A DNA stretch of 64,000 nt from Halolamina sediminis (GTDB taxonomy: Archaea; Halobacteriota; Halobacteria; Halobacteriales; Haloferacaceae). The notes under the pieces are model-generated. The model made no database searches. It was not told the origin of the DNA and was given only the letters and a program-made list of their open reading frames with translations. The position numbers and the translations under genes are program-made. The DNA lies in contig NZ_CVUA01000001.1 of NCBI RefSeq assembly GCF_001282785.1, forward strand, positions 1,116,001-1,180,000, read 5' to 3'. This document shows positions 1 to 64,000 of this stretch, piece after piece; the stretch's first letter is position 1, and each line of letters opens with the position of its first letter.

Positions 1-566
1 AGCTCGCGGTCGAAGTCGAGCAGCTCCTCGGCGACCGCGTCGCCGCCGACCGTCTCCAGCGTCTGCTCGGCGTTGGCGGTGTCGGTCACGGGCTCGTTCC
101 CCCGACCGTCGTAGCCGCCCGTCCGGGCTTTCAGCATCGTCCCGCCGAAGCGTTCGACGGCGGTCTCCGCGGCGGCCGGCGAGCCTGCGGGGACGAACTC
201 CGGGACGGGGATCTCCGCGCCCGCGAGGGTCTCCTTCTCTCGGAGCTTGTCGCCCGTGACCGCCAGCGTCTCGGGGTCCGGGTGGACCGGCGTCCCGGTC
301 TCGGCCCGAACGTCGGCGAGTAGCTCGGGGTCGGCGGTCTCGATCTCGAAGGTGAGCACATCGGCGCGCTCGGCCAGTTCGCGGACCGCCTCGGGGTCGT
401 CCAGATCACCCTCGATCTGGTCGGCGACCCGCGCGGCCGGGCAGTCGGGTGTCGGGTCGAGCACGACCACGTCGACGCCCAGCGGCGAGGCGGCCTCGGC
501 GAGCATCCGGCCGAGCTGGCCACCGCCGACGACGCCGAGCGTGGGTCCGGGCAGCGTGACGCTCAT
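1..566 (-). CDS. purK: 5-(carboxyamino)imidazole ribonucleotide synthase, 3' end outside window
   Basis: PurK makes N5-carboxyaminoimidazole ribonucleotide from AIR, bicarbonate and ATP in purine synthesis. The first 188 residues are present and the C-terminal half lies beyond base 1. The N-terminus has the pre-ATP-grasp Rossmann signature GVVGGGQLGRML, followed by a region where the DPTPDCPAA and QIEGDLDD segments match the family. The ATP-grasp domain begins with TGDKLREKETL, and the glycine-rich KARTGGYDGRGN loop follows at about residues 147-158. The ATG at 566 is preceded by a TATA-like box 27 bases upstream, so the mRNA is probably leaderless. purE would be expected just beyond the window edge, but that is inference. 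Confidence 0.95.
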   Translation of the reverse strand, partial: MSVTLPGPTLGVVGGGQLGRMLAEAASPLGVDVVVLDPTPDCPAARVADQIEGDLDDPEAVRELAERADVLTFEIETADPELLADVRAETGTPVHPDPETLAVTGDKLREKETLAGAEIPVPEFVPAGSPAAAETAVERFGGTMLKARTGGYDGRGNEPVTDTANAEQTLETVGGDAVAEELLDFDRE

Positions 567-590
567 GCGCGACGCTTCCGGACGAGTGTG

Positions 591-597
591 TATAAGG
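591..597 (-). promoter_or_regulatory. TATA box for purK
   Basis: On the minus strand this reads CCTTATA, centred 27-28 bases before the ATG at 566. That spacing fits a leaderless archaeal transcript. Confidence 0.55.
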
Positions 598-633
598 ATT
601 GCTGGATCGGGATAGATATAGGCACGTTCGTGG

Positions 634-2442
634 TCATACGCTCGCCAGCGCGTCGCGGTCGAGGAACACGACGATCTCCTCGCTCCAGAGCTTGAACCGG
701 TGCTCGCGAACCGCGTACCCGTCGAGTTCGGCGGCGACCTCCTCGCGGGCGTCGTCGTGGGCGATCACGACCGGCGGCGCGTCCGCGAGCGCCCGCTCGG
801 GCGGCGTGTCGGGCGCGCTGGAGCGCACGTTCGCGCCGGCGCGTTCGAGATACCACGGGAGCGGCAGCCGGGAGTGCCACGACGGCCCGCCCGGCGGCGG
901 CTGGTCGAGGCTCGACTCGTTCGCGACGTAGAACTGCGTCCCGCCGCCGGCACTGGTGCCGTAGAACAGCACGTCCGTCCCGTCGTTCCCGTCGGCGATG
1001 GCCGCCACGTCGTCCATCGTCCGCTGAAGGTCGTTCTCGGGTTGGGCCCACTGGAGCACCTGTCGGTCCTCCCCGCTCGCGCTGTTCCAGTAGTCGACGT
1101 TCAGGCCGACGACGCCGACGGTGCCGGCAGTGAGCAGGAGCACCGCGATCAGGGCCGTCGTTCCGAGTTGGGGTCGTTCACCCCCAATAACGCCCCGGAG
1201 CGCGTCGACGGCCGACTCGTTCCCCGTCGTCAACTCCCGATCGACGACGCCGACGAGCGCGGCGGCGCCGACTGCGGCGGGCACCGTCAGCGGGAGCACT
1301 GCGTGGGTCCCCGCCCACGGCGCCTGAATGTCGGTCGCGATCGGGTAGCCGGCGACGCTGGCGGCTGCCCAGTAGAGGCAGAACGCGACGAGCAGGCGGC
1401 GGCGCGGCTCGCCCCCGCGAGCGTCGGCGACCCCGTAGCCGTCAGCGAGGAAGCCGACGAGTGCCAGCCCGAGGACGACGGGCGCGCCGAACGCGAGCGT
1501 CTCCAAGGTGTCGTGGACGAACGCGAGGTAGGAGCGGTCGCCGCCGTCGCGTTCGATCCACGTGCTCACCAGCTCCTCGCCCGTCTCCACCAGCGCGGCG
1601 TCGAGCACGTCGAGCAGGCTCCCTACGGAGGAGAACGCGCCCCAGATCTCCGGTCGGGGGGCGTACATGACGGCCGTGACCGCGAGAAACGCCCCCGCCA
1701 GCGCGGCGAGTGCGCCCCCGAGCCAGAGCACGACGGGGACCGAGCGGCGGTCGAGCCACTCCCCGATCGCGTCGACGTCGCCTCGAACCCGGGCCGTGGC
1801 GCCCGATCCGTCGCTGGCGGTCGCGGCCCGGATCAGCCGGTGGTCGTAGCAGACGGCCGCGGCGCCGCCGAAGCAGGCGACGTAGAGGATCGCGTTCTCC
1901 TTGCTCGCGAAGCCGAGCGCGAGCGCCGCGCTCGCCGCGACCGCGGGCCCGAGCCGGCGAGTGTCGAACGCCCGCACGAGCAGCGCGAACGCCGCGAACG
2001 CGAACGCGCCCACGAGCATGTCCGAGCGCATGAATCGCGAGTAGTAGAGCAGCAGCGGCTGGACCGTCAGCAGCAGCCCCAGCGCGACCAGTTCCCGACC
2101 GTCGAGGTGGCGCCGCAGCAGCCACGCCGAGAGCGGGAGCGCCGCGGTGACGACCGCGACCGGGAACCGTGCCCAGAAGTCGGTCGCCGGAACGACGTGG
2201 AACAGGAGCGCGTCGGCGTGCTGGACGAACGGGCCGTGGATGATCGGCCGGTAGTGGAACTGGCCGGTCTCGTGGTAGCGCAGGATCCAGTAGCCGACCC
2301 GTCCCTCGTCCCAGTGGAACACCCGGCCGCCGAGGCCGAACAGCCGGACCGCGAGCGAGAGGACCGACAGCCCGAGCAGCGCCCGAAGCGCGCGACGGCC
2401 CGCGCGGTCAGACCGGCTCGACGGGTGGGCCCCCCGTGACAT
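634..2442 (-). CDS. Agl23-like membrane glycosyltransferase-fold protein (TIGR03663 family)
   Basis: This 602-residue polytopic membrane protein resembles the dolichyl-phosphate-mannose mannosyltransferase (GT-C) superfamily and the haloarchaeal TIGR03663 group, called flippase-activity-associated Agl23. After a short basic N-terminus and a first membrane segment there is an acidic luminal motif, HWDEGRVGYWIL, near residue 45, where GT-C enzymes keep catalytic acids. About ten hydrophobic segments follow, with a soluble C-terminal region from about residue 460. By family it probably acts on lipid-linked sugars for N-glycosylation at the cell surface. No other agl gene is adjacent, so the exact step is unknown. 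Confidence 0.8.
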   Translation of the reverse strand: MSRGAHPSSRSDRAGRRALRALLGLSVLSLAVRLFGLGGRVFHWDEGRVGYWILRYHETGQFHYRPIIHGPFVQHADALLFHVVPATDFWARFPVAVVTAALPLSAWLLRRHLDGRELVALGLLLTVQPLLLYYSRFMRSDMLVGAFAFAAFALLVRAFDTRRLGPAVAASAALALGFASKENAILYVACFGGAAAVCYDHRLIRAATASDGSGATARVRGDVDAIGEWLDRRSVPVVLWLGGALAALAGAFLAVTAVMYAPRPEIWGAFSSVGSLLDVLDAALVETGEELVSTWIERDGGDRSYLAFVHDTLETLAFGAPVVLGLALVGFLADGYGVADARGGEPRRRLLVAFCLYWAAASVAGYPIATDIQAPWAGTHAVLPLTVPAAVGAAALVGVVDRELTTGNESAVDALRGVIGGERPQLGTTALIAVLLLTAGTVGVVGLNVDYWNSASGEDRQVLQWAQPENDLQRTMDDVAAIADGNDGTDVLFYGTSAGGGTQFYVANESSLDQPPPGGPSWHSRLPLPWYLERAGANVRSSAPDTPPERALADAPPVVIAHDDAREEVAAELDGYAVREHRFKLWSEEIVVFLDRDALASV

Positions 2443-2560
2443 GGACGGGCGTTCCGAGTCGAGCCATGAAGCTCTGTGGGTTCCGTCCGCGGCGACTCCT
2501 CGTCGGCAGTTCGCGCCGCGGCGATCGAGGCTCTCCCCGGGAAGACGCGCCGACGCCGGC

Positions 2561-3418
2561 TCAGTCCTCGCCGATCGTGATCACGGGGACGTCGGCCTGC
2601 CGGACCGTCTTCTCGGCGACGCTGCCAAGCAGCACGCGGTCGAACCCGTCCCGGCCCGTCGCGCCCATCACGACTGCGTCCAGCTCTTCTGCCTCGACCG
2701 TCGCGAGGATCTCCTCGTCCGGATCGCCCGTCTCGACGTGGGTGGTCACGGCGTCGATCCCGCGGACGTCGGCGGCCTCGACCACCTTGTCGACGGCCGC
2801 CTGTGCGGTCCCCTCCCCCTCGCCGACCACGTCGCCGGCGCTGGCCAGCAACGAGTCGTCGCTCACCGTGAGCACGTGGACGTCGGCGCCGAGTTCGGCC
2901 GCGAAGTCGAGCCCGTGCCGGGCCGCTCGGAGCGCCTGATCGCTGCCGTCTGTGGGGAGCAACAGCCCGCCGTAGGGGAACTCGAACCCCTCCTCGTCGA
3001 TCGGCGCGGTGAGCACGGGCATCGGCGCGAGCCGGACGACCTTCCCGGTCACGCTACCCAGCAGATACCGCGAGAGCCCTTCGCGGCCGTGGGTCGGCAT
3101 CGCGATCAGGTCGTGGGCCTCGTGTTCGGCGTAGTCGACGATGGTCTTCGCAGGCGTCCCCTGCTCGACGCTGGTAGTGTACTCGACGCCCAGCGAGTCC
3201 AGCACGCCGCTGGCCTCGTCGACCACGTCTTTCCCTTCCCGGACCAGCGCATCGACCACGTCGCCGTCGCCAGCGACGGTCACGCTGTCCCGGCCCGTGT
3301 CGGCGACGTACAGCAGTTCGACCCTCGCGTCGTCCCAGTTCGCGAGCTCGGCGGCGTGATAGAGCAGGCTGCTCTCGACGGCGGCCTCGTCGACGGGAAG
3401 GAGAATGCTGTCGTACAT
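2561..3418 (-). CDS. Tandem universal stress protein (two UspA domains)
   Basis: This is a 285-residue cytoplasmic protein of two UspA folds, about residues 1-140 and 145-285. Each half starts with a beta strand ending in LLPVDEA or LLPTDGSD. Each ends with an ATP-binding loop of the G-x2-G-x9-G-S type: THGREGLSRYLLGS in the first half and ATGRDGFDRVLLGS in the second. Both halves therefore look capable of binding ATP. Single-chain tandem UspA proteins are common in haloarchaea and are linked to stress and persistence, but a specific role cannot be read here. The gene stands alone with its own leaderless promoter. Confidence 0.92.
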   Translation of the reverse strand: MYDSILLPVDEAAVESSLLYHAAELANWDDARVELLYVADTGRDSVTVAGDGDVVDALVREGKDVVDEASGVLDSLGVEYTTSVEQGTPAKTIVDYAEHEAHDLIAMPTHGREGLSRYLLGSVTGKVVRLAPMPVLTAPIDEEGFEFPYGGLLLPTDGSDQALRAARHGLDFAAELGADVHVLTVSDDSLLASAGDVVGEGEGTAQAAVDKVVEAADVRGIDAVTTHVETGDPDEEILATVEAEELDAVVMGATGRDGFDRVLLGSVAEKTVRQADVPVITIGED

Positions 3419-3440
3419 GGGCCGCTGTTGGGGTGGGGAT

Positions 3441-3448
3441 GGCTAAGA
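3441..3448 (-). promoter_or_regulatory. TATA-like box for the universal stress protein gene
   Basis: Minus-strand TCTTAGCC lies about 27 bases before the ATG at 3418, the leaderless spacing seen across this window. Confidence 0.5.
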
Positions 3449-3529
3449 GCTTCGGGCTTCGAGGCCGCCTCGAGTCGCAGCATCGAGCAGGCGGGACCGG
3501 ACTATACGTGGCCGATACTGGCTCACCGC

Positions 3530-3976
3530 TCACTGAGTCAGCCAGTACGCGCTCTGGAGCTCCTGATAGAACTCGTCGAGGACCGGCATCGGCCTGTCCT
3601 CGTCGACCGACGACTCGTCGATCTCGAGCCGCCCGGTTAGCTCGCTGAGGCTGTCGTGCAACGATTCGATCTCGCCGACGAGCGCCGGGTTTTCTCGTTG
3701 CCACCGGTCGAGTCGGGTGTTGTCCTTGGCGAAGTAGATCCCCGGCATCTCACCCTCTTCGGTCAGTTCACCCATCGCCTCGTCCACCTCGTCGCTGATC
3801 TCGTCGTACCGGGCGACGATCCGGTCGAACTGTTCGACGACGGCGGTGTGATCGCCGTCGACGGTGACGTCCTCGTCGTCGAGCAGTGACTCGAACGCGC
3901 CTACTGCCGCGTCACGATCCACGTCGTACTCCTCATCACCGGTCGAACCGACTCGGTCACGGAGCCAGTCGAACAT
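3530..3976 (-). CDS. Acidic helical protein of unknown function
   Basis: This 148-residue soluble protein is very acidic and predicted mostly helical, with heptad-like stretches between residues 50 and 125. I recognise no enzyme motif, cysteine pair or membrane segment. The ATG at 3976 is supported by a clear AT-rich TATA box 27 bases upstream. The start MFDWLRDRVG, with amphipathic character, is typical of many haloarchaeal hypothetical proteins. No operon partner is evident. Confidence 0.75.
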   Translation of the reverse strand: MFDWLRDRVGSTGDEEYDVDRDAAVGAFESLLDDEDVTVDGDHTAVVEQFDRIVARYDEISDEVDEAMGELTEEGEMPGIYFAKDNTRLDRWQRENPALVGEIESLHDSLSELTGRLEIDESSVDEDRPMPVLDEFYQELQSAYWLTQ

Positions 3977-3995
3977 ACGTGACTTGTTCGAGCTC

Positions 3996-4006
3996 GGATA
4001 TTTAAT
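3996..4006 (-). promoter_or_regulatory. TATA box for the 148-residue protein gene
   Basis: Minus-strand ATTAAATATCC is centred about 26 bases before the start at 3976. It is one of the clearest TATA boxes in the window. Confidence 0.6.
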
Positions 4007-4096
4007 CGTACGGACTGGCTGCAGCCGGACGGTTTCGACGGCGCAGCCGTATCGAGAGGGAGCTGTCGATCCCTTGGGTGACTCTGTCGCCGAACG

Positions 4097-4945
4097 TTAC
4101 CCGTGACTCACGCCCTCGCGCTCGTCGGCGGTCTTCCGCCGGATCGCCGCCTGGGCGTTGCTGGCGTCGTAGCCGAAGAAGGTGTCCTTCCCGTAGCGTT
4201 CGGCGACCTCCGTCGCGTGGATCAGGTTGTCCACGTCCACGTCGACGGCGTACAGTTCGACCGAGAACGGCGTGCCGGCCTCGGGCGTCTCCGGCGACCA
4301 GCCGAGCAGATCCTGAAAGCCCGAGGCGATCGTCTCCAGCCAGTACGTCGTGCTGTAGTGGGTGTCGTACAGTGGGACGACGTACTCGTCGACGTACGCC
4401 GACAGCACCGAGAGGTCCAGCCCGGCCCGCTCGAACAGGTGGCCCGGGTAGGGGTCGGGGTAGAGCGTGAGGTACGTTCGCCCGGGGATGCGCTCGCTGG
4501 CTTCCTTCACGAACTCGGTGATGACGCTCCCGCGCCAGTCGAAGCGGTCCTCGTACTCGCTCTCAGCGAACAGGCGTTCACAGCGGTCGCACCGACAGTA
4601 CTCCGCGCGTGGGAACCCCACGTCGTCGAGGCGGACGTCTTCGTTGGCCGCGGCGCAGTCCGCGATCGTCTCCAGCAGCCCCTCGCGGTACCCCTCGTGT
4701 GTCGGGCAGACGTACCCCCAGTCGAAGTAGGGCTGCTCGCGGGTCGCCTCGTTCCCCTCGTCGTCGACGGGGAGGAGTTCGGGGCTGGACTCGCCGGCGG
4801 CGGTGTCGCCGAAACAGGAGACCATGTTCACCGCGTTCGGCAGCGGCTCCGCGGCCCGGCCGGTCACGTCCTTCACCTCGTAGAACCCCCGGTCGAACGC
4901 CGACCACTCTACCTCCTCCTCGTTGCGCGTGACGACCCCGTACAT
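4097..4945 (-). CDS. Conserved protein resembling glycoside-hydrolase-like TIM barrels
   Basis: This 282-residue protein probably starts with MYGVVTRNEEE. A longer frame back to 5023 adds a low-complexity alanine-rich stretch that looks non-coding. The region CPTHEGYREGLLETI, then RLDDVGFPRAEYCRCDRC near residues 115-128, resembles glycoside-hydrolase-like (GHL) TIM barrels. In those a strand carrying conserved acids precedes a C-x-C-x2-C cluster. A later strand, VVPLYDTHYSTTYW, and the FFGYDASNA end also fit a barrel. Enzymatic activity is inference; no signal peptide is seen, so it is probably cytoplasmic. Confidence 0.6.
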   Translation of the reverse strand: MYGVVTRNEEEVEWSAFDRGFYEVKDVTGRAAEPLPNAVNMVSCFGDTAAGESSPELLPVDDEGNEATREQPYFDWGYVCPTHEGYREGLLETIADCAAANEDVRLDDVGFPRAEYCRCDRCERLFAESEYEDRFDWRGSVITEFVKEASERIPGRTYLTLYPDPYPGHLFERAGLDLSVLSAYVDEYVVPLYDTHYSTTYWLETIASGFQDLLGWSPETPEAGTPFSVELYAVDVDVDNLIHATEVAERYGKDTFFGYDASNAQAAIRRKTADEREGVSHG

Positions 4946-5016
4946 GGTGGTGAACTGGGCGCGGCGTCGGGTAAGTGGTTCGCTCCCGGCGGCCGCGGCG
5001 CTGCTCAGTGAAGAAA

Positions 5017-5055
5017 ATCGCACGACGGAGTGCGCGGCAGGCCGCGCGCTGCAGT
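5017..5055. repeat. Single copy of a dispersed hairpin element
   Basis: This intergenic segment contains the core acgacggagtgcgcggcagg, with a perfect 7-bp stem GCGCGGC-AG-GCCGCGC. It resembles the units of the tandem array at 25429-25620, with stem changes that keep the pairing. It lies between two minus-strand genes and may act as a transcript-end hairpin. Confidence 0.5.
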
Positions 5056-5059
5056 TGGG

Positions 5060-5170
5060 TTAGTCTTCAGACTCGACTTCGACTTCCACCGGCTCGGCGT
5101 TGCCGCCGACCAGGAAGTAGACGAGCGTTACGAACGAGAGCACCAGCAGCAGTTTGGCTTTCGTGGACAT
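5060..5170 (-). CDS. 36-residue single-span membrane protein
   Basis: This small reading frame encodes MSTKAKLLLVLSFVTLVYFL followed by a short acidic tail ending VEVEVESED. The one hydrophobic helix covers about residues 5-22. Positive residues come before the helix and negative ones after it, so the tail should lie outside the cell. A TATA-like sequence 26 bases upstream and the balanced charge pattern argue for a real gene. Function is unknown; it is not obviously tied to its neighbours. Confidence 0.6.
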   Translation of the reverse strand: MSTKAKLLLVLSFVTLVYFLVGGNAEPVEVEVESED

Positions 5171-5192
5171 ACGCGGCCATTGGAGCGTCCGG

Positions 5193-5200
5193 GACATAAA
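5193..5200 (-). promoter_or_regulatory. TATA box for the 36-residue membrane protein gene
   Basis: Minus-strand TTTATGTC is centred about 27 bases before the ATG at 5170. It is the main support for expression of this tiny gene. Confidence 0.5.
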
Positions 5201-5215
5201 GCCGCCGACCACGAC

Positions 5216-5995
5216 TCAGAGCTCGCGGCGGACGTAGTCGTCGACGGCCAGCGCCTCGTCGGATTCGGTGGTGAAGAAGCCGTCCCAGACGCCGTCCTCG
5301 TCCTGAACCGCCAACAGCGCCAGCGGGTTCGGCTCCCCGGGCTGCTCGGCGCCGGGCGGTCGGTGGACCACGAACCAGGAGTCGCGGTAGTCGGCCGAGT
5401 CGCCGGCGTGGACGGTGACGCCGAGTTCGGCCGCCCGCTCGGCGCCGCCGTCGTCGTCGACGCCGTAGACGTGCGTGTCGACATTGCTCTCCCCCAGCTG
5501 GCGGTACACGCGCTGGGTGCCCTGCTCGTCGACGATGCGGGAGAGCCGCTGGAACGACGCGCGGTGGGTGCCGGCGTCGTGCTCCCAGGCGGCCCGTTCG
5601 ATATGTCTGGAGACGGCGATCAGCAGGAGCTTCTCCTTGTGTGACTGCGGGTACCCTCGGAGTCGGAACTGTACCCCCTCCATTCCGGTGATCACCGCCG
5701 GGAGGTTCGCCTCCGCGAGGCTCGTCGACCCGGTAACGAACGCGTCGGAGTTCGTGAACAGTAGCGACTCCGCCACCGCCGAGAGTGGCGACTGGGCGAG
5801 CACCTCCCCGTCGCCGTCGAGCAGCAACACGGTGTTCTCGGGAACGCCCTCGACGGCGGCCTCGTCGACGGACACCGACTGTTCGCTGAACATCCCCGCC
5901 AACATCGACCGGAGCTGCTCTGGCTGGCTCCGGTTTGCGAGAAGGAGCGATCGCTCGGCGCCGTCGTACTCCGCAAGCAGCCGCCGTAGCGACAT
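5216..5995 (-). CDS. DICT-domain sensory protein
   Basis: This 259-residue protein matches the DICT family, a sensory domain found with diguanylate cyclases and two-component systems and widespread as a standalone protein in haloarchaea. The start MSLRRLLAEYDGAERSLLL is chosen over an upstream methionine at 6082. It matches how family members begin and lies 29 bases downstream of a TATA-like element. No transmembrane helix, kinase or output domain is present, so it probably binds a ligand or partner in the cytoplasm. It is divergent from the membrane protein gene at 6088. The signal sensed is unknown. Confidence 0.75.
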   Translation of the reverse strand: MSLRRLLAEYDGAERSLLLANRSQPEQLRSMLAGMFSEQSVSVDEAAVEGVPENTVLLLDGDGEVLAQSPLSAVAESLLFTNSDAFVTGSTSLAEANLPAVITGMEGVQFRLRGYPQSHKEKLLLIAVSRHIERAAWEHDAGTHRASFQRLSRIVDEQGTQRVYRQLGESNVDTHVYGVDDDGGAERAAELGVTVHAGDSADYRDSWFVVHRPPGAEQPGEPNPLALLAVQDEDGVWDGFFTTESDEALAVDDYVRREL

Positions 5996-6021
5996 TCCGT
6001 TTCCCAGTTGGACAGTCGACA

Positions 6022-6030
6022 GTATATGCC
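6022..6030 (-). promoter_or_regulatory. TATA box for the DICT-domain gene
   Basis: Minus-strand GGCATATAC lies 27-35 bases upstream of the start at 5995. It lies in the 92-base space shared with the divergent gene at 6088. Confidence 0.5.
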
Positions 6031-6087
6031 CTTCGGCGGATAGCGTCCAACGGCGGGGAAACACCTTCCTCCACCGGTCCACAACCG

Positions 6088-6405
6088 ATGGGTATGGCCC
6101 TCCATCCGGATCAGTCCGTGAGCGTCCTCGTCGCTCCCGTCACGCTCGGCGTGTTCGCGGTGACCGGCTCGCTCGTCGCGCTCTCGGAGTGGGGTATCCT
6201 CCCCCGGGAAGCGCTCCTCGTCGGCGCGCCGGCGATCGTCGCCGCGCTGCTGCTCGATACGTTCCTCTACAACGAGTTCCTGCTCACCGGCGGCCCCCCG
6301 TGGCTCTGGGTGGAGATCTACGCGTTCCTCTACGTACAGGCGGTCGTCGTGGGCGCGATCGCCAGCGGGCTCCGAGCGTACTGGTCCCAACCGATCGACG
6401 GCTGA
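6088..6405 (+). CDS. Small membrane protein, three predicted helices
   Basis: This 105-residue protein has hydrophobic helices at about residues 11-32, 38-58 and 70-92. Two methionines (6088 and 6094) are both possible starts; the second begins MALHPDQSV and would give 103 residues. Longer in-frame starts upstream run through the divergent promoter region and are unlikely. I do not recognise a family. The C-terminus ends a few bases before the converging menF gene. Confidence 0.7.
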   Translation: MGMALHPDQSVSVLVAPVTLGVFAVTGSLVALSEWGILPREALLVGAPAIVAALLLDTFLYNEFLLTGGPPWLWVEIYAFLYVQAVVVGAIASGLRAYWSQPIDG

Positions 6406-6427
6406 GCCCGGCGGTCGACGCGGCTCA

Positions 6428-7753
6428 TCACTCCCCCAGCGCTGCGAGGATCGGCTCCAGCTTCAGCCCGACCTCCTCCCACTCTGCTTCGGGGTCGCTG
6501 TCGGCGACGATCCCGTTGCCCGCGAACAGCGTCGCGCGCCGGCCGCCCGCGACCGCCGAACGGATCCCGACCGCGAACTCGCCGTCGCCGTCGGCGTCGA
6601 ACCAGCCGACCGGGGCGGCGTACCAGCCGCGCTCGAACGTCTCCGTCTCCCGGATCACGCGCTCGGCCGTCTCGGGCGGCAAGCCGCCGACCGCGGGCGT
6701 GGGGTGCAGCGCCTCGACGAGGTCGAGCACGTGCCGATCGCCGTCGAGGTCGGCCTCGATCGGCGTGTGAAGGTGTTGGACGGTCGCCAGCTTCCGGACG
6801 CCCTGCTCGGCGACGGTCACCTCCCCCATCGGCGAGAGATGTCCCTCGATCGCTTCGGCGACCAGCGCCTGCTCGTGCTGGAGCTTCTCGCTTTCGAGCA
6901 GCGAGTCGGCGAGCGTGGCGTCCTCTTCGGGCGTCTCCCCGCGTGCGACCGTGCCCGCGAGCGCCTCCGTGCGGGCGTGGCGCCCGTCGAGACGGACCAG
7001 CCGCTCGGGCGGGACGCCGAAGAAGCCCGCCTCGTCGGTCGGCTGGATCAGGAAGCGGAAACAGTCGGGGTAGGAGCGCCGCAGCCGTTCGAGCGTGTCC
7101 GGGATCGTGAGCTCCTCCTCTAGCGTGACCGCTAGCGCGACCGCGAGCACTACCTTCCGCAGGTCGCCGGCCTCGATGCGCTCGATCGCCGCCTCGATGC
7201 CCGCGGCCCACTCGGCCTCGGTCGTCGTGCGGCGGCTCGCGACGACGCCCGGCGGATCGCCCACGGGGCGCATCGCCGGCAGTTCGCTGATCTCGTCGGT
7301 GATACGCTCGATGTCGCGTTCGAGGGCGTCGCCGTCGCCGTCGGCGCGGACGACCGTGAGGTGGGTCGCGTCGTCGGTGCGGACCAACTGAATCCGCGGG
7401 AGTACGAACGTCGCGGGCGGGAACCCCTCCCACGGCGGTGCCGGCTCGTGGTCGTCGTGGAACGCGGCGCCGCCGAAGAATCGCGGCCTCGCGGCGCCGT
7501 CTGACGTCTCCGACCCAGCGAACATCGTCTCGGCGGCGTCCCGGACCGTCCCGAACCGATCGGTTCCCTCGCCGGTGAGCCGGGCGGCCTCGCCCGCGCC
7601 GACCACTTCCAGCCCGTCCGGGGCGGCCCAGTGGACACGCGGAGCTCTCCGACCGGCGAGGAACGCGCGGAACGACACGTCCGGCACCTCCCGGCTCTCG
7701 GCGACGAGCGTCGTCTCGGCCGGATCGATGCCGGCCTGCCGCGGTGACTCCAT
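6428..7753 (-). CDS. menF: Isochorismate synthase (menaquinone pathway)
   Basis: This 441-residue enzyme converts chorismate to isochorismate, the first committed step of menaquinone synthesis. The C-terminal chorismate-binding domain is complete: ALAGTVARGE, the S-x-K-x3-EH helix (ESEKLQHEQALV), HLHTPIEA, LHPTPAVGGLPPE, RGWYAAPVGW and the end GNGIVADSDPEAEWEE. These carry the Mg- and substrate-binding residues. The start MESPRQAG is preceded by GGGAG. The longer frame to 7885 would overlap the next gene, so I reject it. No menD or other men gene is adjacent. It shares a strand and a 26-base gap with the molybdoenzyme gene upstream. Confidence 0.92.
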   Translation of the reverse strand: MESPRQAGIDPAETTLVAESREVPDVSFRAFLAGRRAPRVHWAAPDGLEVVGAGEAARLTGEGTDRFGTVRDAAETMFAGSETSDGAARPRFFGGAAFHDDHEPAPPWEGFPPATFVLPRIQLVRTDDATHLTVVRADGDGDALERDIERITDEISELPAMRPVGDPPGVVASRRTTTEAEWAAGIEAAIERIEAGDLRKVVLAVALAVTLEEELTIPDTLERLRRSYPDCFRFLIQPTDEAGFFGVPPERLVRLDGRHARTEALAGTVARGETPEEDATLADSLLESEKLQHEQALVAEAIEGHLSPMGEVTVAEQGVRKLATVQHLHTPIEADLDGDRHVLDLVEALHPTPAVGGLPPETAERVIRETETFERGWYAAPVGWFDADGDGEFAVGIRSAVAGGRRATLFAGNGIVADSDPEAEWEEVGLKLEPILAALGE

Positions 7754-7779
7754 CTGCTCTCCCTTTTGGGTGGTCGGCC

Positions 7780-8370
7780 CTAACTGTACCGCTCCTCGTT
7801 CCACGGGTTCGCGGAGTCGGAGTACCCCCGCTTCTCCCAGTAGCCGAGCTCGGGCTGGGTGAGGAACTCGACACCTTTCACCCACTTCGCGCCCTTGTAG
7901 GCGTACTTGTGGGGAGTGACCACCCGGAGCGGGCCGCCGTGTTCGGCTGGGAGTGGCTCGCCGTCGAACGCCCAGACGAACATGACTTCCCGGCGGTCAC
8001 ACTCCGCGAGCGGGAGGTCGGTCGTGTAGCCGTCATGGGCGTGGAACATCACGTGCTCGGCGCCGTCGCGCACGCCGACCGCGTCGGCGAGTTCGGGCAA
8101 CGGCAGCCCGGTGAACTCGCAGTCGAACTTCGACCAGCCGGTGACGCAGTGGAAGTCCTGCACCTGCGTCTCGGGCGCGAGCTCGCGGAACTCCTCGGCG
8201 GTGAACTCCCGCTCGTCCTCGACCGCGCCGGAGACGGTGAACGTCCAGTCGTCGTCGACGGCCGGCGTGTCCCCCTTCGAGAGCACCGGGAAGCTCTCGG
8301 TCTGCCGCTGGCCCGGCGGGAGGCGCTGGCCGTCGAACTCCTCGTGGAGCGCCGTAACGTCCGTACTCAT
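7780..8370 (-). CDS. Sulfite-oxidase-family molybdopterin oxidoreductase
   Basis: This 196-residue protein is a small member of the sulfite oxidase/MsrP fold and binds molybdopterin. The catalytic cysteine that ligates molybdenum is in DFHCVTGWSKFD at about residue 95. GGPLRVVTPHKYAYKGAKWVKG near residues 144-165 is the usual pterin-contact segment. There is no Tat or Sec signal peptide, no heme domain and no dimerisation domain, so it resembles the cytoplasmic YuiH-like group. The physiological substrate is unknown. Its gene directly precedes menF on the same strand. Confidence 0.88.
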   Translation of the reverse strand: MSTDVTALHEEFDGQRLPPGQRQTESFPVLSKGDTPAVDDDWTFTVSGAVEDEREFTAEEFRELAPETQVQDFHCVTGWSKFDCEFTGLPLPELADAVGVRDGAEHVMFHAHDGYTTDLPLAECDRREVMFVWAFDGEPLPAEHGGPLRVVTPHKYAYKGAKWVKGVEFLTQPELGYWEKRGYSDSANPWNEERYS

Positions 8371-8500
8371 ACTCGAACTCAGTAGGCCCGTTCACCTATG
8401 GTTATCGGAACCGGTGGGCCGGAAACAGCGCCGCCGATACCGCGAACCGGGCCGATAGCGCCTCTAAGGCGCGTTCTCGGCTCCGGAGGCCGCGGCAACG

Positions 8501-8510
8501 AACTTAAATA
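8501..8510 (+). promoter_or_regulatory. TATA box for the CopG-like gene
   Basis: AACTTAAATA is centred about 31 bases before the ATG at 8537, giving an almost leaderless transcript. Confidence 0.6.
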
Positions 8511-8536
8511 CCCGCTGTGCCAAACCCCCCTGACAG

Positions 8537-8749
8537 ATGCCCAAGGTCGATCTTACCGTCCCCGAGCACCTCGAAATGCAGATCGCACAGCTCGTCGAGC
8601 AGGGCGAGTTCGTGGACCGAAACGAGGCCGTCGAGGAGCTCCTCTCGACGGGACTGAAAGCCTACAAGACCAGCGGCCCGATGGACGACGAGGAGCCCGA
8701 GTACGAGGAGGAGGGCATGATGGGCCACGAAGACGAGTACGTCTTCTGA
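8537..8749 (+). CDS. CopG-like ribbon-helix-helix protein
   Basis: In this 70-residue protein, the first 45 residues (MPKVDLTVPEHLEMQIAQLV and what follows) form a ribbon-helix-helix: a short DNA-contacting strand, then two helices, with ending RNEAVEELLSTGLKAY. The tail is highly acidic with EDE runs. Standalone short RHH proteins of this type are frequent in haloarchaea and probably bind DNA as dimers. A target cannot be read. A strong TATA box precedes it. Confidence 0.8.
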   Translation: MPKVDLTVPEHLEMQIAQLVEQGEFVDRNEAVEELLSTGLKAYKTSGPMDDEEPEYEEEGMMGHEDEYVF

Positions 8750-8825
8750 CGCCGCCTTCTAGGAGTATCGCTCGCCGTCGAGAGCCTCGGCCGTCCGTCG
8801 TCCGTGTGAGAGTTCACCCCAATAA

Positions 8826-8834
8826 CGTTTAACC
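8826..8834 (+). promoter_or_regulatory. TATA-like box for the UPF0058 gene
   Basis: CGTTTAACC is centred 27 bases before the ATG at 8857. Confidence 0.5.
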
Positions 8835-8856
8835 CCCGGAACCGCGTGGTTTGGGT

Positions 8857-9135
8857 ATGCACAAGGACGAACTGCTCGAACTCCACGAACAGATGGTCAT
8901 CATCATGGAGAACTTCCGGGACCGCGAGGACGTCGAGGACGGGACGTTCGACGAGTACGACGAGCTCGACGTGGACCCCTCTCACGTCCACAAATCGAAA
9001 AGCGAGCACAAACACGCCGTGTTCGTGCTGGGCAACGCCCTCGCGAACGCGATGAGCGACGACGAGTTCTCCTCGGCCGGCCGGATCGGCAAGCGGATGC
9101 AGGAGCTCGCCGAGGACGCCGAGAGCCGGCTGTAA
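8857..9135 (+). CDS. UPF0058 family protein
   Basis: This 92-residue protein is recognised by its start MHKDELLELHEQMV and by KSEHKHAVFVLGNALANAM in the middle, hallmarks of the archaeal UPF0058 family. It is helical, acidic and cytoplasmic. The family is broadly conserved in haloarchaea and often metal- or nucleic-acid-related by context, but no function is established. Its stop is followed directly by the ATG of the DUF4112 gene at 9136, so the two are co-transcribed. Confidence 0.9.
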   Translation: MHKDELLELHEQMVIIMENFRDREDVEDGTFDEYDELDVDPSHVHKSKSEHKHAVFVLGNALANAMSDDEFSSAGRIGKRMQELAEDAESRL

Positions 9136-9471
9136 ATGAGCGAACCGGCTCGGCTCACCCGGGCCCGCACGGTCGCGGAGCTGCTGGACGCGGCGTTCAC
9201 GCTCCCGCTGGTCGGAGACGTCGGTATCGACGGCATCGTGGGCCTGCTCCCCGTGGCCGGCGACTGGCTGACTGTTCTTCCGTCGACGTACATCGTCTAC
9301 CAGGGGTACCGACTGGGGCTGCCCAAACGCGCCTGTCTCTGGATGCTGCTGCTCGTTCTGGTCGAAGCGACTCTCGGCAGCGTTCCGATCGTCGGCGACG
9401 CCCTCGACATCGCGTGGAAAGCCAACCGGCGGAACGTCGCGCGGATCGAGCGTCACGTCGACGCCCGCTGA
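9136..9471 (+). CDS. DUF4112 membrane protein
   Basis: This 111-residue protein has two hydrophobic segments (about 27-58 and 68-90) separated by a short loop. The motifs GLLPVAGDWLTVLPSTYIVY and GSVPIVGDALDIAWKANRRN match DUF4112, where each proline-glycine-aspartate motif caps a helix. No signal peptide or catalytic residue is evident. It abuts the UPF0058 gene. A second DUF4112 gene lies at 15266-15715. Confidence 0.85.
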   Translation: MSEPARLTRARTVAELLDAAFTLPLVGDVGIDGIVGLLPVAGDWLTVLPSTYIVYQGYRLGLPKRACLWMLLLVLVEATLGSVPIVGDALDIAWKANRRNVARIERHVDAR

Positions 9472-9500
9472 TGCGGCGGACCTTCGTGGCGTGAGTCGAC

Positions 9501-9510
9501 CGATTTATTT
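9501..9510 (+). promoter_or_regulatory. TATA box for the membrane protein gene at 9534
   Basis: CGATTTATTT is centred about 28 bases before the ATG at 9534. Confidence 0.6.
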
Positions 9511-9533
9511 CGCGATACGGTAAACCGCCGACC

Positions 9534-9944
9534 ATGTCCTCCACTACCGAGGGACCCAGCGACCGGTTCCTCACGGCTATCGGCGTCGGGTCGGGTCTGA
9601 TGCAGATCGTCGTCTTCAGCGCCGTCGGCGTGATGACGCTCGAAAGCGTCCCCTACGGCGTCGCTATCGGCGGGCTCTCCGGGATCGGGACGTTCCTCTT
9701 CCTCCCGTGGTTCCTCGGCCTCTCGGCTGCGACCGAGGAGGACGACGACGGGCTCGGCGCGGCGGCCGAGCGTGTCGACCGCGCCGCCGGCCCGGGCCTG
9801 CTCGGGCTGGGGCTCGAACTCGGCGCGATCGCCATGCTTGCACTCGGGTTCGTTCGCGGCCCGGACCTGTTGCTGGGGCTCCCGGCCGGGCTGGCCGTCG
9901 CCGTCGGCGTCTACCTCGCTGGCTCGTTCTTCGTCGGGCGGTAA
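9534..9944 (+). CDS. Four-helix membrane protein of unknown function
   Basis: This 136-residue protein has hydrophobic helices at about residues 14-34, 38-60, 84-104 and 108-132, with an acidic loop (EEDDDGLGAAAERVD) between the second and third. It looks like a conserved haloarchaeal membrane protein, but I cannot name a family with confidence. It has its own promoter and converges on the acetyltransferase gene. Confidence 0.75.
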   Translation: MSSTTEGPSDRFLTAIGVGSGLMQIVVFSAVGVMTLESVPYGVAIGGLSGIGTFLFLPWFLGLSAATEEDDDGLGAAAERVDRAAGPGLLGLGLELGAIAMLALGFVRGPDLLLGLPAGLAVAVGVYLAGSFFVGR

Positions 9945-9964
9945 GGGCGTCGTCGCCCGGCGGC

Positions 9965-10537
9965 TCACAGCGTCCGGGACATCCGGTGGGCGGCGCCCAT
10001 CGGGTTCACCGTCGAGAAGCCGGCACGACTGTAGAACCGCTGGATCCCCCGCTTCCAGGACTCGACGGTGAGCCAGACGTATCTGACGCCCTGCTCCCGC
10101 GCGTACCCCAGCCCGTTCGCCACGAGGCGGCTGCCGATCCCGGCGTGCTGATACTCCTGATGGACGAAGATCGCGAGCTCGTGACGGTCGGTGCGGTCGG
10201 GGACGAAGCTCACGTGGCCCACCGGCTGCCCGTCGTGGATCGCGACCACGTTCACGCCGTCGAGGAGATCGTCGATCCACGCCTCGACGTTCCCGGTACC
10301 AATCGGTGGTGCCCCCTGCGCCCGTAGTTCGGGGTCGAACTCGTCGTACATCTCGACGAGCCCCTCGAAGTCCTCCTCGCGGTACGGCCGGACCCGTACC
10401 TCCCGCCCCTCGGCGTCGACGAACGTCTCCGGCGGTTCAGCCGGGCGGATCCGCGACGGCCTGATCCGGTCGATGAGCCTGTCGACGCCCCGGCGTAGCT
10501 TCCCTATCACGACTCTCCATCCGTGGTACTCGTGCAC
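9965..10537 (-). CDS. GNAT-family N-acetyltransferase
   Basis: This protein is 190 residues from a GTG start. The GNAT fold begins near residue 45 (VRVRPYREEDFEGLVEMY). The acetyl-CoA-binding motif is in HQEYQHAGIGSRLVANGLGYA at about residues 125-145, matching the Q/R-x2-G-x-G/A consensus. The last strand GFSTVNPMGAAHRM closes the fold. The GTG at 10537 is only about 21 bases from a TATA box (GTTTATAC), so the true start may instead be the in-frame GTG at 10510. That would remove nine poorly conserved residues. The substrate is unknown. Confidence 0.85.
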   Translation of the reverse strand: MHEYHGWRVVIGKLRRGVDRLIDRIRPSRIRPAEPPETFVDAEGREVRVRPYREEDFEGLVEMYDEFDPELRAQGAPPIGTGNVEAWIDDLLDGVNVVAIHDGQPVGHVSFVPDRTDRHELAIFVHQEYQHAGIGSRLVANGLGYAREQGVRYVWLTVESWKRGIQRFYSRAGFSTVNPMGAAHRMSRTL

Positions 10538-10626
10538 ACATCACGAGCCAGTCCGTATAAACGCTCGTGCCGAGCCGGGGGGGAACGGCCCCCGGAAACT
10601 AAGCCGCGGCCGACGCAGGGGAGGGT

Positions 10627-11784
10627 ATGGACGCGAGCCTCGTTGCGGAGAAAGTCGAACAGGCCCGCGACGCCGTCGCCGACAGCGACGCCGACGCGTG
10701 GCTGATCTTCTGCCGGGAGACCGACGAGATCCACGAGCCGACGCTACCGTACGTGCTGGGGTTCGACGTGGTCTGGCCGACCGCGGTCGTGATCGGGCCC
10801 GAGGAGTCGACGGTCGTGCTCGGACAGCACGACGCGCCGACCGCCGAAGAACTCGGGGTTCACGAGGTCCGGCCGTACGACGAGTCGATCGAGCAGCCCC
10901 TCCGGGAGGCGCTCGCGGGGCTGGACGCGGAGACGGTCGCGATCAACTTCGACCGCGACGACAACGTCGCCGACGGGCTGACCCACGGAATGTATCTACG
11001 GCTTAACGACCTGCTACCCGACCGGGAGTTCGTCGGCGCGGGCGGGATCGTCGCGGACGTGCGGGGAATCAAATCCGATACCGAGCACGAGCGCGTCGAG
11101 ACTGCCGCCGAGACCACGCTGGACCTGCTCCACGACGCCGCCGACGAGTGGACACCCGAGACGACCGAGGCCGAGGTGGCCGAGTACCTCCACGGCCGAA
11201 TGCGCGAGGCGGGCTACGACAGCGCGTGGTCGTGGGAGTACTGCCCGACCGTCCACGCCGGCGGCGACGCCGACGTGGGCCACACGCTCCCCGGCGATCG
11301 GACGGTTCCCGAGGGCGAACTGCTCCACGTCGACTTCGGCGTCGTGCGCGACGGCTACGCCGCCGACCTCCAGCGGCTCTGGGTCCGCGGGGAGCCACCC
11401 GAGGGGCTGGTCGCGGCGTTCGAGGACGTTCGCGCCGCGATCGAGGCCGGGTACGAGGAGCTCCAGCCCGGCGCTATTGGCCACCGCGTCGACGCTCGCG
11501 CCCGCGCGGAGCTGGTCGCGCGGGACCGCGAGCTGTTCGATCACGCTCTCGGCCACCAGGTGGGCCGAAGCGCCCACGACGGCGGCACGCTGCTCGGCCC
11601 GGAGTGGGACCGCTACGGCGAGTCCGTCGAGTACGAGGTCCGTACGGACGAACTGTACACGATAGAGCTCGGCCTCGATACCGAGTGGGGGTACGTCGGC
11701 CAGGAGGAGATGGTCCGCGTGACTGACGACGGCGTCGAGTACGTCGTCGAACCTCAGACCGAGCTCTGGCGGCTGGGGGAGTAG
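10627..11784 (+). CDS. M24-family Xaa-Pro peptidase
   Basis: This 385-residue cytoplasmic metallopeptidase has a creatinase-type N-terminal domain (about 1-150) and a pita-bread catalytic domain. The metal ligands are visible: two aspartates in HVDFGVVRDGYAADLQRLW, a histidine in HQVGRSAHDGG, and glutamates in YTIELGLDTEWGYVGQEEM. These place it with Xaa-Pro aminopeptidases and dipeptidases that cleave next to proline. Family members differ in whether they act on dipeptides or longer peptides. The gene has its own ATG just after GGGGAGGGT. Confidence 0.9.
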   Translation: MDASLVAEKVEQARDAVADSDADAWLIFCRETDEIHEPTLPYVLGFDVVWPTAVVIGPEESTVVLGQHDAPTAEELGVHEVRPYDESIEQPLREALAGLDAETVAINFDRDDNVADGLTHGMYLRLNDLLPDREFVGAGGIVADVRGIKSDTEHERVETAAETTLDLLHDAADEWTPETTEAEVAEYLHGRMREAGYDSAWSWEYCPTVHAGGDADVGHTLPGDRTVPEGELLHVDFGVVRDGYAADLQRLWVRGEPPEGLVAAFEDVRAAIEAGYEELQPGAIGHRVDARARAELVARDRELFDHALGHQVGRSAHDGGTLLGPEWDRYGESVEYEVRTDELYTIELGLDTEWGYVGQEEMVRVTDDGVEYVVEPQTELWRLGE

Positions 11785-11837
11785 GCAGGACCGCCAGCGG
11801 GCGAGCTTTCAAGTCCGACGACGGCAGTACTACCGCC

Positions 11838-13556
11838 ATGTCCGTGTCGCTCGCCCTCCAGTTCGGCGCGGTCCCGTGGGGGCTGCTCCAGCGTGTCTTT
11901 GTCGTCCTCGCGCTGCTTGCCGGCGCCGTCCTCGCGCTCCACTTCGACGATAGCCGCCTCCCCGCCCGGCTCCGCGAGCGGTTCGTCCTCGGCGTCCCCT
12001 GGGGGACCGTCGTCACCGTCTCGGGGGTGCTCGCGGTGTACCTGTTCCTGCAGGGCGGCTACTGGCACTGGTACCGCCCGGTCGTGCTCCCGTTCCGCGC
12101 GTGGTCGTACGCCGAGCCACTGGGGATGCTCGTCGCCGGCTTCGCCCACGCCGGCCCGGGTCATCTGCTCGGGAACCTCTTCGGCACGCTCACCCTCGCG
12201 CCGATCGTGGAGTACGCGATCGGTCACTACCCTGCGACGGGGCAACCCGCCCGCCCCGACCCGTCGACGCGCCGCGAGCGCCTCGCCGCGCTCCGGGACG
12301 ATCCGATCGCCCGCGCGTTCCTCCTGTTCCCGCTCGCAGTCGCCGCTATCGGCGTCCTCATCACGCTGTTCACGGTCGGCGCCGTGATCGGCTTCTCGGG
12401 GGTCGTGTTCGCCTTCGCCGGCTTCGCGCTGGTGCGCTACCCGCTGGGGACGGTGCTGGGGCTGGTGGGGTCGGACCTGCTGAACCTCCTCTACAACGCG
12501 CTCCAGAACCCCACGATCACTGCCTCGGGCCGCTCACGGTTCGTCACGCCGTGGTTTGCCGACATCGCGATCCAGGGCCACGCGATCGGCCTGCTCACGG
12601 GGGTGGTGCTTGGCGCGCTGCTGCTCCGGCGGCGCCCCGCCGACACGCCATCGCCGGCCCGGCTGTTCACCGGCGCGCTCCTGCTCGCCAGCGCGCAGTC
12701 GCTCTGGGCGGTCTACTGGTACCGCGGCGGCACCGAGTACGTGCTGTATCGCGCGATCGGCCTCGGACTGGTCGCGCTGGCGGCGGCGCTGATCGTCGTC
12801 GCCGTCGCCGGCTCGGACCGTCGCCCGTTCGCCAGTTTGGGGGGTGGAGCGCCCAACGACCCCGGCGACACGCGACTCGTGGATCTCTCCGTCCGACAGA
12901 TCGGGCTCGCGGCGATCGTGGTCGTGGCGGCGGTGCTGTCGGGGCCCGCGGTCGCAGTCAACCTCGTCTCGACACAGGGCGACCTGCCGGGTGAGCCAGT
13001 CACCGTTCGGGGGTACGAGGTCACCTACGCCGAGGGCGTCGAGAACGAACTCGTGTCGGCGATCCCCGTCACCCTGTTCGGTGAGACTACCCAGGTCACC
13101 ACCTCGGGGGTGATCGTCTCGAACCCCGACAGGGGGATCTGGCAGTCCGTCGTCCCGCGGGGACGGCTCGGCTCCAACGGCCGCGCGAGGGTCGTCGTCG
13201 GTGGGGTCGGCTGGCGGGAGACGGTGACAGCCGTCCGGCGCGGCTGGACCGCGGTCGGCGGGGGTACTGCCTACGCCGTCGCGCTCGAGGACGGCGACGA
13301 GCGCCGGACGGTGTTCACCTCCGACCCCGCCCGGGCGGAGCCACGGATCGCCGACCAGAACGTCTCCGTCGTCGCCGAGAACGAGTCGTTCCAGCTCCTC
13401 GTGAGCGAGGGCAACGACACGATCCGTCGGCCGCTCCCGAGAGCCAACGAGTCGGTCACGGTCCGGAACGTGACGTTTCACGGCGGGAACGGCCGTGTCG
13501 TCGCCGTCCACGACGGGACGCGAGTGACGGTGTTGCGCGTCGAGACGTACAACTGA
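11838..13556 (+). CDS. Rhomboid intramembrane serine protease with large C-terminal outer domain
   Basis: This 572-residue protein cleaves transmembrane substrates by family. The rhomboid core has a conserved loop, FAHAGPGHLLGNLFG, at about residues 103-117. The catalytic serine is in GFSGVVFAFAGF near residue 185, and the catalytic histidine is in IAIQGHAIGLLTGV near residue 250. Further helices continue to about residue 385. A beta-rich region of about 190 residues without membrane segments follows, probably exposed outside the cell. That tail is not part of the classic rhomboid and may bind substrate or the S-layer. The insertion RPDPSTRRERLAALRDD between early helices is also unusual. Confidence 0.88.
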   Translation: MSVSLALQFGAVPWGLLQRVFVVLALLAGAVLALHFDDSRLPARLRERFVLGVPWGTVVTVSGVLAVYLFLQGGYWHWYRPVVLPFRAWSYAEPLGMLVAGFAHAGPGHLLGNLFGTLTLAPIVEYAIGHYPATGQPARPDPSTRRERLAALRDDPIARAFLLFPLAVAAIGVLITLFTVGAVIGFSGVVFAFAGFALVRYPLGTVLGLVGSDLLNLLYNALQNPTITASGRSRFVTPWFADIAIQGHAIGLLTGVVLGALLLRRRPADTPSPARLFTGALLLASAQSLWAVYWYRGGTEYVLYRAIGLGLVALAAALIVVAVAGSDRRPFASLGGGAPNDPGDTRLVDLSVRQIGLAAIVVVAAVLSGPAVAVNLVSTQGDLPGEPVTVRGYEVTYAEGVENELVSAIPVTLFGETTQVTTSGVIVSNPDRGIWQSVVPRGRLGSNGRARVVVGGVGWRETVTAVRRGWTAVGGGTAYAVALEDGDERRTVFTSDPARAEPRIADQNVSVVAENESFQLLVSEGNDTIRRPLPRANESVTVRNVTFHGGNGRVVAVHDGTRVTVLRVETYN

Positions 13557-13563
13557 CCGCTGA

Positions 13564-14355
13564 CTACTCGGCGTACAGGGCCGCCAGCTCGTCGAGGTGG
13601 TCGTGGCGCTCGACGGAGTGGGGCGCCGCCAGCGGCGAGACACTGATTTCGCCGTCGACGACTGCGCGGCGGTCGGTGCCGTCCTCGTCGGGGATATCGC
13701 CGTTCTGCATCCGCTGCCAGATGTTGTCCTCCAGCCGGATCGCCTCGCCGTCGAACTCGGCGCTCATCGCGTACAGCGGCGACGGCTCGGTGACGGTCAT
13801 CGGCGGCCGACCGTCGTGCTCGTCGGGCGCGGGGGCGTTGACGTTGAGATAGTCGGCCTCCGCGAACACGCCCGAGTCGAGCGACTCCTCGACCAGGTAC
13901 GCCGCGGCGTCGCAGGCGTCGGCGTACGCCTCCTTCGGCGGGGTGAGGTTCTCGAACTCCTCGTCGTCGGTCGTCGGGACGTACTGGGAGACGGCGATCG
14001 CCGGCACGTCGAAGAACGTCGCCTCGACGGCCGCCGAGACGGTGCCGGAGCGGCCCATCACGTACGAGCCGAGGTTCGCCCCCTTGTTGCAGCCGGCGAC
14101 GACAACGTCCACGTCGGGGCAGAGCGCCTCGACACCCGCTATCACGCAGTCCACGGGCGTCCCCTCGACGGCGTAGCCGAGATCGTACTCGTGGACCGTC
14201 GCCTCGAACGACCGGGCGCGGCCGACGGCGCTCTGGTTCGAGTACGGCGCGACCGCGACCGGGTCGCCCACCGTCTCGAGCGCCTCGTAGAGCGCCCGGA
14301 ACCCCGGGCTCTCGATCCCGTCGTCGTTGGTCACCAGAATGCGTGGCTCGCTCAT
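13564..14355 (-). CDS. surE: 5'/3'-nucleotidase SurE
   Basis: This 263-residue metal-dependent phosphatase acts on nucleoside monophosphates. The N-terminal metal site is ILVTNDDGIESPGF with the paired aspartates. A conserved serine is in YSNQSAVGRARSFE, and the asparagine metal ligand is in VVAGCNKGANLGSYV at about residue 90, followed by GRSGTVSAAVEATFF. Length and all motifs fit SurE. The minus-strand TATA-like GCTTAA (14381-14386) is 27 bases before the ATG. It converges with the rhomboid gene, with 7 bases between the two stops. Confidence 0.93.
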   Translation of the reverse strand: MSEPRILVTNDDGIESPGFRALYEALETVGDPVAVAPYSNQSAVGRARSFEATVHEYDLGYAVEGTPVDCVIAGVEALCPDVDVVVAGCNKGANLGSYVMGRSGTVSAAVEATFFDVPAIAVSQYVPTTDDEEFENLTPPKEAYADACDAAAYLVEESLDSGVFAEADYLNVNAPAPDEHDGRPPMTVTEPSPLYAMSAEFDGEAIRLEDNIWQRMQNGDIPDEDGTDRRAVVDGEISVSPLAAPHSVERHDHLDELAALYAE

Positions 14356-14400
14356 GCCCGTCGTTGCGACGGAACCGTGGTTAAGCGGTTCGACTCCGCC

Positions 14401-15222
14401 TCAGCCGTACCGCGGCGCGGTGCCGTCGAGCACCGCCGCGACCCCCGAGAGATCGTCGACGACGTATTCGGGCGTCACTGGCGAGCGCTCGATCCGCGCG
14501 TCGTCGGTCACGCCCGAGCGCACGAGCACGGTCGTCATCCCCGTCTCGGCGGCTAGCGCGATGTCCGTGTCGAGCCGGTCGCCGACCACCAGACAGTCTC
14601 CCGCGTCGCAGCCGAGCCGGTCGAGCGCCAGCTCCCGGGTGATCGCGTGGGGTTTGCCGAGCACTGCGTCGGCCTCCCGCTCGGCGGTGCCCGTGACGGC
14701 CGCGATCATCGCGCCCGACCCCGGCACGTCGCCGTCGGCCGCGGGGATCACCGCGTCCGGGTCGCTGCCGACGATCGGGAGCTCCTCGCTCCGGATCGTC
14801 CGGGCGGCGGTCGTGAGCGTGTCGTAGTCGAACTCCCGGTCGATCGACACCACCGCCACGTCGACGCCGCGCTCGGGGTTGCCGTGTCTGCCGGCGACGA
14901 CGGTGTCGAACCCGGCGTTCTCCAACTGTTCACGGAGGCCGCGCTCCCCGACGAGGTACACCGTCTCGCCGGCGTGGTGGCGGCCGAGGTACGCGACCGT
15001 GCTCGCGCCGGCGGTGAGGATCTCCCCGCTGTCGGCGTCGACGCCGGCGCGCCGGAGCTTCTCGGCGTACGCGGTCGGCGGCCGCGTAGGGTTGTTGGAG
15101 ACGAACAGCCGCGGGATTCCCCGCTCGGCGAGCGCGTCGAGGCCGGCCTCGGCGCCCGGGAGCAGCTGCTCGCCCCGGACCACTGTCCCGTCTACGTCGA
15201 GGATGACGCCGTCGTAGCTCAT
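14401..15222 (-). CDS. HAD-IIA family phosphatase (NagD-like)
   Basis: This 273-residue haloacid-dehalogenase phosphatase has motif I LDVDGTVVRGEQL at the N-terminus, motif II FVSNNPTRPP at about residue 40, the C2-type cap in the middle, motif III lysine in LGKPHAITRE, and motif IV LVVGDRLDTDIALAAETG. This pattern matches NagD, p-nitrophenylphosphatase and phosphoglycolate-phosphatase relatives. The substrate cannot be told from sequence. It lies in a minus-strand run with surE and DUF4112, but each has its own upstream TATA-like element. Confidence 0.88.
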   Translation of the reverse strand: MSYDGVILDVDGTVVRGEQLLPGAEAGLDALAERGIPRLFVSNNPTRPPTAYAEKLRRAGVDADSGEILTAGASTVAYLGRHHAGETVYLVGERGLREQLENAGFDTVVAGRHGNPERGVDVAVVSIDREFDYDTLTTAARTIRSEELPIVGSDPDAVIPAADGDVPGSGAMIAAVTGTAEREADAVLGKPHAITRELALDRLGCDAGDCLVVGDRLDTDIALAAETGMTTVLVRSGVTDDARIERSPVTPEYVVDDLSGVAAVLDGTAPRYG

Positions 15223-15265
15223 GGGAACCCCTACGGCCGGCGGGGTCGAAAAGGCGCCGCTCGGG

Positions 15266-15715
15266 CTACTCCGGCGTCGTGACCGGGATCGTCACCGCGT
15301 CGTCCTCCTCCTCGTCGCGGTTCTCGCCGAACAGGTCGTCCATCGCAGCCTCGACGTTCCACGTGTTCGCTTTGAACACCGCGTCGAAGACGGGCCCGAC
15401 GAACGGGATCGAACCGCCGGCGACGTCGACGGTGATCCGGGCGAGCATGCCCAGCAGCGTGGTGAAGGAGACGCCCAGCCGGGCCGACTCGATCACGATG
15501 TACAGCGAGATGCCGGCGCTGAGCGCGTCGCCGACCCCGGGGATCATCGAGAGCAGCGGGTCGACGCCGATCCGGTACTCGATCACCGGGATCTCGATCG
15601 ACTCGTCGAGCACCATCGCGACGGTGCGCATCCGCTCCAGCGCCCCACGGTCGACCGATTCGGGCACGTCGGCTGGGTCGATACCGTCGAACGCCGCCGC
15701 GACCTCGTCACTCAT
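15266..15715 (-). CDS. DUF4112 protein, longer paralogue
   Basis: This 149-residue protein has the DUF4112 core at about residues 35-120: GVDPLLSMIPGVGDALSAGISLY, then GGSIPFVGPVFDAVFKANTWN. It has a longer acidic N-terminus and a C-terminal DEEEDD tail compared with the copy at 9136. I prefer the ATG at 15715 over a GTG nine bases upstream because a TATA-like element lies 28 bases before it. Function is unknown. Confidence 0.83.
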   Translation of the reverse strand: MSDEVAAAFDGIDPADVPESVDRGALERMRTVAMVLDESIEIPVIEYRIGVDPLLSMIPGVGDALSAGISLYIVIESARLGVSFTTLLGMLARITVDVAGGSIPFVGPVFDAVFKANTWNVEAAMDDLFGENRDEEEDDAVTIPVTTPE

Positions 15716-15770
15716 GGTTCGCACTAGGGGCGTGAGCCGGGTAAGCGCTGGGGCGGTCCGGTGCCGCCGA

Positions 15771-15780
15771 CAGTTAAGCC
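15771..15780 (+). promoter_or_regulatory. TATA-like box for the MBL-fold-like gene
   Basis: CAGTTAAGCC is centred about 27 bases before the ATG at 15802. Confidence 0.5.
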
Positions 15781-15801
15781 CCGTCGGCCCGAACTAAAGG
15801 T

Positions 15802-16461
15802 ATGAGCACGCTCGACGTCGTCGACCGCTGGGACGGCGGTATCAGTTGGACGCTCGCAGAAGAGGTCGGCGGGATGCACCGCACCAGCCACGCGATCGAG
15901 ACCGACGAGGGCCTCTGGGTGATCGACCCCGTCGACGCCCCCGGGCTCGACGACGAACTCGCGGAGCTGGGCGAGGTTGCGGGAGTGACGCTGTTGCTCG
16001 ACCGCCACAAGCGCGACACCGCCGCGGTGGCTCGGCGGCACGACGTGCCGGTCTCGCTGCCCGAACCGCTCGCCGGCGTCGCCGACGAGCTCGACGCCGA
16101 GACCGAGCTGTACAGTCGGGCGCTTCCCGACACCGGGTTCCGGGCGATCACGGTCGTCGACAACCGGTTCTGGCACGAAGTGGCGCTGTACGACCGCGAT
16201 CGCGGGACCCTGATCGTCGCCGAGGCCGTCGGTACGGCCGAGTTCTTCAGAACCGGTGCGGAGCGGCTGGGCGTCCACCCCGCGCTGCGGCTGTTCCCGC
16301 CGCGGAGGGCGCTCGGCGGTCTCTCGCCGGACAACGTACACGTCGGCCACGGGCCGGGCGTGTTCGACGACGCCGCGAACGCGCTGCGGGTGGCGCTGGC
16401 TCGCTCCCGCAAGAGCGCGCCGAAGTACTACGCCGGGCTCCTGCTGACGCCGCTGAAGTAG
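15802..16461 (+). CDS. Metallo-beta-lactamase-fold-like protein without the metal motif
   Basis: In this 219-residue protein, the strand pattern resembles the start of metallo-beta-lactamase folds: GMHRTSHAIETDEGLWVIDP, then PGLDDELAELGEVAGVTLLL. The H-x-H-x-D-H metal motif is absent; the corresponding site reads DRHKRDTAAVARRHD. A later VHVGHGPGVFDD resembles the usual VLPGHG turn. It is therefore probably a fold relative with altered or lost metal chemistry. It is followed by GTP cyclohydrolase III in the same direction, with a 58-base gap. Confidence 0.6.
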   Translation: MSTLDVVDRWDGGISWTLAEEVGGMHRTSHAIETDEGLWVIDPVDAPGLDDELAELGEVAGVTLLLDRHKRDTAAVARRHDVPVSLPEPLAGVADELDAETELYSRALPDTGFRAITVVDNRFWHEVALYDRDRGTLIVAEAVGTAEFFRTGAERLGVHPALRLFPPRRALGGLSPDNVHVGHGPGVFDDAANALRVALARSRKSAPKYYAGLLLTPLK

Positions 16462-16519
16462 CGTCACGCATTCGGGAATACCAAACTACAACTGCGACAG
16501 CCAACCTACCGCAAGTAAC

Positions 16520-17281
16520 GTGACCCGTCCCCAGCTCACCCACATCCAGATCGACAACTACGGCCCGTGGACCGTCGAGCCCGAACCACGCCGGGAGATG
16601 GATCTCCAGACCTTGCAGTCCCGGCTGTTTGCGGATATCGCCCAGTTCGTCGGCTCCCGGGACGGCTACGCCTTCTTCACCCGGTTCGACAACATGGTCG
16701 CCGTCACCAACGGGCTCGATCAGGCGGACCACGAGCTCCTGCAGGAGTCGGTCGGCAACCGCTACCCGATTTCGGTCAGCCTCGGAACCGCGGTCGACCC
16801 CGTTCCGATCGAGGCGTTGGAGGGTGCGACCCAGCGCGTGCAGGCGGCCGGCAGCGCACAGGACCGCGCGCGGCGCGAGGTGCTCGGCGGCGAGTACCGA
16901 CCGCCCGAGGCCGGCGACGTGTCGATCGCCCACTTCGACGTGAACGACGCGACCGGGAAGTACACCGACCGGCTGAACGAGTTCGACTCGTTCATCCGGA
17001 TCGAGCAGGCGTACGCCAGCCTGATGCGGTACATGCGCGAGGCCCACGGCGCGCTCTCCTTTTTCGTCGGCGGCGACAACGTGATCGCGATCGTCCCCGA
17101 GATGACCGAATCCGAGTACCAGGAGGCTATCGACCACGTCAGCGACGACGCGGACGTGGAGCTCAAAGTCGGCGTCGGGTTCGGCCCCACCCCTCACGAC
17201 GCCGGGATCGACGCCAAGCACGCGCTGGAGGACTGTCGGTACGACGGGACGCGGGTAGAGTTCGCAGGCGAAGACCACTGA
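16520..17281 (+). CDS. arfA: GTP cyclohydrolase III
   Basis: This 253-residue enzyme turns GTP into the formylaminopyrimidine nucleotide FAPy, the archaeal entry step to riboflavin and F420. The GTG start gives MTRPQLTHIQIDNYGPWTVEPEPR, the standard N-terminus. Two half-domains related to nucleotide cyclases are visible. The first includes FFTRFDNMVAVTNG and the second SFFVGGDNVIAIVPE, each with metal-binding acids. The end VGVGFGPTPHDAGIDAKHALEDCR is conserved. No other riboflavin or F420 gene is adjacent. Confidence 0.95.
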   Translation: MTRPQLTHIQIDNYGPWTVEPEPRREMDLQTLQSRLFADIAQFVGSRDGYAFFTRFDNMVAVTNGLDQADHELLQESVGNRYPISVSLGTAVDPVPIEALEGATQRVQAAGSAQDRARREVLGGEYRPPEAGDVSIAHFDVNDATGKYTDRLNEFDSFIRIEQAYASLMRYMREAHGALSFFVGGDNVIAIVPEMTESEYQEAIDHVSDDADVELKVGVGFGPTPHDAGIDAKHALEDCRYDGTRVEFAGEDH

Positions 17282-17312
17282 GCGCGGAGCGCGAGGGCGC
17301 CGCTCACCGATC

Positions 17313-17486
17313 TCAGAGGCGCGTCACCAGCAGGTAGCCGACGAGCGCGAGTCCGAGCAGCAGTCCGACGAGGTAGGCGACGAACCGGCGGTTCCCGCCA
17401 CCGAGGGCGGCGTCGAACAGCACGCTCGCCGCGCCCCACACCGCGAGGACGATGCCGACGAGGAGGACCGTCTCAGCGGCCGCCAC
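17313..17486 (-). CDS. 57-residue membrane protein with two helices
   Basis: This short frame starts with GTG (MAAAETVLLVGIVLAVWGAA), bounded upstream by an in-frame stop. It encodes two hydrophobic helices, about residues 4-24 and 36-55, linked by a basic loop (GGGNRRF). That is a plausible small inner-membrane protein. Codon usage is normal for the window. I see no clear promoter, so confidence is moderate. It converges on GTP cyclohydrolase III. Confidence 0.45.
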   Translation of the reverse strand: MAAAETVLLVGIVLAVWGAASVLFDAALGGGNRRFVAYLVGLLLGLALVGYLLVTRL

Positions 17487-17552
17487 CGTGGATCACGTCC
17501 CTGAGCGCGAGCCGACGCCGCTTAGCCGTTGTGGCACGCCCCTTCCGCAACC

Positions 17553-17560
17553 GCTTTTTC
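17553..17560 (+). promoter_or_regulatory. TATA-like box for the HisG-like gene
   Basis: GCTTTTTC is centred about 27 bases before the ATG at 17583. It also supports choosing that start over the earlier in-frame ATG at 17529. Confidence 0.5.
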
Positions 17561-17582
17561 CGTCGGCCCCCTCGCACGGGTA

Positions 17583-18491
17583 ATGACTGAGCCGGTACCC
17601 GTCGCGGTTCCCCGGAAGGGGCGGCCGCTGGAGGCGGTGCTGGAGCGGGTCGCCACCGTCGCCGACACCCTCGACGCCGACGCGACGGTCGATCAGGTGA
17701 CCTCCGTGCTCCGCTACGAGAAGGCGATCACGAAGGGCGAACAGACCCCGGAGAAGGGGAGCTACGAGCGACTGCTCGAGTACTCCGCGCCCGCCGACCC
17801 GTCGGGGCCGGAGTTCACGCTGCTCCGGGACGACCGCGAGGGAAAGCCCCGGCGGATCGTCTTCGACAGTCTCACCGTCGAGCTCGACGGGACGCCGGTC
17901 CACCTGGTCGGTCGGGAGGAGCCGTTCCGCGCGCTGCGGACCCACGAGTTCGCGCTCGGCTTCGACGCCGCCGATCTGGTGCTGGAGGAGGTCGTCTCCC
18001 TCGGCCCGGAGGGCGTCGACAACCTCGCCGCCGTCAACGAACGGATCGACCCGACGGAGTCCGACGTACGCGTCGTCACCGGGCTCGGCGACACGGTGTA
18101 CCACACGCTGCTCGGGACGCCCGAGACAGTCCCCTCCGGCACCGATCTCGACCGGGCGTTCCTCGCCGACTACGAGGGGCCGCTCTGTATCTCGCCGCGC
18201 TACGAGCGGCTGGTAGAGGCGGTGCTGGGAATGGACGCCCTCGACGGAATCGAGTTCGTCTACCCCGAGAACGGGCAGGAGGAGGAAGCCGCCATCGCCG
18301 CGGCCGGCGTCGGCGTCTACCTCACCGTCACCGGGAACACTGCCCGCGACCACGGGCTCGTGCTGGGTGAACAGCTGTTCCCCAGCGAGACCGTGTTACT
18401 CGAAAACACCGCCGAAGTTGACAGCGAGATCGAGGCCGTACGCTCGATCATCACCGGCGGGCTCCGCGAGGAGACGGAACTCTGGGCGTAG
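17583..18491 (+). CDS. HisG-like protein (ATP phosphoribosyltransferase fold), role unknown
   Basis: This 302-residue protein begins like HisG: PVAVPRKGRPLEAVLE. A middle segment EFALGFDAADLVLEE corresponds to the substrate-recognition region of the type 2 periplasmic-binding-like fold. The C-terminal part, YLTVTGNTARDHGLVLGEQL, resembles the phosphate-binding TGTTL-x-NGL loop of HisG but is altered (TGNTARDHGL). It is probably a HisG relative rather than the histidine enzyme, since no his genes are near and the loop diverges. The two-domain length fits the long-form fold without the regulatory domain. Confidence 0.55.
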   Translation: MTEPVPVAVPRKGRPLEAVLERVATVADTLDADATVDQVTSVLRYEKAITKGEQTPEKGSYERLLEYSAPADPSGPEFTLLRDDREGKPRRIVFDSLTVELDGTPVHLVGREEPFRALRTHEFALGFDAADLVLEEVVSLGPEGVDNLAAVNERIDPTESDVRVVTGLGDTVYHTLLGTPETVPSGTDLDRAFLADYEGPLCISPRYERLVEAVLGMDALDGIEFVYPENGQEEEAAIAAAGVGVYLTVTGNTARDHGLVLGEQLFPSETVLLENTAEVDSEIEAVRSIITGGLREETELWA

Positions 18492-18510
18492 CTCGAACCG
18501 GAGTCGTCAG

Positions 18511-18518
18511 AGCTTACC
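18511..18518 (+). promoter_or_regulatory. TATA-like box for btpA-like gene
   Basis: AGCTTACC lies about 27 bases before the ATG at 18541. Confidence 0.45.
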
Positions 18519-18540
18519 CGGGCCGGTTCGACGCTCGGCT

Positions 18541-19359
18541 ATGGATATCGAAGCCACGTTCGGACGGAGCCGGCCGATCGTCGGGATGGTCCACCTCGAC
18601 CCGCTGCCGGGCGCGCCGAAGTTCGACGGCGACCGCGCGGCTGTGATCGAGCGAGCCCGTGCCGACGCCCGGGCGCTCGAAGCGGGCGGCGTCGACGCCG
18701 TGATGGTCGAGAACTTCGGCGACGCGCCGTTCTACCCCGACGACGTGCCCAAACACGTCGTCGCCTCGATGACTCGCGCCGCGGGCGCGGTCGCCGACGA
18801 GATCGACCTACCGGTGGGCGTGAACGTACTCCGGAACGACGCCGCCGCCGATCTCGCAGTCGCACAGGCCGTCGGTGCGGAGTTCATGCGAGTGAACATC
18901 CACACCGGCGCACGTGTCGCTGATCAGGGGATCATCGAGGGGAAGGCCTACGAGACGATGCGGGAGCGCGACCGCCTCGGTGCCGACGTGGCAGTGTTCG
19001 CCGACCACGACGTCAAACACTCCGCACCCGTCGCTGCCGAGGACTTCACCGCCGAGTCCTTCGCCGACAACGTCGAGCGCGGGCTTGCCGACGCCACGGT
19101 CGTCTCGGGGATGGGCACCGGCCACGCCGTCGACCACGAGACTCTCCAGCAGGCGTCCGACCGTCGCGAGGAGTTCGGGCTGGACGTGCCGCTGTTCGTG
19201 GGCAGCGGCGTCACGCCCGACACGGTCGGGGACATCCTCTCGATCGCCGACGGCGTCATCGTCGGCACCGCGCTCAAGTCGGGGTCTGCCTCCGGCGACC
19301 CCGTGAGCGAGGAACGAACCCGGGAGCTCGTCGCCGCCGCCGACGAGGTCCGGGAGTAG
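18541..19359 (+). CDS. BtpA/SgcQ family TIM-barrel protein
   Basis: This 272-residue protein is recognised by PIVGMVHLDPLPGAPKF at the start, then GVDAVMVENFGDAPF, VGVNVLRNDAAADLAVA and FMRVNIHTGA, and a C-terminal phosphate-site strand, DGVIVGTALKSG. Family members include cyanobacterial BtpA, needed for photosystem I stability, and SgcQ. In archaea the role is unknown. The barrel with a phosphate-binding end suggests an enzyme on a sugar or nucleotide phosphate. The start at 18541 is fixed by a promoter-like box and the conserved N-terminus. Confidence 0.9.
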   Translation: MDIEATFGRSRPIVGMVHLDPLPGAPKFDGDRAAVIERARADARALEAGGVDAVMVENFGDAPFYPDDVPKHVVASMTRAAGAVADEIDLPVGVNVLRNDAAADLAVAQAVGAEFMRVNIHTGARVADQGIIEGKAYETMRERDRLGADVAVFADHDVKHSAPVAAEDFTAESFADNVERGLADATVVSGMGTGHAVDHETLQQASDRREEFGLDVPLFVGSGVTPDTVGDILSIADGVIVGTALKSGSASGDPVSEERTRELVAAADEVRE

Positions 19360-19498
19360 CCGTCGCTGCCGACGAAGGGAGCGAACAGGCGGCCGCCGCG
19401 TGCCCGAGGCGTGTGGCCGCACAGCCGCGGACGCCCCGGGTCGGTTCTCAGCGCATCGACGGGCCTGCCCGCGCTCTCGGTCAAAAGGGTTCGCCCGA

Positions 19499-20167
19499 TC
19501 AGCCGAGCAGGTCGTCGAGGGTGTCCCGGATCCAGTCCATCTCGTCCTCGTTCACTTGGTGACCCAGCCCCTCGTAGAGCCGTGTCGTCACGTCGGAACC
19601 GCACTCCCGGTAGGCGTCGGCGGACTCCCGGACCCGTGACGCGGGAATGTGCGGATCGTCCTCGTCGCAGCCGAAGAGGGCGGGCGTTCCGTCGAGGCCT
19701 CTCTCCTCATCGTCGGGCACCGTCGTGTTTTCGGGGCCCATCAGGCAGCCACTGAGTGCTGCCAGTCCGCCGTAGCGCCGTGGGTTCCGGTAGACGTACT
19801 CGGCGGCGAGGCAGGCGCCTTGAGAGAACCCGAGCACGACCACCTTCCCCCCCGGGACGCCGGCGTCGTGCGCCAGGTCGATCGCGTCGTGGACCGCGCG
19901 AAGTGCCGAGTCGAGGTGTGGCTGATTCAGTTCGCGCTCGTCCGTGGCGGCGTGGGGGTACCAGGTGTTGTGGTACGCTTCCGGCGCGATGTGGGCCACA
20001 CCAGAGCGGCCGAGCTCGTCGGCGAGATCGAGCACGGTGCCCGGACGGGCGCCGCGACCGTGGAGCAGGACCAGCGCCGCCTCGGCCGCGGCCTTCGGCG
20101 CGCCGGCGGTCAGGATCGGCTGGCCCGCGTGGGGGCCGTCGCCGCCGACGGTCGGGAGATCAGTCAT
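19499..20167 (-). CDS. Carboxylesterase/phospholipase, MhqD-like alpha/beta hydrolase
   Basis: This 222-residue cytoplasmic hydrolase has an oxyanion region VLLHGRGARPG near residue 35 and the nucleophile elbow LGFSQGACLA at about residue 115. An aspartate follows (FGCDEDDPHIP), and the catalytic histidine is in GLGHQVNEDE near the end. This matches the esterase family that includes Bacillus MhqD/MhqP-type proteins. The ATG at 20167 overlaps the stop region of the upstream dioxygenase gene by 8 bases, so the two are translated together. Probable role: removing quinone- or glyoxal-derived esters, inferred from the operon. Confidence 0.85.
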   Translation of the reverse strand: MTDLPTVGGDGPHAGQPILTAGAPKAAAEAALVLLHGRGARPGTVLDLADELGRSGVAHIAPEAYHNTWYPHAATDERELNQPHLDSALRAVHDAIDLAHDAGVPGGKVVVLGFSQGACLAAEYVYRNPRRYGGLAALSGCLMGPENTTVPDDEERGLDGTPALFGCDEDDPHIPASRVRESADAYRECGSDVTTRLYEGLGHQVNEDEMDWIRDTLDDLLG

Positions 20168-21269
20168 CCGTCGCATCCCGGCGCTCCGGATCGGCGTCGA
20201 ACTGTACCGGCTCGTCGAGCGGCGGGAGCTGCTCGCGGAGCATCGCCTCGTCCTCCTGCAGCCACGGCGGCAGGCGGAGGTCGGTCCCGAGTTCGTCGGT
20301 CGGCTCGTCGCGCGTGAGCCCGGGGCCGTCGGTCGCGAGTTCGAACAACACGCCGCCGAGGTCGCGGACGTACACCGAGTCGAAGTAGTAGCGGTCCCGG
20401 GACGGCGACGGGGAAAGCCCAGCGTCGATCAGTCGGTCGCGCCACGCCTCGAGCGCGGTGCGGTCGGGCACGCGGAGCGCGACGTGGTGGCCCGTCCCGG
20501 CGCCCTCCTTCCCCCACGACTCCTCGCGGGCGTAGAGGTCGATCACGGTGCCGGGTGTCGGATCTCGGGCGAGGTCGGTCGTGTCGGCGTCCAGCCCTTC
20601 CGACTCGACGCCGTCGGCCCCGGCGACGTAGCGAACGCGGTCGCCCGCCTGCCCGACGAGGCCGAACCCGAACAGCTCCAGCACGCGCCCGGTGACGTAG
20701 GGGCTGTTCGAGCGTAGCGTGACCGAGTGAACGCCCCGGATGGCGTGATCAGTCGGAACCGTCTCGTCCCACGGATCGACGGCGCGTTCGTCGGTTCCGA
20801 GGACGCCGGCGGACTCGCTCTCGACCAACGCGAGGTCGAGGCCGTCCGGGTCGGTGAAGGTGAGGACCGGTTCGTCGAAGCGTTCGCTGGGGCCGTCGAC
20901 GGCGACGCCGCGGTCGGCGAGCCGGTCCTGCCAGCCGTCGAGGCTCCCCTCGGGGACCGCAAACGCCGTCTCGCTCGGCTGCCCGGCACCGCGGCGCCCC
21001 CCGGCGTCGAGGGGGTAGGGGAACGCCGTGAACGTCGTTCCCGTCGTCCCTGCTCCGTCGCCGAAGTAGAGGTGGTGGACCGCGGGCTCGTCGTGGTTGA
21101 CGGTGCGCTTGACGAGGCGCAGTCCGAGCACGTCGCGGTAGAACGTCAGCGTCCCGTGCGGATCGCCGCTGACGACGGAGACGTGGTGGATGCCGGGCGT
21201 GTCCGGGGCGGTCGTCTCGGCGTTGCCGTCGGGCGCCAGCGTGTCGAGTTCGGGTTCCCGCTCGCTCAC
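20160..21269 (-). CDS. Ring-cleaving dioxygenase, MhqO-like (two glyoxalase domains)
   Basis: This 369-residue protein is made of two vicinal-oxygen-chelate (glyoxalase) modules, about residues 25-165 and 190-320. The first starts GIHHVSVVSGDPHGTLTFYRDVLGLRLV and the second AIRGVHSVTLRSNSPYVTGRVLEL. Candidate metal ligands include a histidine in each opening strand and the acid in FDSVYVRDLGGVLFELAT. The pattern matches MhqO-type putative ring-cleaving dioxygenases induced by hydroquinones in Bacillus. Both gene ends overlap neighbours (8 bases downstream, 4 upstream), so this is a tight operon. Confidence 0.85.
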   Translation of the reverse strand: MSEREPELDTLAPDGNAETTAPDTPGIHHVSVVSGDPHGTLTFYRDVLGLRLVKRTVNHDEPAVHHLYFGDGAGTTGTTFTAFPYPLDAGGRRGAGQPSETAFAVPEGSLDGWQDRLADRGVAVDGPSERFDEPVLTFTDPDGLDLALVESESAGVLGTDERAVDPWDETVPTDHAIRGVHSVTLRSNSPYVTGRVLELFGFGLVGQAGDRVRYVAGADGVESEGLDADTTDLARDPTPGTVIDLYAREESWGKEGAGTGHHVALRVPDRTALEAWRDRLIDAGLSPSPSRDRYYFDSVYVRDLGGVLFELATDGPGLTRDEPTDELGTDLRLPPWLQEDEAMLREQLPPLDEPVQFDADPERRDATDD

Positions 21270-21904
21270 AGTCCCCCCGTCCCGGAGGACGCCGTCGTGG
21301 GGATCTCGATCTCCTCGATCGGGATGTCGAGCTCCTCCAGCGCGGCGCGCATGTGCTCGTCTTTCACGTACTCGTCGCCGTCGTCGACGCGGTGGGCCTG
21401 CGCGTGGGCCAGCACTTCCCCTCGGCGGTCGTCGGGGATCTTGAACTTGTCGGCGGCGAGCTCGATCGTGAGCCCGTTGTGGTCACGGGTGTACAGCGAG
21501 TGGAACGCGCCGCGGTCGAACTCGTTGTAGCCGTAGCCCGCGTCCTCCAGCCCCTCGGCGATCTCCGCGAGGCGCTCGCCGTCGACGCTGAACGCGAGGT
21601 GGTGGACCCCGCCCTGGCCGACGCGCTGCGGGCGGTTGTCGGAGTCCCGATCGCTCACGAAGAACGTGATGATCCGGCCGTCGCCGGCGTCGAAGAATAG
21701 GTGGGTCGCCTCGGGGTTGTCGAGGTTCGGCTGGCGCAGCACTAGGGGCATGCCGAGGATGTCCCGGTAGTACGCGACGGTGTCTTCCTCGTTGCTCCCG
21801 ATCAGCGTGATGTGGTCGACGCCGGTGACCCCGACGGGGCTGTCGGGTTTCTCGGCGGTGACGGGGATGTCGCTCTCGTCGGCTTGGGTGGGTGCGTCGG
21901 ACAT
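21266..21904 (-). CDS. Glyoxalase/VOC-fold protein
   Basis: This 212-residue protein has an N-terminal VOC module at about residues 25-150, starting GVDHITLIGSNEEDTVAYYRDILGMPLV and ending HNGLTIELAADKF. The C-terminal tail of about 60 residues is acidic and helical. The histidine of GVDHI, the later HHLAF and the glutamate of IELA are the usual metal ligands. It is the first gene of the three-gene operon, and its TGA overlaps the next ATG (ATGA). A TATA-like GGCTATAGGCG at 21936-21946 would give a leader of about 11 bases. Confidence 0.85.
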   Translation of the reverse strand: MSDAPTQADESDIPVTAEKPDSPVGVTGVDHITLIGSNEEDTVAYYRDILGMPLVLRQPNLDNPEATHLFFDAGDGRIITFFVSDRDSDNRPQRVGQGGVHHLAFSVDGERLAEIAEGLEDAGYGYNEFDRGAFHSLYTRDHNGLTIELAADKFKIPDDRRGEVLAHAQAHRVDDGDEYVKDEHMRAALEELDIPIEEIEIPTTASSGTGGL

Positions 21905-22004
21905 AGTTGTCTCGTGTTACTGGCTTGGCGGGCCTCGCCTATAGCCGTTCCCGGACACTCTCACCACCCGGTGACGTGAGTGTTAGCGGTCGATTCGGTG
22001 GGAA

Positions 22005-22604
22005 TCAGATCCCCAGCCACTCGTCGTTCCGAACCTCGTACCCGCTCTCCCGGGTGATCTTCGCGCCCTGCCGGCGTACGTCCCGCGAGCCGGGGAGCTT
22101 CCCCTTCTCCTCGATCCGGTCGACGATCCAGTCGGTGATCGTACGGACGCCCTCGTCCTCGTCGAGCGTGTCGACCGCCTGCAGCGCGCGGATCGTCTTC
22201 TCGTAGGCGTCGCGCTGGCTCGCCGAGTACTCCACGTTCGGGATCGTCTCGCTGGCTTCGACGATGCGCTTCATCGCCGCCGCGAGCGTCGGCCGCTGGA
22301 TCCTGCTCCGGACGACCGCGGGCGCCTCGAACGTCTCGACCTCCGCCTCCGGGAGCAGCTCCTGTACCGCGTACGTCTCCTGCCCCGCAGTGACTCGACG
22401 CTCGCCGACAGTGTCGACAATCTCGGCGGCGGTCGCGGGGAAGGAGAGCGTGTCGAGCTCGGCCTCGATCTCGTCGAGCTCGGCGTCGTCGACGGGCGGC
22501 TCCGCCTCGTCGTATCGCTCCAGTTCGGTTCGAAGTGCGCGCTCGCGCTGTCGTCGCTCCTCGTCGGCGGCCTGCTTGTCTCGGCCTTGCTTGTCGTCTG
22601 CCAT
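22005..22604 (-). CDS. Haloarchaeal protein resembling DUF5789
   Basis: This 199-residue cytoplasmic protein has a charged N-terminus (GRDKQAADEERRQRERALR) and a segment LSFPATAAEIVDTVGERRVT that resembles DUF5789-type proteins. The extra C-terminal half contains IPNVEYSASQRDAYEKTIRA and KLPGSRDVRRQGAKITRESG, which looks like a small helical DNA- or RNA-binding unit. The mapping to DUF5789 is from memory of typical members. A strong TATA-like GGGTTATACCC lies 27 bases before the ATG. Confidence 0.65.
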   Translation of the reverse strand: MADDKQGRDKQAADEERRQRERALRTELERYDEAEPPVDDAELDEIEAELDTLSFPATAAEIVDTVGERRVTAGQETYAVQELLPEAEVETFEAPAVVRSRIQRPTLAAAMKRIVEASETIPNVEYSASQRDAYEKTIRALQAVDTLDEDEGVRTITDWIVDRIEEKGKLPGSRDVRRQGAKITRESGYEVRNDEWLGI

Positions 22605-22625
22605 TGTGTCTATTAGCGCACCGAC

Positions 22626-22636
22626 GGGTATAACCC
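22626..22636 (-). promoter_or_regulatory. TATA-like box for the DUF5789-like gene
   Basis: Minus-strand GGGTTATACCC is centred 27 bases before the ATG at 22604. It is partly palindromic, so an overlapping operator is possible. Confidence 0.55.
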
Positions 22637-22662
22637 TATGGCCAAGGGTCAGTTTTCGCCGC

Positions 22663-23616
22663 TCAGATGCCCCGATCGCTCAGGAACGCCAGAATCGCGT
22701 CACGGTCGGGCAGCCCGCCGCGAGCCCCCGCGGCGCGGCAGTTCGTCGCCGCCGCAGCCGCCGCGAACCGTCCCGCCCGCTCGGGGTCGGCGTCGCCGAG
22801 CAGCCAGCGCTCGGTCAGCGCCGCCGTGAACGCGTCGCCGGCACCGGTCGTGTCCGTCGCGTCGACGTCGAACGCCGGGATCTCGGTCGTCGCCTCGCCG
22901 TAGAACAGCGTCGCGCCCTCGGTGCCGAACGTAACCGCGCCGCGCGAACAGCCCCGATCGCGGAGCGCGCCGACGGCCGCCTCCGCGGGGCAGTCGAGGT
23001 ACGACTCAGCGGCCACTTCTGCCGTAACGAACAGCTCTGCGGTCTCGACCACGCGGTCGATCGTCGAGGGCTCGGTGCCGCGCCCCCGGAGCTCTTCGAG
23101 GGGCCCGGAAAGGTCGAACGCGAGCGCAGGCCCGCCGTCCTCGCGAGCGATCTCGACGATCTCTGCGGTGACGGGGTCGGGCGCGTACGCGGTGACGAAC
23201 ACCGTGTCGGCGGCCCGGATCGCGGCGCGATCGTCGTCGTCCAGTCGGAGTCGAACCGTCGAGTCGCCCGCGGTCACGATCATGCGTTCGCCGGCGTCGT
23301 CGCGGAGGATCACGCAGTGGGTCGTCGTGCCGGCGCCGCGCCGGATCAGCGCGGTCGAGACCGGCCCGGCCTCCAGGTCCACGAGCACGCGGTCGCCGAG
23401 GTCGTCGGTCCCGAGCCGTCCGATCAGGGCGGTGTCGCGGCCGAGCCGCGCGAGGCCGGTCGCGACGTTGGCGCCGACGCCGCCGAAGCGCTCGGTGGCC
23501 TCGCGGGCGAACGCGCCGCCGTCCGGGTCGGGGAGGTTCGTCACGTCGTAGAACCGATCGACGGTCGCGGCCCCGACGGCCACGACCTCGGGCGAGGGGT
23601 CGGCTGAGTCGGCCAT
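22663..23616 (-). CDS. PfkB-family carbohydrate kinase
   Basis: This 317-residue ribokinase-type enzyme has the N-terminal substrate motif GGVGANVATGLARLGRDTALIGRLGTD at about residues 45-72. The C-terminal PfkB signature DTTGAGDAFTAALTERW, with the catalytic aspartate, is at about residues 257-273. Both are intact. The substrate, probably a sugar or nucleoside, cannot be fixed from sequence; haloarchaeal homologues include 2-keto-3-deoxygluconate and fructose-1-phosphate kinases. It is a single gene, divergent from threonine deaminase. Confidence 0.88.
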   Translation of the reverse strand: MADSADPSPEVVAVGAATVDRFYDVTNLPDPDGGAFAREATERFGGVGANVATGLARLGRDTALIGRLGTDDLGDRVLVDLEAGPVSTALIRRGAGTTTHCVILRDDAGERMIVTAGDSTVRLRLDDDDRAAIRAADTVFVTAYAPDPVTAEIVEIAREDGGPALAFDLSGPLEELRGRGTEPSTIDRVVETAELFVTAEVAAESYLDCPAEAAVGALRDRGCSRGAVTFGTEGATLFYGEATTEIPAFDVDATDTTGAGDAFTAALTERWLLGDADPERAGRFAAAAAATNCRAAGARGGLPDRDAILAFLSDRGI

Positions 23617-23792
23617 ACCCGGGCTGGGTCGTCCCGGGAGATAAGTCCACGGCGCGTCGGTGCCGAATCGGCCCGACAGCGTCGCGGTGTTCGCTGGCTC
23701 CGGCGATGGACGAACGAAGGACTAAGGCGGTGTCGACCCCACTTCGACGGCGTGAACGACCACGTGACCCGACAGGGGAGCCGCCCCGCCGC

Positions 23793-23800
23793 GGAGGTGG
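23793..23800 (+). promoter_or_regulatory. Shine-Dalgarno site deciding the ilvA start
   Basis: GGAGGTGG is complementary to the 16S rRNA end and lies four bases before the GTG at 23805. It supports this start over the upstream ATG. Confidence 0.65.
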
Positions 23801-23804
23801 GGCA

Positions 23805-25025
23805 GTGACGGTCTCGCTCGACGACGTGCGCGCGGCCCGCGAGCGCCTCGCCGACGCCGAGGGGATCCGCGAGACGCCGGTGATGCACAACCAGACGCTC
23901 AGCGAGCGCGTCGGCGCCGACGCGTGGCTCAAGCTGGAGCAGTTCCAGAAGACGGGCTCGTTCAAACCCCGCGGGGCGTACAACCGGATCAGCGAGGTTG
24001 CCGAGCGCGGCGAGGCCGATCGAGTCGTCGCCGCGAGCGCGGGCAACCACGCACAGGGGGTCGCGTACGCCGCGACCGCGCGGGGGCTCGACTCGCTGGT
24101 GTTCATGCCCGAGACGGCGCCGCAGGCCAAGATCGACGCCACCGAAGGATACGGCGCGACGGTCGAACTCCGCGGGGAGACGTTCGCGGAGGCGATGGCC
24201 GCGGCTCAGGATCGCGCGGACGAGCCGGGGACCGCGTTCGTGCACGCCTACGACGACCCCGCGGTGATCGCCGGGCAGGGGACGCTCGGCCTCGAACTGC
24301 TGGAGCAGGTGCCCGACCTCGACACCGTCGTCGTCCCGATCGGCGGCGGCGGGCTGATCTCCGGCGTCGCGACGGCAATGCAGGCCGCCGACCGCGACGT
24401 TCGCGTCGTCGGCGTGCAGGCCGAGGACGCCGCGACGGCGCCGGAGAGCCTGCGGAAAGGCGAGCCCGTCGAGAACGAGAACCCCGACACGATCGCCGAC
24501 GGGATCGCGACGGGCAGCCTCTCTCAGCGAACCTTCGAGATCATCCAGAAGCGCGTCGACGAGGTGGTGACGGTCTCGGACACCGAGATCGCCTCCGCGA
24601 CGCTGTGGCTGCTCGAACGGACCAAGCAGCTCACCGAGGGGGCGGCCGCGGCCTCGGTCGCGCCGCTGCTCTCGGAGACGATCGAGGTCGACGGCACCGT
24701 CGCCCCGCTGCTCTGCGGTGGCAACATCGACATCGCGACGCTGCAGGACGTGCTGACCCGCGCGCTGGTCGACCGCCGGCAGTTCGTCACGCTCCGGGTC
24801 CGGATCGACGACCAGCCGGGCGTGCTCGGCGAGCTCGCGTCGCTGATCGGCGAGCACGACACCAACATCCGTAGCGTGCGCCACGACCGGTCCGAGGAGG
24901 GGCTCCCGGTTGGCGAGGCGGACCTCGTCATGCGGCTGACGACGCCCAGCGAGGCGGCCATTCAGGGAATTATCCGGGACATCGAGGACGCGGGCTACCG
25001 CGTCCGGGATCTCGTCCCCTCGTAG
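23805..25025 (+). CDS. ilvA: Threonine ammonia-lyase with ACT domain
   Basis: This 406-residue PLP enzyme converts threonine to 2-oxobutyrate for isoleucine synthesis. PLP-lysine motif: FQKTGSFKPRGAYN near residue 50. Substrate loop: SAGNHAQGVAYAA. Phosphate-binding glycines: VPIGGGGLISG near residue 180. The last 80 residues are an ACT domain (LRVRIDDQPGVLGELASLIG), expected to sense an amino acid. I choose the GTG at 23805 because a Shine-Dalgarno GGAGGTGG ends four bases before it and family members begin at this point. The upstream in-frame ATG at 23706 would add unlikely basic residues. Unlike most genes here, it seems to have a leader. Confidence 0.93.
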   Translation: MTVSLDDVRAARERLADAEGIRETPVMHNQTLSERVGADAWLKLEQFQKTGSFKPRGAYNRISEVAERGEADRVVAASAGNHAQGVAYAATARGLDSLVFMPETAPQAKIDATEGYGATVELRGETFAEAMAAAQDRADEPGTAFVHAYDDPAVIAGQGTLGLELLEQVPDLDTVVVPIGGGGLISGVATAMQAADRDVRVVGVQAEDAATAPESLRKGEPVENENPDTIADGIATGSLSQRTFEIIQKRVDEVVTVSDTEIASATLWLLERTKQLTEGAAAASVAPLLSETIEVDGTVAPLLCGGNIDIATLQDVLTRALVDRRQFVTLRVRIDDQPGVLGELASLIGEHDTNIRSVRHDRSEEGLPVGEADLVMRLTTPSEAAIQGIIRDIEDAGYRVRDLVPS

Positions 25026-25070
25026 GGCGGTTGATCCCGAGCTCCCGCCGGGTCGCGCGGGCCTGAGCCG

Positions 25071-25388
25071 TCACTCGTCGACGCGCTCCCACGCCGCCGC
25101 CGACGTGATCGCCGGCCGCGCGTCGCGGAACTCCGCCTCGATCGCGCCGTAGAACCGAGTCCGTCCGACCGGGGTCCGGAGTCGAAGGACGAGCGTCTCC
25201 TCGGTCGCGTCGAACGCCGTTAGCGTCCAGCGTCCTTCGCTGTGCTGCCACTCGCCGACACGCTCGGCGTCGTCGACGATCCGGCTACCGAGCTTCCAGC
25301 TCTGTCGCGTGAGGTTGCGCAGGTCGAACGGGACGGCGTCGGGGAGCGACGCCGGACTCGGGCCGGCGTTCTGTACATGCGTCGCCAT
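25071..25388 (-). CDS. Small conserved protein of unknown function
   Basis: This 105-residue soluble protein has alternating strands (WTLTAFDATEETLVLRLRTP, then RFYGAIEAEFRDARPAITS). It resembles a compact beta-barrel with no recognisable catalytic residues. The start MATHVQNAGP is preferred over a methionine nine codons upstream. It converges with ilvA. The 72-base repeat array lies just upstream of its start. Confidence 0.65.
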   Translation of the reverse strand: MATHVQNAGPSPASLPDAVPFDLRNLTRQSWKLGSRIVDDAERVGEWQHSEGRWTLTAFDATEETLVLRLRTPVGRTRFYGAIEAEFRDARPAITSAAAWERVDE

Positions 25389-25428
25389 ACCACGCCACAA
25401 GTGACGCACTGCCAAAAATTGATCCCTT

Positions 25429-25620
25429 CGCGGTCGTGCGACGGAGCGCGCGACAGGTCGCGAGCCGAAATCGGCATCGCACGGTCACGGCAACACGTTC
25501 CGCAGTCGCGCGACGGAGCGCGCGACAGGTCGCGAGCCCGAATCGGCTACAGCACGGTCACGGCAACACGCTCCGCGGTCGCGGAACGGAGTCCGCGACA
25601 GGTCACGAGCCGTGACCGGC
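25429..25620. repeat. Three tandem imperfect repeats of about 72 bases
   Basis: Copies begin at 25429, 25501 and 25574, the last being shorter. Each has the core cgacggagcgcgcgacaggt, or a close variant, followed by tcgcgagcc. The first two also share cacggtcacggcaacacg. The core can fold as GCGCGCGAC-AG-GTCGCGAGC with one mismatch. The array fills the gap between two minus-strand genes and ends at the pirin stop codon. It may be a spreading terminator-like element; a related single copy lies at 5017-5055. Confidence 0.75.
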
Positions 25621-26355
25621 TCAGAGCACGAACGGGCCGCGCTGATTGATCGGCTCGTCGTGGGGCTCGCCCGCGACGGCGACGAGGCGGAACTCACCTT
25701 CGACGGTGACACCGCCGGCCTCTGTCGCGGGCAGCACGTCGCCCGTCCCGAACGCCTCGCCGTCGACGGTCCCTTCGCCGGCGACGCCGTAGAGGAACCC
25801 CGACCAGCCGTCGGGCGTGCTCCACTCCCACGTGCCGTCGACGCGCACGTCGTAGTACTCCATCGGCGTGTGCAGCGAGAGCGGCGAGCCCTCGCCGACG
25901 ACGGTCGTGATCGTCGCGCCGTCGACCTCCTCGGTCGGGAGTTCTTCCGCATCCGCGTCCGCGTAGTCGGCCTCGATCTCCTTCTTCTCCCGGGGGAGGT
26001 TCACCCAGAGCTGGAGGCCGTTACAGCCCGCGCCGTCGGCGGGCATCTCGGAGTGTTCGATCCCGCCGCCGGTGGTGATCCGCATCGCGTCGCCCGGGTA
26101 GGCGGTGTGGGTCACGCCCAGCGAGTCGCCGTGCTCCATCCCGCCGTCGAGCATGTAGGAGACGATCTCGAACCCCCTGTGGGGGTGGGTCGGGAACCCG
26201 TCGTCGGGCTCGATGTAGAACCGCTCGAACAGCACGAATGGGTCGAGGTTGTGGGGGTAGCCGTCGGTGGGGAACGCGCGATTGGAGTTCACGCCCGTTC
26301 CGTGCCGGACCGTCTCGCCCGGTATCGGGGCGTTTACCGTTTGGTCGAAAGACAT
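25621..26355 (-). CDS. Pirin family protein
   Basis: This 244-residue protein has two cupin domains. The N-terminal cupin keeps the metal site: histidines in THPHRGFEIVSYML near residues 58-60, then the histidine and glutamate in GGGIEHSEMPAD near residue 103. These are the four pirin metal ligands. Bacterial homologues such as YhhW have quercetin 2,3-dioxygenase activity, while others act as regulators. The start MSFDQTVNAPIPGE is fixed by a TATA-like element 28 bases upstream. It is divergent from the superoxide dismutase gene, which suggests a link to oxidative stress. Confidence 0.92.
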   Translation of the reverse strand: MSFDQTVNAPIPGETVRHGTGVNSNRAFPTDGYPHNLDPFVLFERFYIEPDDGFPTHPHRGFEIVSYMLDGGMEHGDSLGVTHTAYPGDAMRITTGGGIEHSEMPADGAGCNGLQLWVNLPREKKEIEADYADADAEELPTEEVDGATITTVVGEGSPLSLHTPMEYYDVRVDGTWEWSTPDGWSGFLYGVAGEGTVDGEAFGTGDVLPATEAGGVTVEGEFRLVAVAGEPHDEPINQRGPFVL

Positions 26356-26379
26356 GGTTCGACCGAGTCGGTGCGGACG

Positions 26380-26388
26380 CTTAACCGT
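26380..26388 (-). promoter_or_regulatory. TATA-like box for the pirin gene
   Basis: Minus-strand ACGGTTAAG is centred about 28 bases before the ATG at 26355. Confidence 0.5.
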
Positions 26389-26408
26389 CACGGCGGCGGA
26401 GGCGGATA

Positions 26409-26450
26409 TCTACCTACTCTTCGACACATTTCTAAGAGAAGTTTGGTAGA
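26409..26450. promoter_or_regulatory. AT-rich dyad between pirin and sod, possible operator
   Basis: Arms TCTACC...CTTC and GAAG...GGTAGA flank an AT-rich centre in the divergent intergenic region. The base composition stands out against the GC-rich surroundings. A shared regulator binding here is inference. Confidence 0.35.
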
Positions 26451-26520
26451 GGCCTCGAAAGTGCAGTTATCTGAATAGTACAATTTCTCGGTAATCAAAC
26501 TTGAATCCGTTTCAGGGAAC

Positions 26521-26529
26521 GCTCTTACC
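26521..26529 (+). promoter_or_regulatory. TATA-like box for sod
   Basis: GCTCTTACC is centred about 29 bases before the ATG at 26554, giving a leaderless or nearly leaderless transcript. Confidence 0.45.
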
Positions 26530-26553
26530 GTCCCGACCCGTACGTTGGGGTGC

Positions 26554-27156
26554 ATGACGGATTACGAACTGCCGCCGCTGCCGTACGAGTACGATGCACT
26601 GGAACCGTCGATCTCCGAGCAGGTGCTGACGTGGCATCACGACACGCACCATCAGGGGTACGTCAACGGCTGGAACAGCGCCGAGGAGACCCTCGAAGAG
26701 AACCGCGAGAACGGCGAGTTCGGTTCTTCCCCCGGCGCTATCGGCGACGTGACGCACAACGGGTCGGGCCACATTCTCCACGACCTGTTCTGGCAGTCGA
26801 TGAGCCCCGAGGGCGGCGACGCGCCGTCTGGGGCGCTCGCCGACCGCATCGCGGAGGACTTCGGCTCCTACGACGCCTGGAAGGGCGAGTTCGAGGCCGC
26901 AGCCGGCGCCGCCGGCGGCTGGGCCCTGCTCGTCTACGACTCCTACAGCAACCAGCTGCGCAACGTCGTGGTGGACAAGCACGACCAGGGCGCCCTCTGG
27001 GGATCGCACCCGATTCTGGCGCTGGACGTTTGGGAGCACTCCTACTACTACGACTACGGTCCCGCCCGCGGCGACTTCGTGGACGCGTTCTTCGAGGTCG
27101 TCGACTGGGAAGAGCCGTCGGCCCGCTACGAGCAGGCCGTCGAACTGTTCGAGTAA
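26554..27156 (+). CDS. sod: Manganese/iron superoxide dismutase
   Basis: This 200-residue cytoplasmic enzyme converts superoxide to peroxide and oxygen. The four metal ligands are visible: histidine in LTWHHDTHHQGYVNGWN, histidine in HNGSGHILHDLFW, and aspartate and histidine in LALDVWEHSYYYDYGPARG. Length and motifs match haloarchaeal SodA. Metal preference (Mn likely) cannot be decided from sequence. The start MTDYELPPLPYEYDAL is the conserved family N-terminus. Confidence 0.96.
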   Translation: MTDYELPPLPYEYDALEPSISEQVLTWHHDTHHQGYVNGWNSAEETLEENRENGEFGSSPGAIGDVTHNGSGHILHDLFWQSMSPEGGDAPSGALADRIAEDFGSYDAWKGEFEAAAGAAGGWALLVYDSYSNQLRNVVVDKHDQGALWGSHPILALDVWEHSYYYDYGPARGDFVDAFFEVVDWEEPSARYEQAVELFE

Positions 27157-27296
27157 CGACTACGACTTCGGCCCTCTCGCGGTCGCGGCCGACCCCGCGA
27201 CCCGGCGCTCCGGCGGCGGCGACACGAACGACGGTTGGCACCCCGCCGCCGCGGACGCGTTTCCCCCGCTTTCAGCTCCGACAGCGACCGCTCGAC

Positions 27297-27713
27297 TCAA
27301 AAGGAGAGATGCGAGGTCGAACTCGGTCCCTCGTCGTCGTCGAGCCCGCCGTCCTTGAGGTAGGTGTAGCCGTCGTCGACGAGGAACACGTCGCCGTCCT
27401 CGACGGCGATCTCGATCGGGCGGAGCGACGAGCCCGCTGCCGGACCGTTGCCGCAGTCGCCCTCGCAGGCGTCGAACAGCGAGCCGTGTTTCGGGCAGAT
27501 GATCTCGCCGTCGCGTATCGCCGCGCCGTCGCCGCGGTCGAACCGCTGGTCCTCGTGGGGGCAGTTGTTGAGCCACGCCTCGACGCCGGACTCGTCCTCG
27601 CAGGGGACGAGGATCGCCTCCCGCTCGTTGGTGAAGGCGTCCTCGACGCTGAACAGGTAGGAGCCACGCGCCGGCACGGCGTCGACCGCCGCGATCCGTG
27701 TTCGCTCGGACAT
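27297..27713 (-). CDS. Rieske 2Fe-2S protein
   Basis: This 138-residue soluble protein has the Rieske motif: the first pair is in NNCPHEDQRF at about residue 50 and the second in IICPKHGSLFDACEGDC at about residues 70-86. These supply two cysteines and two histidines for a 2Fe-2S cluster. No transmembrane anchor is seen, so it resembles the ferredoxin-like proteins of Rieske oxygenase systems rather than bc1. The start MSERTRIAAVDAVPA is supported by homologous length. It is divergent from an aldehyde dehydrogenase. Confidence 0.9.
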   Translation of the reverse strand: MSERTRIAAVDAVPARGSYLFSVEDAFTNEREAILVPCEDESGVEAWLNNCPHEDQRFDRGDGAAIRDGEIICPKHGSLFDACEGDCGNGPAAGSSLRPIEIAVEDGDVFLVDDGYTYLKDGGLDDDEGPSSTSHLSF

Positions 27714-27819
27714 CGCCGGCACCTCGTCGCCGCGAGCCAAAAGGGTAGCGTCGCCGGCGCCCGTGTCGCTTGCGAGGGTAGCGGTGCCGGCCGCCGCCGC
27801 CGTGTCCCTTATCCCGTTC

Positions 27820-27835
27820 TTGACCGTATGGTAAA
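27820..27835. promoter_or_regulatory. Inverted-repeat operator candidate upstream of the aldehyde dehydrogenase gene
   Basis: TTGACC-GTAT-GGTAAA forms an imperfect dyad with one mismatch, just before the ATG at 27842 and downstream of a TATA-like CCTTATCC (27807-27814). A regulator binding here would block transcription start. This is inference. Confidence 0.35.
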
Positions 27836-27841
27836 GCACCG

Positions 27842-29332
27842 ATGAGCACAGAGTTCACTATCGACGCCGACTGGGCCAGCCAGTACATCGACGGCGAGTT
27901 CGTCCCGAGCGAGAGCGGCGAGACCATCGACGTCGAGGACCCCTCGACTCGGCAGGTCGTCACCGAAGTCCCCGCAGGCGTCGAGGCCGACGTGGACGCC
28001 GCCTACGAGGCCGCTGCAGAGGCGCAGGAGTCCTGGGCCGACCAGCCGCCCGCACGGCGCGCGGAAGTGATCCAGAACCTCCTCGGACTGCTGGAGGAGT
28101 ACGAGGAGGAGATCACGTCGCTGCTGACCCACGAGGTCGGCGGCTCGCCCGCGATGGGGCAGACCTCGATCCAGATCGCCAGCGACCACGCCGGCGAGGC
28201 GGCGACGCTCCCCCGGCGGATGAAGGGCGAAACCGCCGAGTCGAACATCCCGGGCAAGGAGAACCGCCTCTACCGCGAGCCCAAGGGCGTGGTGACGGTG
28301 ATCTCGCCGTGGAACTTCCCGCTGAACCTCTCGATGCGGGCGGTCGCGCCCGCGATCGCCGCCGGCAACAGCGTCGTCCTCAAGCCCTCGACCAACTCCC
28401 CGATCACGGGCGGCCTGCTGTTCGCGAAGTTGTTGGAGGAAGCCGGCCTCCCCGAGGGCGTGCTGAACGTCGTCGTCGGCAAGGGCAGCGAGATCGGCGA
28501 CCGCGTCGCCAGTCACCCCGAGAGCGACGTGGTCGCGTTCACTGGCTCGACGGAGATCGGCCGCCACGTCGCCGGCCTCGCGGGCGAGAACCTCGCGGTG
28601 CCGGCGATGGAGTTGGGCGGCAACAACGCCCACGTCGTCACGGGCGACGCCGACCTCGACCGTGCGATCGACGGCGCGGTGTTCGGCAGCTTCGTGCACC
28701 AGGGGCAGGTATGTATCTCGATCAACCGCCACATCGTCCACGAGAGCGTCTACGACGAGTACGTCGAGCGCCTGACCGAGCGCGCCGAGGCGCTGCCGGT
28801 GGGGAGTGCACACGAGCCCGACACCGTGGTCGGCCCGATCATCGACGAGTCCCAGCGCGACGAGATGCTCGACTACGTCGAGCGGACCGTCGACGCCGGC
28901 GCGACGCTCGAGACCGGCGGCGAGACGGTCGAACTGGACGGTGTCGACGACTCGCTCGTCGTCGCGCCGACGGTGCTCTCTGACGTGACCATGGAGATGG
29001 CCGCCGCGTGTAACGAGCACTTCGGTCCGATCGCGCCCGTGATCCCGTTCTCGACCGTCGAGGAGGCGATCGACCTCGCGAACGACACCGAGTACGGCCT
29101 CTCGGGCTCGGTCCACGCCGGCGACCTCGGGGTCGCCGAGGAGATCGCCCACGGGATGGAGACCGGCAACGTCCACATCAACGACCAGCCGATCAACGAC
29201 GAAGCACACGTTCCCTTCAGCGGGATCGGCGCCTCCGGCGTCGGCGGCTACAACAGCGACGCGTTCCTCGACGAGGTGACCGAGACGAAGTGGATCTCGG
29301 TCCAGACGGAGCCCCGCGACTACCCGTTCTGA
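27842..29332 (+). CDS. Aldehyde dehydrogenase, aromatic-aldehyde type
   Basis: This 496-residue NAD(P)-dependent enzyme oxidises aldehydes to acids. NAD-binding loop: FTGSTEIGRHVA. Catalytic glutamate: AMELGGNNAHVV at about residue 258. Catalytic cysteine: HQGQVCISINRHIVH near residue 293. The C-terminal stretch HVPFSGIGASGVGGYNSDAFLDEVTETKWISVQ resembles bacterial benzaldehyde and vanillin dehydrogenases. With the phenylacetate and quinone-defence genes in this window, an aromatic substrate is plausible but inferred. A perfect hairpin follows the stop. Confidence 0.88.
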   Translation: MSTEFTIDADWASQYIDGEFVPSESGETIDVEDPSTRQVVTEVPAGVEADVDAAYEAAAEAQESWADQPPARRAEVIQNLLGLLEEYEEEITSLLTHEVGGSPAMGQTSIQIASDHAGEAATLPRRMKGETAESNIPGKENRLYREPKGVVTVISPWNFPLNLSMRAVAPAIAAGNSVVLKPSTNSPITGGLLFAKLLEEAGLPEGVLNVVVGKGSEIGDRVASHPESDVVAFTGSTEIGRHVAGLAGENLAVPAMELGGNNAHVVTGDADLDRAIDGAVFGSFVHQGQVCISINRHIVHESVYDEYVERLTERAEALPVGSAHEPDTVVGPIIDESQRDEMLDYVERTVDAGATLETGGETVELDGVDDSLVVAPTVLSDVTMEMAAACNEHFGPIAPVIPFSTVEEAIDLANDTEYGLSGSVHAGDLGVAEEIAHGMETGNVHINDQPINDEAHVPFSGIGASGVGGYNSDAFLDEVTETKWISVQTEPRDYPF

Positions 29333-29336
29333 ACGA

Positions 29337-29350
29337 CCCGTCCCGACGGG
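29337..29350 (+). terminator. Hairpin after aldehyde dehydrogenase gene
   Basis: CCCGTC-CC-GACGGG starts five bases after the stop. There is no T-run, so its terminator role is tentative. A second hairpin, CGGCGGG/CCCGCCG at 29398-29427, lies just before the converging gene. Confidence 0.4.
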
Positions 29351-29427
29351 GTCCACCCACCGTGATTGCCGACGTTTGTCCGCGATAGATACCGAACCGG
29401 CGGGCTCCGGAGGCGGCGAACCCGCCG

Positions 29428-29934
29428 CTACGACCGGAGCCCGGTGAACAGGGAACTGACCCCCAGAAGCGCCACCACGCCGCCGATCGCCACCGCGATC
29501 ACCGGTCCCCGTGAGCGCTTGTCGAGGAGGAACGCCTCTCCCGGGGTGTCGGGATCGACGTAGGCGGTGGCAGTGTCGCCGGCCTCGTAGCCGTCGAGCA
29601 CCGACACGGCCGCCGAGCGTGTGTCGTAGTTCGGGGTGGTGGCGGAGGGGAACACGCTGTGACTCGTGTAGTTCTCCCCGTCGTAGCGGTACTCGAACGT
29701 CACCGTCGGCTCGTACTCCGCGCCGGGGCTGCTGCTCTCGCTTCTCGTCTCGACCCCAGTCTCCACGACCGTTGCGTCGACCGTGACGGCGTCTTCGAGC
29801 GCCTGCTGTTGCTGCTGATAGTCGTAGGCACCGTACCCCGTGACCGCGAGCCCCAAGAGGAGTGCCAGCAGGCCGCCACGGATCGGGTCGATCTCCCGCC
29901 CGCCCACGCGGACGCTGATCCCGTCGTCGCTCAT
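29428..29934 (-). CDS. DUF3592 membrane protein
   Basis: This 168-residue protein has a transmembrane helix at about residues 19-38. An outer beta-rich domain follows, with TVDATVVETGVE, EPTVTFEYRYDGENYTSHSVFP and AGDTATAYVDPDTPGEAFL, and a second helix lies near the C-terminus (about 143-165). This layout matches DUF3592. The two helices anchor the small domain to the outer face. The function of this family is unknown. Confidence 0.8.
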   Translation of the reverse strand: MSDDGISVRVGGREIDPIRGGLLALLLGLAVTGYGAYDYQQQQQALEDAVTVDATVVETGVETRSESSSPGAEYEPTVTFEYRYDGENYTSHSVFPSATTPNYDTRSAAVSVLDGYEAGDTATAYVDPDTPGEAFLLDKRSRGPVIAVAIGGVVALLGVSSLFTGLRS

Positions 29935-30013
29935 GTCGGCTGTCCCACCGATCGACCCCTAAATCCCTCGAAGCTCCCTCGGGGGCAGCGCGAGTACCAC
30001 ACAGTCGAGCAAC

Positions 30014-30023
30014 CCTTTTAGCC
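30014..30023 (+). promoter_or_regulatory. TATA-like box for the AOR-like operon
   Basis: CCTTTTAGCC is centred about 27 bases before the ATG at 30046. Confidence 0.5.
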
Positions 30024-30045
30024 GTCCCCGCCTTGGAAACCACAG

Positions 30046-31896
30046 ATGCAACGGGAGTCGGTACTTCGCGTCGACCTCACCCGCGGGGCGGTCACCGAGG
30101 AGCCCGTGCCCGAGCAGTGGCGTCGACGCTACCTCGGCGGGAAGGGGCTCGGCGCACGCTACCTCTACGAGGAGCTGTCGGCCGACGCCGACCCGCTGGG
30201 GCCGGAGAACCGGCTCTGTTTCGCGCTCGGCCCGCTGTCGGGCTACCTCCCCGGTGAGACCCGCTACGCCGCGGTGACGAAGTCGCCGCTGACGGGCGGG
30301 TTCCTCGACTCCTACGCCGGCGGGCAGTTCCCGCTCGCGCTCGCCGGCGCGCTGCCGAACTGTCTCGCCGTGATCGTGCAGGGCGCCGCCGACGAGCCGA
30401 CGACGCTGGTCGTCGAGGACGGCGCCGCCGACCTCGTCCCGGCCGAGAACTGGGGCGCCGACACCGTCGAGACGGCCGAGGCCTACCCCGACGCGAGCGT
30501 CGCGTGTATCGGCCCGGCCGGTGAGAACGAGGTCGCCTACGCGACCGTCGCGTCCGACGCCGGCGACCACCACGCGGGCCGCGGTGGCGTCGGCGCCGTG
30601 ATGGGCGCGAAGCGGTTGAAGGCGGTCGTCGCCCGCGGCGACCGGCCCGAGATCCCGCCCGCGATCGAGGAGCTCCGGGAGCGGACCGACGCCGAGTACG
30701 CCGACCACGCCACCGGCCGCTGGCAGGCCGCCAGCGGCACCCTCGAGTCGGTCGAGTTCGCCGACGAGGTGGGCGCGCTCGCGACCGAGGGGTGGCAGGC
30801 CGGCCGGTTCGAGGGGAGCGAGGGCGTCGGGATCAGCGCCGCCCGGGACGCCGCGATCGAGCGCGAACGCGGGGACGACCGCGTCCCCGGCGGCTTCCGA
30901 GTCGACACCGAGGAGGGCGAGAGCGTCCCCCGAGGGGCGACGCCGATCAGCCTCGGTGCTGGCCTCGGGATCGACGACTTCGACGCGGTCGCGGCGCTGG
31001 GCGCGGCGTGTGACCGCCTCGGCGTCGACGTGATCGAATCGGGCAGCGCCGTCTCCTGGACCGTCCTCGCCGCGGAGGCTGGCGTCGTCGACGAGACGGT
31101 CGAGTTCGGCGACGACGAGGCCGCACGCGAACTCGTCGAGCGGATCGCCCGCCGCGAGGACCCGCTGGCGGACGCACTCGGACAGGGGGTCGCCGAGGCC
31201 GCCGCGTTCGCGGCTCGGAACGAGCGAGGCGGCGACGGCGCGGACGCCGGGGATACCGACCTCTCCGGCGAAGAACTGGTGCCGACGGTGAAGGCCATGG
31301 CGCTCCCGGGGTACGACCCGCGAGGCGCCGAGGGGATGGCGCTGGCCTACGCCACCAGCGACCGCGGCGGTTGTCACCGGCGCGCCCGGCCCGTCGAGGA
31401 GGAGGTGTTCCACGACCGGAGCCGTGCGGAGACCGTCCGCGAGGTCGCGGAGGCACAGACCGCCCGCTCGGTGCTCTGGAGCCTCGTCGCCGACGACTTC
31501 CTCGGCGACGTGCTCCGGGAAGATCTGGGTGCGGAGTGGCTCCGCGCGGTCGGCATCGACCACGACGCCGCGTCGCTGGCCCGGGCCGGCGAACGGATCT
31601 GGACGCTGGTCCGGCTGTTCAACGCCCGCGAGGGGTTCGACCGCGCGGACGACGAACTGCCCGCCCGCCTGCGGCAGGCACGCGAGGACGGCGCCGCGAT
31701 CGACCCCGCGGCGTTCGAGCGCACGCTCGACGCCTACTACGAGTTCCGCGGCTGGGGCCGCGACGGCCTCCCCACTCGTGAGTTCGTCACGACACTCGAC
31801 CTCGACGACGTGATCGACGCCGAGACGCCGCTCTCGACCGACGCCCCGGCGCCCGCCGGCGACGCGACAGTACCCGACGATACCCAGACAGAATGA
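30046..31896 (+). CDS. Aldehyde:ferredoxin oxidoreductase-like protein lacking 4Fe-4S cysteines
   Basis: This 616-residue AOR-family protein has a tungstopterin-type N-terminal domain that is well conserved: RRRYLGGKGLGARYLYEEL, GPLSGYLPGETRYAAVTKSPLTGGFLDSYAGG, then GRGGVGAVMGAKRLKAVV. A pterin-contact segment, SDRGGCHRRA, is present near residue 440. Classic AORs bind a 4Fe-4S cluster through a C-x2-C-x3-C group and one distant cysteine. Here the matching region (about 270-315, ending PRGATPISLGAGLG) has no cysteine, and none sits near LVRLFNAREGF. The whole protein has only five scattered cysteines. It may use another electron route or have lost redox coupling. Its stop overlaps the next ATG. 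Confidence 0.85.
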   Translation: MQRESVLRVDLTRGAVTEEPVPEQWRRRYLGGKGLGARYLYEELSADADPLGPENRLCFALGPLSGYLPGETRYAAVTKSPLTGGFLDSYAGGQFPLALAGALPNCLAVIVQGAADEPTTLVVEDGAADLVPAENWGADTVETAEAYPDASVACIGPAGENEVAYATVASDAGDHHAGRGGVGAVMGAKRLKAVVARGDRPEIPPAIEELRERTDAEYADHATGRWQAASGTLESVEFADEVGALATEGWQAGRFEGSEGVGISAARDAAIERERGDDRVPGGFRVDTEEGESVPRGATPISLGAGLGIDDFDAVAALGAACDRLGVDVIESGSAVSWTVLAAEAGVVDETVEFGDDEAARELVERIARREDPLADALGQGVAEAAAFAARNERGGDGADAGDTDLSGEELVPTVKAMALPGYDPRGAEGMALAYATSDRGGCHRRARPVEEEVFHDRSRAETVREVAEAQTARSVLWSLVADDFLGDVLREDLGAEWLRAVGIDHDAASLARAGERIWTLVRLFNAREGFDRADDELPARLRQAREDGAAIDPAAFERTLDAYYEFRGWGRDGLPTREFVTTLDLDDVIDAETPLSTDAPAPAGDATVPDDTQTE

Positions 31897-32849
31897 CCGA
31901 CAGGATCGATCTCGACGACGTCGAACAGCCCGAAGAGGAGCGCGACGAGGACCGACCCAACCCCGGCGACTGGCTCTGGCGCGGCGAGGGCTCGCCGGAC
32001 GAGGAACCAGCACCTCCCGAACGGAGTGTCGACATCGGCGCCGACGACTTCGCGGACACCGGGACGGCGACCCCCCGCATCCCGCGAGAGAACGACGACA
32101 AGCCCGTCGGCGTCCCCGTCGACAGCGGCGGCGCGGGCGGCGGCGCGGCGAGTTCGGGCGACGCGCCGACCGGCGGCGTCCCGTCGAACGACGACGAGTC
32201 CGAGCGTGACGAAACCGAAAGAAACGACGATCCCGCGAACACCGGCGACGCGCCCAGTCGTGCGTGGGGGGAGGCGGCCCGGGAGCACGGCGCCTCTGAC
32301 GCGACCGAGGCCGACGCTGATGCCTCCAAACCCGGGACGCCCGCCGGCGGCGACGGCGCGACGCCGAGTGCGAGTCGGACGAGCGCCGGCGGCCACTCCC
32401 GCGGCGAGGAGTGGGAGAACGCCCAACCGGTCCAGCAGTCCGAGTCCACGCCCGGCGCGGCCTCCCACGGCTCGGCGACGACCCGGACCGCGGAGATGAC
32501 GATGGCGTTCTCCTACCGCGCGATCCGGCGGCTCGGGAACGTTCACGCCGCGCTGGCCGACGCCGAAAACTGGACCGACTACCTCGGCATCGTCGGCGAC
32601 GTGGACGCGTCAACGATCAACAAGTACCAGCGCGACAACGTCCTGGATCTGGACTTCTTCAACGGCTCCGGCACGGGACCGGCCGAGCGGCTCGGGGCCG
32701 TGGGCCCGAACTCCATGTTCTACGCCGAGCGGATGGTGCTCGTCGGCGTCGACGAGCGCGAGCAGGCGTGGGCCCAGGAAGCCGACTGGGAGTTCGTCCC
32801 GCTGGAGACCGCCGCCGAGGAGGCCGGCTGGGAGCTGGGGGAGAACTGA
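31893..32849 (+). CDS. Protein with disordered acidic half and conserved C-terminal domain (DUF7124-like)
   Basis: In this 318-residue protein, residues 1-205 are acidic, rich in Gly, Ser, Ala and Pro, and probably disordered. The C-terminal 110 residues (MTMAFSYRAIRRLGNVHAAL, then INKYQRDNVLDLDFFNGSG, then WEFVPLETAAEEAGW) look folded and conserved. I associate it with haloarchaeal DUF7124, with moderate certainty. The ATGA overlap with the AOR-like gene at 31893-31896 shows translational coupling, so it may be a partner of that enzyme. Confidence 0.65.
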   Translation: MTDRIDLDDVEQPEEERDEDRPNPGDWLWRGEGSPDEEPAPPERSVDIGADDFADTGTATPRIPRENDDKPVGVPVDSGGAGGGAASSGDAPTGGVPSNDDESERDETERNDDPANTGDAPSRAWGEAAREHGASDATEADADASKPGTPAGGDGATPSASRTSAGGHSRGEEWENAQPVQQSESTPGAASHGSATTRTAEMTMAFSYRAIRRLGNVHAALADAENWTDYLGIVGDVDASTINKYQRDNVLDLDFFNGSGTGPAERLGAVGPNSMFYAERMVLVGVDEREQAWAQEADWEFVPLETAAEEAGWELGEN

Positions 32850-32864
32850 CCGTCCGCGACCCGT

Positions 32865-32875
32865 GGGTTTTTGCC
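32865..32875 (+). promoter_or_regulatory. T-rich TATA-like element before the 86-residue membrane protein gene
   Basis: GGGTTTTTGCC is about 28 bases before the ATG at 32898. It could also serve as a weak terminator for the genes upstream. Confidence 0.4.
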
Positions 32876-32897
32876 TCGACGGCTCAATGAAACCGGT

Positions 32898-33158
32898 ATG
32901 AGTTTGAAAGAGGCGTTCGAGCAGTCAAGCTTCCTGACGGTGGCCATTCTGGCCGCCATCGTGTGGACGGTGTTCTCCGCCGCCCGCGTGCTGGGACAGT
33001 TCGACTACTGGAACCCCGAGCCGTTCGGCATGACCCCCGGCGCGGGGATCGTCGGCGTGCTCGTGATGGGTATCGGCGTCGTGCTCGCGGTCGCGCTGCT
33101 GGGCGCGTTCGAGCACGACGAGCCGGCGCCGCAGTCGTGGCCGCCCGAAGACGCATAA
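32898..33158 (+). CDS. 86-residue membrane protein
   Basis: This protein has two hydrophobic helices, about residues 12-32 and 46-70, around a hydrophilic loop NPEPFGMTPGAG. The C-terminus is DEPAPQSWPPEDA, a proline-rich tail. Start ATG 32898 is supported by the promoter-like element. Its stop shares a base with the next ATG (33158), so the two small genes are coupled. The family is unknown to me. Confidence 0.75.
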   Translation: MSLKEAFEQSSFLTVAILAAIVWTVFSAARVLGQFDYWNPEPFGMTPGAGIVGVLVMGIGVVLAVALLGAFEHDEPAPQSWPPEDA

Positions 33159-33301
33159 TGCAGTACGTCTGTACCGAGTGCGACTCGATGGCGCGGTTCG
33201 GCGGCGAGACCGGCCCCGTGGACACCGAGTGTCCGGTCTGTGAGGCAGTCACGCGCTGGAAGCCCGCCTTCGAGGGCGAGGCCCAAGGGGTGTCGTTCTG
33301 A
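33158..33301 (+). CDS. 47-residue zinc-ribbon protein
   Basis: This tiny protein has two C-x2-C pairs, at residues 5/8 and 25/28 (YVCTECDS and ECPVCEAV), likely binding one zinc. Similar one-ribbon proteins (DUF7129-like) are common in haloarchaea. The ATG overlaps the previous stop by one base and the TGA overlaps the next ATG, so it lies inside an overlapping gene string. It might bind nucleic acid or a protein partner. Confidence 0.75.
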   Translation: MQYVCTECDSMARFGGETGPVDTECPVCEAVTRWKPAFEGEAQGVSF

Positions 33302-33660
33302 TGGCGCTGCAAGTCTCGATCGGCGATCGGCTCGCCGACGCGGCGTCGGAGTGGGCCGACCAGCGGATGCTCGACGACGACGACGCGCTGGAGCAGAAGC
33401 TCGAACAGGCGCTGCTGGAGGTCGAGCATCTCGCCTCCGGCACGACCGAGATCGAGTTCGAGCTCGACGACCGGACGCTCCACTACGCGCCCAGCGACGA
33501 GCTCGAGGAACTGCTGGAAGAGCAGGCAGAGCGCGTCGACGCCGAGCCGGGCGCGGTGCTCGGGCTCCACCTCGAACTGTTCGCCCGGACGTTCCTCCCC
33601 GAGGACTCGATCCAGCCGGGGGCCGGCCCGGGCGCCCCGGTCGACGCCGACGATTGGTGA
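33301..33660 (+). CDS. 119-residue acidic protein of unknown function
   Basis: This soluble protein has two helices in the first 45 residues, then a strand region (TEIEFELDDRTLHYAPSDEL) and a helix EELLEEQAERVDAE. I see no enzyme motif. It starts within the stop of the zinc-ribbon gene (TGATG), which argues for translational coupling. The tail DDW is acidic. Confidence 0.7.
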   Translation: MALQVSIGDRLADAASEWADQRMLDDDDALEQKLEQALLEVEHLASGTTEIEFELDDRTLHYAPSDELEELLEEQAERVDAEPGAVLGLHLELFARTFLPEDSIQPGAGPGAPVDADDW

Positions 33661-33668
33661 GGGAAAAC

Positions 33669-33677
33669 GACTAAGCC
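33669..33677 (+). promoter_or_regulatory. TATA-like box for the 63-residue protein gene
   Basis: GACTAAGCC is centred about 27 bases before the ATG at 33700. Confidence 0.4.
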
Positions 33678-33699
33678 CCGTCGCCTCTTGCCCACGTGT

Positions 33700-33891
33700 A
33701 TGGCTTTCAAGGATAGTGGCTGGCGTCCGGAGGGAGCGATGGACGCGTTCGGCGACTACGAGGTCTGGGAGTACGAGCGCGGCCCCCACGAGATCAACAC
33801 TGGCGAGGTCGACGGCGAGATCGACTTCGAGAAGTACGAGGACGGCGACTTCGCGACCTCGGTCGACGACCTCGAAGACGACGACGAGTAA
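33700..33891 (+). CDS. 63-residue acidic protein
   Basis: This protein is MAFKDSGWRPEGAMDAFGDY with an acidic tail (DDLEDDDE). The C-terminal 15 residues are mostly aspartate and glutamate. It is small and soluble, with no motif. The chosen start avoids four extra residues from an upstream methionine and fits a promoter-like element. It is the last gene before the large non-coding stretch. Confidence 0.6.
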   Translation: MAFKDSGWRPEGAMDAFGDYEVWEYERGPHEINTGEVDGEIDFEKYEDGDFATSVDDLEDDDE

Positions 33892-33900
33892 CGTAGTCGA

Positions 33901-33920
33901 TTTTTCTGTTCGGTCGTTTT
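33901..33920 (+). terminator. T-rich terminator candidate of the AOR-like gene cluster
   Basis: A TTTTT run begins ten bases after the last stop, with a second TTTT at 33917. Archaeal termination often uses such U-tracts without a hairpin. Confidence 0.55.
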
Positions 33921-34039
33921 CGGTTCCGGTAGCTTCGGAGTCGGTTATCGCGACTTCTCTCTGTCAGTGGTAGTCTCTTCCTTCGACGGCTACTCGATCG
34001 TTGACTGTTGAGACAGCGACCGCGACAGCATCTCGTTCG

Positions 34040-34287
34040 TAGACCACTTGTAACTGCAGTGCGCCGGACACAAGGTCCGGCGCAGTTCCGAGTCCCCACC
34101 CCTCCCCCCGCCGGCGCCAACGTGGCGCCGGCGAGGCGTCCACCGCCACCGCACCGCGGCGGCGGTGGCGCGCGACGTGAGCCCCTCCGTGGGCGAACGA
34201 GCGCGCGAGGGACGAGGGAGCGAAGCGACCGAGTCGGCTGGGGAGGCGTGAGGGCTGTGCGGGGCGGTTGCGGTCACAAGTGGTCTA
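34040..34287. mobile_element. MITE-like element with 19-base terminal inverted repeats
   Basis: The left end 34040-34058 begins TAGACCACTTGTAACTGCA. The reverse complement of the right end 34269-34287 is TAGACCACTTGTGACCGCA, so 17 of 19 bases match. Inside lie perfect hairpins: TGCGCCGGAC/GTCCGGCGCA (34060-34084), GCCGGCGCCA/TGGCGCCGGC (34110-34132) and CCACCGCC/GGCGGTGG (34140-34168). No transposase frame is present and no clear target-site duplication is seen. It is probably a non-autonomous element; a structured RNA is the alternative. Confidence 0.65.
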
Positions 34288-34388
34288 GCTCACTCCGCGG
34301 TCGTGTTTGCCGTCGACATAGCGAACTCCGCGGTCGTGTTCGACGTAGAGCTGGAAACGTCGAAGACAGCGAACTCCGTAGTTCTGTC
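34288..34388. repeat. Degenerate repeats of a 20-base unit
   Basis: Copies of GCGAACTCCGCGGTCGTGTT occur at 34321-34340. An 18/20 match lies at 34288-34307, and a weaker match at 34369-34388. They lie just outside the MITE-like element and have no evident function. Confidence 0.5.
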
Positions 34389-34460
34389 CGTCGTTCGAGG
34401 AGCTAGTACTGTGCCACTCTCGGGTCACGCGAGCAGGAACAGCGAAACGAAAACCGAGAA

Positions 34461-35087
34461 CTACAGCAACTGCGCGACGATCTCGTCTTCGAACGCCGCG
34501 GTCCCGGTGGCGATCCGCGCACCGGCGACGAACAGCGGCTCGTCGGTCTCCGCCGCGATGTGGTCGGTGAACTGCTCCAGCCACGTCAGCAGGTGCTCGT
34601 CGAGGAACACGCGCTCGAAGCCGACGGTCTCGTCCTGCCCGGCGCGCTGGCGCTCGATCAGGTTCCGCAGGAACGCGAACTCCACGGCGATGTGGTCGTT
34701 CTCCTCGCCGTACTCCTCGGGTGGGTTCCAGCCCGCGGCGCCGTAGCTGGCCTCCACGTCGGCCAGCCCCTCGCCGATGAACTCGGTGTCGTCCCGGTAG
34801 TACGTCTCGTGGGGGAGCACGTTCGGCCGCGGACCGACCATCAGCGCGGTGTACTCCTTGGCGAGTTCGTTGGTCACTTCCGCGGGGTCGCGCCCCTCGT
34901 TCTCTTCGACGAACTCTTCCAGCGCGGCGAAGCCGGCGTCGAGGTACTCGTTAACCTCGTCGCCGGGCGTCTCGATCTCGCCCGCGAGCAAGCGTTCGAC
35001 GAACGCCTCGTCGGGCGTGTCGTGGAACACTTCGATCACGAAGTCGACCAGTTCGATGCGTGCGTCGTAAACGGCGGTTTCGTCCAT
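34461..35087 (-). CDS. TorD/DmsD-family chaperone
   Basis: This 208-residue all-helical protein belongs to the chaperones that guide assembly of molybdopterin oxidoreductases and their Tat export. Characteristic segments are EYTALMVGPRPNVLPHETYYRD at about residues 77-98 and NDHIAVEFAFLRNLIERQRAG at about residues 130-150. The context fits: a Tat-exported formate dehydrogenase is encoded divergently a few genes away. The gene is three bases downstream of the large iron-sulfur gene, so both are on one transcript. Confidence 0.87.
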   Translation of the reverse strand: MDETAVYDARIELVDFVIEVFHDTPDEAFVERLLAGEIETPGDEVNEYLDAGFAALEEFVEENEGRDPAEVTNELAKEYTALMVGPRPNVLPHETYYRDDTEFIGEGLADVEASYGAAGWNPPEEYGEENDHIAVEFAFLRNLIERQRAGQDETVGFERVFLDEHLLTWLEQFTDHIAAETDEPLFVAGARIATGTAAFEDEIVAQLL

Positions 35088-35090
35088 TAG

Positions 35091-37208
35091 TTACCCCTGA
35101 AACACGATCTGCGCGCGGCACTCGTCGCAGTACTCGAAGATGCTGTGCTCGGTGTCGCCGGCGACGCCCTCGACGAGGTCGCCCACCTCGTCCTGCACCT
35201 TCTCCATCGACCCGCGGCTGGTGAAGGGAGTCCCACAGCGGACACACTCGATCATCTCGCCCTCGAAGACGGGCTCCCACTCCTCGCCGTCGCGGTTCTC
35301 CGGCAGTCGGGAGCGTTCGAGCCCGGCCTCGATCGTGATGGCGCCCTCCGGACAGCCGCTCTCACAGAGCCCGCAGTTCACGCAGTCGGCGTGGTTGAAC
35401 TGCAGTTCGCCCTCGCCGCTTCGCTGGATGGCGTCGGTCGGACAGAGCGTCGAACAGGTTGGCGTGAGGTTGCAGTCGTCGGAGACCTCCATCCGGCCGA
35501 ACGTGTCCAGCCCGCGGATCACGTCCCGGTCCGGGTCGGTTTCCTCCAGAATTCGGCGCAGCGACTCCAGCGCCCAGTCGTGGGTCGTGAACGGCTCTCG
35601 GGGTGACTCCGGCCGGCCGGTGCCGGTGGCCTCGTGCTCGCCGGTCGGGAGCGGCGACGGGTCGAGTCCCTCGACGAACGCGTCCAGTTCGTCCGCGAAG
35701 CTCGCGGGATCGTCCCCGTCGGGCGCGAAGAACGCGGTCCGTGCACCGAGTTCGAGGTCGCCGGTCGCGACGTTCAGCCGGTCGACCAGTTCGGCCTTCG
35801 GGTCGGGGCCGGAGTGGAGACAGTTGTCGCCGCAGCCGACGATCGCGACGCCGTCGGCGCCGGCCGCCAGCGCGTGGAGCACCTGCGCTTCGCCCACGGT
35901 GTCCGTGCAGTTCACGCGGACCGGGAGAATCGGCTGGTAGGACACGTCCTCGCCGCGGCCCGCGCGCCGGCCGTAGCTCTTCAGCGCGTCGGCGGCCTGC
36001 TCCGAACAGACGAACCCGATGACCGGTGAGTCGATGCCGCTGTCGCCGCCGAAGAAGCTCGAGAGGCGGCCGCCCTCCTCCATGTCGAGCAGGGACTCCA
36101 CCTCGCGTGCGAGGCGTTCGTTCGTCGGCTCACGGAGTTCGACCGCGCCCGTGGGACAGGAGGACGTACACGCGCCACAGTCCATGCAGGCGGTCTCGTC
36201 GAACTCGACCTCGTCCACCGCGGGCCGGGAGACGGCCTCGTGGGGACAGGCGTCGGTACAGCGCGTACAGCCCTCGACGCCGGAGTCGCCCGAGGCACAG
36301 ATGTCCATGTCGATGTCGAGGTGTTGGGGCTTGGAGATCCCGCCGAGCTGGCTCTCGACGGCCGCGGCGACGCCGCCGTCGAAGTGCGAGAAGTAGCCGA
36401 GCTGCCCGCCCCGCCCTCGCGTCGGCCCGCCGGGGTACACCACCTGATCGGCCTCGATCGTGCGCGCGACGCCCTCGGGCTCGATGGCGTCGACCGGGCA
36501 GCAGTCCAGATACTCCCCGTCGGGGGCGTCCGGCGCGATGTCGACCGGGTAGGAGCTGACCGCCTCGTCGGGGCCCTGCTTGACACACTCCATGCAGCCG
36601 ATGCAGTCCTCGGTGACGCGGGCCTCGACGGCCAGTTCGAACTCGCCGAACGAGCCCGAGAGGTCGCGCACGCGGCCGCGCTCGACGTTCACGTCGTCGA
36701 GATCGTGTTCCGGCTCGCCGAAGTCCAGCCCGTTCGCGAGCAGCGTCACGTCGGCGCGTCCCGACAGCGACCCCGCGGCGGCGGCGTCGCCGACGACGAC
36801 GACGTGGTCGCCGGCCTCTTTCGACACCGTCCGCGAGGGTGACTCCTCGCGCAGGCCCGCGACCGTCGCGTCGATGGTTCGGGCGGTCTTCTCGGTCGCC
36901 TCGGGGGTTTCGTGGACCCAGCCGGAGCCCTCGCGGTGGTCGACGAACGCGGTGGCGTCGGGGTGGAGCCCCTGGGCCTCGGCCATCTCCTGAATCCGTC
37001 GCTGGCAGCCGGCGTCGGGAGCGGTCGCGACCACGTGGTCGAGGTCGTACTCCTCGACGACGGCGGCGGCCTTCCCGAGCCCGTCGCCACAGAGGTGACT
37101 CGCGCTCGCGACCACCTCCACGTCCTCGTCGCCGACGCCCTCCCTGACGCCTTCGGCGTCGATGGCGTCCGGGGCGCCGCAGTCGCAGACGAACGCGCCT
37201 ACCTTCAT
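35091..37208 (-). CDS. HdrA/MvhD-like multi-cluster iron-sulfur protein
   Basis: This protein is 705 residues from MKVGAFVCDCG. Residues 1-120 resemble the HdrA N-terminus (C8, C10 and HREGSGWVHE). Residues 130-190 look like a shortened FAD fold whose GxGxxG is replaced by VVGDAAAAGSL. Ferredoxin-type clusters follow: C202/205/208, then C304/314/317/321 and C341/344/347/351. An MvhD (hydrogenase iron-sulfur) domain spans about 395-480 with C401, C434, C459 and C463. Two more clusters lie at C579/585/589 and C609/612/615/619, and a zinc-ribbon end has C655/658/694/697. It is probably a cytosolic electron hub. Its link to formate dehydrogenase rests on gene position. Confidence 0.85.
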   Translation of the reverse strand: MKVGAFVCDCGAPDAIDAEGVREGVGDEDVEVVASASHLCGDGLGKAAAVVEEYDLDHVVATAPDAGCQRRIQEMAEAQGLHPDATAFVDHREGSGWVHETPEATEKTARTIDATVAGLREESPSRTVSKEAGDHVVVVGDAAAAGSLSGRADVTLLANGLDFGEPEHDLDDVNVERGRVRDLSGSFGEFELAVEARVTEDCIGCMECVKQGPDEAVSSYPVDIAPDAPDGEYLDCCPVDAIEPEGVARTIEADQVVYPGGPTRGRGGQLGYFSHFDGGVAAAVESQLGGISKPQHLDIDMDICASGDSGVEGCTRCTDACPHEAVSRPAVDEVEFDETACMDCGACTSSCPTGAVELREPTNERLAREVESLLDMEEGGRLSSFFGGDSGIDSPVIGFVCSEQAADALKSYGRRAGRGEDVSYQPILPVRVNCTDTVGEAQVLHALAAGADGVAIVGCGDNCLHSGPDPKAELVDRLNVATGDLELGARTAFFAPDGDDPASFADELDAFVEGLDPSPLPTGEHEATGTGRPESPREPFTTHDWALESLRRILEETDPDRDVIRGLDTFGRMEVSDDCNLTPTCSTLCPTDAIQRSGEGELQFNHADCVNCGLCESGCPEGAITIEAGLERSRLPENRDGEEWEPVFEGEMIECVRCGTPFTSRGSMEKVQDEVGDLVEGVAGDTEHSIFEYCDECRAQIVFQG

Positions 37209-37232
37209 CGTCCGAGCGCTTACCCACCGCCC

Positions 37233-37242
37233 CCAATAGGGC
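37233..37242 (-). promoter_or_regulatory. TATA-like box for the iron-sulfur protein gene
   Basis: Minus-strand GCCCTATTGG is centred about 29 bases before the ATG at 37208. It lies in the 272-base divergent region shared with the formate dehydrogenase operon. Confidence 0.45.
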
Positions 37243-37434
37243 TTGCGACACGGGCAGTTTTGCTTTTGGTTAGCCGAAAATATCTCTCGGTAGTTCTCAA
37301 TACCCGTTTCGCGACCGTGCAATCGGCGTACGATGTTGCGGTAATCAGTTTCATTTCGAGCGAGATTCGGGTCGATCACCCCCGAAACCACAGTACTGCC
37401 GTGCGATGGATTCAAGGAGTACCCGTCCATGTTT

Positions 37435-37445
37435 CCGTTAATTCG
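37435..37445 (+). promoter_or_regulatory. TATA-like box for the formate dehydrogenase operon
   Basis: CCGTTAATTCG lies about 41 bases before the ATG at 37481, implying a leader of about 14 bases. A GGGATG sequence in that leader may aid ribosome binding. Confidence 0.45.
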
Positions 37446-37446
37446 T

Positions 37447-37464
37447 ACCAACATGGTCGTTGGT
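37447..37464. promoter_or_regulatory. Palindromic operator candidate of the fdh operon
   Basis: ACCAAC-ATGGTC-GTTGGT is a perfect 6-base dyad around the expected transcription start. It fits a repressor site, but the regulator is not encoded next to it. Confidence 0.45.
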
Positions 37465-37480
37465 GCGGGATGATACAACA

Positions 37481-40400
37481 ATGAGTTCACAACCAGTCTC
37501 CCTCGACCTGGACCGCAGGTCGTTCCTGAAGGCGAGTGCGCTGGCCGGCGCAGTAGCCCTCGGGGGCGGCGGCGCGGGACAGGCACTCGCACAAAGCGAC
37601 GGGGAGGTAGACGGAACCGACGAAGAGGGCGAACTCACGAAGACGGTCTGTAACTTCTGTGCCGTCGGCTGTGGGTTCCGGGGCGAACGCAAGGGCAACG
37701 CCTTCGTCGGGCAGGAGCCCTGGCACGAGAACCCGATAAACAACGGCTCGCTCTGTTCGAAGGGCGCCGCGATCTACGGGAGTGAACACTCCGAGCGGCG
37801 TCTCAAACATCCGCTGATCAAGGACGGCGACAGCTGGCGCAAGGCCGGCTGGAGCGAGGCGCTCGACAAGGTCGGCGACGAGATCAACCAGATCCGAGAG
37901 GAGCACGGCCCGGACTCGGTGATGTGGATGGGGTCGGCCCACTTCTCCAACGAGGAGTCCTACGCGTTCCGAAAGCTGAGCAGCCTGTTCGGGACGAACA
38001 ACGTGGACCACCAGGCTCGGATCTGTCACTCCACCACCGTCGCCGGCCTCGCGAACACGTGGGGGTACGGGGCGATGACCAACACGATCAACGACTACCG
38101 CAACTTCGACCTCAACATCATCATCGGCCAGAACCCGGCCGAGGCCCACCCGATCGCGATGCAGCACATCCTCGAGGGCCAGAAACGTGGGGGCGAGATC
38201 GCGGTCGTCGACCCGCGGTTCACCAAGACTGCGGCCCACGGGGACTACTACTACCGGATGCGGCCCGGGACCGACGTGGCCCTGATGATGGGGCTGATGA
38301 AGTATCTCCGGGACGAGCAGAACCTCGACCAGGAGATGCTGGAGGAGCGGGTCATGGGCTGGCCCGACGTCGAGACGGAGCTCGACCAGTACGACCTCGA
38401 GACCGTCGAGGACATCACCTGGGTCAGTCAGGAGCAGATCCAGCAGCTCGGCGACCTGATCGCCGAGAACGCCCCCAACGTCCAGATCGAGTGGGCGATG
38501 GGCGGGACCCAGCACAACAACGGGACCCAGAACATCCGATCGTACGCGCTCACCTCGCTGGCGTCCGGGAGCGCCGCCCGATCCGGCGGCGGCCTGCAGG
38601 TCATGCGTGGCCACGCGAACGTGCAGGGGGCGACCGACCTCGCGGTCGCGAGCCACATCCTGCCGGGCTACTACTCGGTCGGCTCGCCCGGCTCGTGGCG
38701 CTACTGGACGGACGTCTGGAGCAAAAGCCCGTACACGAGCGGGGAGATCGGCTTCGAGGAACTGTACGAGGAGTACGACCTGATGCCGGAGGAGAAGTAC
38801 GCCGCGCAGTCCGGTGAGGGTGAGGTCGACGAGACGTTCCCGAACGACCGCTCGATGATGTTCCAGAAGGGGATGACCGTCGCGCGGTGGTTCGACGGCG
38901 GGCTCCCCCAGGAGGAGCGGCTCAACGAGACGCCGCTGTACCAGCCCGACGAGCTGAAAGCCGTCGTCATCTGGGGCCACTCGCTGAACTCCATCTCGGA
39001 GATGCAGAAGATGAAAGACGCGATGGACCGGATGGATCTGGTCGTCGTCGTCGACGTGTTCCCCTCGGTGGCGTCGGTGCTCTCCGATCAGGACAACGTC
39101 GTGATCCTCTCGGCGGCCTCGCAGTACGAGCACCACCGCTCGCTCACCAACTCCCACCGTTCGGTCCAGTGGTCCGAGCCCGTGCGACCGCCGTCGCACA
39201 ACACGAAGCCGGACCTCGAGATCATGCAGGAGCTCGCGGCCCGATTCGGCTTCGGCGACCACTTCGACTGGGGCTCCGGCCCCGGCCTGTACAACGGGAA
39301 GAGCACCTACGAGGAGACCTTGCGCGAGGTCAACCTCGGCGTCCGGACGATCGGCTACCAGCAGGATCCCGAACGCCTGCAGGAGCAGCAGGAGTACGAC
39401 TACGCGTTCTCCACGGACAACCTCCGCTGTGAGGAGGAAGGACTCCCCGTCTCCGGGGAGTTCTGGCAGCTCCCGTGGCCCTGCTGGGGCGAGGGACACC
39501 CCGGAACCCCGATCATCTGGAACGACGATCTCGACCCGCGCAACGGCGGGCAGGACTTCCGCGCTCGGTGGGGCGTGCAGGCCCCGACACCCGAGGAGTG
39601 GGAGGGGATGGACGTCGGGGACAAGGAGTACCCGATGCAGGAGACGTACGATCAGGACGGCGAAGAGGGTCTGAACCTCCTGCGTGACCCCTACGAGCCC
39701 GAGTGGGAGTCCGACTTCGACGACGAAGTGCAGGGCGTCCCGCAGTACCCCGGGTTTGCGACGACGCTGCCCGAGGACTACTCCAACCCCGATCAGCTCT
39801 CGTTGCCGTACGCGTACGCGCTCGATCCCGATCAGTCCGTCTACGACACGGCGGTCGCGATGAACCAGCGCTACGGGACGGACTTCGACGAGGACTGGTA
39901 CGAGCAGTACGACTACGCCCAGCCGGACGCGCCGACCGGGCGTGGCCGTGCACGCGCGGTCGTCTGGGGCTTCCTCGACACGGTCCCGGTCCACCGGGAG
40001 CCGGTCGAGAGCCCGCGTCCCGATCTCGTCGAGGACTGGCCCGCGAACGGGCAGCAGACCAACTTCTACCGGCTCGACCAGAACAACGCGTCCGTACAGG
40101 AGCGTGCGACCGCGGCCGCGAACGATCCGGGCGACGAGTCGGCGTTCAGTACGGTCATGACGACCGGGCGGCAGGTCGAACACCAGGGTGGTGGGGCCGA
40201 ATCCCGTTCCAACGAGTACTTGGCCGACCTCCAGCCGCACATGTACGTGGAGATCCACCCGAACATGGCCGAGGAGATGGGGATCGACGGCGGTGACCTC
40301 GTCGTCGTCTCCACGACGGACCGTGGGTCCGTCTTGGTCAAGTCCCGGGTGACGCCGCGACCCGGCCACGGGCCGGAGGAGGAGGAGATCTTCCTCCCCT

Positions 40401-40693
40401 ACCACTGGGGCGGCATCGCGAAAGGTGAGAGCTTGCTCGAGAAGTACCCCGACGGCAACGAGCCGTTCGCCATCGGCGACTCGGTGAACTTCATCACCTC
40501 GCGCGGGTACGACGTTGAGACACAGATGCAGGAGACGAAGGCGGCGCTGGCGAAGGTCCGACCGGCGACCCAGGAGCTCGTCGACGAGCTCAACATGGAC
40601 GTCGACCTGGAGACGTTCTCGTTCCCGCAGGACGAGGCCGGCTTCGGGATGCAGAAGGACTTCGACACCCGCGACAACACGACGGTTCAGTAA
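37481..40693 (+). CDS. fdhA: Formate dehydrogenase, catalytic molybdopterin subunit (Tat-exported)
   Basis: This 1070-residue protein oxidises formate to CO2 by family. The Tat signal is DRRSFLKASALAGAVALGGG (residues 11-30). A 4Fe-4S cluster is bound by C57, C60, C64 and C92. The metal ligand is Cys182 followed by His183 in ARICHSTTVAGLANTWGYGAM, the pattern of cysteine-type formate dehydrogenases (cysteine in place of selenocysteine). Tail motifs HPNMAEEMGIDGGDLVVVST and LPYHWGGIAKG are typical of the last molybdopterin domain. It probably faces outside the membrane, passing electrons to FdhB and then the cytochrome b. Confidence 0.92.
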   Translation: MSSQPVSLDLDRRSFLKASALAGAVALGGGGAGQALAQSDGEVDGTDEEGELTKTVCNFCAVGCGFRGERKGNAFVGQEPWHENPINNGSLCSKGAAIYGSEHSERRLKHPLIKDGDSWRKAGWSEALDKVGDEINQIREEHGPDSVMWMGSAHFSNEESYAFRKLSSLFGTNNVDHQARICHSTTVAGLANTWGYGAMTNTINDYRNFDLNIIIGQNPAEAHPIAMQHILEGQKRGGEIAVVDPRFTKTAAHGDYYYRMRPGTDVALMMGLMKYLRDEQNLDQEMLEERVMGWPDVETELDQYDLETVEDITWVSQEQIQQLGDLIAENAPNVQIEWAMGGTQHNNGTQNIRSYALTSLASGSAARSGGGLQVMRGHANVQGATDLAVASHILPGYYSVGSPGSWRYWTDVWSKSPYTSGEIGFEELYEEYDLMPEEKYAAQSGEGEVDETFPNDRSMMFQKGMTVARWFDGGLPQEERLNETPLYQPDELKAVVIWGHSLNSISEMQKMKDAMDRMDLVVVVDVFPSVASVLSDQDNVVILSAASQYEHHRSLTNSHRSVQWSEPVRPPSHNTKPDLEIMQELAARFGFGDHFDWGSGPGLYNGKSTYEETLREVNLGVRTIGYQQDPERLQEQQEYDYAFSTDNLRCEEEGLPVSGEFWQLPWPCWGEGHPGTPIIWNDDLDPRNGGQDFRARWGVQAPTPEEWEGMDVGDKEYPMQETYDQDGEEGLNLLRDPYEPEWESDFDDEVQGVPQYPGFATTLPEDYSNPDQLSLPYAYALDPDQSVYDTAVAMNQRYGTDFDEDWYEQYDYAQPDAPTGRGRARAVVWGFLDTVPVHREPVESPRPDLVEDWPANGQQTNFYRLDQNNASVQERATAAANDPGDESAFSTVMTTGRQVEHQGGGAESRSNEYLADLQPHMYVEIHPNMAEEMGIDGGDLVVVSTTDRGSVLVKSRVTPRPGHGPEEEEIFLPYHWGGIAKGESLLEKYPDGNEPFAIGDSVNFITSRGYDVETQMQETKAALAKVRPATQELVDELNMDVDLETFSFPQDEAGFGMQKDFDTRDNTTVQ

Positions 40694-40694
40694 A

Positions 40695-41399
40695 ATGTCC
40701 ACCAACGAATCAAACACCGAAGTCATCGGCCAAGGGGTGATGAGCACCGGCGAAGATACGCGCATCTTCCCCGACGTGGCCGCGTGTATCGACTGTGGCG
40801 GCTGTGTAGTCGCCTGTAACCGAACGTGGGATATGCCCCGCGACGAACAGCGTATCAGCATCTCCACGATGCTCGAGGGCAAGCAGGGTGCGACCGAGTC
40901 CGCCGACGTCGGCGGGCAGCGCCGGATCAACGACCCCTCGGCAGCGATGGACAACGGGCAAAAGCCCGGCGAGACCAGCGTTCCGATGCAGTGTTACCAC
41001 TGCGAGAACGCGCCCTGTGTCTCGGTCTGTCCGGTCGACGCGCTCGTCAAGAAGGACGACGGGTTCGTCGACGTGCGCGACGACGTCTGTATCGGCTGCC
41101 AGTACTGTCTCTCGGCCTGTCCGTTCGGCGCCCCGCAGTTCCCCGGCTCGAACGACGGCGCCGCGGAGATCTTCGGCACCGGCGGCACGATGGACAAGTG
41201 TACGATGTGTCAGGATCGACAGGACGTCGGCAAGGGCCCGGCGTGTGCCGAGGAGTGTGCGACCGACGCCATCCTCGTGGGCACGACCGAGCAGATCGCC
41301 GACGAGCTGGACAAACGTGACTCGGGGACGTTCTTCAACGACGACGCGATGAAGGTCGTCTTCGGGGAGGACGAAGCTTCGGAGGCGTTCGGCGTATGA
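40695..41399 (+). CDS. fdhB: Formate dehydrogenase iron-sulfur subunit
   Basis: This 234-residue ferredoxin-type subunit has four cluster sites. The first is C31/34/37/41 (CIDCGGCVVACNRTW). MQCYHCENAPCVSVCPVDAL and CIGCQYCLSACPFGAPQF follow, then CTMCQDRQDVGKGPACAEECATDAI. This is the DmsB/FdnH arrangement. Unlike Escherichia FdnH there is no C-terminal membrane helix. The ATG starts one base after the fdhA stop, and its stop overlaps the next gene. Like many such subunits it lacks a Tat signal and may hitch-hike with FdhA. Confidence 0.9.
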   Translation: MSTNESNTEVIGQGVMSTGEDTRIFPDVAACIDCGGCVVACNRTWDMPRDEQRISISTMLEGKQGATESADVGGQRRINDPSAAMDNGQKPGETSVPMQCYHCENAPCVSVCPVDALVKKDDGFVDVRDDVCIGCQYCLSACPFGAPQFPGSNDGAAEIFGTGGTMDKCTMCQDRQDVGKGPACAEECATDAILVGTTEQIADELDKRDSGTFFNDDAMKVVFGEDEASEAFGV

Positions 41400-41800
41400 G
41401 TAACTCGACCGCAGAGAACGGCGCCAGCAGCTACTCGGGGACGGTCGTCGCGGTCAACGCCGTGATCTCGGTGGCGGTCGCACTCGGGCTGATCTGGGTC
41501 GTCAACGGGTTCAACGTGTTCTACGAGCGGCTGGACCGCGTCTCGCCCACCGTCGACGGCGGCGGGATCGGCACTGCGTTCGCCCAGGGCAACGAGATCG
41601 AGTGGCTCGTCTTCCTCGTGGAGGCGATGCACGCGGTCGACGTGCTGATGGGGCTGTTCATCCTGGTGCTGGTGTTCGTCCACTGGGGGGCGTTCCGACG
41701 CATCGCGGCACGGATGCGCCAGCCCGGCGAGTCCCGCGTCGCGACCGACGGCGGCTCGCCGGCACAGGGAGCCGGCGAGGACGGAGGTGAGAACGAATGA
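41396..41800 (+). CDS. Small membrane protein of the formate dehydrogenase operon
   Basis: This 134-residue protein has two membrane helices, at about residues 17-40 and 75-101, with the loop ERLDRVSPTVDGGGIGTAFAQGNE between them. The C-terminus (GESRVATDGGSPAQGAGEDG) is disordered and acidic. It starts in an ATGA overlap with fdhB and its stop overlaps the cytochrome gene. I do not recognise it in bacterial formate dehydrogenases. An assembly or anchoring role is inferred from location. Confidence 0.75.
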   Translation: MSNSTAENGASSYSGTVVAVNAVISVAVALGLIWVVNGFNVFYERLDRVSPTVDGGGIGTAFAQGNEIEWLVFLVEAMHAVDVLMGLFILVLVFVHWGAFRRIAARMRQPGESRVATDGGSPAQGAGEDGGENE

Positions 41801-42786
41801 CGAATCTCGACCACGGGAAGTTCACGCGGATGACGACAGTGTTCCACTCGCTGCTCGCCATGGACGTGTTCTTCCTGTTCTTCACGGGGTACGCCATCAT
41901 GTTCAACGACGAGCTCTGGTGGATGCTCACCCTGATGGGTGGCTCCGGCGCGGTCGCTGCGCTCCACCGAGCGTTCGGCGTCGGCCTGCTGGCGCTGGTC
42001 GTGTTCTGGATGCTGATGATGGTGACCACGGACACCGGGCGCTCGAACTTCCGTGAGATCATGCCGACGCCCGGCGACGCGAAGGCGTTCGTGCAGGACA
42101 TCCAGTTCGTGCTGGGCAACGCCGAGGAGCGCCACCCCAACGCCCGACAGTTCGCGGGCGGCACGGCCGACGAGGTGCCGCTGCTGAGCTACGTCGGCAA
42201 GGGCGTGGTGTTCATCTTCGCCGCGGAGCTGACGCTGCTGTCGATCTCCGGGCTGCTCATTTGGAGCAAGACCGGACTGATGCAGTACTTCGCGACCCAG
42301 ACCGCGGCGATCGCGTTCGTCGTGTTCCACGGCCTGCTGGGGGTCGTGATGCTGATGGGTGTGATGTTCCACATCTTCGAGCACGGGTTCCACCCGGCGT
42401 TCTTCCCGGTGGAGACCAAGGCGTTCATCCCCCGCTCGATGATCCCCGAGGAACACGACGACGACCACGAGGGGACGGGCATCGAGCACCTCGAGCTCTC
42501 GCCCAACTGGGCGAGCGCGTCCAACCTCGGCGGCGCGGCGACGGTGATCGGGATCGTCAGCGTGCTGGTGGCCAGCATCTACGACACCGGCTACCCGGTG
42601 TCGCTCGAACTGCTGGTCGGCGGCGGTCCGACGAACCTGCTGCTGACCGTCGGCGTCAACATCGGCGTGCTCGTGCTGTTCCTCGGCATGGTGCTGTCGG
42701 TGTACGGCAACCTCGTCCGCATCCGCTGGGAACAGCGTATGGCCGAGGAGGAGGCCGACAGCGTCGACGCCGAAGCGGCCGACTGA
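41797..42786 (+). CDS. fdhI: Formate dehydrogenase cytochrome b subunit
   Basis: This 329-residue membrane protein of the FdnI/NarI type has four core helices at about residues 15-38, 50-72, 130-152 and 166-190, and two extra C-terminal helices (about 245-265 and 280-305). Candidate heme b ligands are His18 (TTVFHSLLAM), a histidine in AALHRAFGVG, and two in VVFHGLLGVVMLMGVMFHIFEHGFH. It would pass electrons from the iron-sulfur subunit to menaquinone, which the menF gene in this window could help make. The extra C-terminal helices are unusual. Confidence 0.88.
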   Translation: MTNLDHGKFTRMTTVFHSLLAMDVFFLFFTGYAIMFNDELWWMLTLMGGSGAVAALHRAFGVGLLALVVFWMLMMVTTDTGRSNFREIMPTPGDAKAFVQDIQFVLGNAEERHPNARQFAGGTADEVPLLSYVGKGVVFIFAAELTLLSISGLLIWSKTGLMQYFATQTAAIAFVVFHGLLGVVMLMGVMFHIFEHGFHPAFFPVETKAFIPRSMIPEEHDDDHEGTGIEHLELSPNWASASNLGGAATVIGIVSVLVASIYDTGYPVSLELLVGGGPTNLLLTVGVNIGVLVLFLGMVLSVYGNLVRIRWEQRMAEEEADSVDAEAAD

Positions 42787-42798
42787 CGCCACACTCGC

Positions 42799-42816
42799 GG
42801 CTTTCCTTTCTTTCCG
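42799..42816 (+). terminator. Pyrimidine-rich terminator candidate after the fdh operon
   Basis: GGCTTTCCTTTCTTTCCG begins 13 bases after the cytochrome b stop. It is a run rich in T and C, as in archaeal terminators. Confidence 0.4.
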
Positions 42817-42866
42817 ATCGAACAGCCGTGGCTGTCGGGTGTGAGTAAACGGCGGCTGAGGTGGAG

Positions 42867-43265
42867 TTAAGAGATCAGTTCCGCGCTCTCCGTCGACAGT
42901 TCGACCGTCACGTCCTCGGTAGCGTGTTGCTGGATCTGGTCGATGTTGCGCGTGAGCACCTCGAGCACGTCCTCGGGCTCGGGGTAGACGAGCATGTTGC
43001 CGTCGTCGTCCTCCATCACCAGCTGGGTGTCCGAGAGCTGGATCTGCCCGTCCTCGATCGAGGCGACGATCGACGACAGCGCCTCGGAACCGCCGGGCTC
43101 GCCCTCGACCACTTTCGTGATGTAGAGGCTGTCCATTCCGATCAGGTCCTTGTACTCCCGGATCCGCTCGGCACAGCTGACCATGTCGCGGGTAACTGCC
43201 GTCTTCTCGGGGTTCCCGTGTTCTCCTTCGTAGCAGTGTTTACAGACCCGCAGTTCCATCCGCAT
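42867..43265 (-). CDS. Protein with cysteine/histidine N-terminal motif, unknown function
   Basis: This 132-residue protein has an N-terminal metal-binding-like motif, LRVCKHCYEGEHGN (two cysteines, two histidines). A helical middle follows (TRDMVSCAERIREYKDLIGM), then a beta-rich C-terminus (DTQLVMEDDDGNMLVYPEP). I prefer ATG 43265 because a clear TATA box lies 28 bases upstream; the in-frame ATG at 43259 is an alternative. It could be a small metal or DNA-binding regulator, but function is not established. Confidence 0.7.
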   Translation of the reverse strand: MRMELRVCKHCYEGEHGNPEKTAVTRDMVSCAERIREYKDLIGMDSLYITKVVEGEPGGSEALSSIVASIEDGQIQLSDTQLVMEDDDGNMLVYPEPEDVLEVLTRNIDQIQQHATEDVTVELSTESAELIS

Positions 43266-43288
43266 ACCCCGCTGTGGGGGATGAGGTC

Positions 43289-43300
43289 GGATATAGCTGT
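43289..43300 (-). promoter_or_regulatory. TATA box for the Cys/His motif protein gene
   Basis: Minus-strand ACAGCTATATCC is centred about 28 bases before the ATG at 43265. Confidence 0.55.
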
Positions 43301-43330
43301 CCACCGCGGCCGATCGCTCGGCGACCGGGG

Positions 43331-43340
43331 AGTTATTACG
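43331..43340 (+). promoter_or_regulatory. TATA box for the 59-residue membrane protein gene
   Basis: AGTTATTACG is centred about 27 bases before the ATG at 43362. Confidence 0.55.
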
Positions 43341-43361
43341 GACGCGCCGTAACGCCCAGGC

Positions 43362-43541
43362 ATGGCTGGCGAGCTACTCAACATGGCCTACGCGTGGGCG
43401 GCGGTCGTCCTCGCCGTAGTCGGCGTAGTGGGAACGATGCTGTTCACTGACGGCCCCGACAACGGCGGGACCGCCTCCGGCGTCACCGCGATCGCGGTCG
43501 CGCTGTTCGTCGTCGCGCTCGTGGCATCGATGACGCTGTAA
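43362..43541 (+). CDS. 59-residue membrane protein with two helices
   Basis: This small frame encodes two hydrophobic helices, about residues 8-28 and 38-58, joined by the acidic loop TDGPDNGGTAS. A good TATA box at leaderless spacing and a 6-bp hairpin after the stop support it as a real gene. It has no recognised family. Confidence 0.65.
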   Translation: MAGELLNMAYAWAAVVLAVVGVVGTMLFTDGPDNGGTASGVTAIAVALFVVALVASMTL

Positions 43542-43555
43542 GGCGGCGCGAGAAC

Positions 43556-43570
43556 CCCGCCGAGGGCGGG
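43556..43570 (+). terminator. Hairpin after the 59-residue membrane protein gene
   Basis: CCCGCC-GAG-GGCGGG is a perfect 6-bp stem that starts 15 bases after the stop. There is no T-run directly after it. Confidence 0.4.
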
Positions 43571-43655
43571 CAGCGACTGCCCCGTGGTGATCGAGACACC
43601 GTTTTCACGTTCCTTCCCCGCACAGACACGTCACAACGGCTGCCCGGGGCCGGAT

Positions 43656-46600
43656 CTACCGCTGGCAGTTCCAGCGGCGGTCGGCCAGCCGGTCCAGCAG
43701 CGAACGAACGTCTTCCTCCCCGGCGGTGACGGTCGTGCTCTCCTGCCGGGTGCCGACGGTCGTCACGGTCGCCGTCACCGCCGACGATTCCTGCCGTTCG
43801 AGGAGCCACGCGTACGTCGCCGCCTGCAGCTCGTAGCGCTCCCGGAGCTCGGGCTCCGGCGGCCGGAGCCCGATCTTGAACTCGTCGACGTGCCACTGCC
43901 CCTCGGAGTCGACCGAGACCACGTCCGCACGGCCGCCGAGCTCGACGGCAAGCCCCGACACGCGTACGACGGCGTCCAGCGGCTCCTCCACGTACCGCCG
44001 CCGGCTCGCCGCCAACCGCTCGTAGCTCTCCGTCGCCGCCAACTGCGGGCAGATCGTCTCTTCGACGTAGCGCCGGAGCTGCTCGCGCTCGGCGGGCGCG
44101 ACGCCGCGAGCGTGGTCGTCGATCGCGCGATCAAGCGCCGCCGGCACCGGCCCCGAACAGTCCCGGAGAGTGTCGGTGTCGAGCCCCGCAGACAGCGCGG
44201 TCGCGAACACGTCGTGCGCGACGTCGCCGACGACCTCCGGCCCCATCGTCTCGAACGACAGCGGGACCGTGACGCCGTCCTGCTCGGCGTGGAGCGGCTG
44301 CCCGCTCAGGTGGGCGAGTACGCCGTCTTCCGGCGCCGCAGCGAGTTCGTACACCGTGCTCGGGTTGACGAACCGCGGCGTCCATCCGCGCTCGGGGAGG
44401 GGGCCCGGCCGGGCCGCTGCCTCCGTCCCCTCCCGACTCTCGGGCGCGGTCGGCGTCTCGCCGTCGGCACGGTGGACTGCGACCGTGAACGGGTCGTGGT
44501 CGCCGGGCGCCTCGACCGTGTACTCGCCGGCGCGGTCGGCGTCGAACGAGAGCGCCTCGCGGAGCGTGTCGACCCAGCGGTCCCGCGGCGTCGGTTCCGA
44601 GCGTCGCCCCGGAAGGGGGAGGACGAGGTGGTCACGCGCCCGTGAGAGGGCGACGTACAGCAGGCGCCAGCGCTCGGCGCGTGCGGCTGCGACCGGCGCC
44701 CGGAGCGGTGGCGGGCCGGCGAGCCGCGGCGGGTCACTCTCGACCCACTGCTCGCTCGCCCACCGCAGTCCAGCACTCCCGTCACCCGGCGACGCGTCGG
44801 GATCGTAGGGGCCACCGGCGAGCACCGTCCCGCCGAGGTCGGGGTACGCGTCCCCCACCTCGGGCTCCGGCGGGGCCAGCGCGACGTGGCGGCCGTGGGC
44901 GACGAACCGATCGAGGTAGGCGCCGTACCGGCCGATCCCCGTCCCGAGATCCGCGATCGCGATCACGTCGTCCTCGTCGCCCTTCGCGCCGTGGATCGTC
45001 CGGAACGTCACGTCGGCCTCGGCGGCGGTCGGGAGGCTGGGGCCGCCTCTCGGGTTCCGCCGGGCGTGCCCCAGCGCCGCGGTGAGCTCTGCCAGCGAGT
45101 ACGGCTGCTCGCCCTCCCAGTCGGCGACGACGCCGACCAGTCGGTCGAGCACGGCCGCGTCGTCGACCGCGGTGGGGCTCTGGTCCAGCGGGTCCTCGGC
45201 CAGCGAGAGCGTCTCGATCACGTCGCTCACCACGTCCGCGCCGGCCATCGCGAGGTGGTCGGCGCGCCGACCCGCGAGTTCAGCGAGTCCGTCGACCACC
45301 GCCGCCTTCTCGCCCCGCATCGACCCGGACTCGGCCACGGCCGCGATCGACCAGTCAGAGCGCATGAGGCGGTCGACGAGTCCGTCGATCGGCAGGTCGT
45401 CGTCGTTGACGAGATCCAGCGTCGCCGACTGCGTGGTGGGCGCACGGAGCCACTCGACGACCGCACAGACCGCGCCGACGAGGGGGTGGTCGAACAGCGC
45501 CCGGCTGGTGTCCCGCACCGAGAGCCCGGCGTCGGCGAACGCGTCGACGTAGCTGTCCATGTGCGTCCGACGGTGGAACAGCACCGTCACGCCCGGCGCC
45601 TCGCCGTCCTCCCGCTTGAACCGGCCCGACGCCAGCCCCGACGCGATACAGTCGGCCAACGCCTCGGCCTCCCCCAGGCCCTCCGCCGGGTCGACCCACG
45701 TCGGCGAGCCCGGACGGCCGTGCTCCGGGAACGCGGCGACGTGGACGCCCGGTTCGGGCGTCGACCCGCGGACGGCCGAGAGGCGGTCGTACGCGTCGGT
45801 CCCGCGGCCGTCGGCAGCCTCCTCGGCGCCGCCGCGGGTCGGGTCCGAGAACGCCGGCTCGAACACGGTGTCGATCGCGGCCGCGATCGACGGCCGGAAG
45901 CGGTACGATCTGGTCGCACTCCGGCGTTCGTGGGGCGTCCAGTCGACGCCGAAGTACTCTCCCTCGGTCGCAGCCCGATCGAACAGGCTCGGTTGGGCGT
46001 TGCGCCACGCGTAGATGCACTGGTCGCGGTCGCCGACCAGCAGAACCCGCGTGTCGGCGTCGACCAGCGGCGCGAGCGCGTCGTGCTGCGCCCGGGAGAC
46101 GTCCTGCGCCTCGTCGACGATCACCGTCGAGAGCCGGTCGATCCAGCGCTGACGGAGCCGCTCCCGGAACGCGCTCTCGTAGACCGCATCCTGGAAGAAC
46201 TCGGCGATCCAGTGGGCCACGTCGACGTGGGCGAGCACGCCCGTCGCCCGGCATGCCTCGTCGTAGGCGTCGAGGTAGGCGGGCAGCACGGCACAGAGTG
46301 CGTCGACGGCCTCGCCCCACCGCTCGTGACAGTCCGCGTCGGCATCGACGACGGCGTCGAAGTCGCCGTCGGAACCCGTTTCCAGCCCCCGTTCGACCGC
46401 CTCGCGCTCACCGGGGACGAAGAACTGCTCCGCGTCCCGCAGCACGTCGGCCAGCGAGTCGGGCGGGCCGTCGGGGTACGTGCCGGCGACGACCGTGCTC
46501 AGTCGATCGCGAAGGTCCGGAACTGACAGGCGGCGTTCCCGGCAGGCGCTCCGGGCAGCCCCGAGCAGGTCGGCGGCGTCGGCGTCGTACCGCCCGCCCG

Positions 46601-47168
46601 GGTAGGCGTCGTCCAGCGTCGCGAACGCGGCGTCGAGCGACTCGTCGTTCCGAACCGCCTCGAGTGCGTCGCCGTGGACCGCCGCGAGCGCGGCGCTATC
46701 GCCGACTTCCGGCACCTCCTCGAAGCCGACCTCCCCGGAGATCGCCTCGAACACCGTGCCGAGGACGCTGTCGATCGTCCCCACGCGGTCGCTCCCCCGG
46801 AGTGCGGTCCCCAACTCGGAGGCGGTTTCCTCGTCGAGGCCGATCGGGGCGTCGGGGTCGTCGGCGAACTCCCGGAGCGCGCGCTCGACGCCGGGGAGGA
46901 TGCTCGCGGCGTCGTCACGGGAGAACGACGTGACACAGAGCGTCTCCGTGGGGCTGTCGACACCCGCACGGGCCTTTCGTGTGAGGTCCTCGGCCGCGAT
47001 GCTGTCGGCGGTGATGGACTTCCCCGATCCCGGCCCGCAGTCGAGCACGAACAGCCCCGAGTCAGCGGCAAAGAAGGCGTCGCGGATCTCGGCCTGCGCC
47101 CCTTCGAGCCGCCGGTAGCCGTCCGTGTCGTCGTCCGCCTCCCGGCCGGCCGATTCCTTATCACTCAT
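43656..47168 (-). CDS. AddA/RecB-like helicase-nuclease
   Basis: This 1170-residue protein is a superfamily 1A helicase fused to a PD-(D/E)XK nuclease. Helicase motifs are complete: Walker A GPGSGKSITADS (Lys50), DEAQD in VIVDEAQDVSRAQH, LLVGDRDQCIYAWRN, FRTIHGAKGDEDDVI and RLLYVALSRARDHL. The C-terminal nuclease has GGRADVVSVD, then VDEFKIGL with the catalytic acid and lysine, then QAATYAWLL. It probably unwinds and cuts double-strand DNA ends. The ATG at 47168 overlaps the stop of the AddB-like gene upstream (ATGA). Longer frames upstream are in the wrong context. Confidence 0.87.
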   Translation of the reverse strand: MSDKESAGREADDDTDGYRRLEGAQAEIRDAFFAADSGLFVLDCGPGSGKSITADSIAAEDLTRKARAGVDSPTETLCVTSFSRDDAASILPGVERALREFADDPDAPIGLDEETASELGTALRGSDRVGTIDSVLGTVFEAISGEVGFEEVPEVGDSAALAAVHGDALEAVRNDESLDAAFATLDDAYPGGRYDADAADLLGAARSACRERRLSVPDLRDRLSTVVAGTYPDGPPDSLADVLRDAEQFFVPGEREAVERGLETGSDGDFDAVVDADADCHERWGEAVDALCAVLPAYLDAYDEACRATGVLAHVDVAHWIAEFFQDAVYESAFRERLRQRWIDRLSTVIVDEAQDVSRAQHDALAPLVDADTRVLLVGDRDQCIYAWRNAQPSLFDRAATEGEYFGVDWTPHERRSATRSYRFRPSIAAAIDTVFEPAFSDPTRGGAEEAADGRGTDAYDRLSAVRGSTPEPGVHVAAFPEHGRPGSPTWVDPAEGLGEAEALADCIASGLASGRFKREDGEAPGVTVLFHRRTHMDSYVDAFADAGLSVRDTSRALFDHPLVGAVCAVVEWLRAPTTQSATLDLVNDDDLPIDGLVDRLMRSDWSIAAVAESGSMRGEKAAVVDGLAELAGRRADHLAMAGADVVSDVIETLSLAEDPLDQSPTAVDDAAVLDRLVGVVADWEGEQPYSLAELTAALGHARRNPRGGPSLPTAAEADVTFRTIHGAKGDEDDVIAIADLGTGIGRYGAYLDRFVAHGRHVALAPPEPEVGDAYPDLGGTVLAGGPYDPDASPGDGSAGLRWASEQWVESDPPRLAGPPPLRAPVAAARAERWRLLYVALSRARDHLVLPLPGRRSEPTPRDRWVDTLREALSFDADRAGEYTVEAPGDHDPFTVAVHRADGETPTAPESREGTEAAARPGPLPERGWTPRFVNPSTVYELAAAPEDGVLAHLSGQPLHAEQDGVTVPLSFETMGPEVVGDVAHDVFATALSAGLDTDTLRDCSGPVPAALDRAIDDHARGVAPAEREQLRRYVEETICPQLAATESYERLAASRRRYVEEPLDAVVRVSGLAVELGGRADVVSVDSEGQWHVDEFKIGLRPPEPELRERYELQAATYAWLLERQESSAVTATVTTVGTRQESTTVTAGEEDVRSLLDRLADRRWNCQR

Positions 47169-49201
47169 CGCGCACCACCCCCGTCGGCGGCGAGGGCGTC
47201 GGGGAGCGTCCCGGTCGCCAACAGCGACTGCGCCGCCTCGTCGACCTGCCGAGTCGATACGCCCCCGAGCAGGGGCGAGCGTTCCCGCGCGGTGCCCTCG
47301 CGGTCCCGGCGGTACCGTGTGCAACAGAGCGTCTCGGTGGCGGCGCCGAGCCCGCTGGCGAGGTGATCGGCCTCGCGGGCGGCGGTCCACCGGCCGGGGA
47401 CCGCCAGCCGACGAGCGGCCGCGCTGTCGCCCGCGACGACGACCTGCCGGAACGCTTCGGGGAACACGCTCTCGACCCGGCGGGGCCAGACCCCGTCGAC
47501 GAGCCCCACGGCGACGACGTGGGGTGCCGCCCGGAGCCACGCGTCCGTCGCGTCGATCACGTCGACTGCGGCGGCGTTGGCGTGCTCGCGCCGACCGGGG
47601 CGGGTGGCCACCACGCGCTCGGCGAGGTCGGCGACGGCCAGCCACGAGCGCGGCACGTCGCCGGCGTCGAGCCACTCGCGGTACTTCGCCCGCGTGTCGG
47701 TGAGGAGTTCCGCGATCCGGCTGAGCGCGCGGGCGTACCGCGAGGTTCGGCCGATATCAGCACTGTCCTCGGCGAACACGGCGGGCAGCGCGAACTCCCG
47801 ACCGGCCTCGACCAGGGGCTCGAACGTGTCGTGAATCGCGACGGGCTCGGGCGTCCGCGGCTGTTCGCGAGCCCAGCCGAGGAACGTTCGGAGCGGGCGC
47901 GCCCGCGTTCGGTCGATCTCGCCGTCATCGACGGCTGCTGCGAGTCGATCACTCCACCCATCGAGCGAACGCTCCGCCCCCGAATCCTCGTCGAGCGCCG
48001 TTCGGAGTCCACCGATCTCGGCGGTGGGGAGTGGCCACGCCGTCGTGTCGGTGTCCTCGCACGCGGTCGCCGGCGGGACCCAGTGGAACTCCAGCGGTTC
48101 GAGCAACTGTTCAGCGCCGAGTTCGTCGGCCGCGAGGACAGTACAGGTCGCCGCGAACTGGCGGTAGGGGATCGTCCGCTCGACCGGCAGCTGTGCCCAG
48201 ACGGCGAGGTTCACCCCCTGTCGGCCCATCGCTCGTCGGAGCGGGCGCTCGTACTCGCCGGCGTCCCGGGCGACTACCAGTACGTCGCTCGGCGACGCGC
48301 CGTTCCGGAGGCGGGCGGCGACAACGCCGGCCGCGAGTCGGGCCTCCGCCTCGGGCGTGTCCGCCACCAACTCGGCAGCGGCGAGGCCGGGGGCGACGGA
48401 CGCGTCTCGACTCTCGGTCGCAAGATCGACGCCATCCGGGGTCCGGTCCGGAACTCTGTCGACGATCGACGGCCCCGTCCCGGGCCGGAGCGAGAGCGTC
48501 ACGTCGACGCCGGCAGCCGTGGCCGCGTCCAGTAGCGAGAGCAGCGGGGCGTCCACCGCGCTCACGCCGGCGACGGAGATTCGCTCGGCCGTCGGGAACG
48601 TCGCCGACCAGAGCGCGGGGTCGTCCCGAAGCGTCTCGGCGGCGGCCGGCAGCAAAGTCTCACGGGAGTGGACGGCGCCGACACGCTCCGTGAGCCCCCG
48701 CTCCAGCGCACGCACCCCGGCGAGGAGGTCGGCAGTGTCCTGCGCGGCGACCGACGGGAGCCCCTCAGCCACTGTCGACAGCGCGTTCAGGCGCTCGTCG
48801 TCCCAGCCGGTCATCTCGGCGACGCGGCTCTGTGCCGCGGCGATCGTCTCGACGTGAGCGGGGAGGTCGCTGCCGATCGCCGCGCGCAGCCGTTCGTTCG
48901 CCTCGGTGTCCCGCACTAGCAACGATTCGAGGTGTTTGAGACGGTCGATGCGGTCGATCGTCTCGCTCGGCTCGTTCGCGGCGTCGAGCAGCCGACTCGC
49001 GATCGCCGTCGCGTCGGTGAGTCGGAGGCTGCTCCGCGGTGTTGCCCGTTCGGCGAGCCGTCGCTTCAGGTTCCGTCGGTGGAGTCGCTCGGGCGTGACG
49101 ACGAACTCCGCCGGCTCGGCGGCACGGCTCGCCCGATCGAGCAGTTCCTCGGGGCGGCCCAGAACCGCTCGGAGCGAACCCCGGTCGGTGGTCTCGGTCA
49201 T
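47165..49201 (-). CDS. AddB/RecC-like protein without motor or nuclease
   Basis: This 678-residue protein resembles the helicase-like half of AddB. The N-terminus (EFVVTPERLHRRNLKRRLAER) fits the first strand, but the glycine-rich Walker A loop is missing. The middle contains SVAGVSAVDAPLLSLLDAATAAG and VLVVARDAGEYERPLRR. The C-terminus has VVAVGLVDGVWPRRVESVFPE, typical of AddB and RecC. Full AddB would continue about 400 residues with a second nuclease and iron-sulfur cluster; this protein stops. It probably holds or reads DNA while the AddA-like partner works. The two genes overlap by four bases. Confidence 0.72.
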   Translation of the reverse strand: MTETTDRGSLRAVLGRPEELLDRASRAAEPAEFVVTPERLHRRNLKRRLAERATPRSSLRLTDATAIASRLLDAANEPSETIDRIDRLKHLESLLVRDTEANERLRAAIGSDLPAHVETIAAAQSRVAEMTGWDDERLNALSTVAEGLPSVAAQDTADLLAGVRALERGLTERVGAVHSRETLLPAAAETLRDDPALWSATFPTAERISVAGVSAVDAPLLSLLDAATAAGVDVTLSLRPGTGPSIVDRVPDRTPDGVDLATESRDASVAPGLAAAELVADTPEAEARLAAGVVAARLRNGASPSDVLVVARDAGEYERPLRRAMGRQGVNLAVWAQLPVERTIPYRQFAATCTVLAADELGAEQLLEPLEFHWVPPATACEDTDTTAWPLPTAEIGGLRTALDEDSGAERSLDGWSDRLAAAVDDGEIDRTRARPLRTFLGWAREQPRTPEPVAIHDTFEPLVEAGREFALPAVFAEDSADIGRTSRYARALSRIAELLTDTRAKYREWLDAGDVPRSWLAVADLAERVVATRPGRREHANAAAVDVIDATDAWLRAAPHVVAVGLVDGVWPRRVESVFPEAFRQVVVAGDSAAARRLAVPGRWTAAREADHLASGLGAATETLCCTRYRRDREGTARERSPLLGGVSTRQVDEAAQSLLATGTLPDALAADGGGAR

Positions 49202-49320
49202 GCGGGGAGGATATCCCCGACGTGGCCCCCGACCGGTAAGTATCCGTGGAACGGGGAGCAGGTGGCAGCAATAGTCGCCGGAATCCCGCGGCGTATCGCC
49301 CGTCGGCGTCCCGCTCCGCC

Positions 49321-50313
49321 ATGGAGGTCACGCTACTGAGCACGGGGGGAACGATCGCCAGCACGGACGGCGACGGCGGGAAGACCCCGTCGAAGGCGGG
49401 CGAGGCGCTGATCGAGACGGTTCCGGGACTCGGCGAGCGGGCCTCGATCACCGTCGAGCGGGTCGCGAGCGTCTCCGGGTTCGACGTGACGTGGGAGCGG
49501 GCGGCCGCGCTCCGGAACGCGGCCGAACGGGCGGCCGAACAGTCGGACGGGATCGTCGTCACCCACGGCACCGACACGATGGCGGAGTCGGCGTACCTGC
49601 TCGATCTGACGACGGACCTGCCCGTCCCGGTGGCGTTTACGGGCGCCCAGCGACCGTTTGACGAGGTGGGAACCGACGGCCCGCCGAACCTGCTCGGGGC
49701 CGTCCGGACGGTCACACACGATCGCGTGGGGTCGGGCACGTATCTCGTGTTCGACGACGAGGTTCACGCCGCCCGCGACGTGGTGAAATCCCACACCAGC
49801 GCGCTGTCGACGTTCCGCTCGCCCGAGCGCGGTCCGGTCGGGGAGTTCACGCCCGCCGGGCTTCGACTGTTCCGGGAGCCGCGGAGCGACGCGGACGGCG
49901 CGCCGGAAGTCGGGGAGGTCGACGCGGCGATCCCGATCCTCACCTCGGGGCTCGGCGTGGGCGGCGACGCGCTCCGTCGGGCCGTCGGGGATCCGGCCGA
50001 TCCCGCGGTCGATGGCGTCGTCGTCGCCGGAACGGGACTGGGGAACACGACCGGTGCGCTCTGTGACGCGATCGAGGAACTCCGGGCGGCCGGCGTCCCG
50101 GTCGTGATCGCCTCACGATGCCACGAAGGCGCGACTGCACCGCTGTACGGCGGGGCTGGCGGTGGCACGACCCTCGACGAACTGGGCGTGCTCTGGGCGG
50201 GCGACCTCCCGCCGTGGAAGGCACGCATCAAGCTCGCGGTCGCGCTGGCGGTCGGTGGCGAGGGCGTCGACGAGGCGTTCTTCGAGCGCGGGCTCCGCGA
50301 GCCCGGGCGGTGA
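49321..50313 (+). CDS. ansA: L-asparaginase, type I/II fold
   Basis: This 330-residue amidohydrolase converts asparagine to aspartate and ammonia. The first catalytic threonine is in LLSTGGTIAST at about residue 11-12. The second group is in VVTHGTDTMAESAY at about residues 80-93, with the lysine farther on in DVVKSHTSALSTF. Length and motifs match the bacterial-type fold. It is cytoplasmic, without a signal peptide. The start MEVTLLSTGGT is the usual family position, and a longer upstream frame is rejected. Confidence 0.9.
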   Translation: MEVTLLSTGGTIASTDGDGGKTPSKAGEALIETVPGLGERASITVERVASVSGFDVTWERAAALRNAAERAAEQSDGIVVTHGTDTMAESAYLLDLTTDLPVPVAFTGAQRPFDEVGTDGPPNLLGAVRTVTHDRVGSGTYLVFDDEVHAARDVVKSHTSALSTFRSPERGPVGEFTPAGLRLFREPRSDADGAPEVGEVDAAIPILTSGLGVGGDALRRAVGDPADPAVDGVVVAGTGLGNTTGALCDAIEELRAAGVPVVIASRCHEGATAPLYGGAGGGTTLDELGVLWAGDLPPWKARIKLAVALAVGGEGVDEAFFERGLREPGR

Positions 50314-50356
50314 GCATCGGCGACGGCGGTTTCCCCGTGGGGCGCCAACACGGACC

Positions 50357-50614
50357 GTGAGCGAGACGACTGCGGACCGAGTCGTGCTCTCCGTCGAGCC
50401 CGCCGACGACGCCACCGCGGCGACGGTCGACGCGGACCGCTACCGGGCATTCCTCCGACGTGCACACGCCGGTCCCGTCGCTGTCGGCGACGAGTGGGCG
50501 GAGTTCGTGGGCCGGGGCTGTGGGTCGACGCGGGACGTGACGCTGCGCGTGGCGGCGGTCGAGGGCGGCGAAGAGATCGGGGCGGAGACCGCGTTCGCGT
50601 TCCGGCGCGACTAA
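50357..50614 (+). CDS. 85-residue conserved protein of unknown function
   Basis: This protein uses a GTG start (MSETTADRVVLSVEPADDAT). It is small and acidic, with a helix-then-strand pattern (ADRYRAFLRRAH, VGDEWAEFVGRG). It follows asparaginase by 43 bases on the same strand. Its TAA overlaps the stop of the converging moxR gene through a CTAA sequence (50611-50614). I know no function. Confidence 0.6.
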   Translation: MSETTADRVVLSVEPADDATAATVDADRYRAFLRRAHAGPVAVGDEWAEFVGRGCGSTRDVTLRVAAVEGGEEIGAETAFAFRRD

Positions 50615-51591
50615 GCCTCGGGTGCGGTCTCGACGGTCGGCACCTCGACGGAGTCGAGTACGTCCGAGATCACGACCGCCTTGTCGACGCCGTCGACCTG
50701 TGCCTCCGGCGTGAGCACGAGGCGGTGGGCGAGGGCGGGCTCGGCGACGGCTTTCACGTCGTCCGGAGTGAGGAACTCCCGCGAGCGCAGCGTGGCGTGG
50801 GCGCGGCTGATCTCGAACAGCCGCTGGGTCCCGCGCGGGGAGACGCCGACCTCGACGCGGCGGTCCTCGCGGGTCGCCCGGGTCACGTCGGCGACGTAGT
50901 CGAGCAGGTCCGGGTCGGCGTGGACGTCCTCGGGGACGTGCTGGAGCGTCTCGACCATTCCGTCGTCCAGCACGCGCTCGACGGAGGGCACCTGCTCGGT
51001 CCGGCCGGCGCGGCGGCGGAGCAGTTCGATCTCGCCGTCGCGCTCGGGGTAGCCCATCGAGTCCTTCACCGCGAAGCGGTCGACCTGCGCCTCGGGCAGC
51101 GGGAACGTCCCCTCGCTCTCGACGGGGTTCTGGGTCGCGATCACGATGAAGGGGTCGGGCAGCTCGCGGGTCTCTCCCTCGACGGTGACCTGCCCTTCGG
51201 CCATCGCTTCCAGCAGCGCGGCCTGGGTTTTCGGCGGCGCGCGGTTGATCTCGTCGGCCAGCACGACGTTCGCGAAGATCGGGCCGGGCTGGAACTCGAA
51301 GTCGCCCTCGTTCTCGTGGAACACGTTCGTCCCGGTGATGTCCGCCGGCAGCAGGTCCGGCGTGAACTGGATCCGGGAGAAGGAGAGCCCCAGTGCGGTC
51401 GAGACGCTCTGGGCGGTCAACGTCTTCCCCGTGCCGGGGACGTCTTCAAGCAGGACGTGCCCGCGGGCGAGCACGCCGACGAGGACGGTTTCGAGGAACT
51501 CACGGCGAACGATCACGGCTCCCTCGATGGCGTCGAGCACTGCCTCACAGCGCTCGCCAGCCTCCGAGGCGGAGGGCGTGTCAGTCGTCAT
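50611..51591 (-). CDS. MoxR-type AAA ATPase
   Basis: This 326-residue chaperone-like ATPase has Walker A DVPGTGKTLTAQSVST near residue 55, Walker B NVVLADEINRAPPKTQAAL near residue 110, and the sensor region VIATQNPVESEGTFPLPEAQVDRF. The arginine finger region follows. MoxR proteins assemble or activate partner proteins. The usual neighbours, DUF58 and von Willebrand factor A proteins, are absent here. No operon partner lies directly beside it. Confidence 0.9.
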   Translation of the reverse strand: MTTDTPSASEAGERCEAVLDAIEGAVIVRREFLETVLVGVLARGHVLLEDVPGTGKTLTAQSVSTALGLSFSRIQFTPDLLPADITGTNVFHENEGDFEFQPGPIFANVVLADEINRAPPKTQAALLEAMAEGQVTVEGETRELPDPFIVIATQNPVESEGTFPLPEAQVDRFAVKDSMGYPERDGEIELLRRRAGRTEQVPSVERVLDDGMVETLQHVPEDVHADPDLLDYVADVTRATREDRRVEVGVSPRGTQRLFEISRAHATLRSREFLTPDDVKAVAEPALAHRLVLTPEAQVDGVDKAVVISDVLDSVEVPTVETAPEA

Positions 51592-51676
51592 TCACCCGGT
51601 AGGTCGCGCCGGGGGCCCAAAGTTCCTGCCCCTCACGGCGTCCCCGATCCGGACGCGGGGCCGAGCAATCCGCGGT

Positions 51677-51686
51677 AGCTATTTCG
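51677..51686 (+). promoter_or_regulatory. TATA-like box for the TspO gene
   Basis: AGCTATTTCG is centred about 28 bases before the ATG at 51710. Confidence 0.5.
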
Positions 51687-51709
51687 ATCCCCGAGGTGAA
51701 CGTGCGGGC

Positions 51710-52219
51710 ATGTCGCTCCGAACGTGGCTGGCACGGCTCCCCCGGCGACGTCCGTGGCTCGCGCTCGCGCTGGCGGTCCTGGTCGTCGAGATCGTCGGCG
51801 CGTCGGGCGCGGTGTTCACGGCACAGGGGCTGGGCGCGTGGTACGCCTCCCTCGAACGCCCGGCGGTCGCGCCGCCGAACTGGGTGTTCGGGCCGGTGTG
51901 GACGGCGCTGTTCGCGTCGATGGGCGGCGCCGTCTGGCTCGTCTGGCGCCGCATCGAGTCGGCGACGGGGCCCGCCCGCCTCGCGCTCGGCGTGTTCGCG
52001 GCCCAGTTCGTGTTCAACCTCGCGTGGTCGGCGGTGTTCTTCGGGATGCGGGAGATCGCCGCCGGGCTGGCGGTGATCGGCGTACTCTGGGCGCTGATCG
52101 TCGCGACGATCCGGGCGTTCGACCGCGTCGACCGCCGGGCCGCGGTACTGCTCGTCCCCTACCTCCTGTGGGTGACGTTCGCGGCGTACCTGAACTACCG
52201 GTTCTGGGTACTGAACTGA
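51710..52219 (+). CDS. tspO: TspO/MBR family membrane protein
   Basis: This 169-residue protein has five transmembrane helices. Conserved motifs are WYASLERPAVAPPNWVFGPVWTALFASMGGAVWLVWRR, RLALGVFAAQFVFNLAWSAVFFG and PYLLWVTFAAYLNYRFWVLN, the tryptophan- and proline-rich signature of TspO. The family binds porphyrins and cholesterol-like ligands and is involved in stress or light responses. The chosen ATG removes an upstream out-of-context extension. It is a single gene. Confidence 0.92.
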   Translation: MSLRTWLARLPRRRPWLALALAVLVVEIVGASGAVFTAQGLGAWYASLERPAVAPPNWVFGPVWTALFASMGGAVWLVWRRIESATGPARLALGVFAAQFVFNLAWSAVFFGMREIAAGLAVIGVLWALIVATIRAFDRVDRRAAVLLVPYLLWVTFAAYLNYRFWVLN

Positions 52220-52237
52220 CTCGCGGGAGCCAGCGCG

Positions 52238-53002
52238 CTACCGGTCGAACTCCGGGGTACGACTCTCCCGGAACGCCGCGACGCCCTCCTCGTGGGCGGG
52301 CGTGTCGTACGCAAGCGACTGGAGGGCCGCCTCTCGCTGGAGCCCGTCGCGCCACTGCTGGCCGAGGCTGTCGTGGATCGCCTCCTTCGCGAGCCCGACG
52401 TTCGCGGTCGGTTTGCTCTGCAGTGTTTCGAGCAGCTCGTCGACGCGAGCGTCGAGTTCGTCGCCCGGCACCGCCTCGTTGACGAGATCCATCGCCGCCG
52501 CCTCGTCGGCGCCGACGAGCTCGCCGGTGAACGCGAGCTCCTTCGTCTTCCGGAGGCCGATCAGGTGCGGCAGGATCGCCGTTGCGCCCATGTCGGGGAT
52601 CAGCCCGACGTTGACGAACGAGGCGCCAAAGCGGGCGGACTCGGCGGCGTACGCGAAGTCGGCGACGGCGACCAGCGACAGCCCCGCGCCGACCGCGTCG
52701 CCGTTCACCTTCGCGACGATCGGCACCGGCGCCGAGAGCGCGTTCTCGGCGACGCGGCCGAACGTCGCCTGTACGCGCTCGTACGCCTCCGCGGTCGTCC
52801 AGTCGCGCTCGGCCATCGAATCGATATCGCCCCCGGCGCTGAACGCGTCGCCCTCGCCGGTGATCACGGCGGCGTCGTGGCTCTCGGGGTCGAGGTCCCC
52901 GAACGCGTCCGCCAGTTCGGCGGCGACGTCGGTGGTCATCGCGTTGTACACGTCGGGCCGGTCGAAGGTGATGCGCTTGACTGCGCCGTCGTCGATCTGC
53001 AT
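52238..53002 (-). CDS. paaG: Enoyl-CoA isomerase/hydratase, PaaG-like
   Basis: This 254-residue crotonase-fold protein may isomerise ring-epoxide phenylacetyl-CoA to the oxepin form. The oxyanion-hole segment is SAGGDIDSM at about residues 55-63. At the second catalytic position it has Asp137 in VGLIPDMGATAILP rather than the glutamate of enoyl hydratases. PaaG-type isomerases use an aspartate there. Its location at the edge of the phenylacetate island supports this, although generic enoyl-CoA hydratase remains possible. The ATG at 53002 follows the transcription regulator gene on the same strand. Confidence 0.75.
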   Translation of the reverse strand: MQIDDGAVKRITFDRPDVYNAMTTDVAAELADAFGDLDPESHDAAVITGEGDAFSAGGDIDSMAERDWTTAEAYERVQATFGRVAENALSAPVPIVAKVNGDAVGAGLSLVAVADFAYAAESARFGASFVNVGLIPDMGATAILPHLIGLRKTKELAFTGELVGADEAAAMDLVNEAVPGDELDARVDELLETLQSKPTANVGLAKEAIHDSLGQQWRDGLQREAALQSLAYDTPAHEEGVAAFRESRTPEFDR

Positions 53003-53027
53003 GGGTAGGCCCGGGGCCGGCGGCGCC

Positions 53028-53699
53028 TTAGTTCCCGTCGCTGTGGGCGGAGCGAGGCTCGACGTCGAACACCTGCGAGAACAGCGCGTTCTGTCCGCGC
53101 CTGAGCCGTTCGAGAAAGGCCGACTTGCTGATCCCGATCGCGTCGGCGACCTCGCCGGCTGTGGTCCGGCGCGGGACCGTGAAGTACCCCATCTCGACGG
53201 CGGCCCTGATCGCCTCGGTCTGGGCGGGAGTGAGGTCCCACCGCTCGGCCACGGTGCTGTCCTCCTCCGGGCCGAGTGCGTACACTCGTTCCAGTTCGAC
53301 GCCGACGGTCTCACCGGCGGTCGCCATCACGGCCTGCAGGATCTCTTGGCCGACGACGGCGCCGGTCAGCAGCGCGTCCCCGCGCTCGTAGCGCAGCGAC
53401 TCGACGACGAACCCCGCGCTCACGAGTTCGTGGACGACGCTGCGCTGGAGGGAGAGACAGCGGTAGCTGTGGCGGCCGTCGACGGTCGCCCGATAGAGAT
53501 ATCGAATACGGTCGTCGGCGTCGAGCGCGGCGGTGAACGCCTCGTTCGGCGCCGCGCTGAACCGTAGGAGGACGTTGCCGTCGTCCCGGAGCAGCGGCGG
53601 CGCCACGTCGACGACCGCGTCGGCCGCCCGGGAGGCCTCGGCGAGCGGACAGTCATCGCCCCTGATGCGGAACTCCGCCATCAGGCACTCGTCGATCAT
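53028..53699 (-). CDS. Bat/HTH_10-type transcription regulator of the phenylacetate island
   Basis: This 223-residue protein has an N-terminal sensory half (MIDECLMAEFRIRGDDCPLA) and a C-terminal HTH_10 helix-turn-helix, with LTPAQTEAIRAAVEMGYFTVPRRTTAGEVADAIG at about residues 155-190. This is the haloarchaeal bacterio-opsin-activator group. It is divergent from paaA, and the two share 83 bases with TATA-like elements. It is likely to control the adjoining paa genes, though whether it senses phenylacetyl-CoA or another ligand is not known. Confidence 0.85.
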   Translation of the reverse strand: MIDECLMAEFRIRGDDCPLAEASRAADAVVDVAPPLLRDDGNVLLRFSAAPNEAFTAALDADDRIRYLYRATVDGRHSYRCLSLQRSVVHELVSAGFVVESLRYERGDALLTGAVVGQEILQAVMATAGETVGVELERVYALGPEEDSTVAERWDLTPAQTEAIRAAVEMGYFTVPRRTTAGEVADAIGISKSAFLERLRRGQNALFSQVFDVEPRSAHSDGN

Positions 53700-53720
53700 C
53701 GGCCGAGAGAGGCGCCGGAA

Positions 53721-53731
53721 GTATTTAAAAC
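53721..53731 (-). promoter_or_regulatory. TATA box of the paa regulator gene
   Basis: Minus-strand GTTTTAAATAC is centred about 27 bases before the ATG at 53699. Confidence 0.6.
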
Positions 53732-53749
53732 CCGGCTATAGACTGCCGA

Positions 53750-53760
53750 ACCGGTAAGGT
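53750..53760 (+). promoter_or_regulatory. Weak TATA-like element of paaA
   Basis: ACCGGTAAGGT is centred about 28 bases before the ATG at 53783. Its weakness fits a promoter that needs an activator, perhaps the divergent HTH_10 protein. Confidence 0.35.
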
Positions 53761-53782
53761 CGATCGTCGACAACCAACGACC

Positions 53783-54724
53783 ATGAACATCGAGGAGGTC
53801 AAAGCACAGGCCGGACCGCGCGCGTTCAGCCCGCGGGACGACCTACCCCGGGAGTACCGCGAGGCGGCGACGCGGATGCTCGAGTTCCACGCCAACAGTG
53901 AGATCATGGGCGCGTACTTAGAGCGCCCGTTCATCCGCAAGGCGCCCAGCCTTGAGCGGAAGATGGCGTTCAGCGCCAAGACGCAGGACGAGATCGGCCA
54001 CGGGCAGATGCTCTACCGCGCCGCGGAGTCGCTGGGCATCAAGACCCGCGACGAGATGCTCGAGGACCTCGCCAACGGCGACGGGAAGTTCCTCAACTGC
54101 TTCCACTACCCGATGGAGCGCTACGTCGAGACGCCGATGATCGCCTTCTTCGTCGACGGCGCCGCGATGCGCCGGCAGGCGACGCTGAAGTCCTCCAGTT
54201 GGGAGCCGTACGCCCACGCGATGGACAAGATCTGCTTCGAGGAGGGGATGCACGTCAAACACGGCGAGTCGATCCTGCGGGAGCTGATGAGCGGCTCGAA
54301 GAAGGAACAGGAGATGACCCAGGAGGCGTTCGAGCAGTGGTGGCCCCGCATCCTGCAGTTCTTCGGGCCGACCGACGATCAGAGCACCCACCACGACTTC
54401 GCCGAGCAGGTGGGGCTGAAGACGAAGTCCAACGACGAGCTCCGGAACGCGTTCCTCAACACGTACATGCCCAAAGCCGAGAACTACGGGCTGGAAATCC
54501 CCGACGAGCCGCGCATCCGGGACAACGGCGACGGCACCTACGAGGTCGTGGAGGACGACCTCGACTGGGAGGAGTTCTTCACCGTCTCCAAGAACGAGTA
54601 CGAGGGCAGCAAGCAGCAGATCGAGAGCCGAGCACGGGCACAGGAGGCCGTCCAGTGGGTGCGCGACATGCTGGACGGGCAGTCGACCACCGGGAGCGGC
54701 CCCACGCCGCAGGCGGCTGACTGA
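53783..54724 (+). CDS. paaA: Phenylacetyl-CoA epoxidase catalytic subunit PaaA
   Basis: This 313-residue subunit of the multicomponent monooxygenase adds one oxygen to phenylacetyl-CoA. The ferritin-like four-helix core has the diiron motifs: ExxH in TQDEIGHGQML near residue 72 and the second in CFEEGMHVKHGE near residue 155. N-terminal helices and a substrate-pocket region resemble bacterial PaaA. The gene is first of a five-gene string, followed by paaB after two bases. Export signals are absent, as expected for a cytoplasmic enzyme. Confidence 0.94.
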   Translation: MNIEEVKAQAGPRAFSPRDDLPREYREAATRMLEFHANSEIMGAYLERPFIRKAPSLERKMAFSAKTQDEIGHGQMLYRAAESLGIKTRDEMLEDLANGDGKFLNCFHYPMERYVETPMIAFFVDGAAMRRQATLKSSSWEPYAHAMDKICFEEGMHVKHGESILRELMSGSKKEQEMTQEAFEQWWPRILQFFGPTDDQSTHHDFAEQVGLKTKSNDELRNAFLNTYMPKAENYGLEIPDEPRIRDNGDGTYEVVEDDLDWEEFFTVSKNEYEGSKQQIESRARAQEAVQWVRDMLDGQSTTGSGPTPQAAD

Positions 54725-54726
54725 CC

Positions 54727-55245
54727 ATGATTTGGGAAGTGTTCCGGCAGGGGACGCCCGAGGGCGCCCACGAGCACTGCGGCAACGTCCACGCCCCCGA
54801 TCGGGAGATGGCCAAGCAGTTCTCGGCCATCCAGCACGGTCGGCGCAAGCCGACCCACTCGCTGTGGGTCGCTCCACAGGAGCGGGTCAGCGGCGTCTAC
54901 GGCGACGAAGACGCCGGTACCGTCGACGGCGAGACGGACTGGACGGTGTTCCGGCAAGGGAAGGCAGGCGACTACCACGAGCACTGCGGGCAGGTGACCG
55001 CCGGGAGCGTCGACGACGCGAAAGCGGCAGCCCACGACGCCTTCGGCGATGACGACCCCAACAGCCTCTGGGTAGTTCAGTCGCGCTACGTCGGCGAGAT
55101 CACCGACGAGGACGTCGAGTTCGGCGGCACGACGAACAAGGCGTACCGCTTCGCCCAGACGTACAACGTCGACCCGGCCGCCGAGGAGGTCAAAGCCTCC
55201 GAGAGCGAGCAGATCGAGGCCGAGCGACAGCGGGGTGACAGCTGA
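54727..55245 (+). CDS. paaB: Phenylacetyl-CoA epoxidase subunit PaaB, tandem duplicated
   Basis: This protein is 172 residues, while bacterial PaaB has about 95. Two PaaB-like units are visible. Residues 2-53 begin WEVFRQGTPEGAHEHCGNVHA and end with SLWVAPQERV. Residues 72-120 begin WTVFRQGKAGDYHEHCGQVTAGS and end with SLWVVQSRYVGEI. The shared pattern is W-x-VFRQG...HEHCG...LWV. The C-terminal tail is charged and helical. In bacteria PaaB stabilises the PaaA/PaaC complex as a dimer, so this looks like a fused dimer. It lies between paaA and paaC. Confidence 0.92.
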   Translation: MIWEVFRQGTPEGAHEHCGNVHAPDREMAKQFSAIQHGRRKPTHSLWVAPQERVSGVYGDEDAGTVDGETDWTVFRQGKAGDYHEHCGQVTAGSVDDAKAAAHDAFGDDDPNSLWVVQSRYVGEITDEDVEFGGTTNKAYRFAQTYNVDPAAEEVKASESEQIEAERQRGDS

Positions 55246-56105
55246 TGGCGGCGACCGACGCCGACCTCGGCGCCCCCGACGAACTGAGCGAGCGGGAGCG
55301 CGAGGCCGTCGAGGCCCAGCTGTTCCGGCTCGCCGACGACGAGTACGTCCAGGCCGAGCGCTACACGTTCTGGCAGGTCCGCGCGCCGACGCTGGAGTCG
55401 GATCTCGCGGTCGCGAACAACGCACAGGACGAGCTCGGCCACGCGCGGCTGTGGTACGACGCGATCCAGCAACTGGGCTACTCCGAGGAGTCGCTGCTGT
55501 GGGAGAGCGAGCCCGACGACTTCCAGCACAGCACGCTCGTCGAACTTCCGTTCTCGGAGGGCGACTGGGGCGACGCGATCCTCCGTGGCTACCTGTACGA
55601 CGTGGCCGAGGAGATCCGCCTCGCCGCGCTGGAGGAGTCCAGCTACGAGGCGATCCGCAACCGCACCAGCCGTATCCAGGGCGAGGAGGACTACCACGTC
55701 GAGCACGCGCAGAACTGGCTCCGGCGGATGGCTGACGACGAGGAGGCCAGTCGCCGCGTGCAGGCCGCGCTCGACCGACTCTACCCGTACGCACTGACGC
55801 TGTTCGAGCCGGTCGGGGAGGTCCACGGCGACGGCGACGATGCCGTCGCCGGCGTGGAGGACGACATCGTCGACCTCGGTATCCGCGACGCGACGCTCGA
55901 CGAGATGCGCGCGGAGTGGGCGGAGCGCACGACCGCGTTCCTCACCGATCTCGGCTTCGAAGTGCCGGAGGACGCCGAGCCGGTGACGCCGACGGGGCGG
56001 GACAACGAGCACACCGAGCACTGGCACGACCTTCACGAGGAGATGGTGTCGTCCTACCGCAACCTCGGTCGCCACGAAGCGACCACACTGATGGACGATG
56101 AGTAG
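55245..56105 (+). CDS. paaC: Phenylacetyl-CoA epoxidase subunit PaaC
   Basis: This 286-residue subunit has a ferritin-like fold that forms the heart of the epoxidase with PaaA. The segments AQDELGHARLWYDAIQQLGYSEE near residue 67 and GEEDYHVEHAQNWLRRM near residue 150 match bacterial PaaC. The gene's ATG overlaps the paaB stop by one base. In bacteria PaaC has lost catalytic metal binding and is structural; here the same ExxH-like remnants are seen. Its stop overlaps the paaD start by eight bases. Confidence 0.93.
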   Translation: MAATDADLGAPDELSEREREAVEAQLFRLADDEYVQAERYTFWQVRAPTLESDLAVANNAQDELGHARLWYDAIQQLGYSEESLLWESEPDDFQHSTLVELPFSEGDWGDAILRGYLYDVAEEIRLAALEESSYEAIRNRTSRIQGEEDYHVEHAQNWLRRMADDEEASRRVQAALDRLYPYALTLFEPVGEVHGDGDDAVAGVEDDIVDLGIRDATLDEMRAEWAERTTAFLTDLGFEVPEDAEPVTPTGRDNEHTEHWHDLHEEMVSSYRNLGRHEATTLMDDE

Positions 56106-56550
56106 CGAGCCCGACGGCCCCGAGGAGTTCGACCGCCCGCGGGCCGACCCCGACGCCGGCCCGTGTGGCTACACCGAGTACGAGACCAAGGAGCGAACCA
56201 CCGAGGAGGTGCCCGCCACCGGCGAGGGCGCCGAGGGGCTCGAACGCGAGGTCTGGGCGGCGCTGTACGAGGTCGAGGACCCGGAGATGCCCGTCAGCGT
56301 CGTCGACCTCGGGCTGATCTACGGGCTCGAACTCGACGACGGGGAGGCGACGATCGACATGACGCTGACCTACAGCGGCTGCCCCGCCCGCGAACTGATC
56401 CTCGACGACGTGGCGGAGGCGGCCGAGAGCGTCGACGGCGTCGACGAGGCCGAGGTCCGACTCGTCTGGGCGCCGGACTGGTCGCTCGATCTCGTCACCG
56501 AACAGGGGAAGGAAGCGCTTCGGGAGTTCGGCATCAGCGTGGAGCGATGA
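56098..56550 (+). CDS. paaD: Phenylacetate assembly protein PaaD, DUF59 half
   Basis: This 150-residue protein has a charged N-terminus and a DUF59/MIP18-type domain at about residues 50-140. Motifs are LYEVEDPEMPVSVVDLGLIYG and MTLTYSGCPARELILDDVAEA, with the conserved cysteine. DUF59 proteins help insert metal clusters, and PaaD is needed for epoxidase maturation. Bacterial PaaD ends with a zinc ribbon; here that part is absent and appears as the next gene. Its stop overlaps that ATG. Confidence 0.9.
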   Translation: MSSEPDGPEEFDRPRADPDAGPCGYTEYETKERTTEEVPATGEGAEGLEREVWAALYEVEDPEMPVSVVDLGLIYGLELDDGEATIDMTLTYSGCPARELILDDVAEAAESVDGVDEAEVRLVWAPDWSLDLVTEQGKEALREFGISVER

Positions 56551-56750
56551 GCGACGAACCCACCGCGGGGCCGAGCACGAACTCGCCGGAACCGGACCCA
56601 AGCGTCACGACGAGTGGAGAAACGACGGGTGCGGAGTGTCCGTACTGCGGCTCGGAGAACACCGAGCGCGAACACCCTCGCGGACCGTCGCGCTGCCAGT
56701 CGATTCACTACTGCAACGACTGCCTCCAGCAGTTCAAGAAGTTCGAGTAG
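56547..56750 (+). CDS. Zinc-ribbon protein corresponding to the C-terminus of PaaD
   Basis: This 67-residue protein has a disordered acidic N-terminus and a zinc ribbon with C31/C34 (ECPYCGSEN) and C56/C59 (HYCNDCLQQFKKF). The end CNDCLQQFKKFE is very like the end of bacterial PaaD (C-x2-C-x-pF-FK). It therefore looks like the split-off second half of PaaD. It overlaps paaD by ATGA, which would keep the halves produced together. It should be counted as a paa gene. Confidence 0.85.
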   Translation: MSDEPTAGPSTNSPEPDPSVTTSGETTGAECPYCGSENTEREHPRGPSRCQSIHYCNDCLQQFKKFE

Positions 56751-56759
56751 GGGCGCGGA

Positions 56760-57239
56760 CTACTCCGCGTCTTCGTCGGCGGCGTCCTTCCGCTTGATCA
56801 GGAACTTCATGTCGCCCTCCAGCACCACTGTCTCCTCCTGGTTCTCCATCACGCAGTCGAGCACGACCAGCCCGGCGTCGTCGCGGCTGAGCTCTTTCTT
56901 CTCGGTGACCTCCATCTCCAACTGCAGCGTGTCGCCGATCGTGACGGGGTTCGGGAGGTCCATGTAGTTCATCCCCAGGAACGCGACCGCGGTGCGCTCG
57001 ACGATGCCCGTCCGGTAGACGAAGCCGGTGGCTTGGACGAACGTCATCGGGCCGTGGGCGATGCGCTCGCCGAACTCCTGCTCCTCGGCGTACTCCTTGT
57101 TGGTGTGCAGTTCGGTCCAGTCGCCGCTGAGCGCGGAGTGCATCACGAAGTCCGACTCGGTGACTGTCCGCCCGACGCTGATGAACTCTTCACCGACCTC
57201 GAAGTCCTCGAAGTAGTGCGGTTCGTAGCTGTAGGCCAT
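56760..57239 (-). CDS. MaoC-like enoyl-CoA hydratase
   Basis: This 159-residue protein has a hot-dog fold. The active-site motif is HSALSGDWTELHTNKEYAEEQEFGERIAHGPM at about residues 34-65, with the aspartate and histidine pair of (R)-specific hydratases. It might act after ring cleavage in phenylacetate degradation. It could be the hydratase part of bacterial PaaZ, which fuses a MaoC domain to an aldehyde dehydrogenase; here only the MaoC part is found. A TATA box is 27 bases upstream. Confidence 0.88.
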   Translation of the reverse strand: MAYSYEPHYFEDFEVGEEFISVGRTVTESDFVMHSALSGDWTELHTNKEYAEEQEFGERIAHGPMTFVQATGFVYRTGIVERTAVAFLGMNYMDLPNPVTIGDTLQLEMEVTEKKELSRDDAGLVVLDCVMENQEETVVLEGDMKFLIKRKDAADEDAE

Positions 57240-57260
57240 ACCCCCGGGTTCGCCCAGTCG

Positions 57261-57270
57261 GGATAAATAG
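57261..57270 (-). promoter_or_regulatory. TATA box for the MaoC gene
   Basis: Minus-strand CTATTTATCC is centred about 27 bases before the ATG at 57239. Confidence 0.6.
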
Positions 57271-57294
57271 CTCCCGGAGGCGCCGAGTGGTCCG

Positions 57295-58581
57295 CTACCG
57301 GTGGTCGTAGACGCGCTGGACCTTCCCGACCTCGCTGCGGGCGATGCCGCCGGACTCGACCAGCGTGAGCTCGTCGGGCGTGAACGCGAGCACGTTCTCC
57401 AGCCGTTCGAGGATCTCCTCCTCCAGTTCGACGTGGCCCCGATCCGTCCCCTCGGCGCGCTCGACGGTGAGCTCCATCACGTCGAGGTTCTCCTCGCGGT
57501 CGAGGTCGATGCGGTAGTGGGGCGCGACGCCGTCGATGTCGAGCACCACGTCCTCGATCTCGCTGGGGTAGAGGTTCACGCCACGGACGATCAGCAGGTC
57601 GTCCGCGCGGCCGGTGACGTTGTCCATCCGGACCATCGTCCGCCCGCACTCACACTCCTCGTAGGTGAGCGTCGTCAGGTCGCCGGTCCGGTAGCGCAGG
57701 ACGGGCAGTGCCTCCTTCGACAGCGTCGTGAGCACGAGTTCGCCCTCCTCGCCTTCCTCGACGGGGTCGCCCGTCTGCGGATCGACGACTTCGGGCAGGA
57801 AGCGGTCCTCCCAGATGTGGAGGCCGTCCTGTGCCTCGTGGCACTCGTTCGAGACGCCCGGGCCGACGATCTCGGAGAGCCCGTAGATGTCGATCCCCGT
57901 CACGTTCAGCCGCTGCTCGATCTCCTCACGCATCGGGTCGGTGCAGGGCTCGGCGCCGAAGATCACCGTCGAGATGGGCAGCTCTCGCGGGTCGAGGCCC
58001 ATCTCCTCGGCGGTCTCGGCGAGATAGAGCGCGTAGGAGGGCGTGCAGGTGAACACGTCGCTCTCTAAGTCCCGCATCAGCTCGATCTGGCGTTGGGTCT
58101 GCCCGCCGCCGATGGGGATTACGGTCGCACCCAATTCCTCGACGCCGTAGTGGAGCCCGAGCCCGCCAGTGAACAGCCCGTAGCCGTAGGCGTTCTGGAC
58201 GGTGTCGCCGGACTCGACGCCCGCCGCCGCGAGCGAGCGCGCGACCACCTCGCTCCAGACGTCCACGTCGCCGTCGGTGTAGGCGACGATCTTGGGTTTC
58301 CCCGTCGTCCCGGAAGAGGCGTGAATCCGGCTCACCTCGTCGTCGTCGACGGCGAACAGCCCGTCGGGGTACTCGTCGCGGAAGTCCTCCTTGGTCGTCG
58401 TCGGGAGCTTCCGGACGTCGTCGACACCGTCGATCTCGGCGGGGTCGACGCCCGCTTCGTCCAGCTTCTCGCGGTAGAACGGGACGTTCTCGTAGGCGTT
58501 CTCGACCGTCTCCCGGAGTCGCTCCGCTTGGAGGTCGCGGATCGCCGCGCGGTCGGCGTCCTCTATGGGCTTGTGTACCAT
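57295..58581 (-). CDS. paaK: Phenylacetate-CoA ligase
   Basis: This 428-residue adenylate-forming enzyme activates phenylacetate to phenylacetyl-CoA using ATP and CoA. The P-loop-like motif is RIHASSGTTGKPKIVAYTDGD near residue 93. The C-terminal small domain has LPVLRYRTGDLTTL, then GRTMVRMDNVTGRADDLLIVRGVNLYPSEIEDVVL, which is the hinge. Length and motifs match PaaK. The gene has a strong TATA-like box 27 bases upstream, opposite to the thiolase operon. Confidence 0.94.
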   Translation of the reverse strand: MVHKPIEDADRAAIRDLQAERLRETVENAYENVPFYREKLDEAGVDPAEIDGVDDVRKLPTTTKEDFRDEYPDGLFAVDDDEVSRIHASSGTTGKPKIVAYTDGDVDVWSEVVARSLAAAGVESGDTVQNAYGYGLFTGGLGLHYGVEELGATVIPIGGGQTQRQIELMRDLESDVFTCTPSYALYLAETAEEMGLDPRELPISTVIFGAEPCTDPMREEIEQRLNVTGIDIYGLSEIVGPGVSNECHEAQDGLHIWEDRFLPEVVDPQTGDPVEEGEEGELVLTTLSKEALPVLRYRTGDLTTLTYEECECGRTMVRMDNVTGRADDLLIVRGVNLYPSEIEDVVLDIDGVAPHYRIDLDREENLDVMELTVERAEGTDRGHVELEEEILERLENVLAFTPDELTLVESGGIARSEVGKVQRVYDHR

Positions 58582-58602
58582 AGTCGGGCGCTCGGCCGAC
58601 GA

Positions 58603-58613
58603 GAGTAAAAATC
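58603..58613 (-). promoter_or_regulatory. TATA box for paaK
   Basis: Minus-strand GATTTTTACTC is centred about 27 bases before the ATG at 58581. Confidence 0.6.
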
Positions 58614-58683
58614 ATGATGATCCCGACGCGTCGAAACCCACCGACAGAACGCGGATCGGCGACGATCGCGTGCTCCCACGGGA

Positions 58684-58693
58684 AGGCTTTTCG
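58684..58693 (+). promoter_or_regulatory. TATA-like element of the thiolase operon
   Basis: AGGCTTTTCG is centred about 29 bases before the ATG at 58718. Confidence 0.5.
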
Positions 58694-58717
58694 TCGGACC
58701 GCCGGAATCGTCGTCCC

Positions 58718-59890
58718 ATGCGCGAGGCGTACATCATCGGCGCGGGGCAGACCCCCTTCGGCGCGATGCCTGGCGAGAGCTATCGGTCGCTGTTCGCCGA
58801 CGCCGTCGACGCGGCGTTCGACAGCGTCCCCGACGGTATCGACACCGGCGAGATCGACGAGGCGGTCGTCGGCACGCTCGGCGTCGGCGGGCGACAGATC
58901 GGACTCTCCGCCCCGGCAGTCACCGAACACGCCGGCCTCCACGGCGTCCCGAGCACGCGCGTCGAGAACGCGTGTGCGGCTTCGGGCTACGCGGTCAGAC
59001 AGGCCGTACAGGCCGTCCGAAGCGGGATGGCCGACGTGGCGCTTGCGGGCGGCGTCGAAGTGATGTCCGACCTGAGCGGCGACGCGGCGAAGTACTGGCT
59101 CGGCGTCTCCGGCGAGACCGAGTGGGAGCGCCTGACCGGCACCACGTTCGCCGGCGTCTACGCCCAGATGGCTAGCGCGTACTTCGACCGCTACGACGCG
59201 ACGCCGGAGCATCTCTCGCAGGTCGCCGTCAAGAACCACAAAAACGGCGCGAAGAACGACAAGGCCCACCTCGGCTTCGAGTGCTCGCTCGAGGACGCGC
59301 GGGACGCGCCGGTCGTCGCCGATCCGCTGAACCTCTATCACTGCTGTCCGACCTCCGACGGCGCCGCCGCGGTGCTCGTCGCGAGCGAGGACGCCGTCGG
59401 GGCGTACACCGACGAGCCGATCCGCGTCGCGGGGGTCGGCGCGGCAAGCGAGCGAGTAGGGCTGTTTCAGCGCGACACCTACACCGGGATCGACGCGTCG
59501 ATGGAGGCTGCCGCCGAGGCGTACGACCGGGCGGGGATCGAGCCCGACGAGCTCGACTTCGCGGAGGTCCACGACTGCTTCGCGATCGCGGAACTGCTGG
59601 CCTACGAGGACCTCGGCTTCTGTGGCCGCGGCGAGGCGGGCGAACTGATCGACGCTGGCGCGACCGAGCTCGGGGGCGAACTCCCGGTCAACGCCTCCGG
59701 CGGGCTGAAGTCGAAGGGTCACCCGATCGGCGCGACCGGCGCCGGGCAGATCGCGGAGGCGTACAAACAGCTCCGCGGCGAAGCCGGCGAACGCCAAGTC
59801 CAGGATGCCGAACTCGGCTTGACCCACAACGTCGGCGGCAGCGGCGGCGCAGCGGTCGTGCACGTCCTCGAACGGGAGGTGGGCCGATGA
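58718..59890 (+). CDS. Thiolase family protein
   Basis: This 390-residue enzyme probably cleaves or forms 3-ketoacyl-CoA. The nucleophilic cysteine is Cys86 in VENACAASGYAVRQ. The later active-site pair is HDCFAIAELLAYE and GLKSKGHPIGATGAGQIAEAY near residue 340. It belongs to the SCP-x/archaeal acetoacetyl-CoA thiolase type, which usually works with an OB-fold (DUF35) partner. The next gene, overlapping by four bases, encodes such a partner fused to a dead synthase fold. Its role in the last step of phenylacetate breakdown is inferred. Confidence 0.9.
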   Translation: MREAYIIGAGQTPFGAMPGESYRSLFADAVDAAFDSVPDGIDTGEIDEAVVGTLGVGGRQIGLSAPAVTEHAGLHGVPSTRVENACAASGYAVRQAVQAVRSGMADVALAGGVEVMSDLSGDAAKYWLGVSGETEWERLTGTTFAGVYAQMASAYFDRYDATPEHLSQVAVKNHKNGAKNDKAHLGFECSLEDARDAPVVADPLNLYHCCPTSDGAAAVLVASEDAVGAYTDEPIRVAGVGAASERVGLFQRDTYTGIDASMEAAAEAYDRAGIEPDELDFAEVHDCFAIAELLAYEDLGFCGRGEAGELIDAGATELGGELPVNASGGLKSKGHPIGATGAGQIAEAYKQLRGEAGERQVQDAELGLTHNVGGSGGAAVVHVLEREVGR

Positions 59891-61353
59891 GCGACGGCGA
59901 CGGCACGACTGATGAACCCGGGATCGCCGCGATCGGCGCGTACACGCCCCGGCTCAGGATCGACGCAGCGGAGTTCGAAGACGCGTGGGGACGGTTCGAC
60001 GCGGCGGGCGTCGAGCGGAAGGCAGTCCCCGAGGCCGACGAGGACGCGCTCACGATGGGGATCGAGGCGGCCCGACGCGCGCTCGACGCCGCCGACCGCG
60101 ACGGCGACGAGATCGCCCACCTCGCGTTCGCGACCACGACGCCGCCGATGGCCGAAGAGGATCTCACGCCGCGGCTCGCGAGCGTGCTCGACGCGCCCGG
60201 GGACGCGGACACGCGCACGCTCACGGCCAGCACCCGCGCCGGCGCACAGGCGCTCGCCGGGGCGCTCGATGCGGGCCCGTGGAGCGGATCGGCGGGCAAC
60301 GGGATCGGCCTCGTCGTCGTCGCCGACTGCCCGCGCGGCGAGCCGGACAGCGAGATCGAACACGCCGCGGGCGCCGGCGCGGCCGCGCTCGTGCTCGCCG
60401 CCGGCGCGCCCGGCACCGTCGTCGACCGCGGTTCGTACGTCCAATCCTACCCCGGAACGCGGTTCCGGGAAGCTGGGAGCGAGGAGACGACGGGGCTCGG
60501 CGTCACCCAGTACGACCGCGAGGCGTTCACGACCGCGCTCGGCGGCGCTGTCGACGCACTCGACGTCGACCTAGCTAGCGCCGACGCCGCGGCGGTGCAG
60601 TCGCCGGACGGCAAGCTCCCCTACCGCGCCGCAGGCGCGCTGGGCGTCGACACCGAGACGATCGCGGCCGCGGAGACGGTCAGCCACCTCGGCGATACGG
60701 GCGCGGCGAGCGCGTTCCTCGGCGTCGCGTCGGCGTTCGACGATGGCACGGAGCGCGTGCTGCTCGCGGCCTACGGTAGCGGCGCGGGCGCGAACGCGCT
60801 CGTAGTCGACGGCTCGATTCCCGTCGACGCCGCGCTGTCGGGGGCGACCGATCTCTCCTACGCCGAGTACCTCCGCCGGCGCGGCGAGATCACGACCGGC
60901 GAGCCCGAGGGCGGCGGCGCGTACGTCAGCGTCCCCTCGTGGCAGCGCACGACGCCCCAGCGTCACCGACTGGCCGCCGGACGATGTCCGAACTGCGGCG
61001 CGCTGAACTTCCCGCCCGGCGGCGCCTGTGGTGACTGCCACGCCCGGGTCGAGGAGTACGAACGGGTCGAACTCACTGGGGAAGGCACCATCGAGGCGAC
61101 CACCACGATCGCACAGGGCGGGGCGCCGCCGGAGTTCGTCGAGCAGCAGTCCCGAAGCGGCCCGTTCGTGAGCGCGATCGTCGCTCTCGACGGTCCCGAC
61201 GGCGACAGCGTGAGCGTCCCCTCGCAGGTGCTCGCGGACGGCGAGAGCGTCGAGATCGGGACGCGCGTCGCCGCGACGATCCGCCGGATCTACACGCAGG
61301 AGGGCGTGACCCGCTACGGGTTCAAGCTGCGAGCGATCGAGCGGCAGCGGTAG
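59887..61353 (+). CDS. HMG-CoA-synthase-like pseudoenzyme fused to zinc-ribbon OB-fold (DUF35)
   Basis: In this 488-residue protein, residues 1-320 resemble HMG-CoA synthase (GIAAIGAYTPRLRID at the start), but the catalytic cysteine region reads TASTRAGAQALAGAL. The usual histidine motif is replaced by QSPDGKLPYRA. Both key residues are therefore lost. Residues 360-488 are a DUF35 unit: zinc ribbon CPNCGALNFPPGGACGDCH and an OB fold (IEATTTIAQGG... VAATIRRIYTQEG). In archaea a separate DUF35 protein bridges thiolase and HMG-CoA synthase; here the pair is one chain. It may channel thiolase intermediates. Confidence 0.8.
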   Translation: MSDGDGTTDEPGIAAIGAYTPRLRIDAAEFEDAWGRFDAAGVERKAVPEADEDALTMGIEAARRALDAADRDGDEIAHLAFATTTPPMAEEDLTPRLASVLDAPGDADTRTLTASTRAGAQALAGALDAGPWSGSAGNGIGLVVVADCPRGEPDSEIEHAAGAGAAALVLAAGAPGTVVDRGSYVQSYPGTRFREAGSEETTGLGVTQYDREAFTTALGGAVDALDVDLASADAAAVQSPDGKLPYRAAGALGVDTETIAAAETVSHLGDTGAASAFLGVASAFDDGTERVLLAAYGSGAGANALVVDGSIPVDAALSGATDLSYAEYLRRRGEITTGEPEGGGAYVSVPSWQRTTPQRHRLAAGRCPNCGALNFPPGGACGDCHARVEEYERVELTGEGTIEATTTIAQGGAPPEFVEQQSRSGPFVSAIVALDGPDGDSVSVPSQVLADGESVEIGTRVAATIRRIYTQEGVTRYGFKLRAIERQR

Positions 61354-61398
61354 TCGGCTGGGCGCTTCGACGATTTTCAGCGACTCCGTGTCACGCGG

Positions 61399-61404
61399 TT
61401 TTTT
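61399..61404 (+). terminator. T6 terminator candidate after the thiolase operon
   Basis: A run of six T lies 46 bases after the stop and 26 bases before the next ATG. It may double as the TATA region of the dehydrogenase gene. Confidence 0.4.
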
Positions 61405-61429
61405 CTCGGCACCGGCCCCTCTCAGGCGC

Positions 61430-62317
61430 ATGCACGTAGCCGTACTCGGCGCCGGCACGATGGGACACGGGATCGCCCAGGTATCGGCCATGGCGGGCCA
61501 CGACGTGTGGCTCCGGGACATCGAGCGGGAACTCGTCGACGACGGGCTCGACGCCATCGAGGCGAACCTCCAAGGCGGCGTCGAGCGCGACAAAGTCACC
61601 GAGGAGGAGAAGGACGCCACGCTCGATCGCATCGCCGGCACGACCTCGCTCGAAGACGCGGTCGGCGACGCTGAGATCGTGATCGAGGCGGTGCCCGAGC
61701 AGATGGAGATCAAACAGGAGACGTTCGCGGACGTGGAGTCCCACGTCGACGAGGACGCGATTATCGCTTCCAACACCTCCTCGCTGTCGCTGACGGAGAT
61801 CGCGAGCACGCTGGATCGTCCGGACCGCGCGGTGGGTCTGCACTTCTTCAACCCCGTGCACATTATGGAATTGGTGGAAATTGTCGTCGCCGAGCAAACG
61901 AGCGATCGGGCGCTGGAGCGCGCCCACGAGTTCGTCGAGGGGATCGACCGGACCCCGGTCGAAGTGACCGACTCGCCGGGATTCGCCTCGTCTCGGCTCG
62001 GTGTCGCACTCGGCGTCGAAGCCATGCGGATGGTGCAGGAGGGTGTCGCCTCGCCCGAGGATATCGACGCCGCGATGGAGCTCGGCTACAACCACCCGCA
62101 GGGGCCGATCGCGCTGGGGGACGTGGTCGGGCTCGACGTGCGGCTGGATATCCTCGAGCACCTCCGGGAGGAGCTCGGCGAGCGATTCCGGCCGCCCCAG
62201 ATCCTGAAACGAAAGGTCCGGGCCGGCAAGCTCGGCAAGAAGAGCGGCGAGGGGTTCTACGTCTGGGAGGACGGTGAGATCGTCGGCACTAGCGGCGACT
62301 GGGGTGAGAAACAGTGA
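61430..62317 (+). CDS. 3-hydroxyacyl-CoA dehydrogenase
   Basis: This 295-residue NAD-dependent enzyme of beta-oxidation has a Rossmann motif GAGTMGHGIAQVSAMAGHDV at the N-terminus, the catalytic serine and asparagine region SNTSSLSLTEI, and histidine and glutamate in HFFNPVHIMELVE. The C-terminal helical domain starts DSPGFASSRL and ends with KSGEGFYVW. It should serve as PaaH. It overlaps the next gene (GTGA). A short stretch at 61860-61895 is notably AT-rich for this genome while staying in frame. Confidence 0.92.
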   Translation: MHVAVLGAGTMGHGIAQVSAMAGHDVWLRDIERELVDDGLDAIEANLQGGVERDKVTEEEKDATLDRIAGTTSLEDAVGDAEIVIEAVPEQMEIKQETFADVESHVDEDAIIASNTSSLSLTEIASTLDRPDRAVGLHFFNPVHIMELVEIVVAEQTSDRALERAHEFVEGIDRTPVEVTDSPGFASSRLGVALGVEAMRMVQEGVASPEDIDAAMELGYNHPQGPIALGDVVGLDVRLDILEHLREELGERFRPPQILKRKVRAGKLGKKSGEGFYVWEDGEIVGTSGDWGEKQ

Positions 62318-63120
62318 TCGAGGAGGTCGCGGCCGACTGCGAGACCGTCGACGCCGAGGTCGGGGCTCGGGGCGACCGCGTGGCCACGGTCACGCTCCGC
62401 CGGCCGGACGCCCGGAACGCGCTGAACGCTCAACTCCGTGAGGAGCTTGCCGACGTGATCGACGCGGTGGAGGGGGAGGAGGTCCGGGCGGTCGTGCTCA
62501 CCGGCGCCGAGGAGGCCGGCGCCTTCGCCGCCGGCGCGGACGTGACCGAACTCCGGGAGCGCGACGCGCTCGAACAGCGCGAGGCCAGCAAGCGCCCGCG
62601 GGTGTACGAACACGTCGCGGACTGCCCGATGCCGGTGATCGCCCGGATCAACGGCCACGCCCTCGGCGGCGGCTGCGAGCTGATCCAGGCCTGTGACGTC
62701 CGGATCGCCCACGAGGACGCCAAGATCGGCCAGCCCGAGATCACGCTCGGCATCATGCCCGGCGGCGGCGGCACCCAGCGGCTCCCCCGGCTGGTCGGCG
62801 AGGGGCAGGCCATGCGCCTGATCCTCTCCGGCGAACTGATCGACGCCGCGGAGGCCGCGGAGATCGGACTCGTCGACGGGGTACACGGCGACGACGGCTT
62901 CGACGATGCAGTGAACGAGCTCGCGGCGTCGATGGCCGCGAACAGCCCGGTCGCGCTGGAGTTCGCCAAGCAGTCGGTGAAAGCAGCCTCGCAACTGGGG
63001 CTGGAAGACGGCATCGAGTACGAGGCCGAACTGTTCGCCCAGCTGTTCGCGACCCACGACAAGGACGAGGGAATCGACGCGTTCCTCGAGGACCGCGACC
63101 CCGAGTGGCAGGGCGAGTAG
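62314..63120 (+). CDS. Enoyl-CoA hydratase
   Basis: This 268-residue crotonase-fold enzyme starts with GTG. The oxyanion-hole segment is FAAGADVTELRER near residue 70. The first catalytic glutamate is in KIGQPEITLGIMPGGGGTQRLPRL near residue 147, with the second about 20 residues on. It matches PaaF-type hydratases and differs from the PaaG-like protein at 52238, which has an aspartate there. The start overlaps the previous stop, so it is co-translated with the dehydrogenase. Confidence 0.9.
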   Translation: MIEEVAADCETVDAEVGARGDRVATVTLRRPDARNALNAQLREELADVIDAVEGEEVRAVVLTGAEEAGAFAAGADVTELRERDALEQREASKRPRVYEHVADCPMPVIARINGHALGGGCELIQACDVRIAHEDAKIGQPEITLGIMPGGGGTQRLPRLVGEGQAMRLILSGELIDAAEAAEIGLVDGVHGDDGFDDAVNELAASMAANSPVALEFAKQSVKAASQLGLEDGIEYEAELFAQLFATHDKDEGIDAFLEDRDPEWQGE

Positions 63121-63165
63121 CGGCCGCGGAGGAAGGTTTTTGCGCCGGTCCGGAAATCCTCAGCC

Positions 63166-63546
63166 ATGGACGTCGAGGCGTTCTTAGAGCGCATGCCGTT
63201 CACGGACCTGCTGGGCATCGAGGTGACGGAAGTCGGCGACGGCCACGCCGAGGGCCGCGTCGAGATGCGAGAGGAGCTGGCGTGGGATGCCGAGGGGACG
63301 ACGGCCCACGGCGGCGTCACGTTCACGCTCGCGGACACCGTCGGCGGCGCCGCACTCCTCTCGCAGGTGGAGCAGCCGGTCCCGACTATCGACATGCGCA
63401 TCGACTACCTGGAAGCGGGGACCGGGGATTTCTCGGCCGCAGCGGAGGTGGTCCGGCTCGGCGACGATATCGCTGTCGTCGAAGTGACCGTGTGCAGCGA
63501 GGGGACTCACGTCCCCGACGCTCGCGGGGTGTACAAGACGGGGTGA
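63166..63546 (+). CDS. paaI: PaaI-type thioesterase
   Basis: This 126-residue hot-dog thioesterase removes CoA from aromatic acyl-CoA thioesters, rescuing trapped CoA. The motif AEGTTAHGGVTFTLADTVGGAAL at about residues 42-63 includes the catalytic aspartate. VPTIDMRIDYLEAG and EVTVCSEGTHVPDARGVYKTG close the fold. Length and location beside the enoyl hydratase point to PaaI. A T5 run at 63136-63140 precedes it. Confidence 0.9.
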   Translation: MDVEAFLERMPFTDLLGIEVTEVGDGHAEGRVEMREELAWDAEGTTAHGGVTFTLADTVGGAALLSQVEQPVPTIDMRIDYLEAGTGDFSAAAEVVRLGDDIAVVEVTVCSEGTHVPDARGVYKTG

Positions 63547-63615
63547 GGCGCCAATAAATCGTTAATAGCGATATCGAAATTCGGCAATCCCGGCTCCAGT
63601 GTTGCCGGCGGGACT

Positions 63616-63626
63616 GGCTTTATGCC
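63616..63626 (+). promoter_or_regulatory. TATA box for lpdA
   Basis: GGCTTTATGCC is centred about 27 bases before the ATG at 63648. Confidence 0.55.
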
Positions 63627-63647
63627 ACACTGACCCAAGATAGAGCC

Positions 63648-64000
63648 ATGTCAACTGAAGAGACCGACGTAGTCGTGATCGGTGCCGGGCCGGGCGGCTA
63701 CGTCGCCGCGATCCGTGCCGCACAGCGGGGCCTCGAAACCACCATCGTCGAGCGCGGCGAGCCGGGCGGCGTCTGCCTCAACCACGGCTGCATCCCCTCG
63801 AAGGCGCTGATCGACGTGGCACGCGCCGCGGGCGGGGTCGGCCGGATGACGGATCGCGGCGTCCACGCGCAGCCGACGGTCGCGTTCGACGAGCTGAGCG
63901 AGTGGCAGGATTCGGTCGTCGACCGGCTCACCGGTGGCGTCGAACAGCTCCTCGGCGCAAACGGCGTGACCTACCGGGAGGGGACTGCCCGCTTCCGTGA
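63648..64000 (+). CDS. lpdA: Dihydrolipoamide dehydrogenase, N-terminal part (runs off window)
   Basis: About 117 residues are present. The FAD-binding motif VVIGAGPGGYVAAIRAAQRGLETTIVE is at residues 9-35. The redox-active disulfide is in GGVCLNHGCIPSKALID near residues 42-52, with the conserved C-x4-C spacing. This enzyme reoxidises lipoamide in pyruvate, 2-oxoglutarate or branched-chain dehydrogenase complexes. It is not clearly tied to the paa genes and has its own TATA box. The rest lies beyond the window. Confidence 0.94.
   Translation, partial: MSTEETDVVVIGAGPGGYVAAIRAAQRGLETTIVERGEPGGVCLNHGCIPSKALIDVARAAGGVGRMTDRGVHAQPTVAFDELSEWQDSVVDRLTGGVEQLLGANGVTYREGTARFR

Follow-up and report, generated by a model that had tools for sequence, protein, structure and literature searches.

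The window, by which we mean the whole stretch of 64,000 nucleotides of Halolamina sediminis DNA that was analysed, contains a gene for a protein, here named HdrX, that has the domain make-up of an HdrA-MvhD fusion with conserved cluster-binding cysteines and that has lost the flavin site. HdrX is linked to a TorD-type chaperone and to exported molybdenum or tungsten (Mo/W) enzymes, usually a formate dehydrogenase (FDH), and in one clade the enzyme has been exchanged while TorD was kept. HdrX could well be a cytoplasmic partner that serves Tat-exported Mo/W enzymes in redox or Fe-S maturation, comparable to NapF; we give this reading about an even chance of being correct.

Results

Domain organisation of HdrX

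HdrX is encoded by a single gene in this genome (Table 1), begins with MKVGAFVCDCG and has no signal peptide. Pfam searches placed an FlpD/MvhD domain at residues 396-515 (4.7e-14, 52.9 bits with a cut-off of 22.3) and Fer4 pairs at residues 313-355 and ~577-627, while residues 2-144 aligned with the HdrA N-terminus in a phmmer search against the PDB. When a profile of 48 HdrX family members was compared with one of 12 HdrA/HdrA2 proteins, residues 1-517 of HdrX proved colinear with residues 1-767 of HdrA2 (E 5e-50, 498 columns). The domain matches and the profile alignment agree with a sequence-only reading made earlier, which had described an HdrA-like N-terminus, an eroded FAD fold and an MvhD domain in one chain. 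The parts that it named were all recovered, but the C-terminal module of a ferredoxin plus CxxC...CxxC had escaped it, as had the neighbouring torD and the Tat signal of the FDH.

HdrX shares with HdrA2 (type Ia HdrA) the order N-terminal FeS domain, inserted ferredoxin, C-terminal ferredoxin and MvhD, but differs from it in the collapsed FAD domain, the added C-terminal ferredoxin and CxxC tail, the lack of adjacent HdrB/HdrC genes and its setting beside TorD and an exported FDH. Classified by its parts, it has the N-terminal FeS domain, the two-cluster C-terminal ferredoxin and the fused MvhD of a type Ia HdrA, and lacks the FAD-binding thioredoxin-reductase domain with its Gly-rich motif; its scores also lay below the curated HdrA family cut-offs (best NCBIfam match 102 bits versus 1100). 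The features that define the HdrX family, namely a full-length match, the C-terminal ferredoxin plus CxxC...CxxC and a nearby TorD, are all present. The gene was found at 86-91% identity in named Halolamina contigs, and a contig scan matched the same genus only. An AlphaFold2 model of HdrX, computed from a shallow three-sequence alignment that excluded L004, where the gene is frameshifted, had a mean pLDDT of 33.9 and a pTM of 0.27.

Table 1. HdrX, its domains and the neighbouring genes in the window.
Feature	Position	Strand	Remarks
TorD/NarJ-family chaperone gene	34461..35087	-	3 bp downstream of HdrX
HdrX gene	35091..37208	-	ATG start; 705-aa flavin-less HdrA2-like protein with MvhD domain
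CxxC...CxxC tail	35118..35246	-	C655, C658, C694, C697; in correctly read archaeal and bacterial members
Extra C-terminal ferredoxin	35325..35495	-	residues 572-628; C579, T582, C585, C589 / C609, C612, C615, C619
MvhD/FlpD domain	35664..36023	-	residues 396-515; C401, C434, C459, C463
HdrA-type C-terminal ferredoxin domain	36129..36299	-	residues 304-360; two clusters predicted
Collapsed rest of FAD/thioredoxin-reductase domain	36300..36473	-	residues 246-303, versus ~250 residues in HdrA2
Inserted ferredoxin domain	36474..36617	-	residues 198-245; one 4-Cys set (C202, C205, C208, C237)
Relic of first beta-alpha-beta of FAD domain	36714..36821	-	residues 130-165, VVVVGDAAAAGSLSGRADVTLLANG; Gly-rich loop and acidic residue gone
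HdrA-type N-terminal domain	36834..37208	-	residues 1-125; C8, C10, C40 conserved; fourth ligand variable: C14, C63 or C68
FDH alpha (FdnG-like)	37460..40693	+	open frame from 37460, probable start 37481; Tat signal DRRSFLKA; divergent from HdrX
FDH beta subunit (4Fe-4S)	40695..41399	+	
Small conserved protein of FDH operon	41396..41800	+	
Cytochrome b subunit of FDH, membrane anchor (Ni_hydr_CYTB)	41797..42786	+	
RPA145, 145-aa protein of unknown family	42867..43304	-	Pfam match absent

Loss of the flavin site

In the profile alignment, HdrA2 residues ~321 to 570, the ~250 residues of the FAD/thioredoxin-reductase domain, have only ~55 counterparts in HdrX, ~195 being absent, and a further ~24 residues are missing after the first beta-alpha-beta. 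At the position of the Gly-rich loop HdrX reads VVVVGDA---AAAGSLS, with VVVVGDAAAAGSLSGR located at residues ~136-151. The motif GxGxx[GA] was absent from this site in 81 of 83 HdrX family proteins and present in 12/12 HdrA2 controls; a Gly-rich stretch was retained there by two relatives (GGGAVG in L105 and GTGEAA in L124), and other matches to the motif lay elsewhere in the proteins. In the HdrA of M. thermolithotrophicus, FAD is stabilised by E356 and K409 (PMC12054007), the equivalents of which would fall, by position, inside the HdrX deletion. Surveys of HdrA diversity have sorted variants by, or reported them to retain, the FAD-binding part (PMC12054007, PMC9012536), and the FAD residues were reported to be kept in all HdrA of the ANME survey (PMC9012536).

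Loss of the site is thus a trait of the family rather than local decay, and the flavin is probably gone. Since the site is lost family-wide, electron bifurcation by HdrX is very unlikely. Both points, loss of the FAD site and improbable bifurcation, had been anticipated by the sequence-only reading and are borne out by the deletion and by the missing motif (81/83, versus 0/12 in the controls). Retention of a flavin by the leftover Rossmann-like segment, with HdrX bifurcating or acting as a flavoprotein, we consider highly improbable: a short beta-alpha-beta relic does persist (VVVVGDA...ADVTLL), as does the Gly-rich stretch of L105 and L124, but the lost ~195 residues include, by position, the segment with the FAD-stabilising Glu and Lys of HdrA (PMC12054007), and nearly the whole family lacks the Gly-rich motif.

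Predicted iron-sulfur clusters

The conserved cysteines predict ~7 Fe-S clusters in HdrX together with a CxxC...CxxC metal site, so that the earlier estimate of at least five clusters was too low. One cluster each is predicted for the N-terminal domain and the inserted ferredoxin, two for the HdrA-type ferredoxin (C304, C314, C317, C321, C341, C344, C347, C351), one [2Fe-2S] for MvhD and two for the C-terminal ferredoxin. The inserted ferredoxin has eight cysteines (two clusters) in other archaea, in contrast to the one 4-Cys set of haloarchaea. Position 582 is a cysteine in other archaea and a threonine in haloarchaea only, where the C-terminal ferredoxin may consequently carry a [3Fe-4S] cluster. 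Correctly read family members all keep the CxxC tail and the C-terminal ferredoxin. The MvhD cysteines are absent in the bacterial members and in the G001/G007 copy. A diverged HdrX (~33% identity) without MvhD cysteines was seen in two small genomes (L050, 8134-10107, and L051), where its gene lies in line with those for FDH and TorD instead of being divergent.

Gene neighbourhood and distribution

The neighbouring FDH, whose genes run divergently from HdrX as had been noted from the sequence, fits a bacterial-type Tat-exported FdnGHI in its Tat signal, Fdh-alpha match, FeS beta subunit and cytochrome b gamma subunit; the best model for the alpha subunit was TIGR01591 (440.7 bits, below the cut-off of 666). 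HdrB and HdrC were not matched among the HdrX neighbours (TorD, FDH subunits, an aldehyde:ferredoxin oxidoreductase (AOR) and DUF7124). On the plus strand of the window, at 30046-32849, the AOR gene overlaps the DUF7124 gene.

Among 292 haloarchaeal genomes, HdrX was found in 76 (31 of 77 genera) and an FdnG-like FDH, at an identity of at least ~44%, in 77. The two occurred together in 73 genomes (73/76 of those with HdrX and 73/77 of those with FDH), leaving three with HdrX only and four with FDH only (Fisher 8e-60, with set membership transcribed by hand from printed tables). The genetic link between HdrX and FDH, at which the sequence-only reading had hinted from a single locus, is real, and it is correlational. 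Loci lacking a nearby FDH, which the sequence-only reading had named as speaking against its proposal, do occur to some extent: one clade lies beside another exported molybdoenzyme and not beside FDH, and at two more loci the 8 kb around HdrX hold no FDH. A membrane-bound FDH operon has been described for Halodesulfurarchaeum (PMC5437934). The FdnG homologues of G035, G066, G234 and G263 each appear to contain one in-frame TAA or TAG stop.

Of 60 haloarchaeal loci, 54 had TorD within 0.7 kb of HdrX and 58 had a Mo/W oxidoreductase no farther than 8 kb away. The same 8 kb held AOR in 39 loci and DUF7124 in 48, usually convergent with HdrX/TorD, and the 145-aa protein in 48. A close form of the latter (at least 63% identity) occurred in 71 of the 292 haloarchaea, all of them HdrX genomes. 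In other archaea of the phylum, where HdrX matches over its full length at ~30% identity, TorD adjoins HdrX in 19/19 loci and FdnG is often next. Across lineages, TorD is the more constant neighbour of HdrX.

Export of the partner enzyme and partner exchange

The Tat motif DRRSFLKA or a variant was found on FdnG at almost all loci, 58 of 64 passing a strict pattern. The exceptions to the strict pattern were two over-long open reading frames (L042, L047), three proteins with RRxVLK (L056, L077, L121) and one cytoplasmic NAD-linked FDH. The Tat signal of FdnG, in combination with the beta subunit and the cytochrome b anchor, places the catalytic side of FDH outside. With an export signal on FDH and none on HdrX, a stable complex of HdrX with mature FDH is unlikely. 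This tells against the plain electron hub paired with FdhA/FdhB that the sequence-only reading had proposed, as does TorD being the steadier neighbour.

In a tree of 68 proteins, the HdrX proteins of L053, L056, L071, L077 and L121 formed a clade (support 100) nested in the FDH-linked haloarchaeal group. Four of these five loci encode TorD, a molybdopterin enzyme and a beta subunit, the nearest models for the enzyme being PhsA/ArrA at scores far below their cut-offs. This clade has changed its partner to a Psr/Phs-like exported enzyme while retaining TorD. The annotated operon of Natronorubrum bangense (L121) also includes an NrfD-type anchor and has arsenic genes nearby; on this Natronorubrum plasmid (2993-11091), the Psr/Phs/Arr-like exported enzyme, its NrfD anchor, TorD and HdrX stand beside arsenic resistance genes. 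At L071 (7414-9919) both the TorD and the HdrX copies are damaged, the HdrX frame lacking its first ~89 residues; this looks like a broken copy, and a TorD-HdrX fusion was sought among the loci and not found. In a second nested haloarchaeal clade, of six loci, TorD is not adjacent, the 145-aa gene lies directly upstream of HdrX, and most loci have a more distant Tat-type FDH and AOR within a few kb.

Bacterial relatives

The operons that encode relatives of HdrX in Variovorax, Bradyrhizobium and Roseobacteraceae also contain genes for TorD, DUF3305 and DUF3306 and for a Tat-type alpha and a beta subunit of FDH; each of the four bacterial FDH operons that were read includes TorD. Bacterial and archaeal HdrX profiles gave a full-length match (E 3.6e-73 across 642 columns, with L122 taken as the annotated CDS), while the bacterial profile matched HdrA2 at only 3e-22. 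The better match between the bacterial and archaeal proteins indicates that they constitute one family. The bacterial proteins, annotated as '4Fe-4S binding protein' or 'fer4' in TorD-fdh operons, share with haloarchaeal HdrX the full-length family match and the TorD and Tat-type FDH neighbours, but lack the MvhD cysteines and are accompanied by accessory genes unseen at haloarchaeal loci.

Discussion

According to the maturation reading, HdrX would have descended from HdrA2, losing the bifurcating flavin domain and gaining a second ferredoxin and the CxxC...CxxC tail at its C-terminus. With FAD gone, the electron path of HdrA would be reduced to a path from MvhD to the ferredoxin clusters, lengthened by the C-terminal ferredoxin. 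We infer that HdrX contacts the apo-enzyme in the cytoplasm and has a role in its maturation: it would remain cytoplasmic and, together with TorD, act on a Tat-exported Mo/W-bisPGD enzyme, in most cases FDH, while this is still in its apo form prior to export. Its most likely job would be the loading or repair of Fe-S clusters, or the supply of low-potential electrons that prime the clusters or the metal cofactor. There is precedent for such a function, as TorD-type chaperones carry out the cytoplasmic maturation of exported molybdoenzymes, joined in the case of NapA by the polyferredoxin NapF; in R. sphaeroides, NapF, a cytoplasmic protein with 4x[4Fe-4S], is required for Fe-S assembly of NapA ahead of Tat export (PMC10609526). 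NapF resembles HdrX in being cytoplasmic, in carrying several [4Fe-4S] clusters and in having its gene beside that of a Tat-exported molybdoenzyme (PMC10609526), but it is much smaller and not derived from HdrA, and HdrX did not pass the NapF model TIGR00402 (35 bits, cut-off 102.2). FdhE, an accessory protein for exported FDHs, has paired CxxC motifs as HdrX does (PMC10609526); unlike HdrX, it is described as an iron-binding rubredoxin and has no [4Fe-4S] ferredoxin domains. HydN/YsaA have been reported to raise FDH-H activity (PMC6004506).

Alternatively, HdrX could be a flavin-free wire that connects a partner in the cytoplasm with the FDH/quinone side and conducts electrons between them during catalysis, the partner being ferredoxin, the nearby AOR or another MvhD-docking enzyme. 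This is in essence the hub of the sequence-only reading, and taken as a whole we find it rather doubtful. The wire would account for ~7 predicted clusters in line, including an MvhD [2Fe-2S] site conserved in haloarchaea, for the strict co-occurrence with FDH and for AOR within 8 kb at 39/60 loci, and MvhD is an electron-transfer domain of Hdr complexes (PMC9012536, PMC12054007). However, FDH alpha is Tat-exported and HdrX is not, the link to FDH persists in bacteria and for the G001/G007 copy despite the loss of the MvhD cysteines there, and TorD was retained when the partner enzyme was swapped. Co-occurrence itself cannot tell maturation from electron transfer; it is the linkage to TorD, the export and swapping of the partner and the NapF precedent that lead us to favour maturation or redox priming over the wire. 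Against maturation, the MvhD [2Fe-2S] site of haloarchaea suggests real electron flow, beyond the needs of a scaffold, one haloarchaeal subclade (six loci) has no adjacent TorD, and TorD-type chaperones suffice for the maturation of other exported molybdoenzymes. A further possibility, which appears very unlikely to us, is that HdrX is linked mainly to AOR and its DUF7124 partner, the FDH operon being merely a neighbour in one tungsten-enzyme island. AOR and DUF7124 are indeed frequent near HdrX (39/60 and 48/60 loci) and usually convergent with HdrX/TorD, but TorD (54/60) and Mo/W oxidoreductases (58/60) are more constant, and AOR was absent from the bacterial and Psr-type loci that were read.

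FdhD is the usual sulfurtransferase for FDHs. A search for FdhD (PF02634) was negative in all 292 haloarchaea, though FDH-like enzymes are common in them, and positive in 8 of 14 control genomes; FdhE had no match in the genome studied here. In view of these absences, maturation must use other factors. Conceivably, haloarchaeal HdrX and TorD, perhaps with the 145-aa protein, form an alternative machine that gives sulfur and electrons to activate the Mo/W-bisPGD cofactor of exported FDH, a proposal that we regard as unlikely. HdrX as a replacement of FdhD everywhere was dropped, because FdhD is encoded near the relative of HdrX at one bacterial locus. The HdrX family raises the question of how active FDH is produced in haloarchaea that lack FdhD. 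This widespread bacterial and archaeal family, which has no FAD part and has kept the chain of clusters, would represent an electron-splitting enzyme that has been repurposed, and the ties of HdrX to TorD and exported FDH give it a concrete and testable role.

A published function for a protein of the HdrX family was not found in the literature. Hypothetical ferredoxins have been noted in operons with DUF3305/DUF3306 (PMC4464133). In addition, the iron-sulfur cluster-binding protein SO4506 of Shewanella has been listed with FdhD (SO4503) and FDH alpha (SO4509) (PMC2535785); it is a likely candidate for a bacterial relative.
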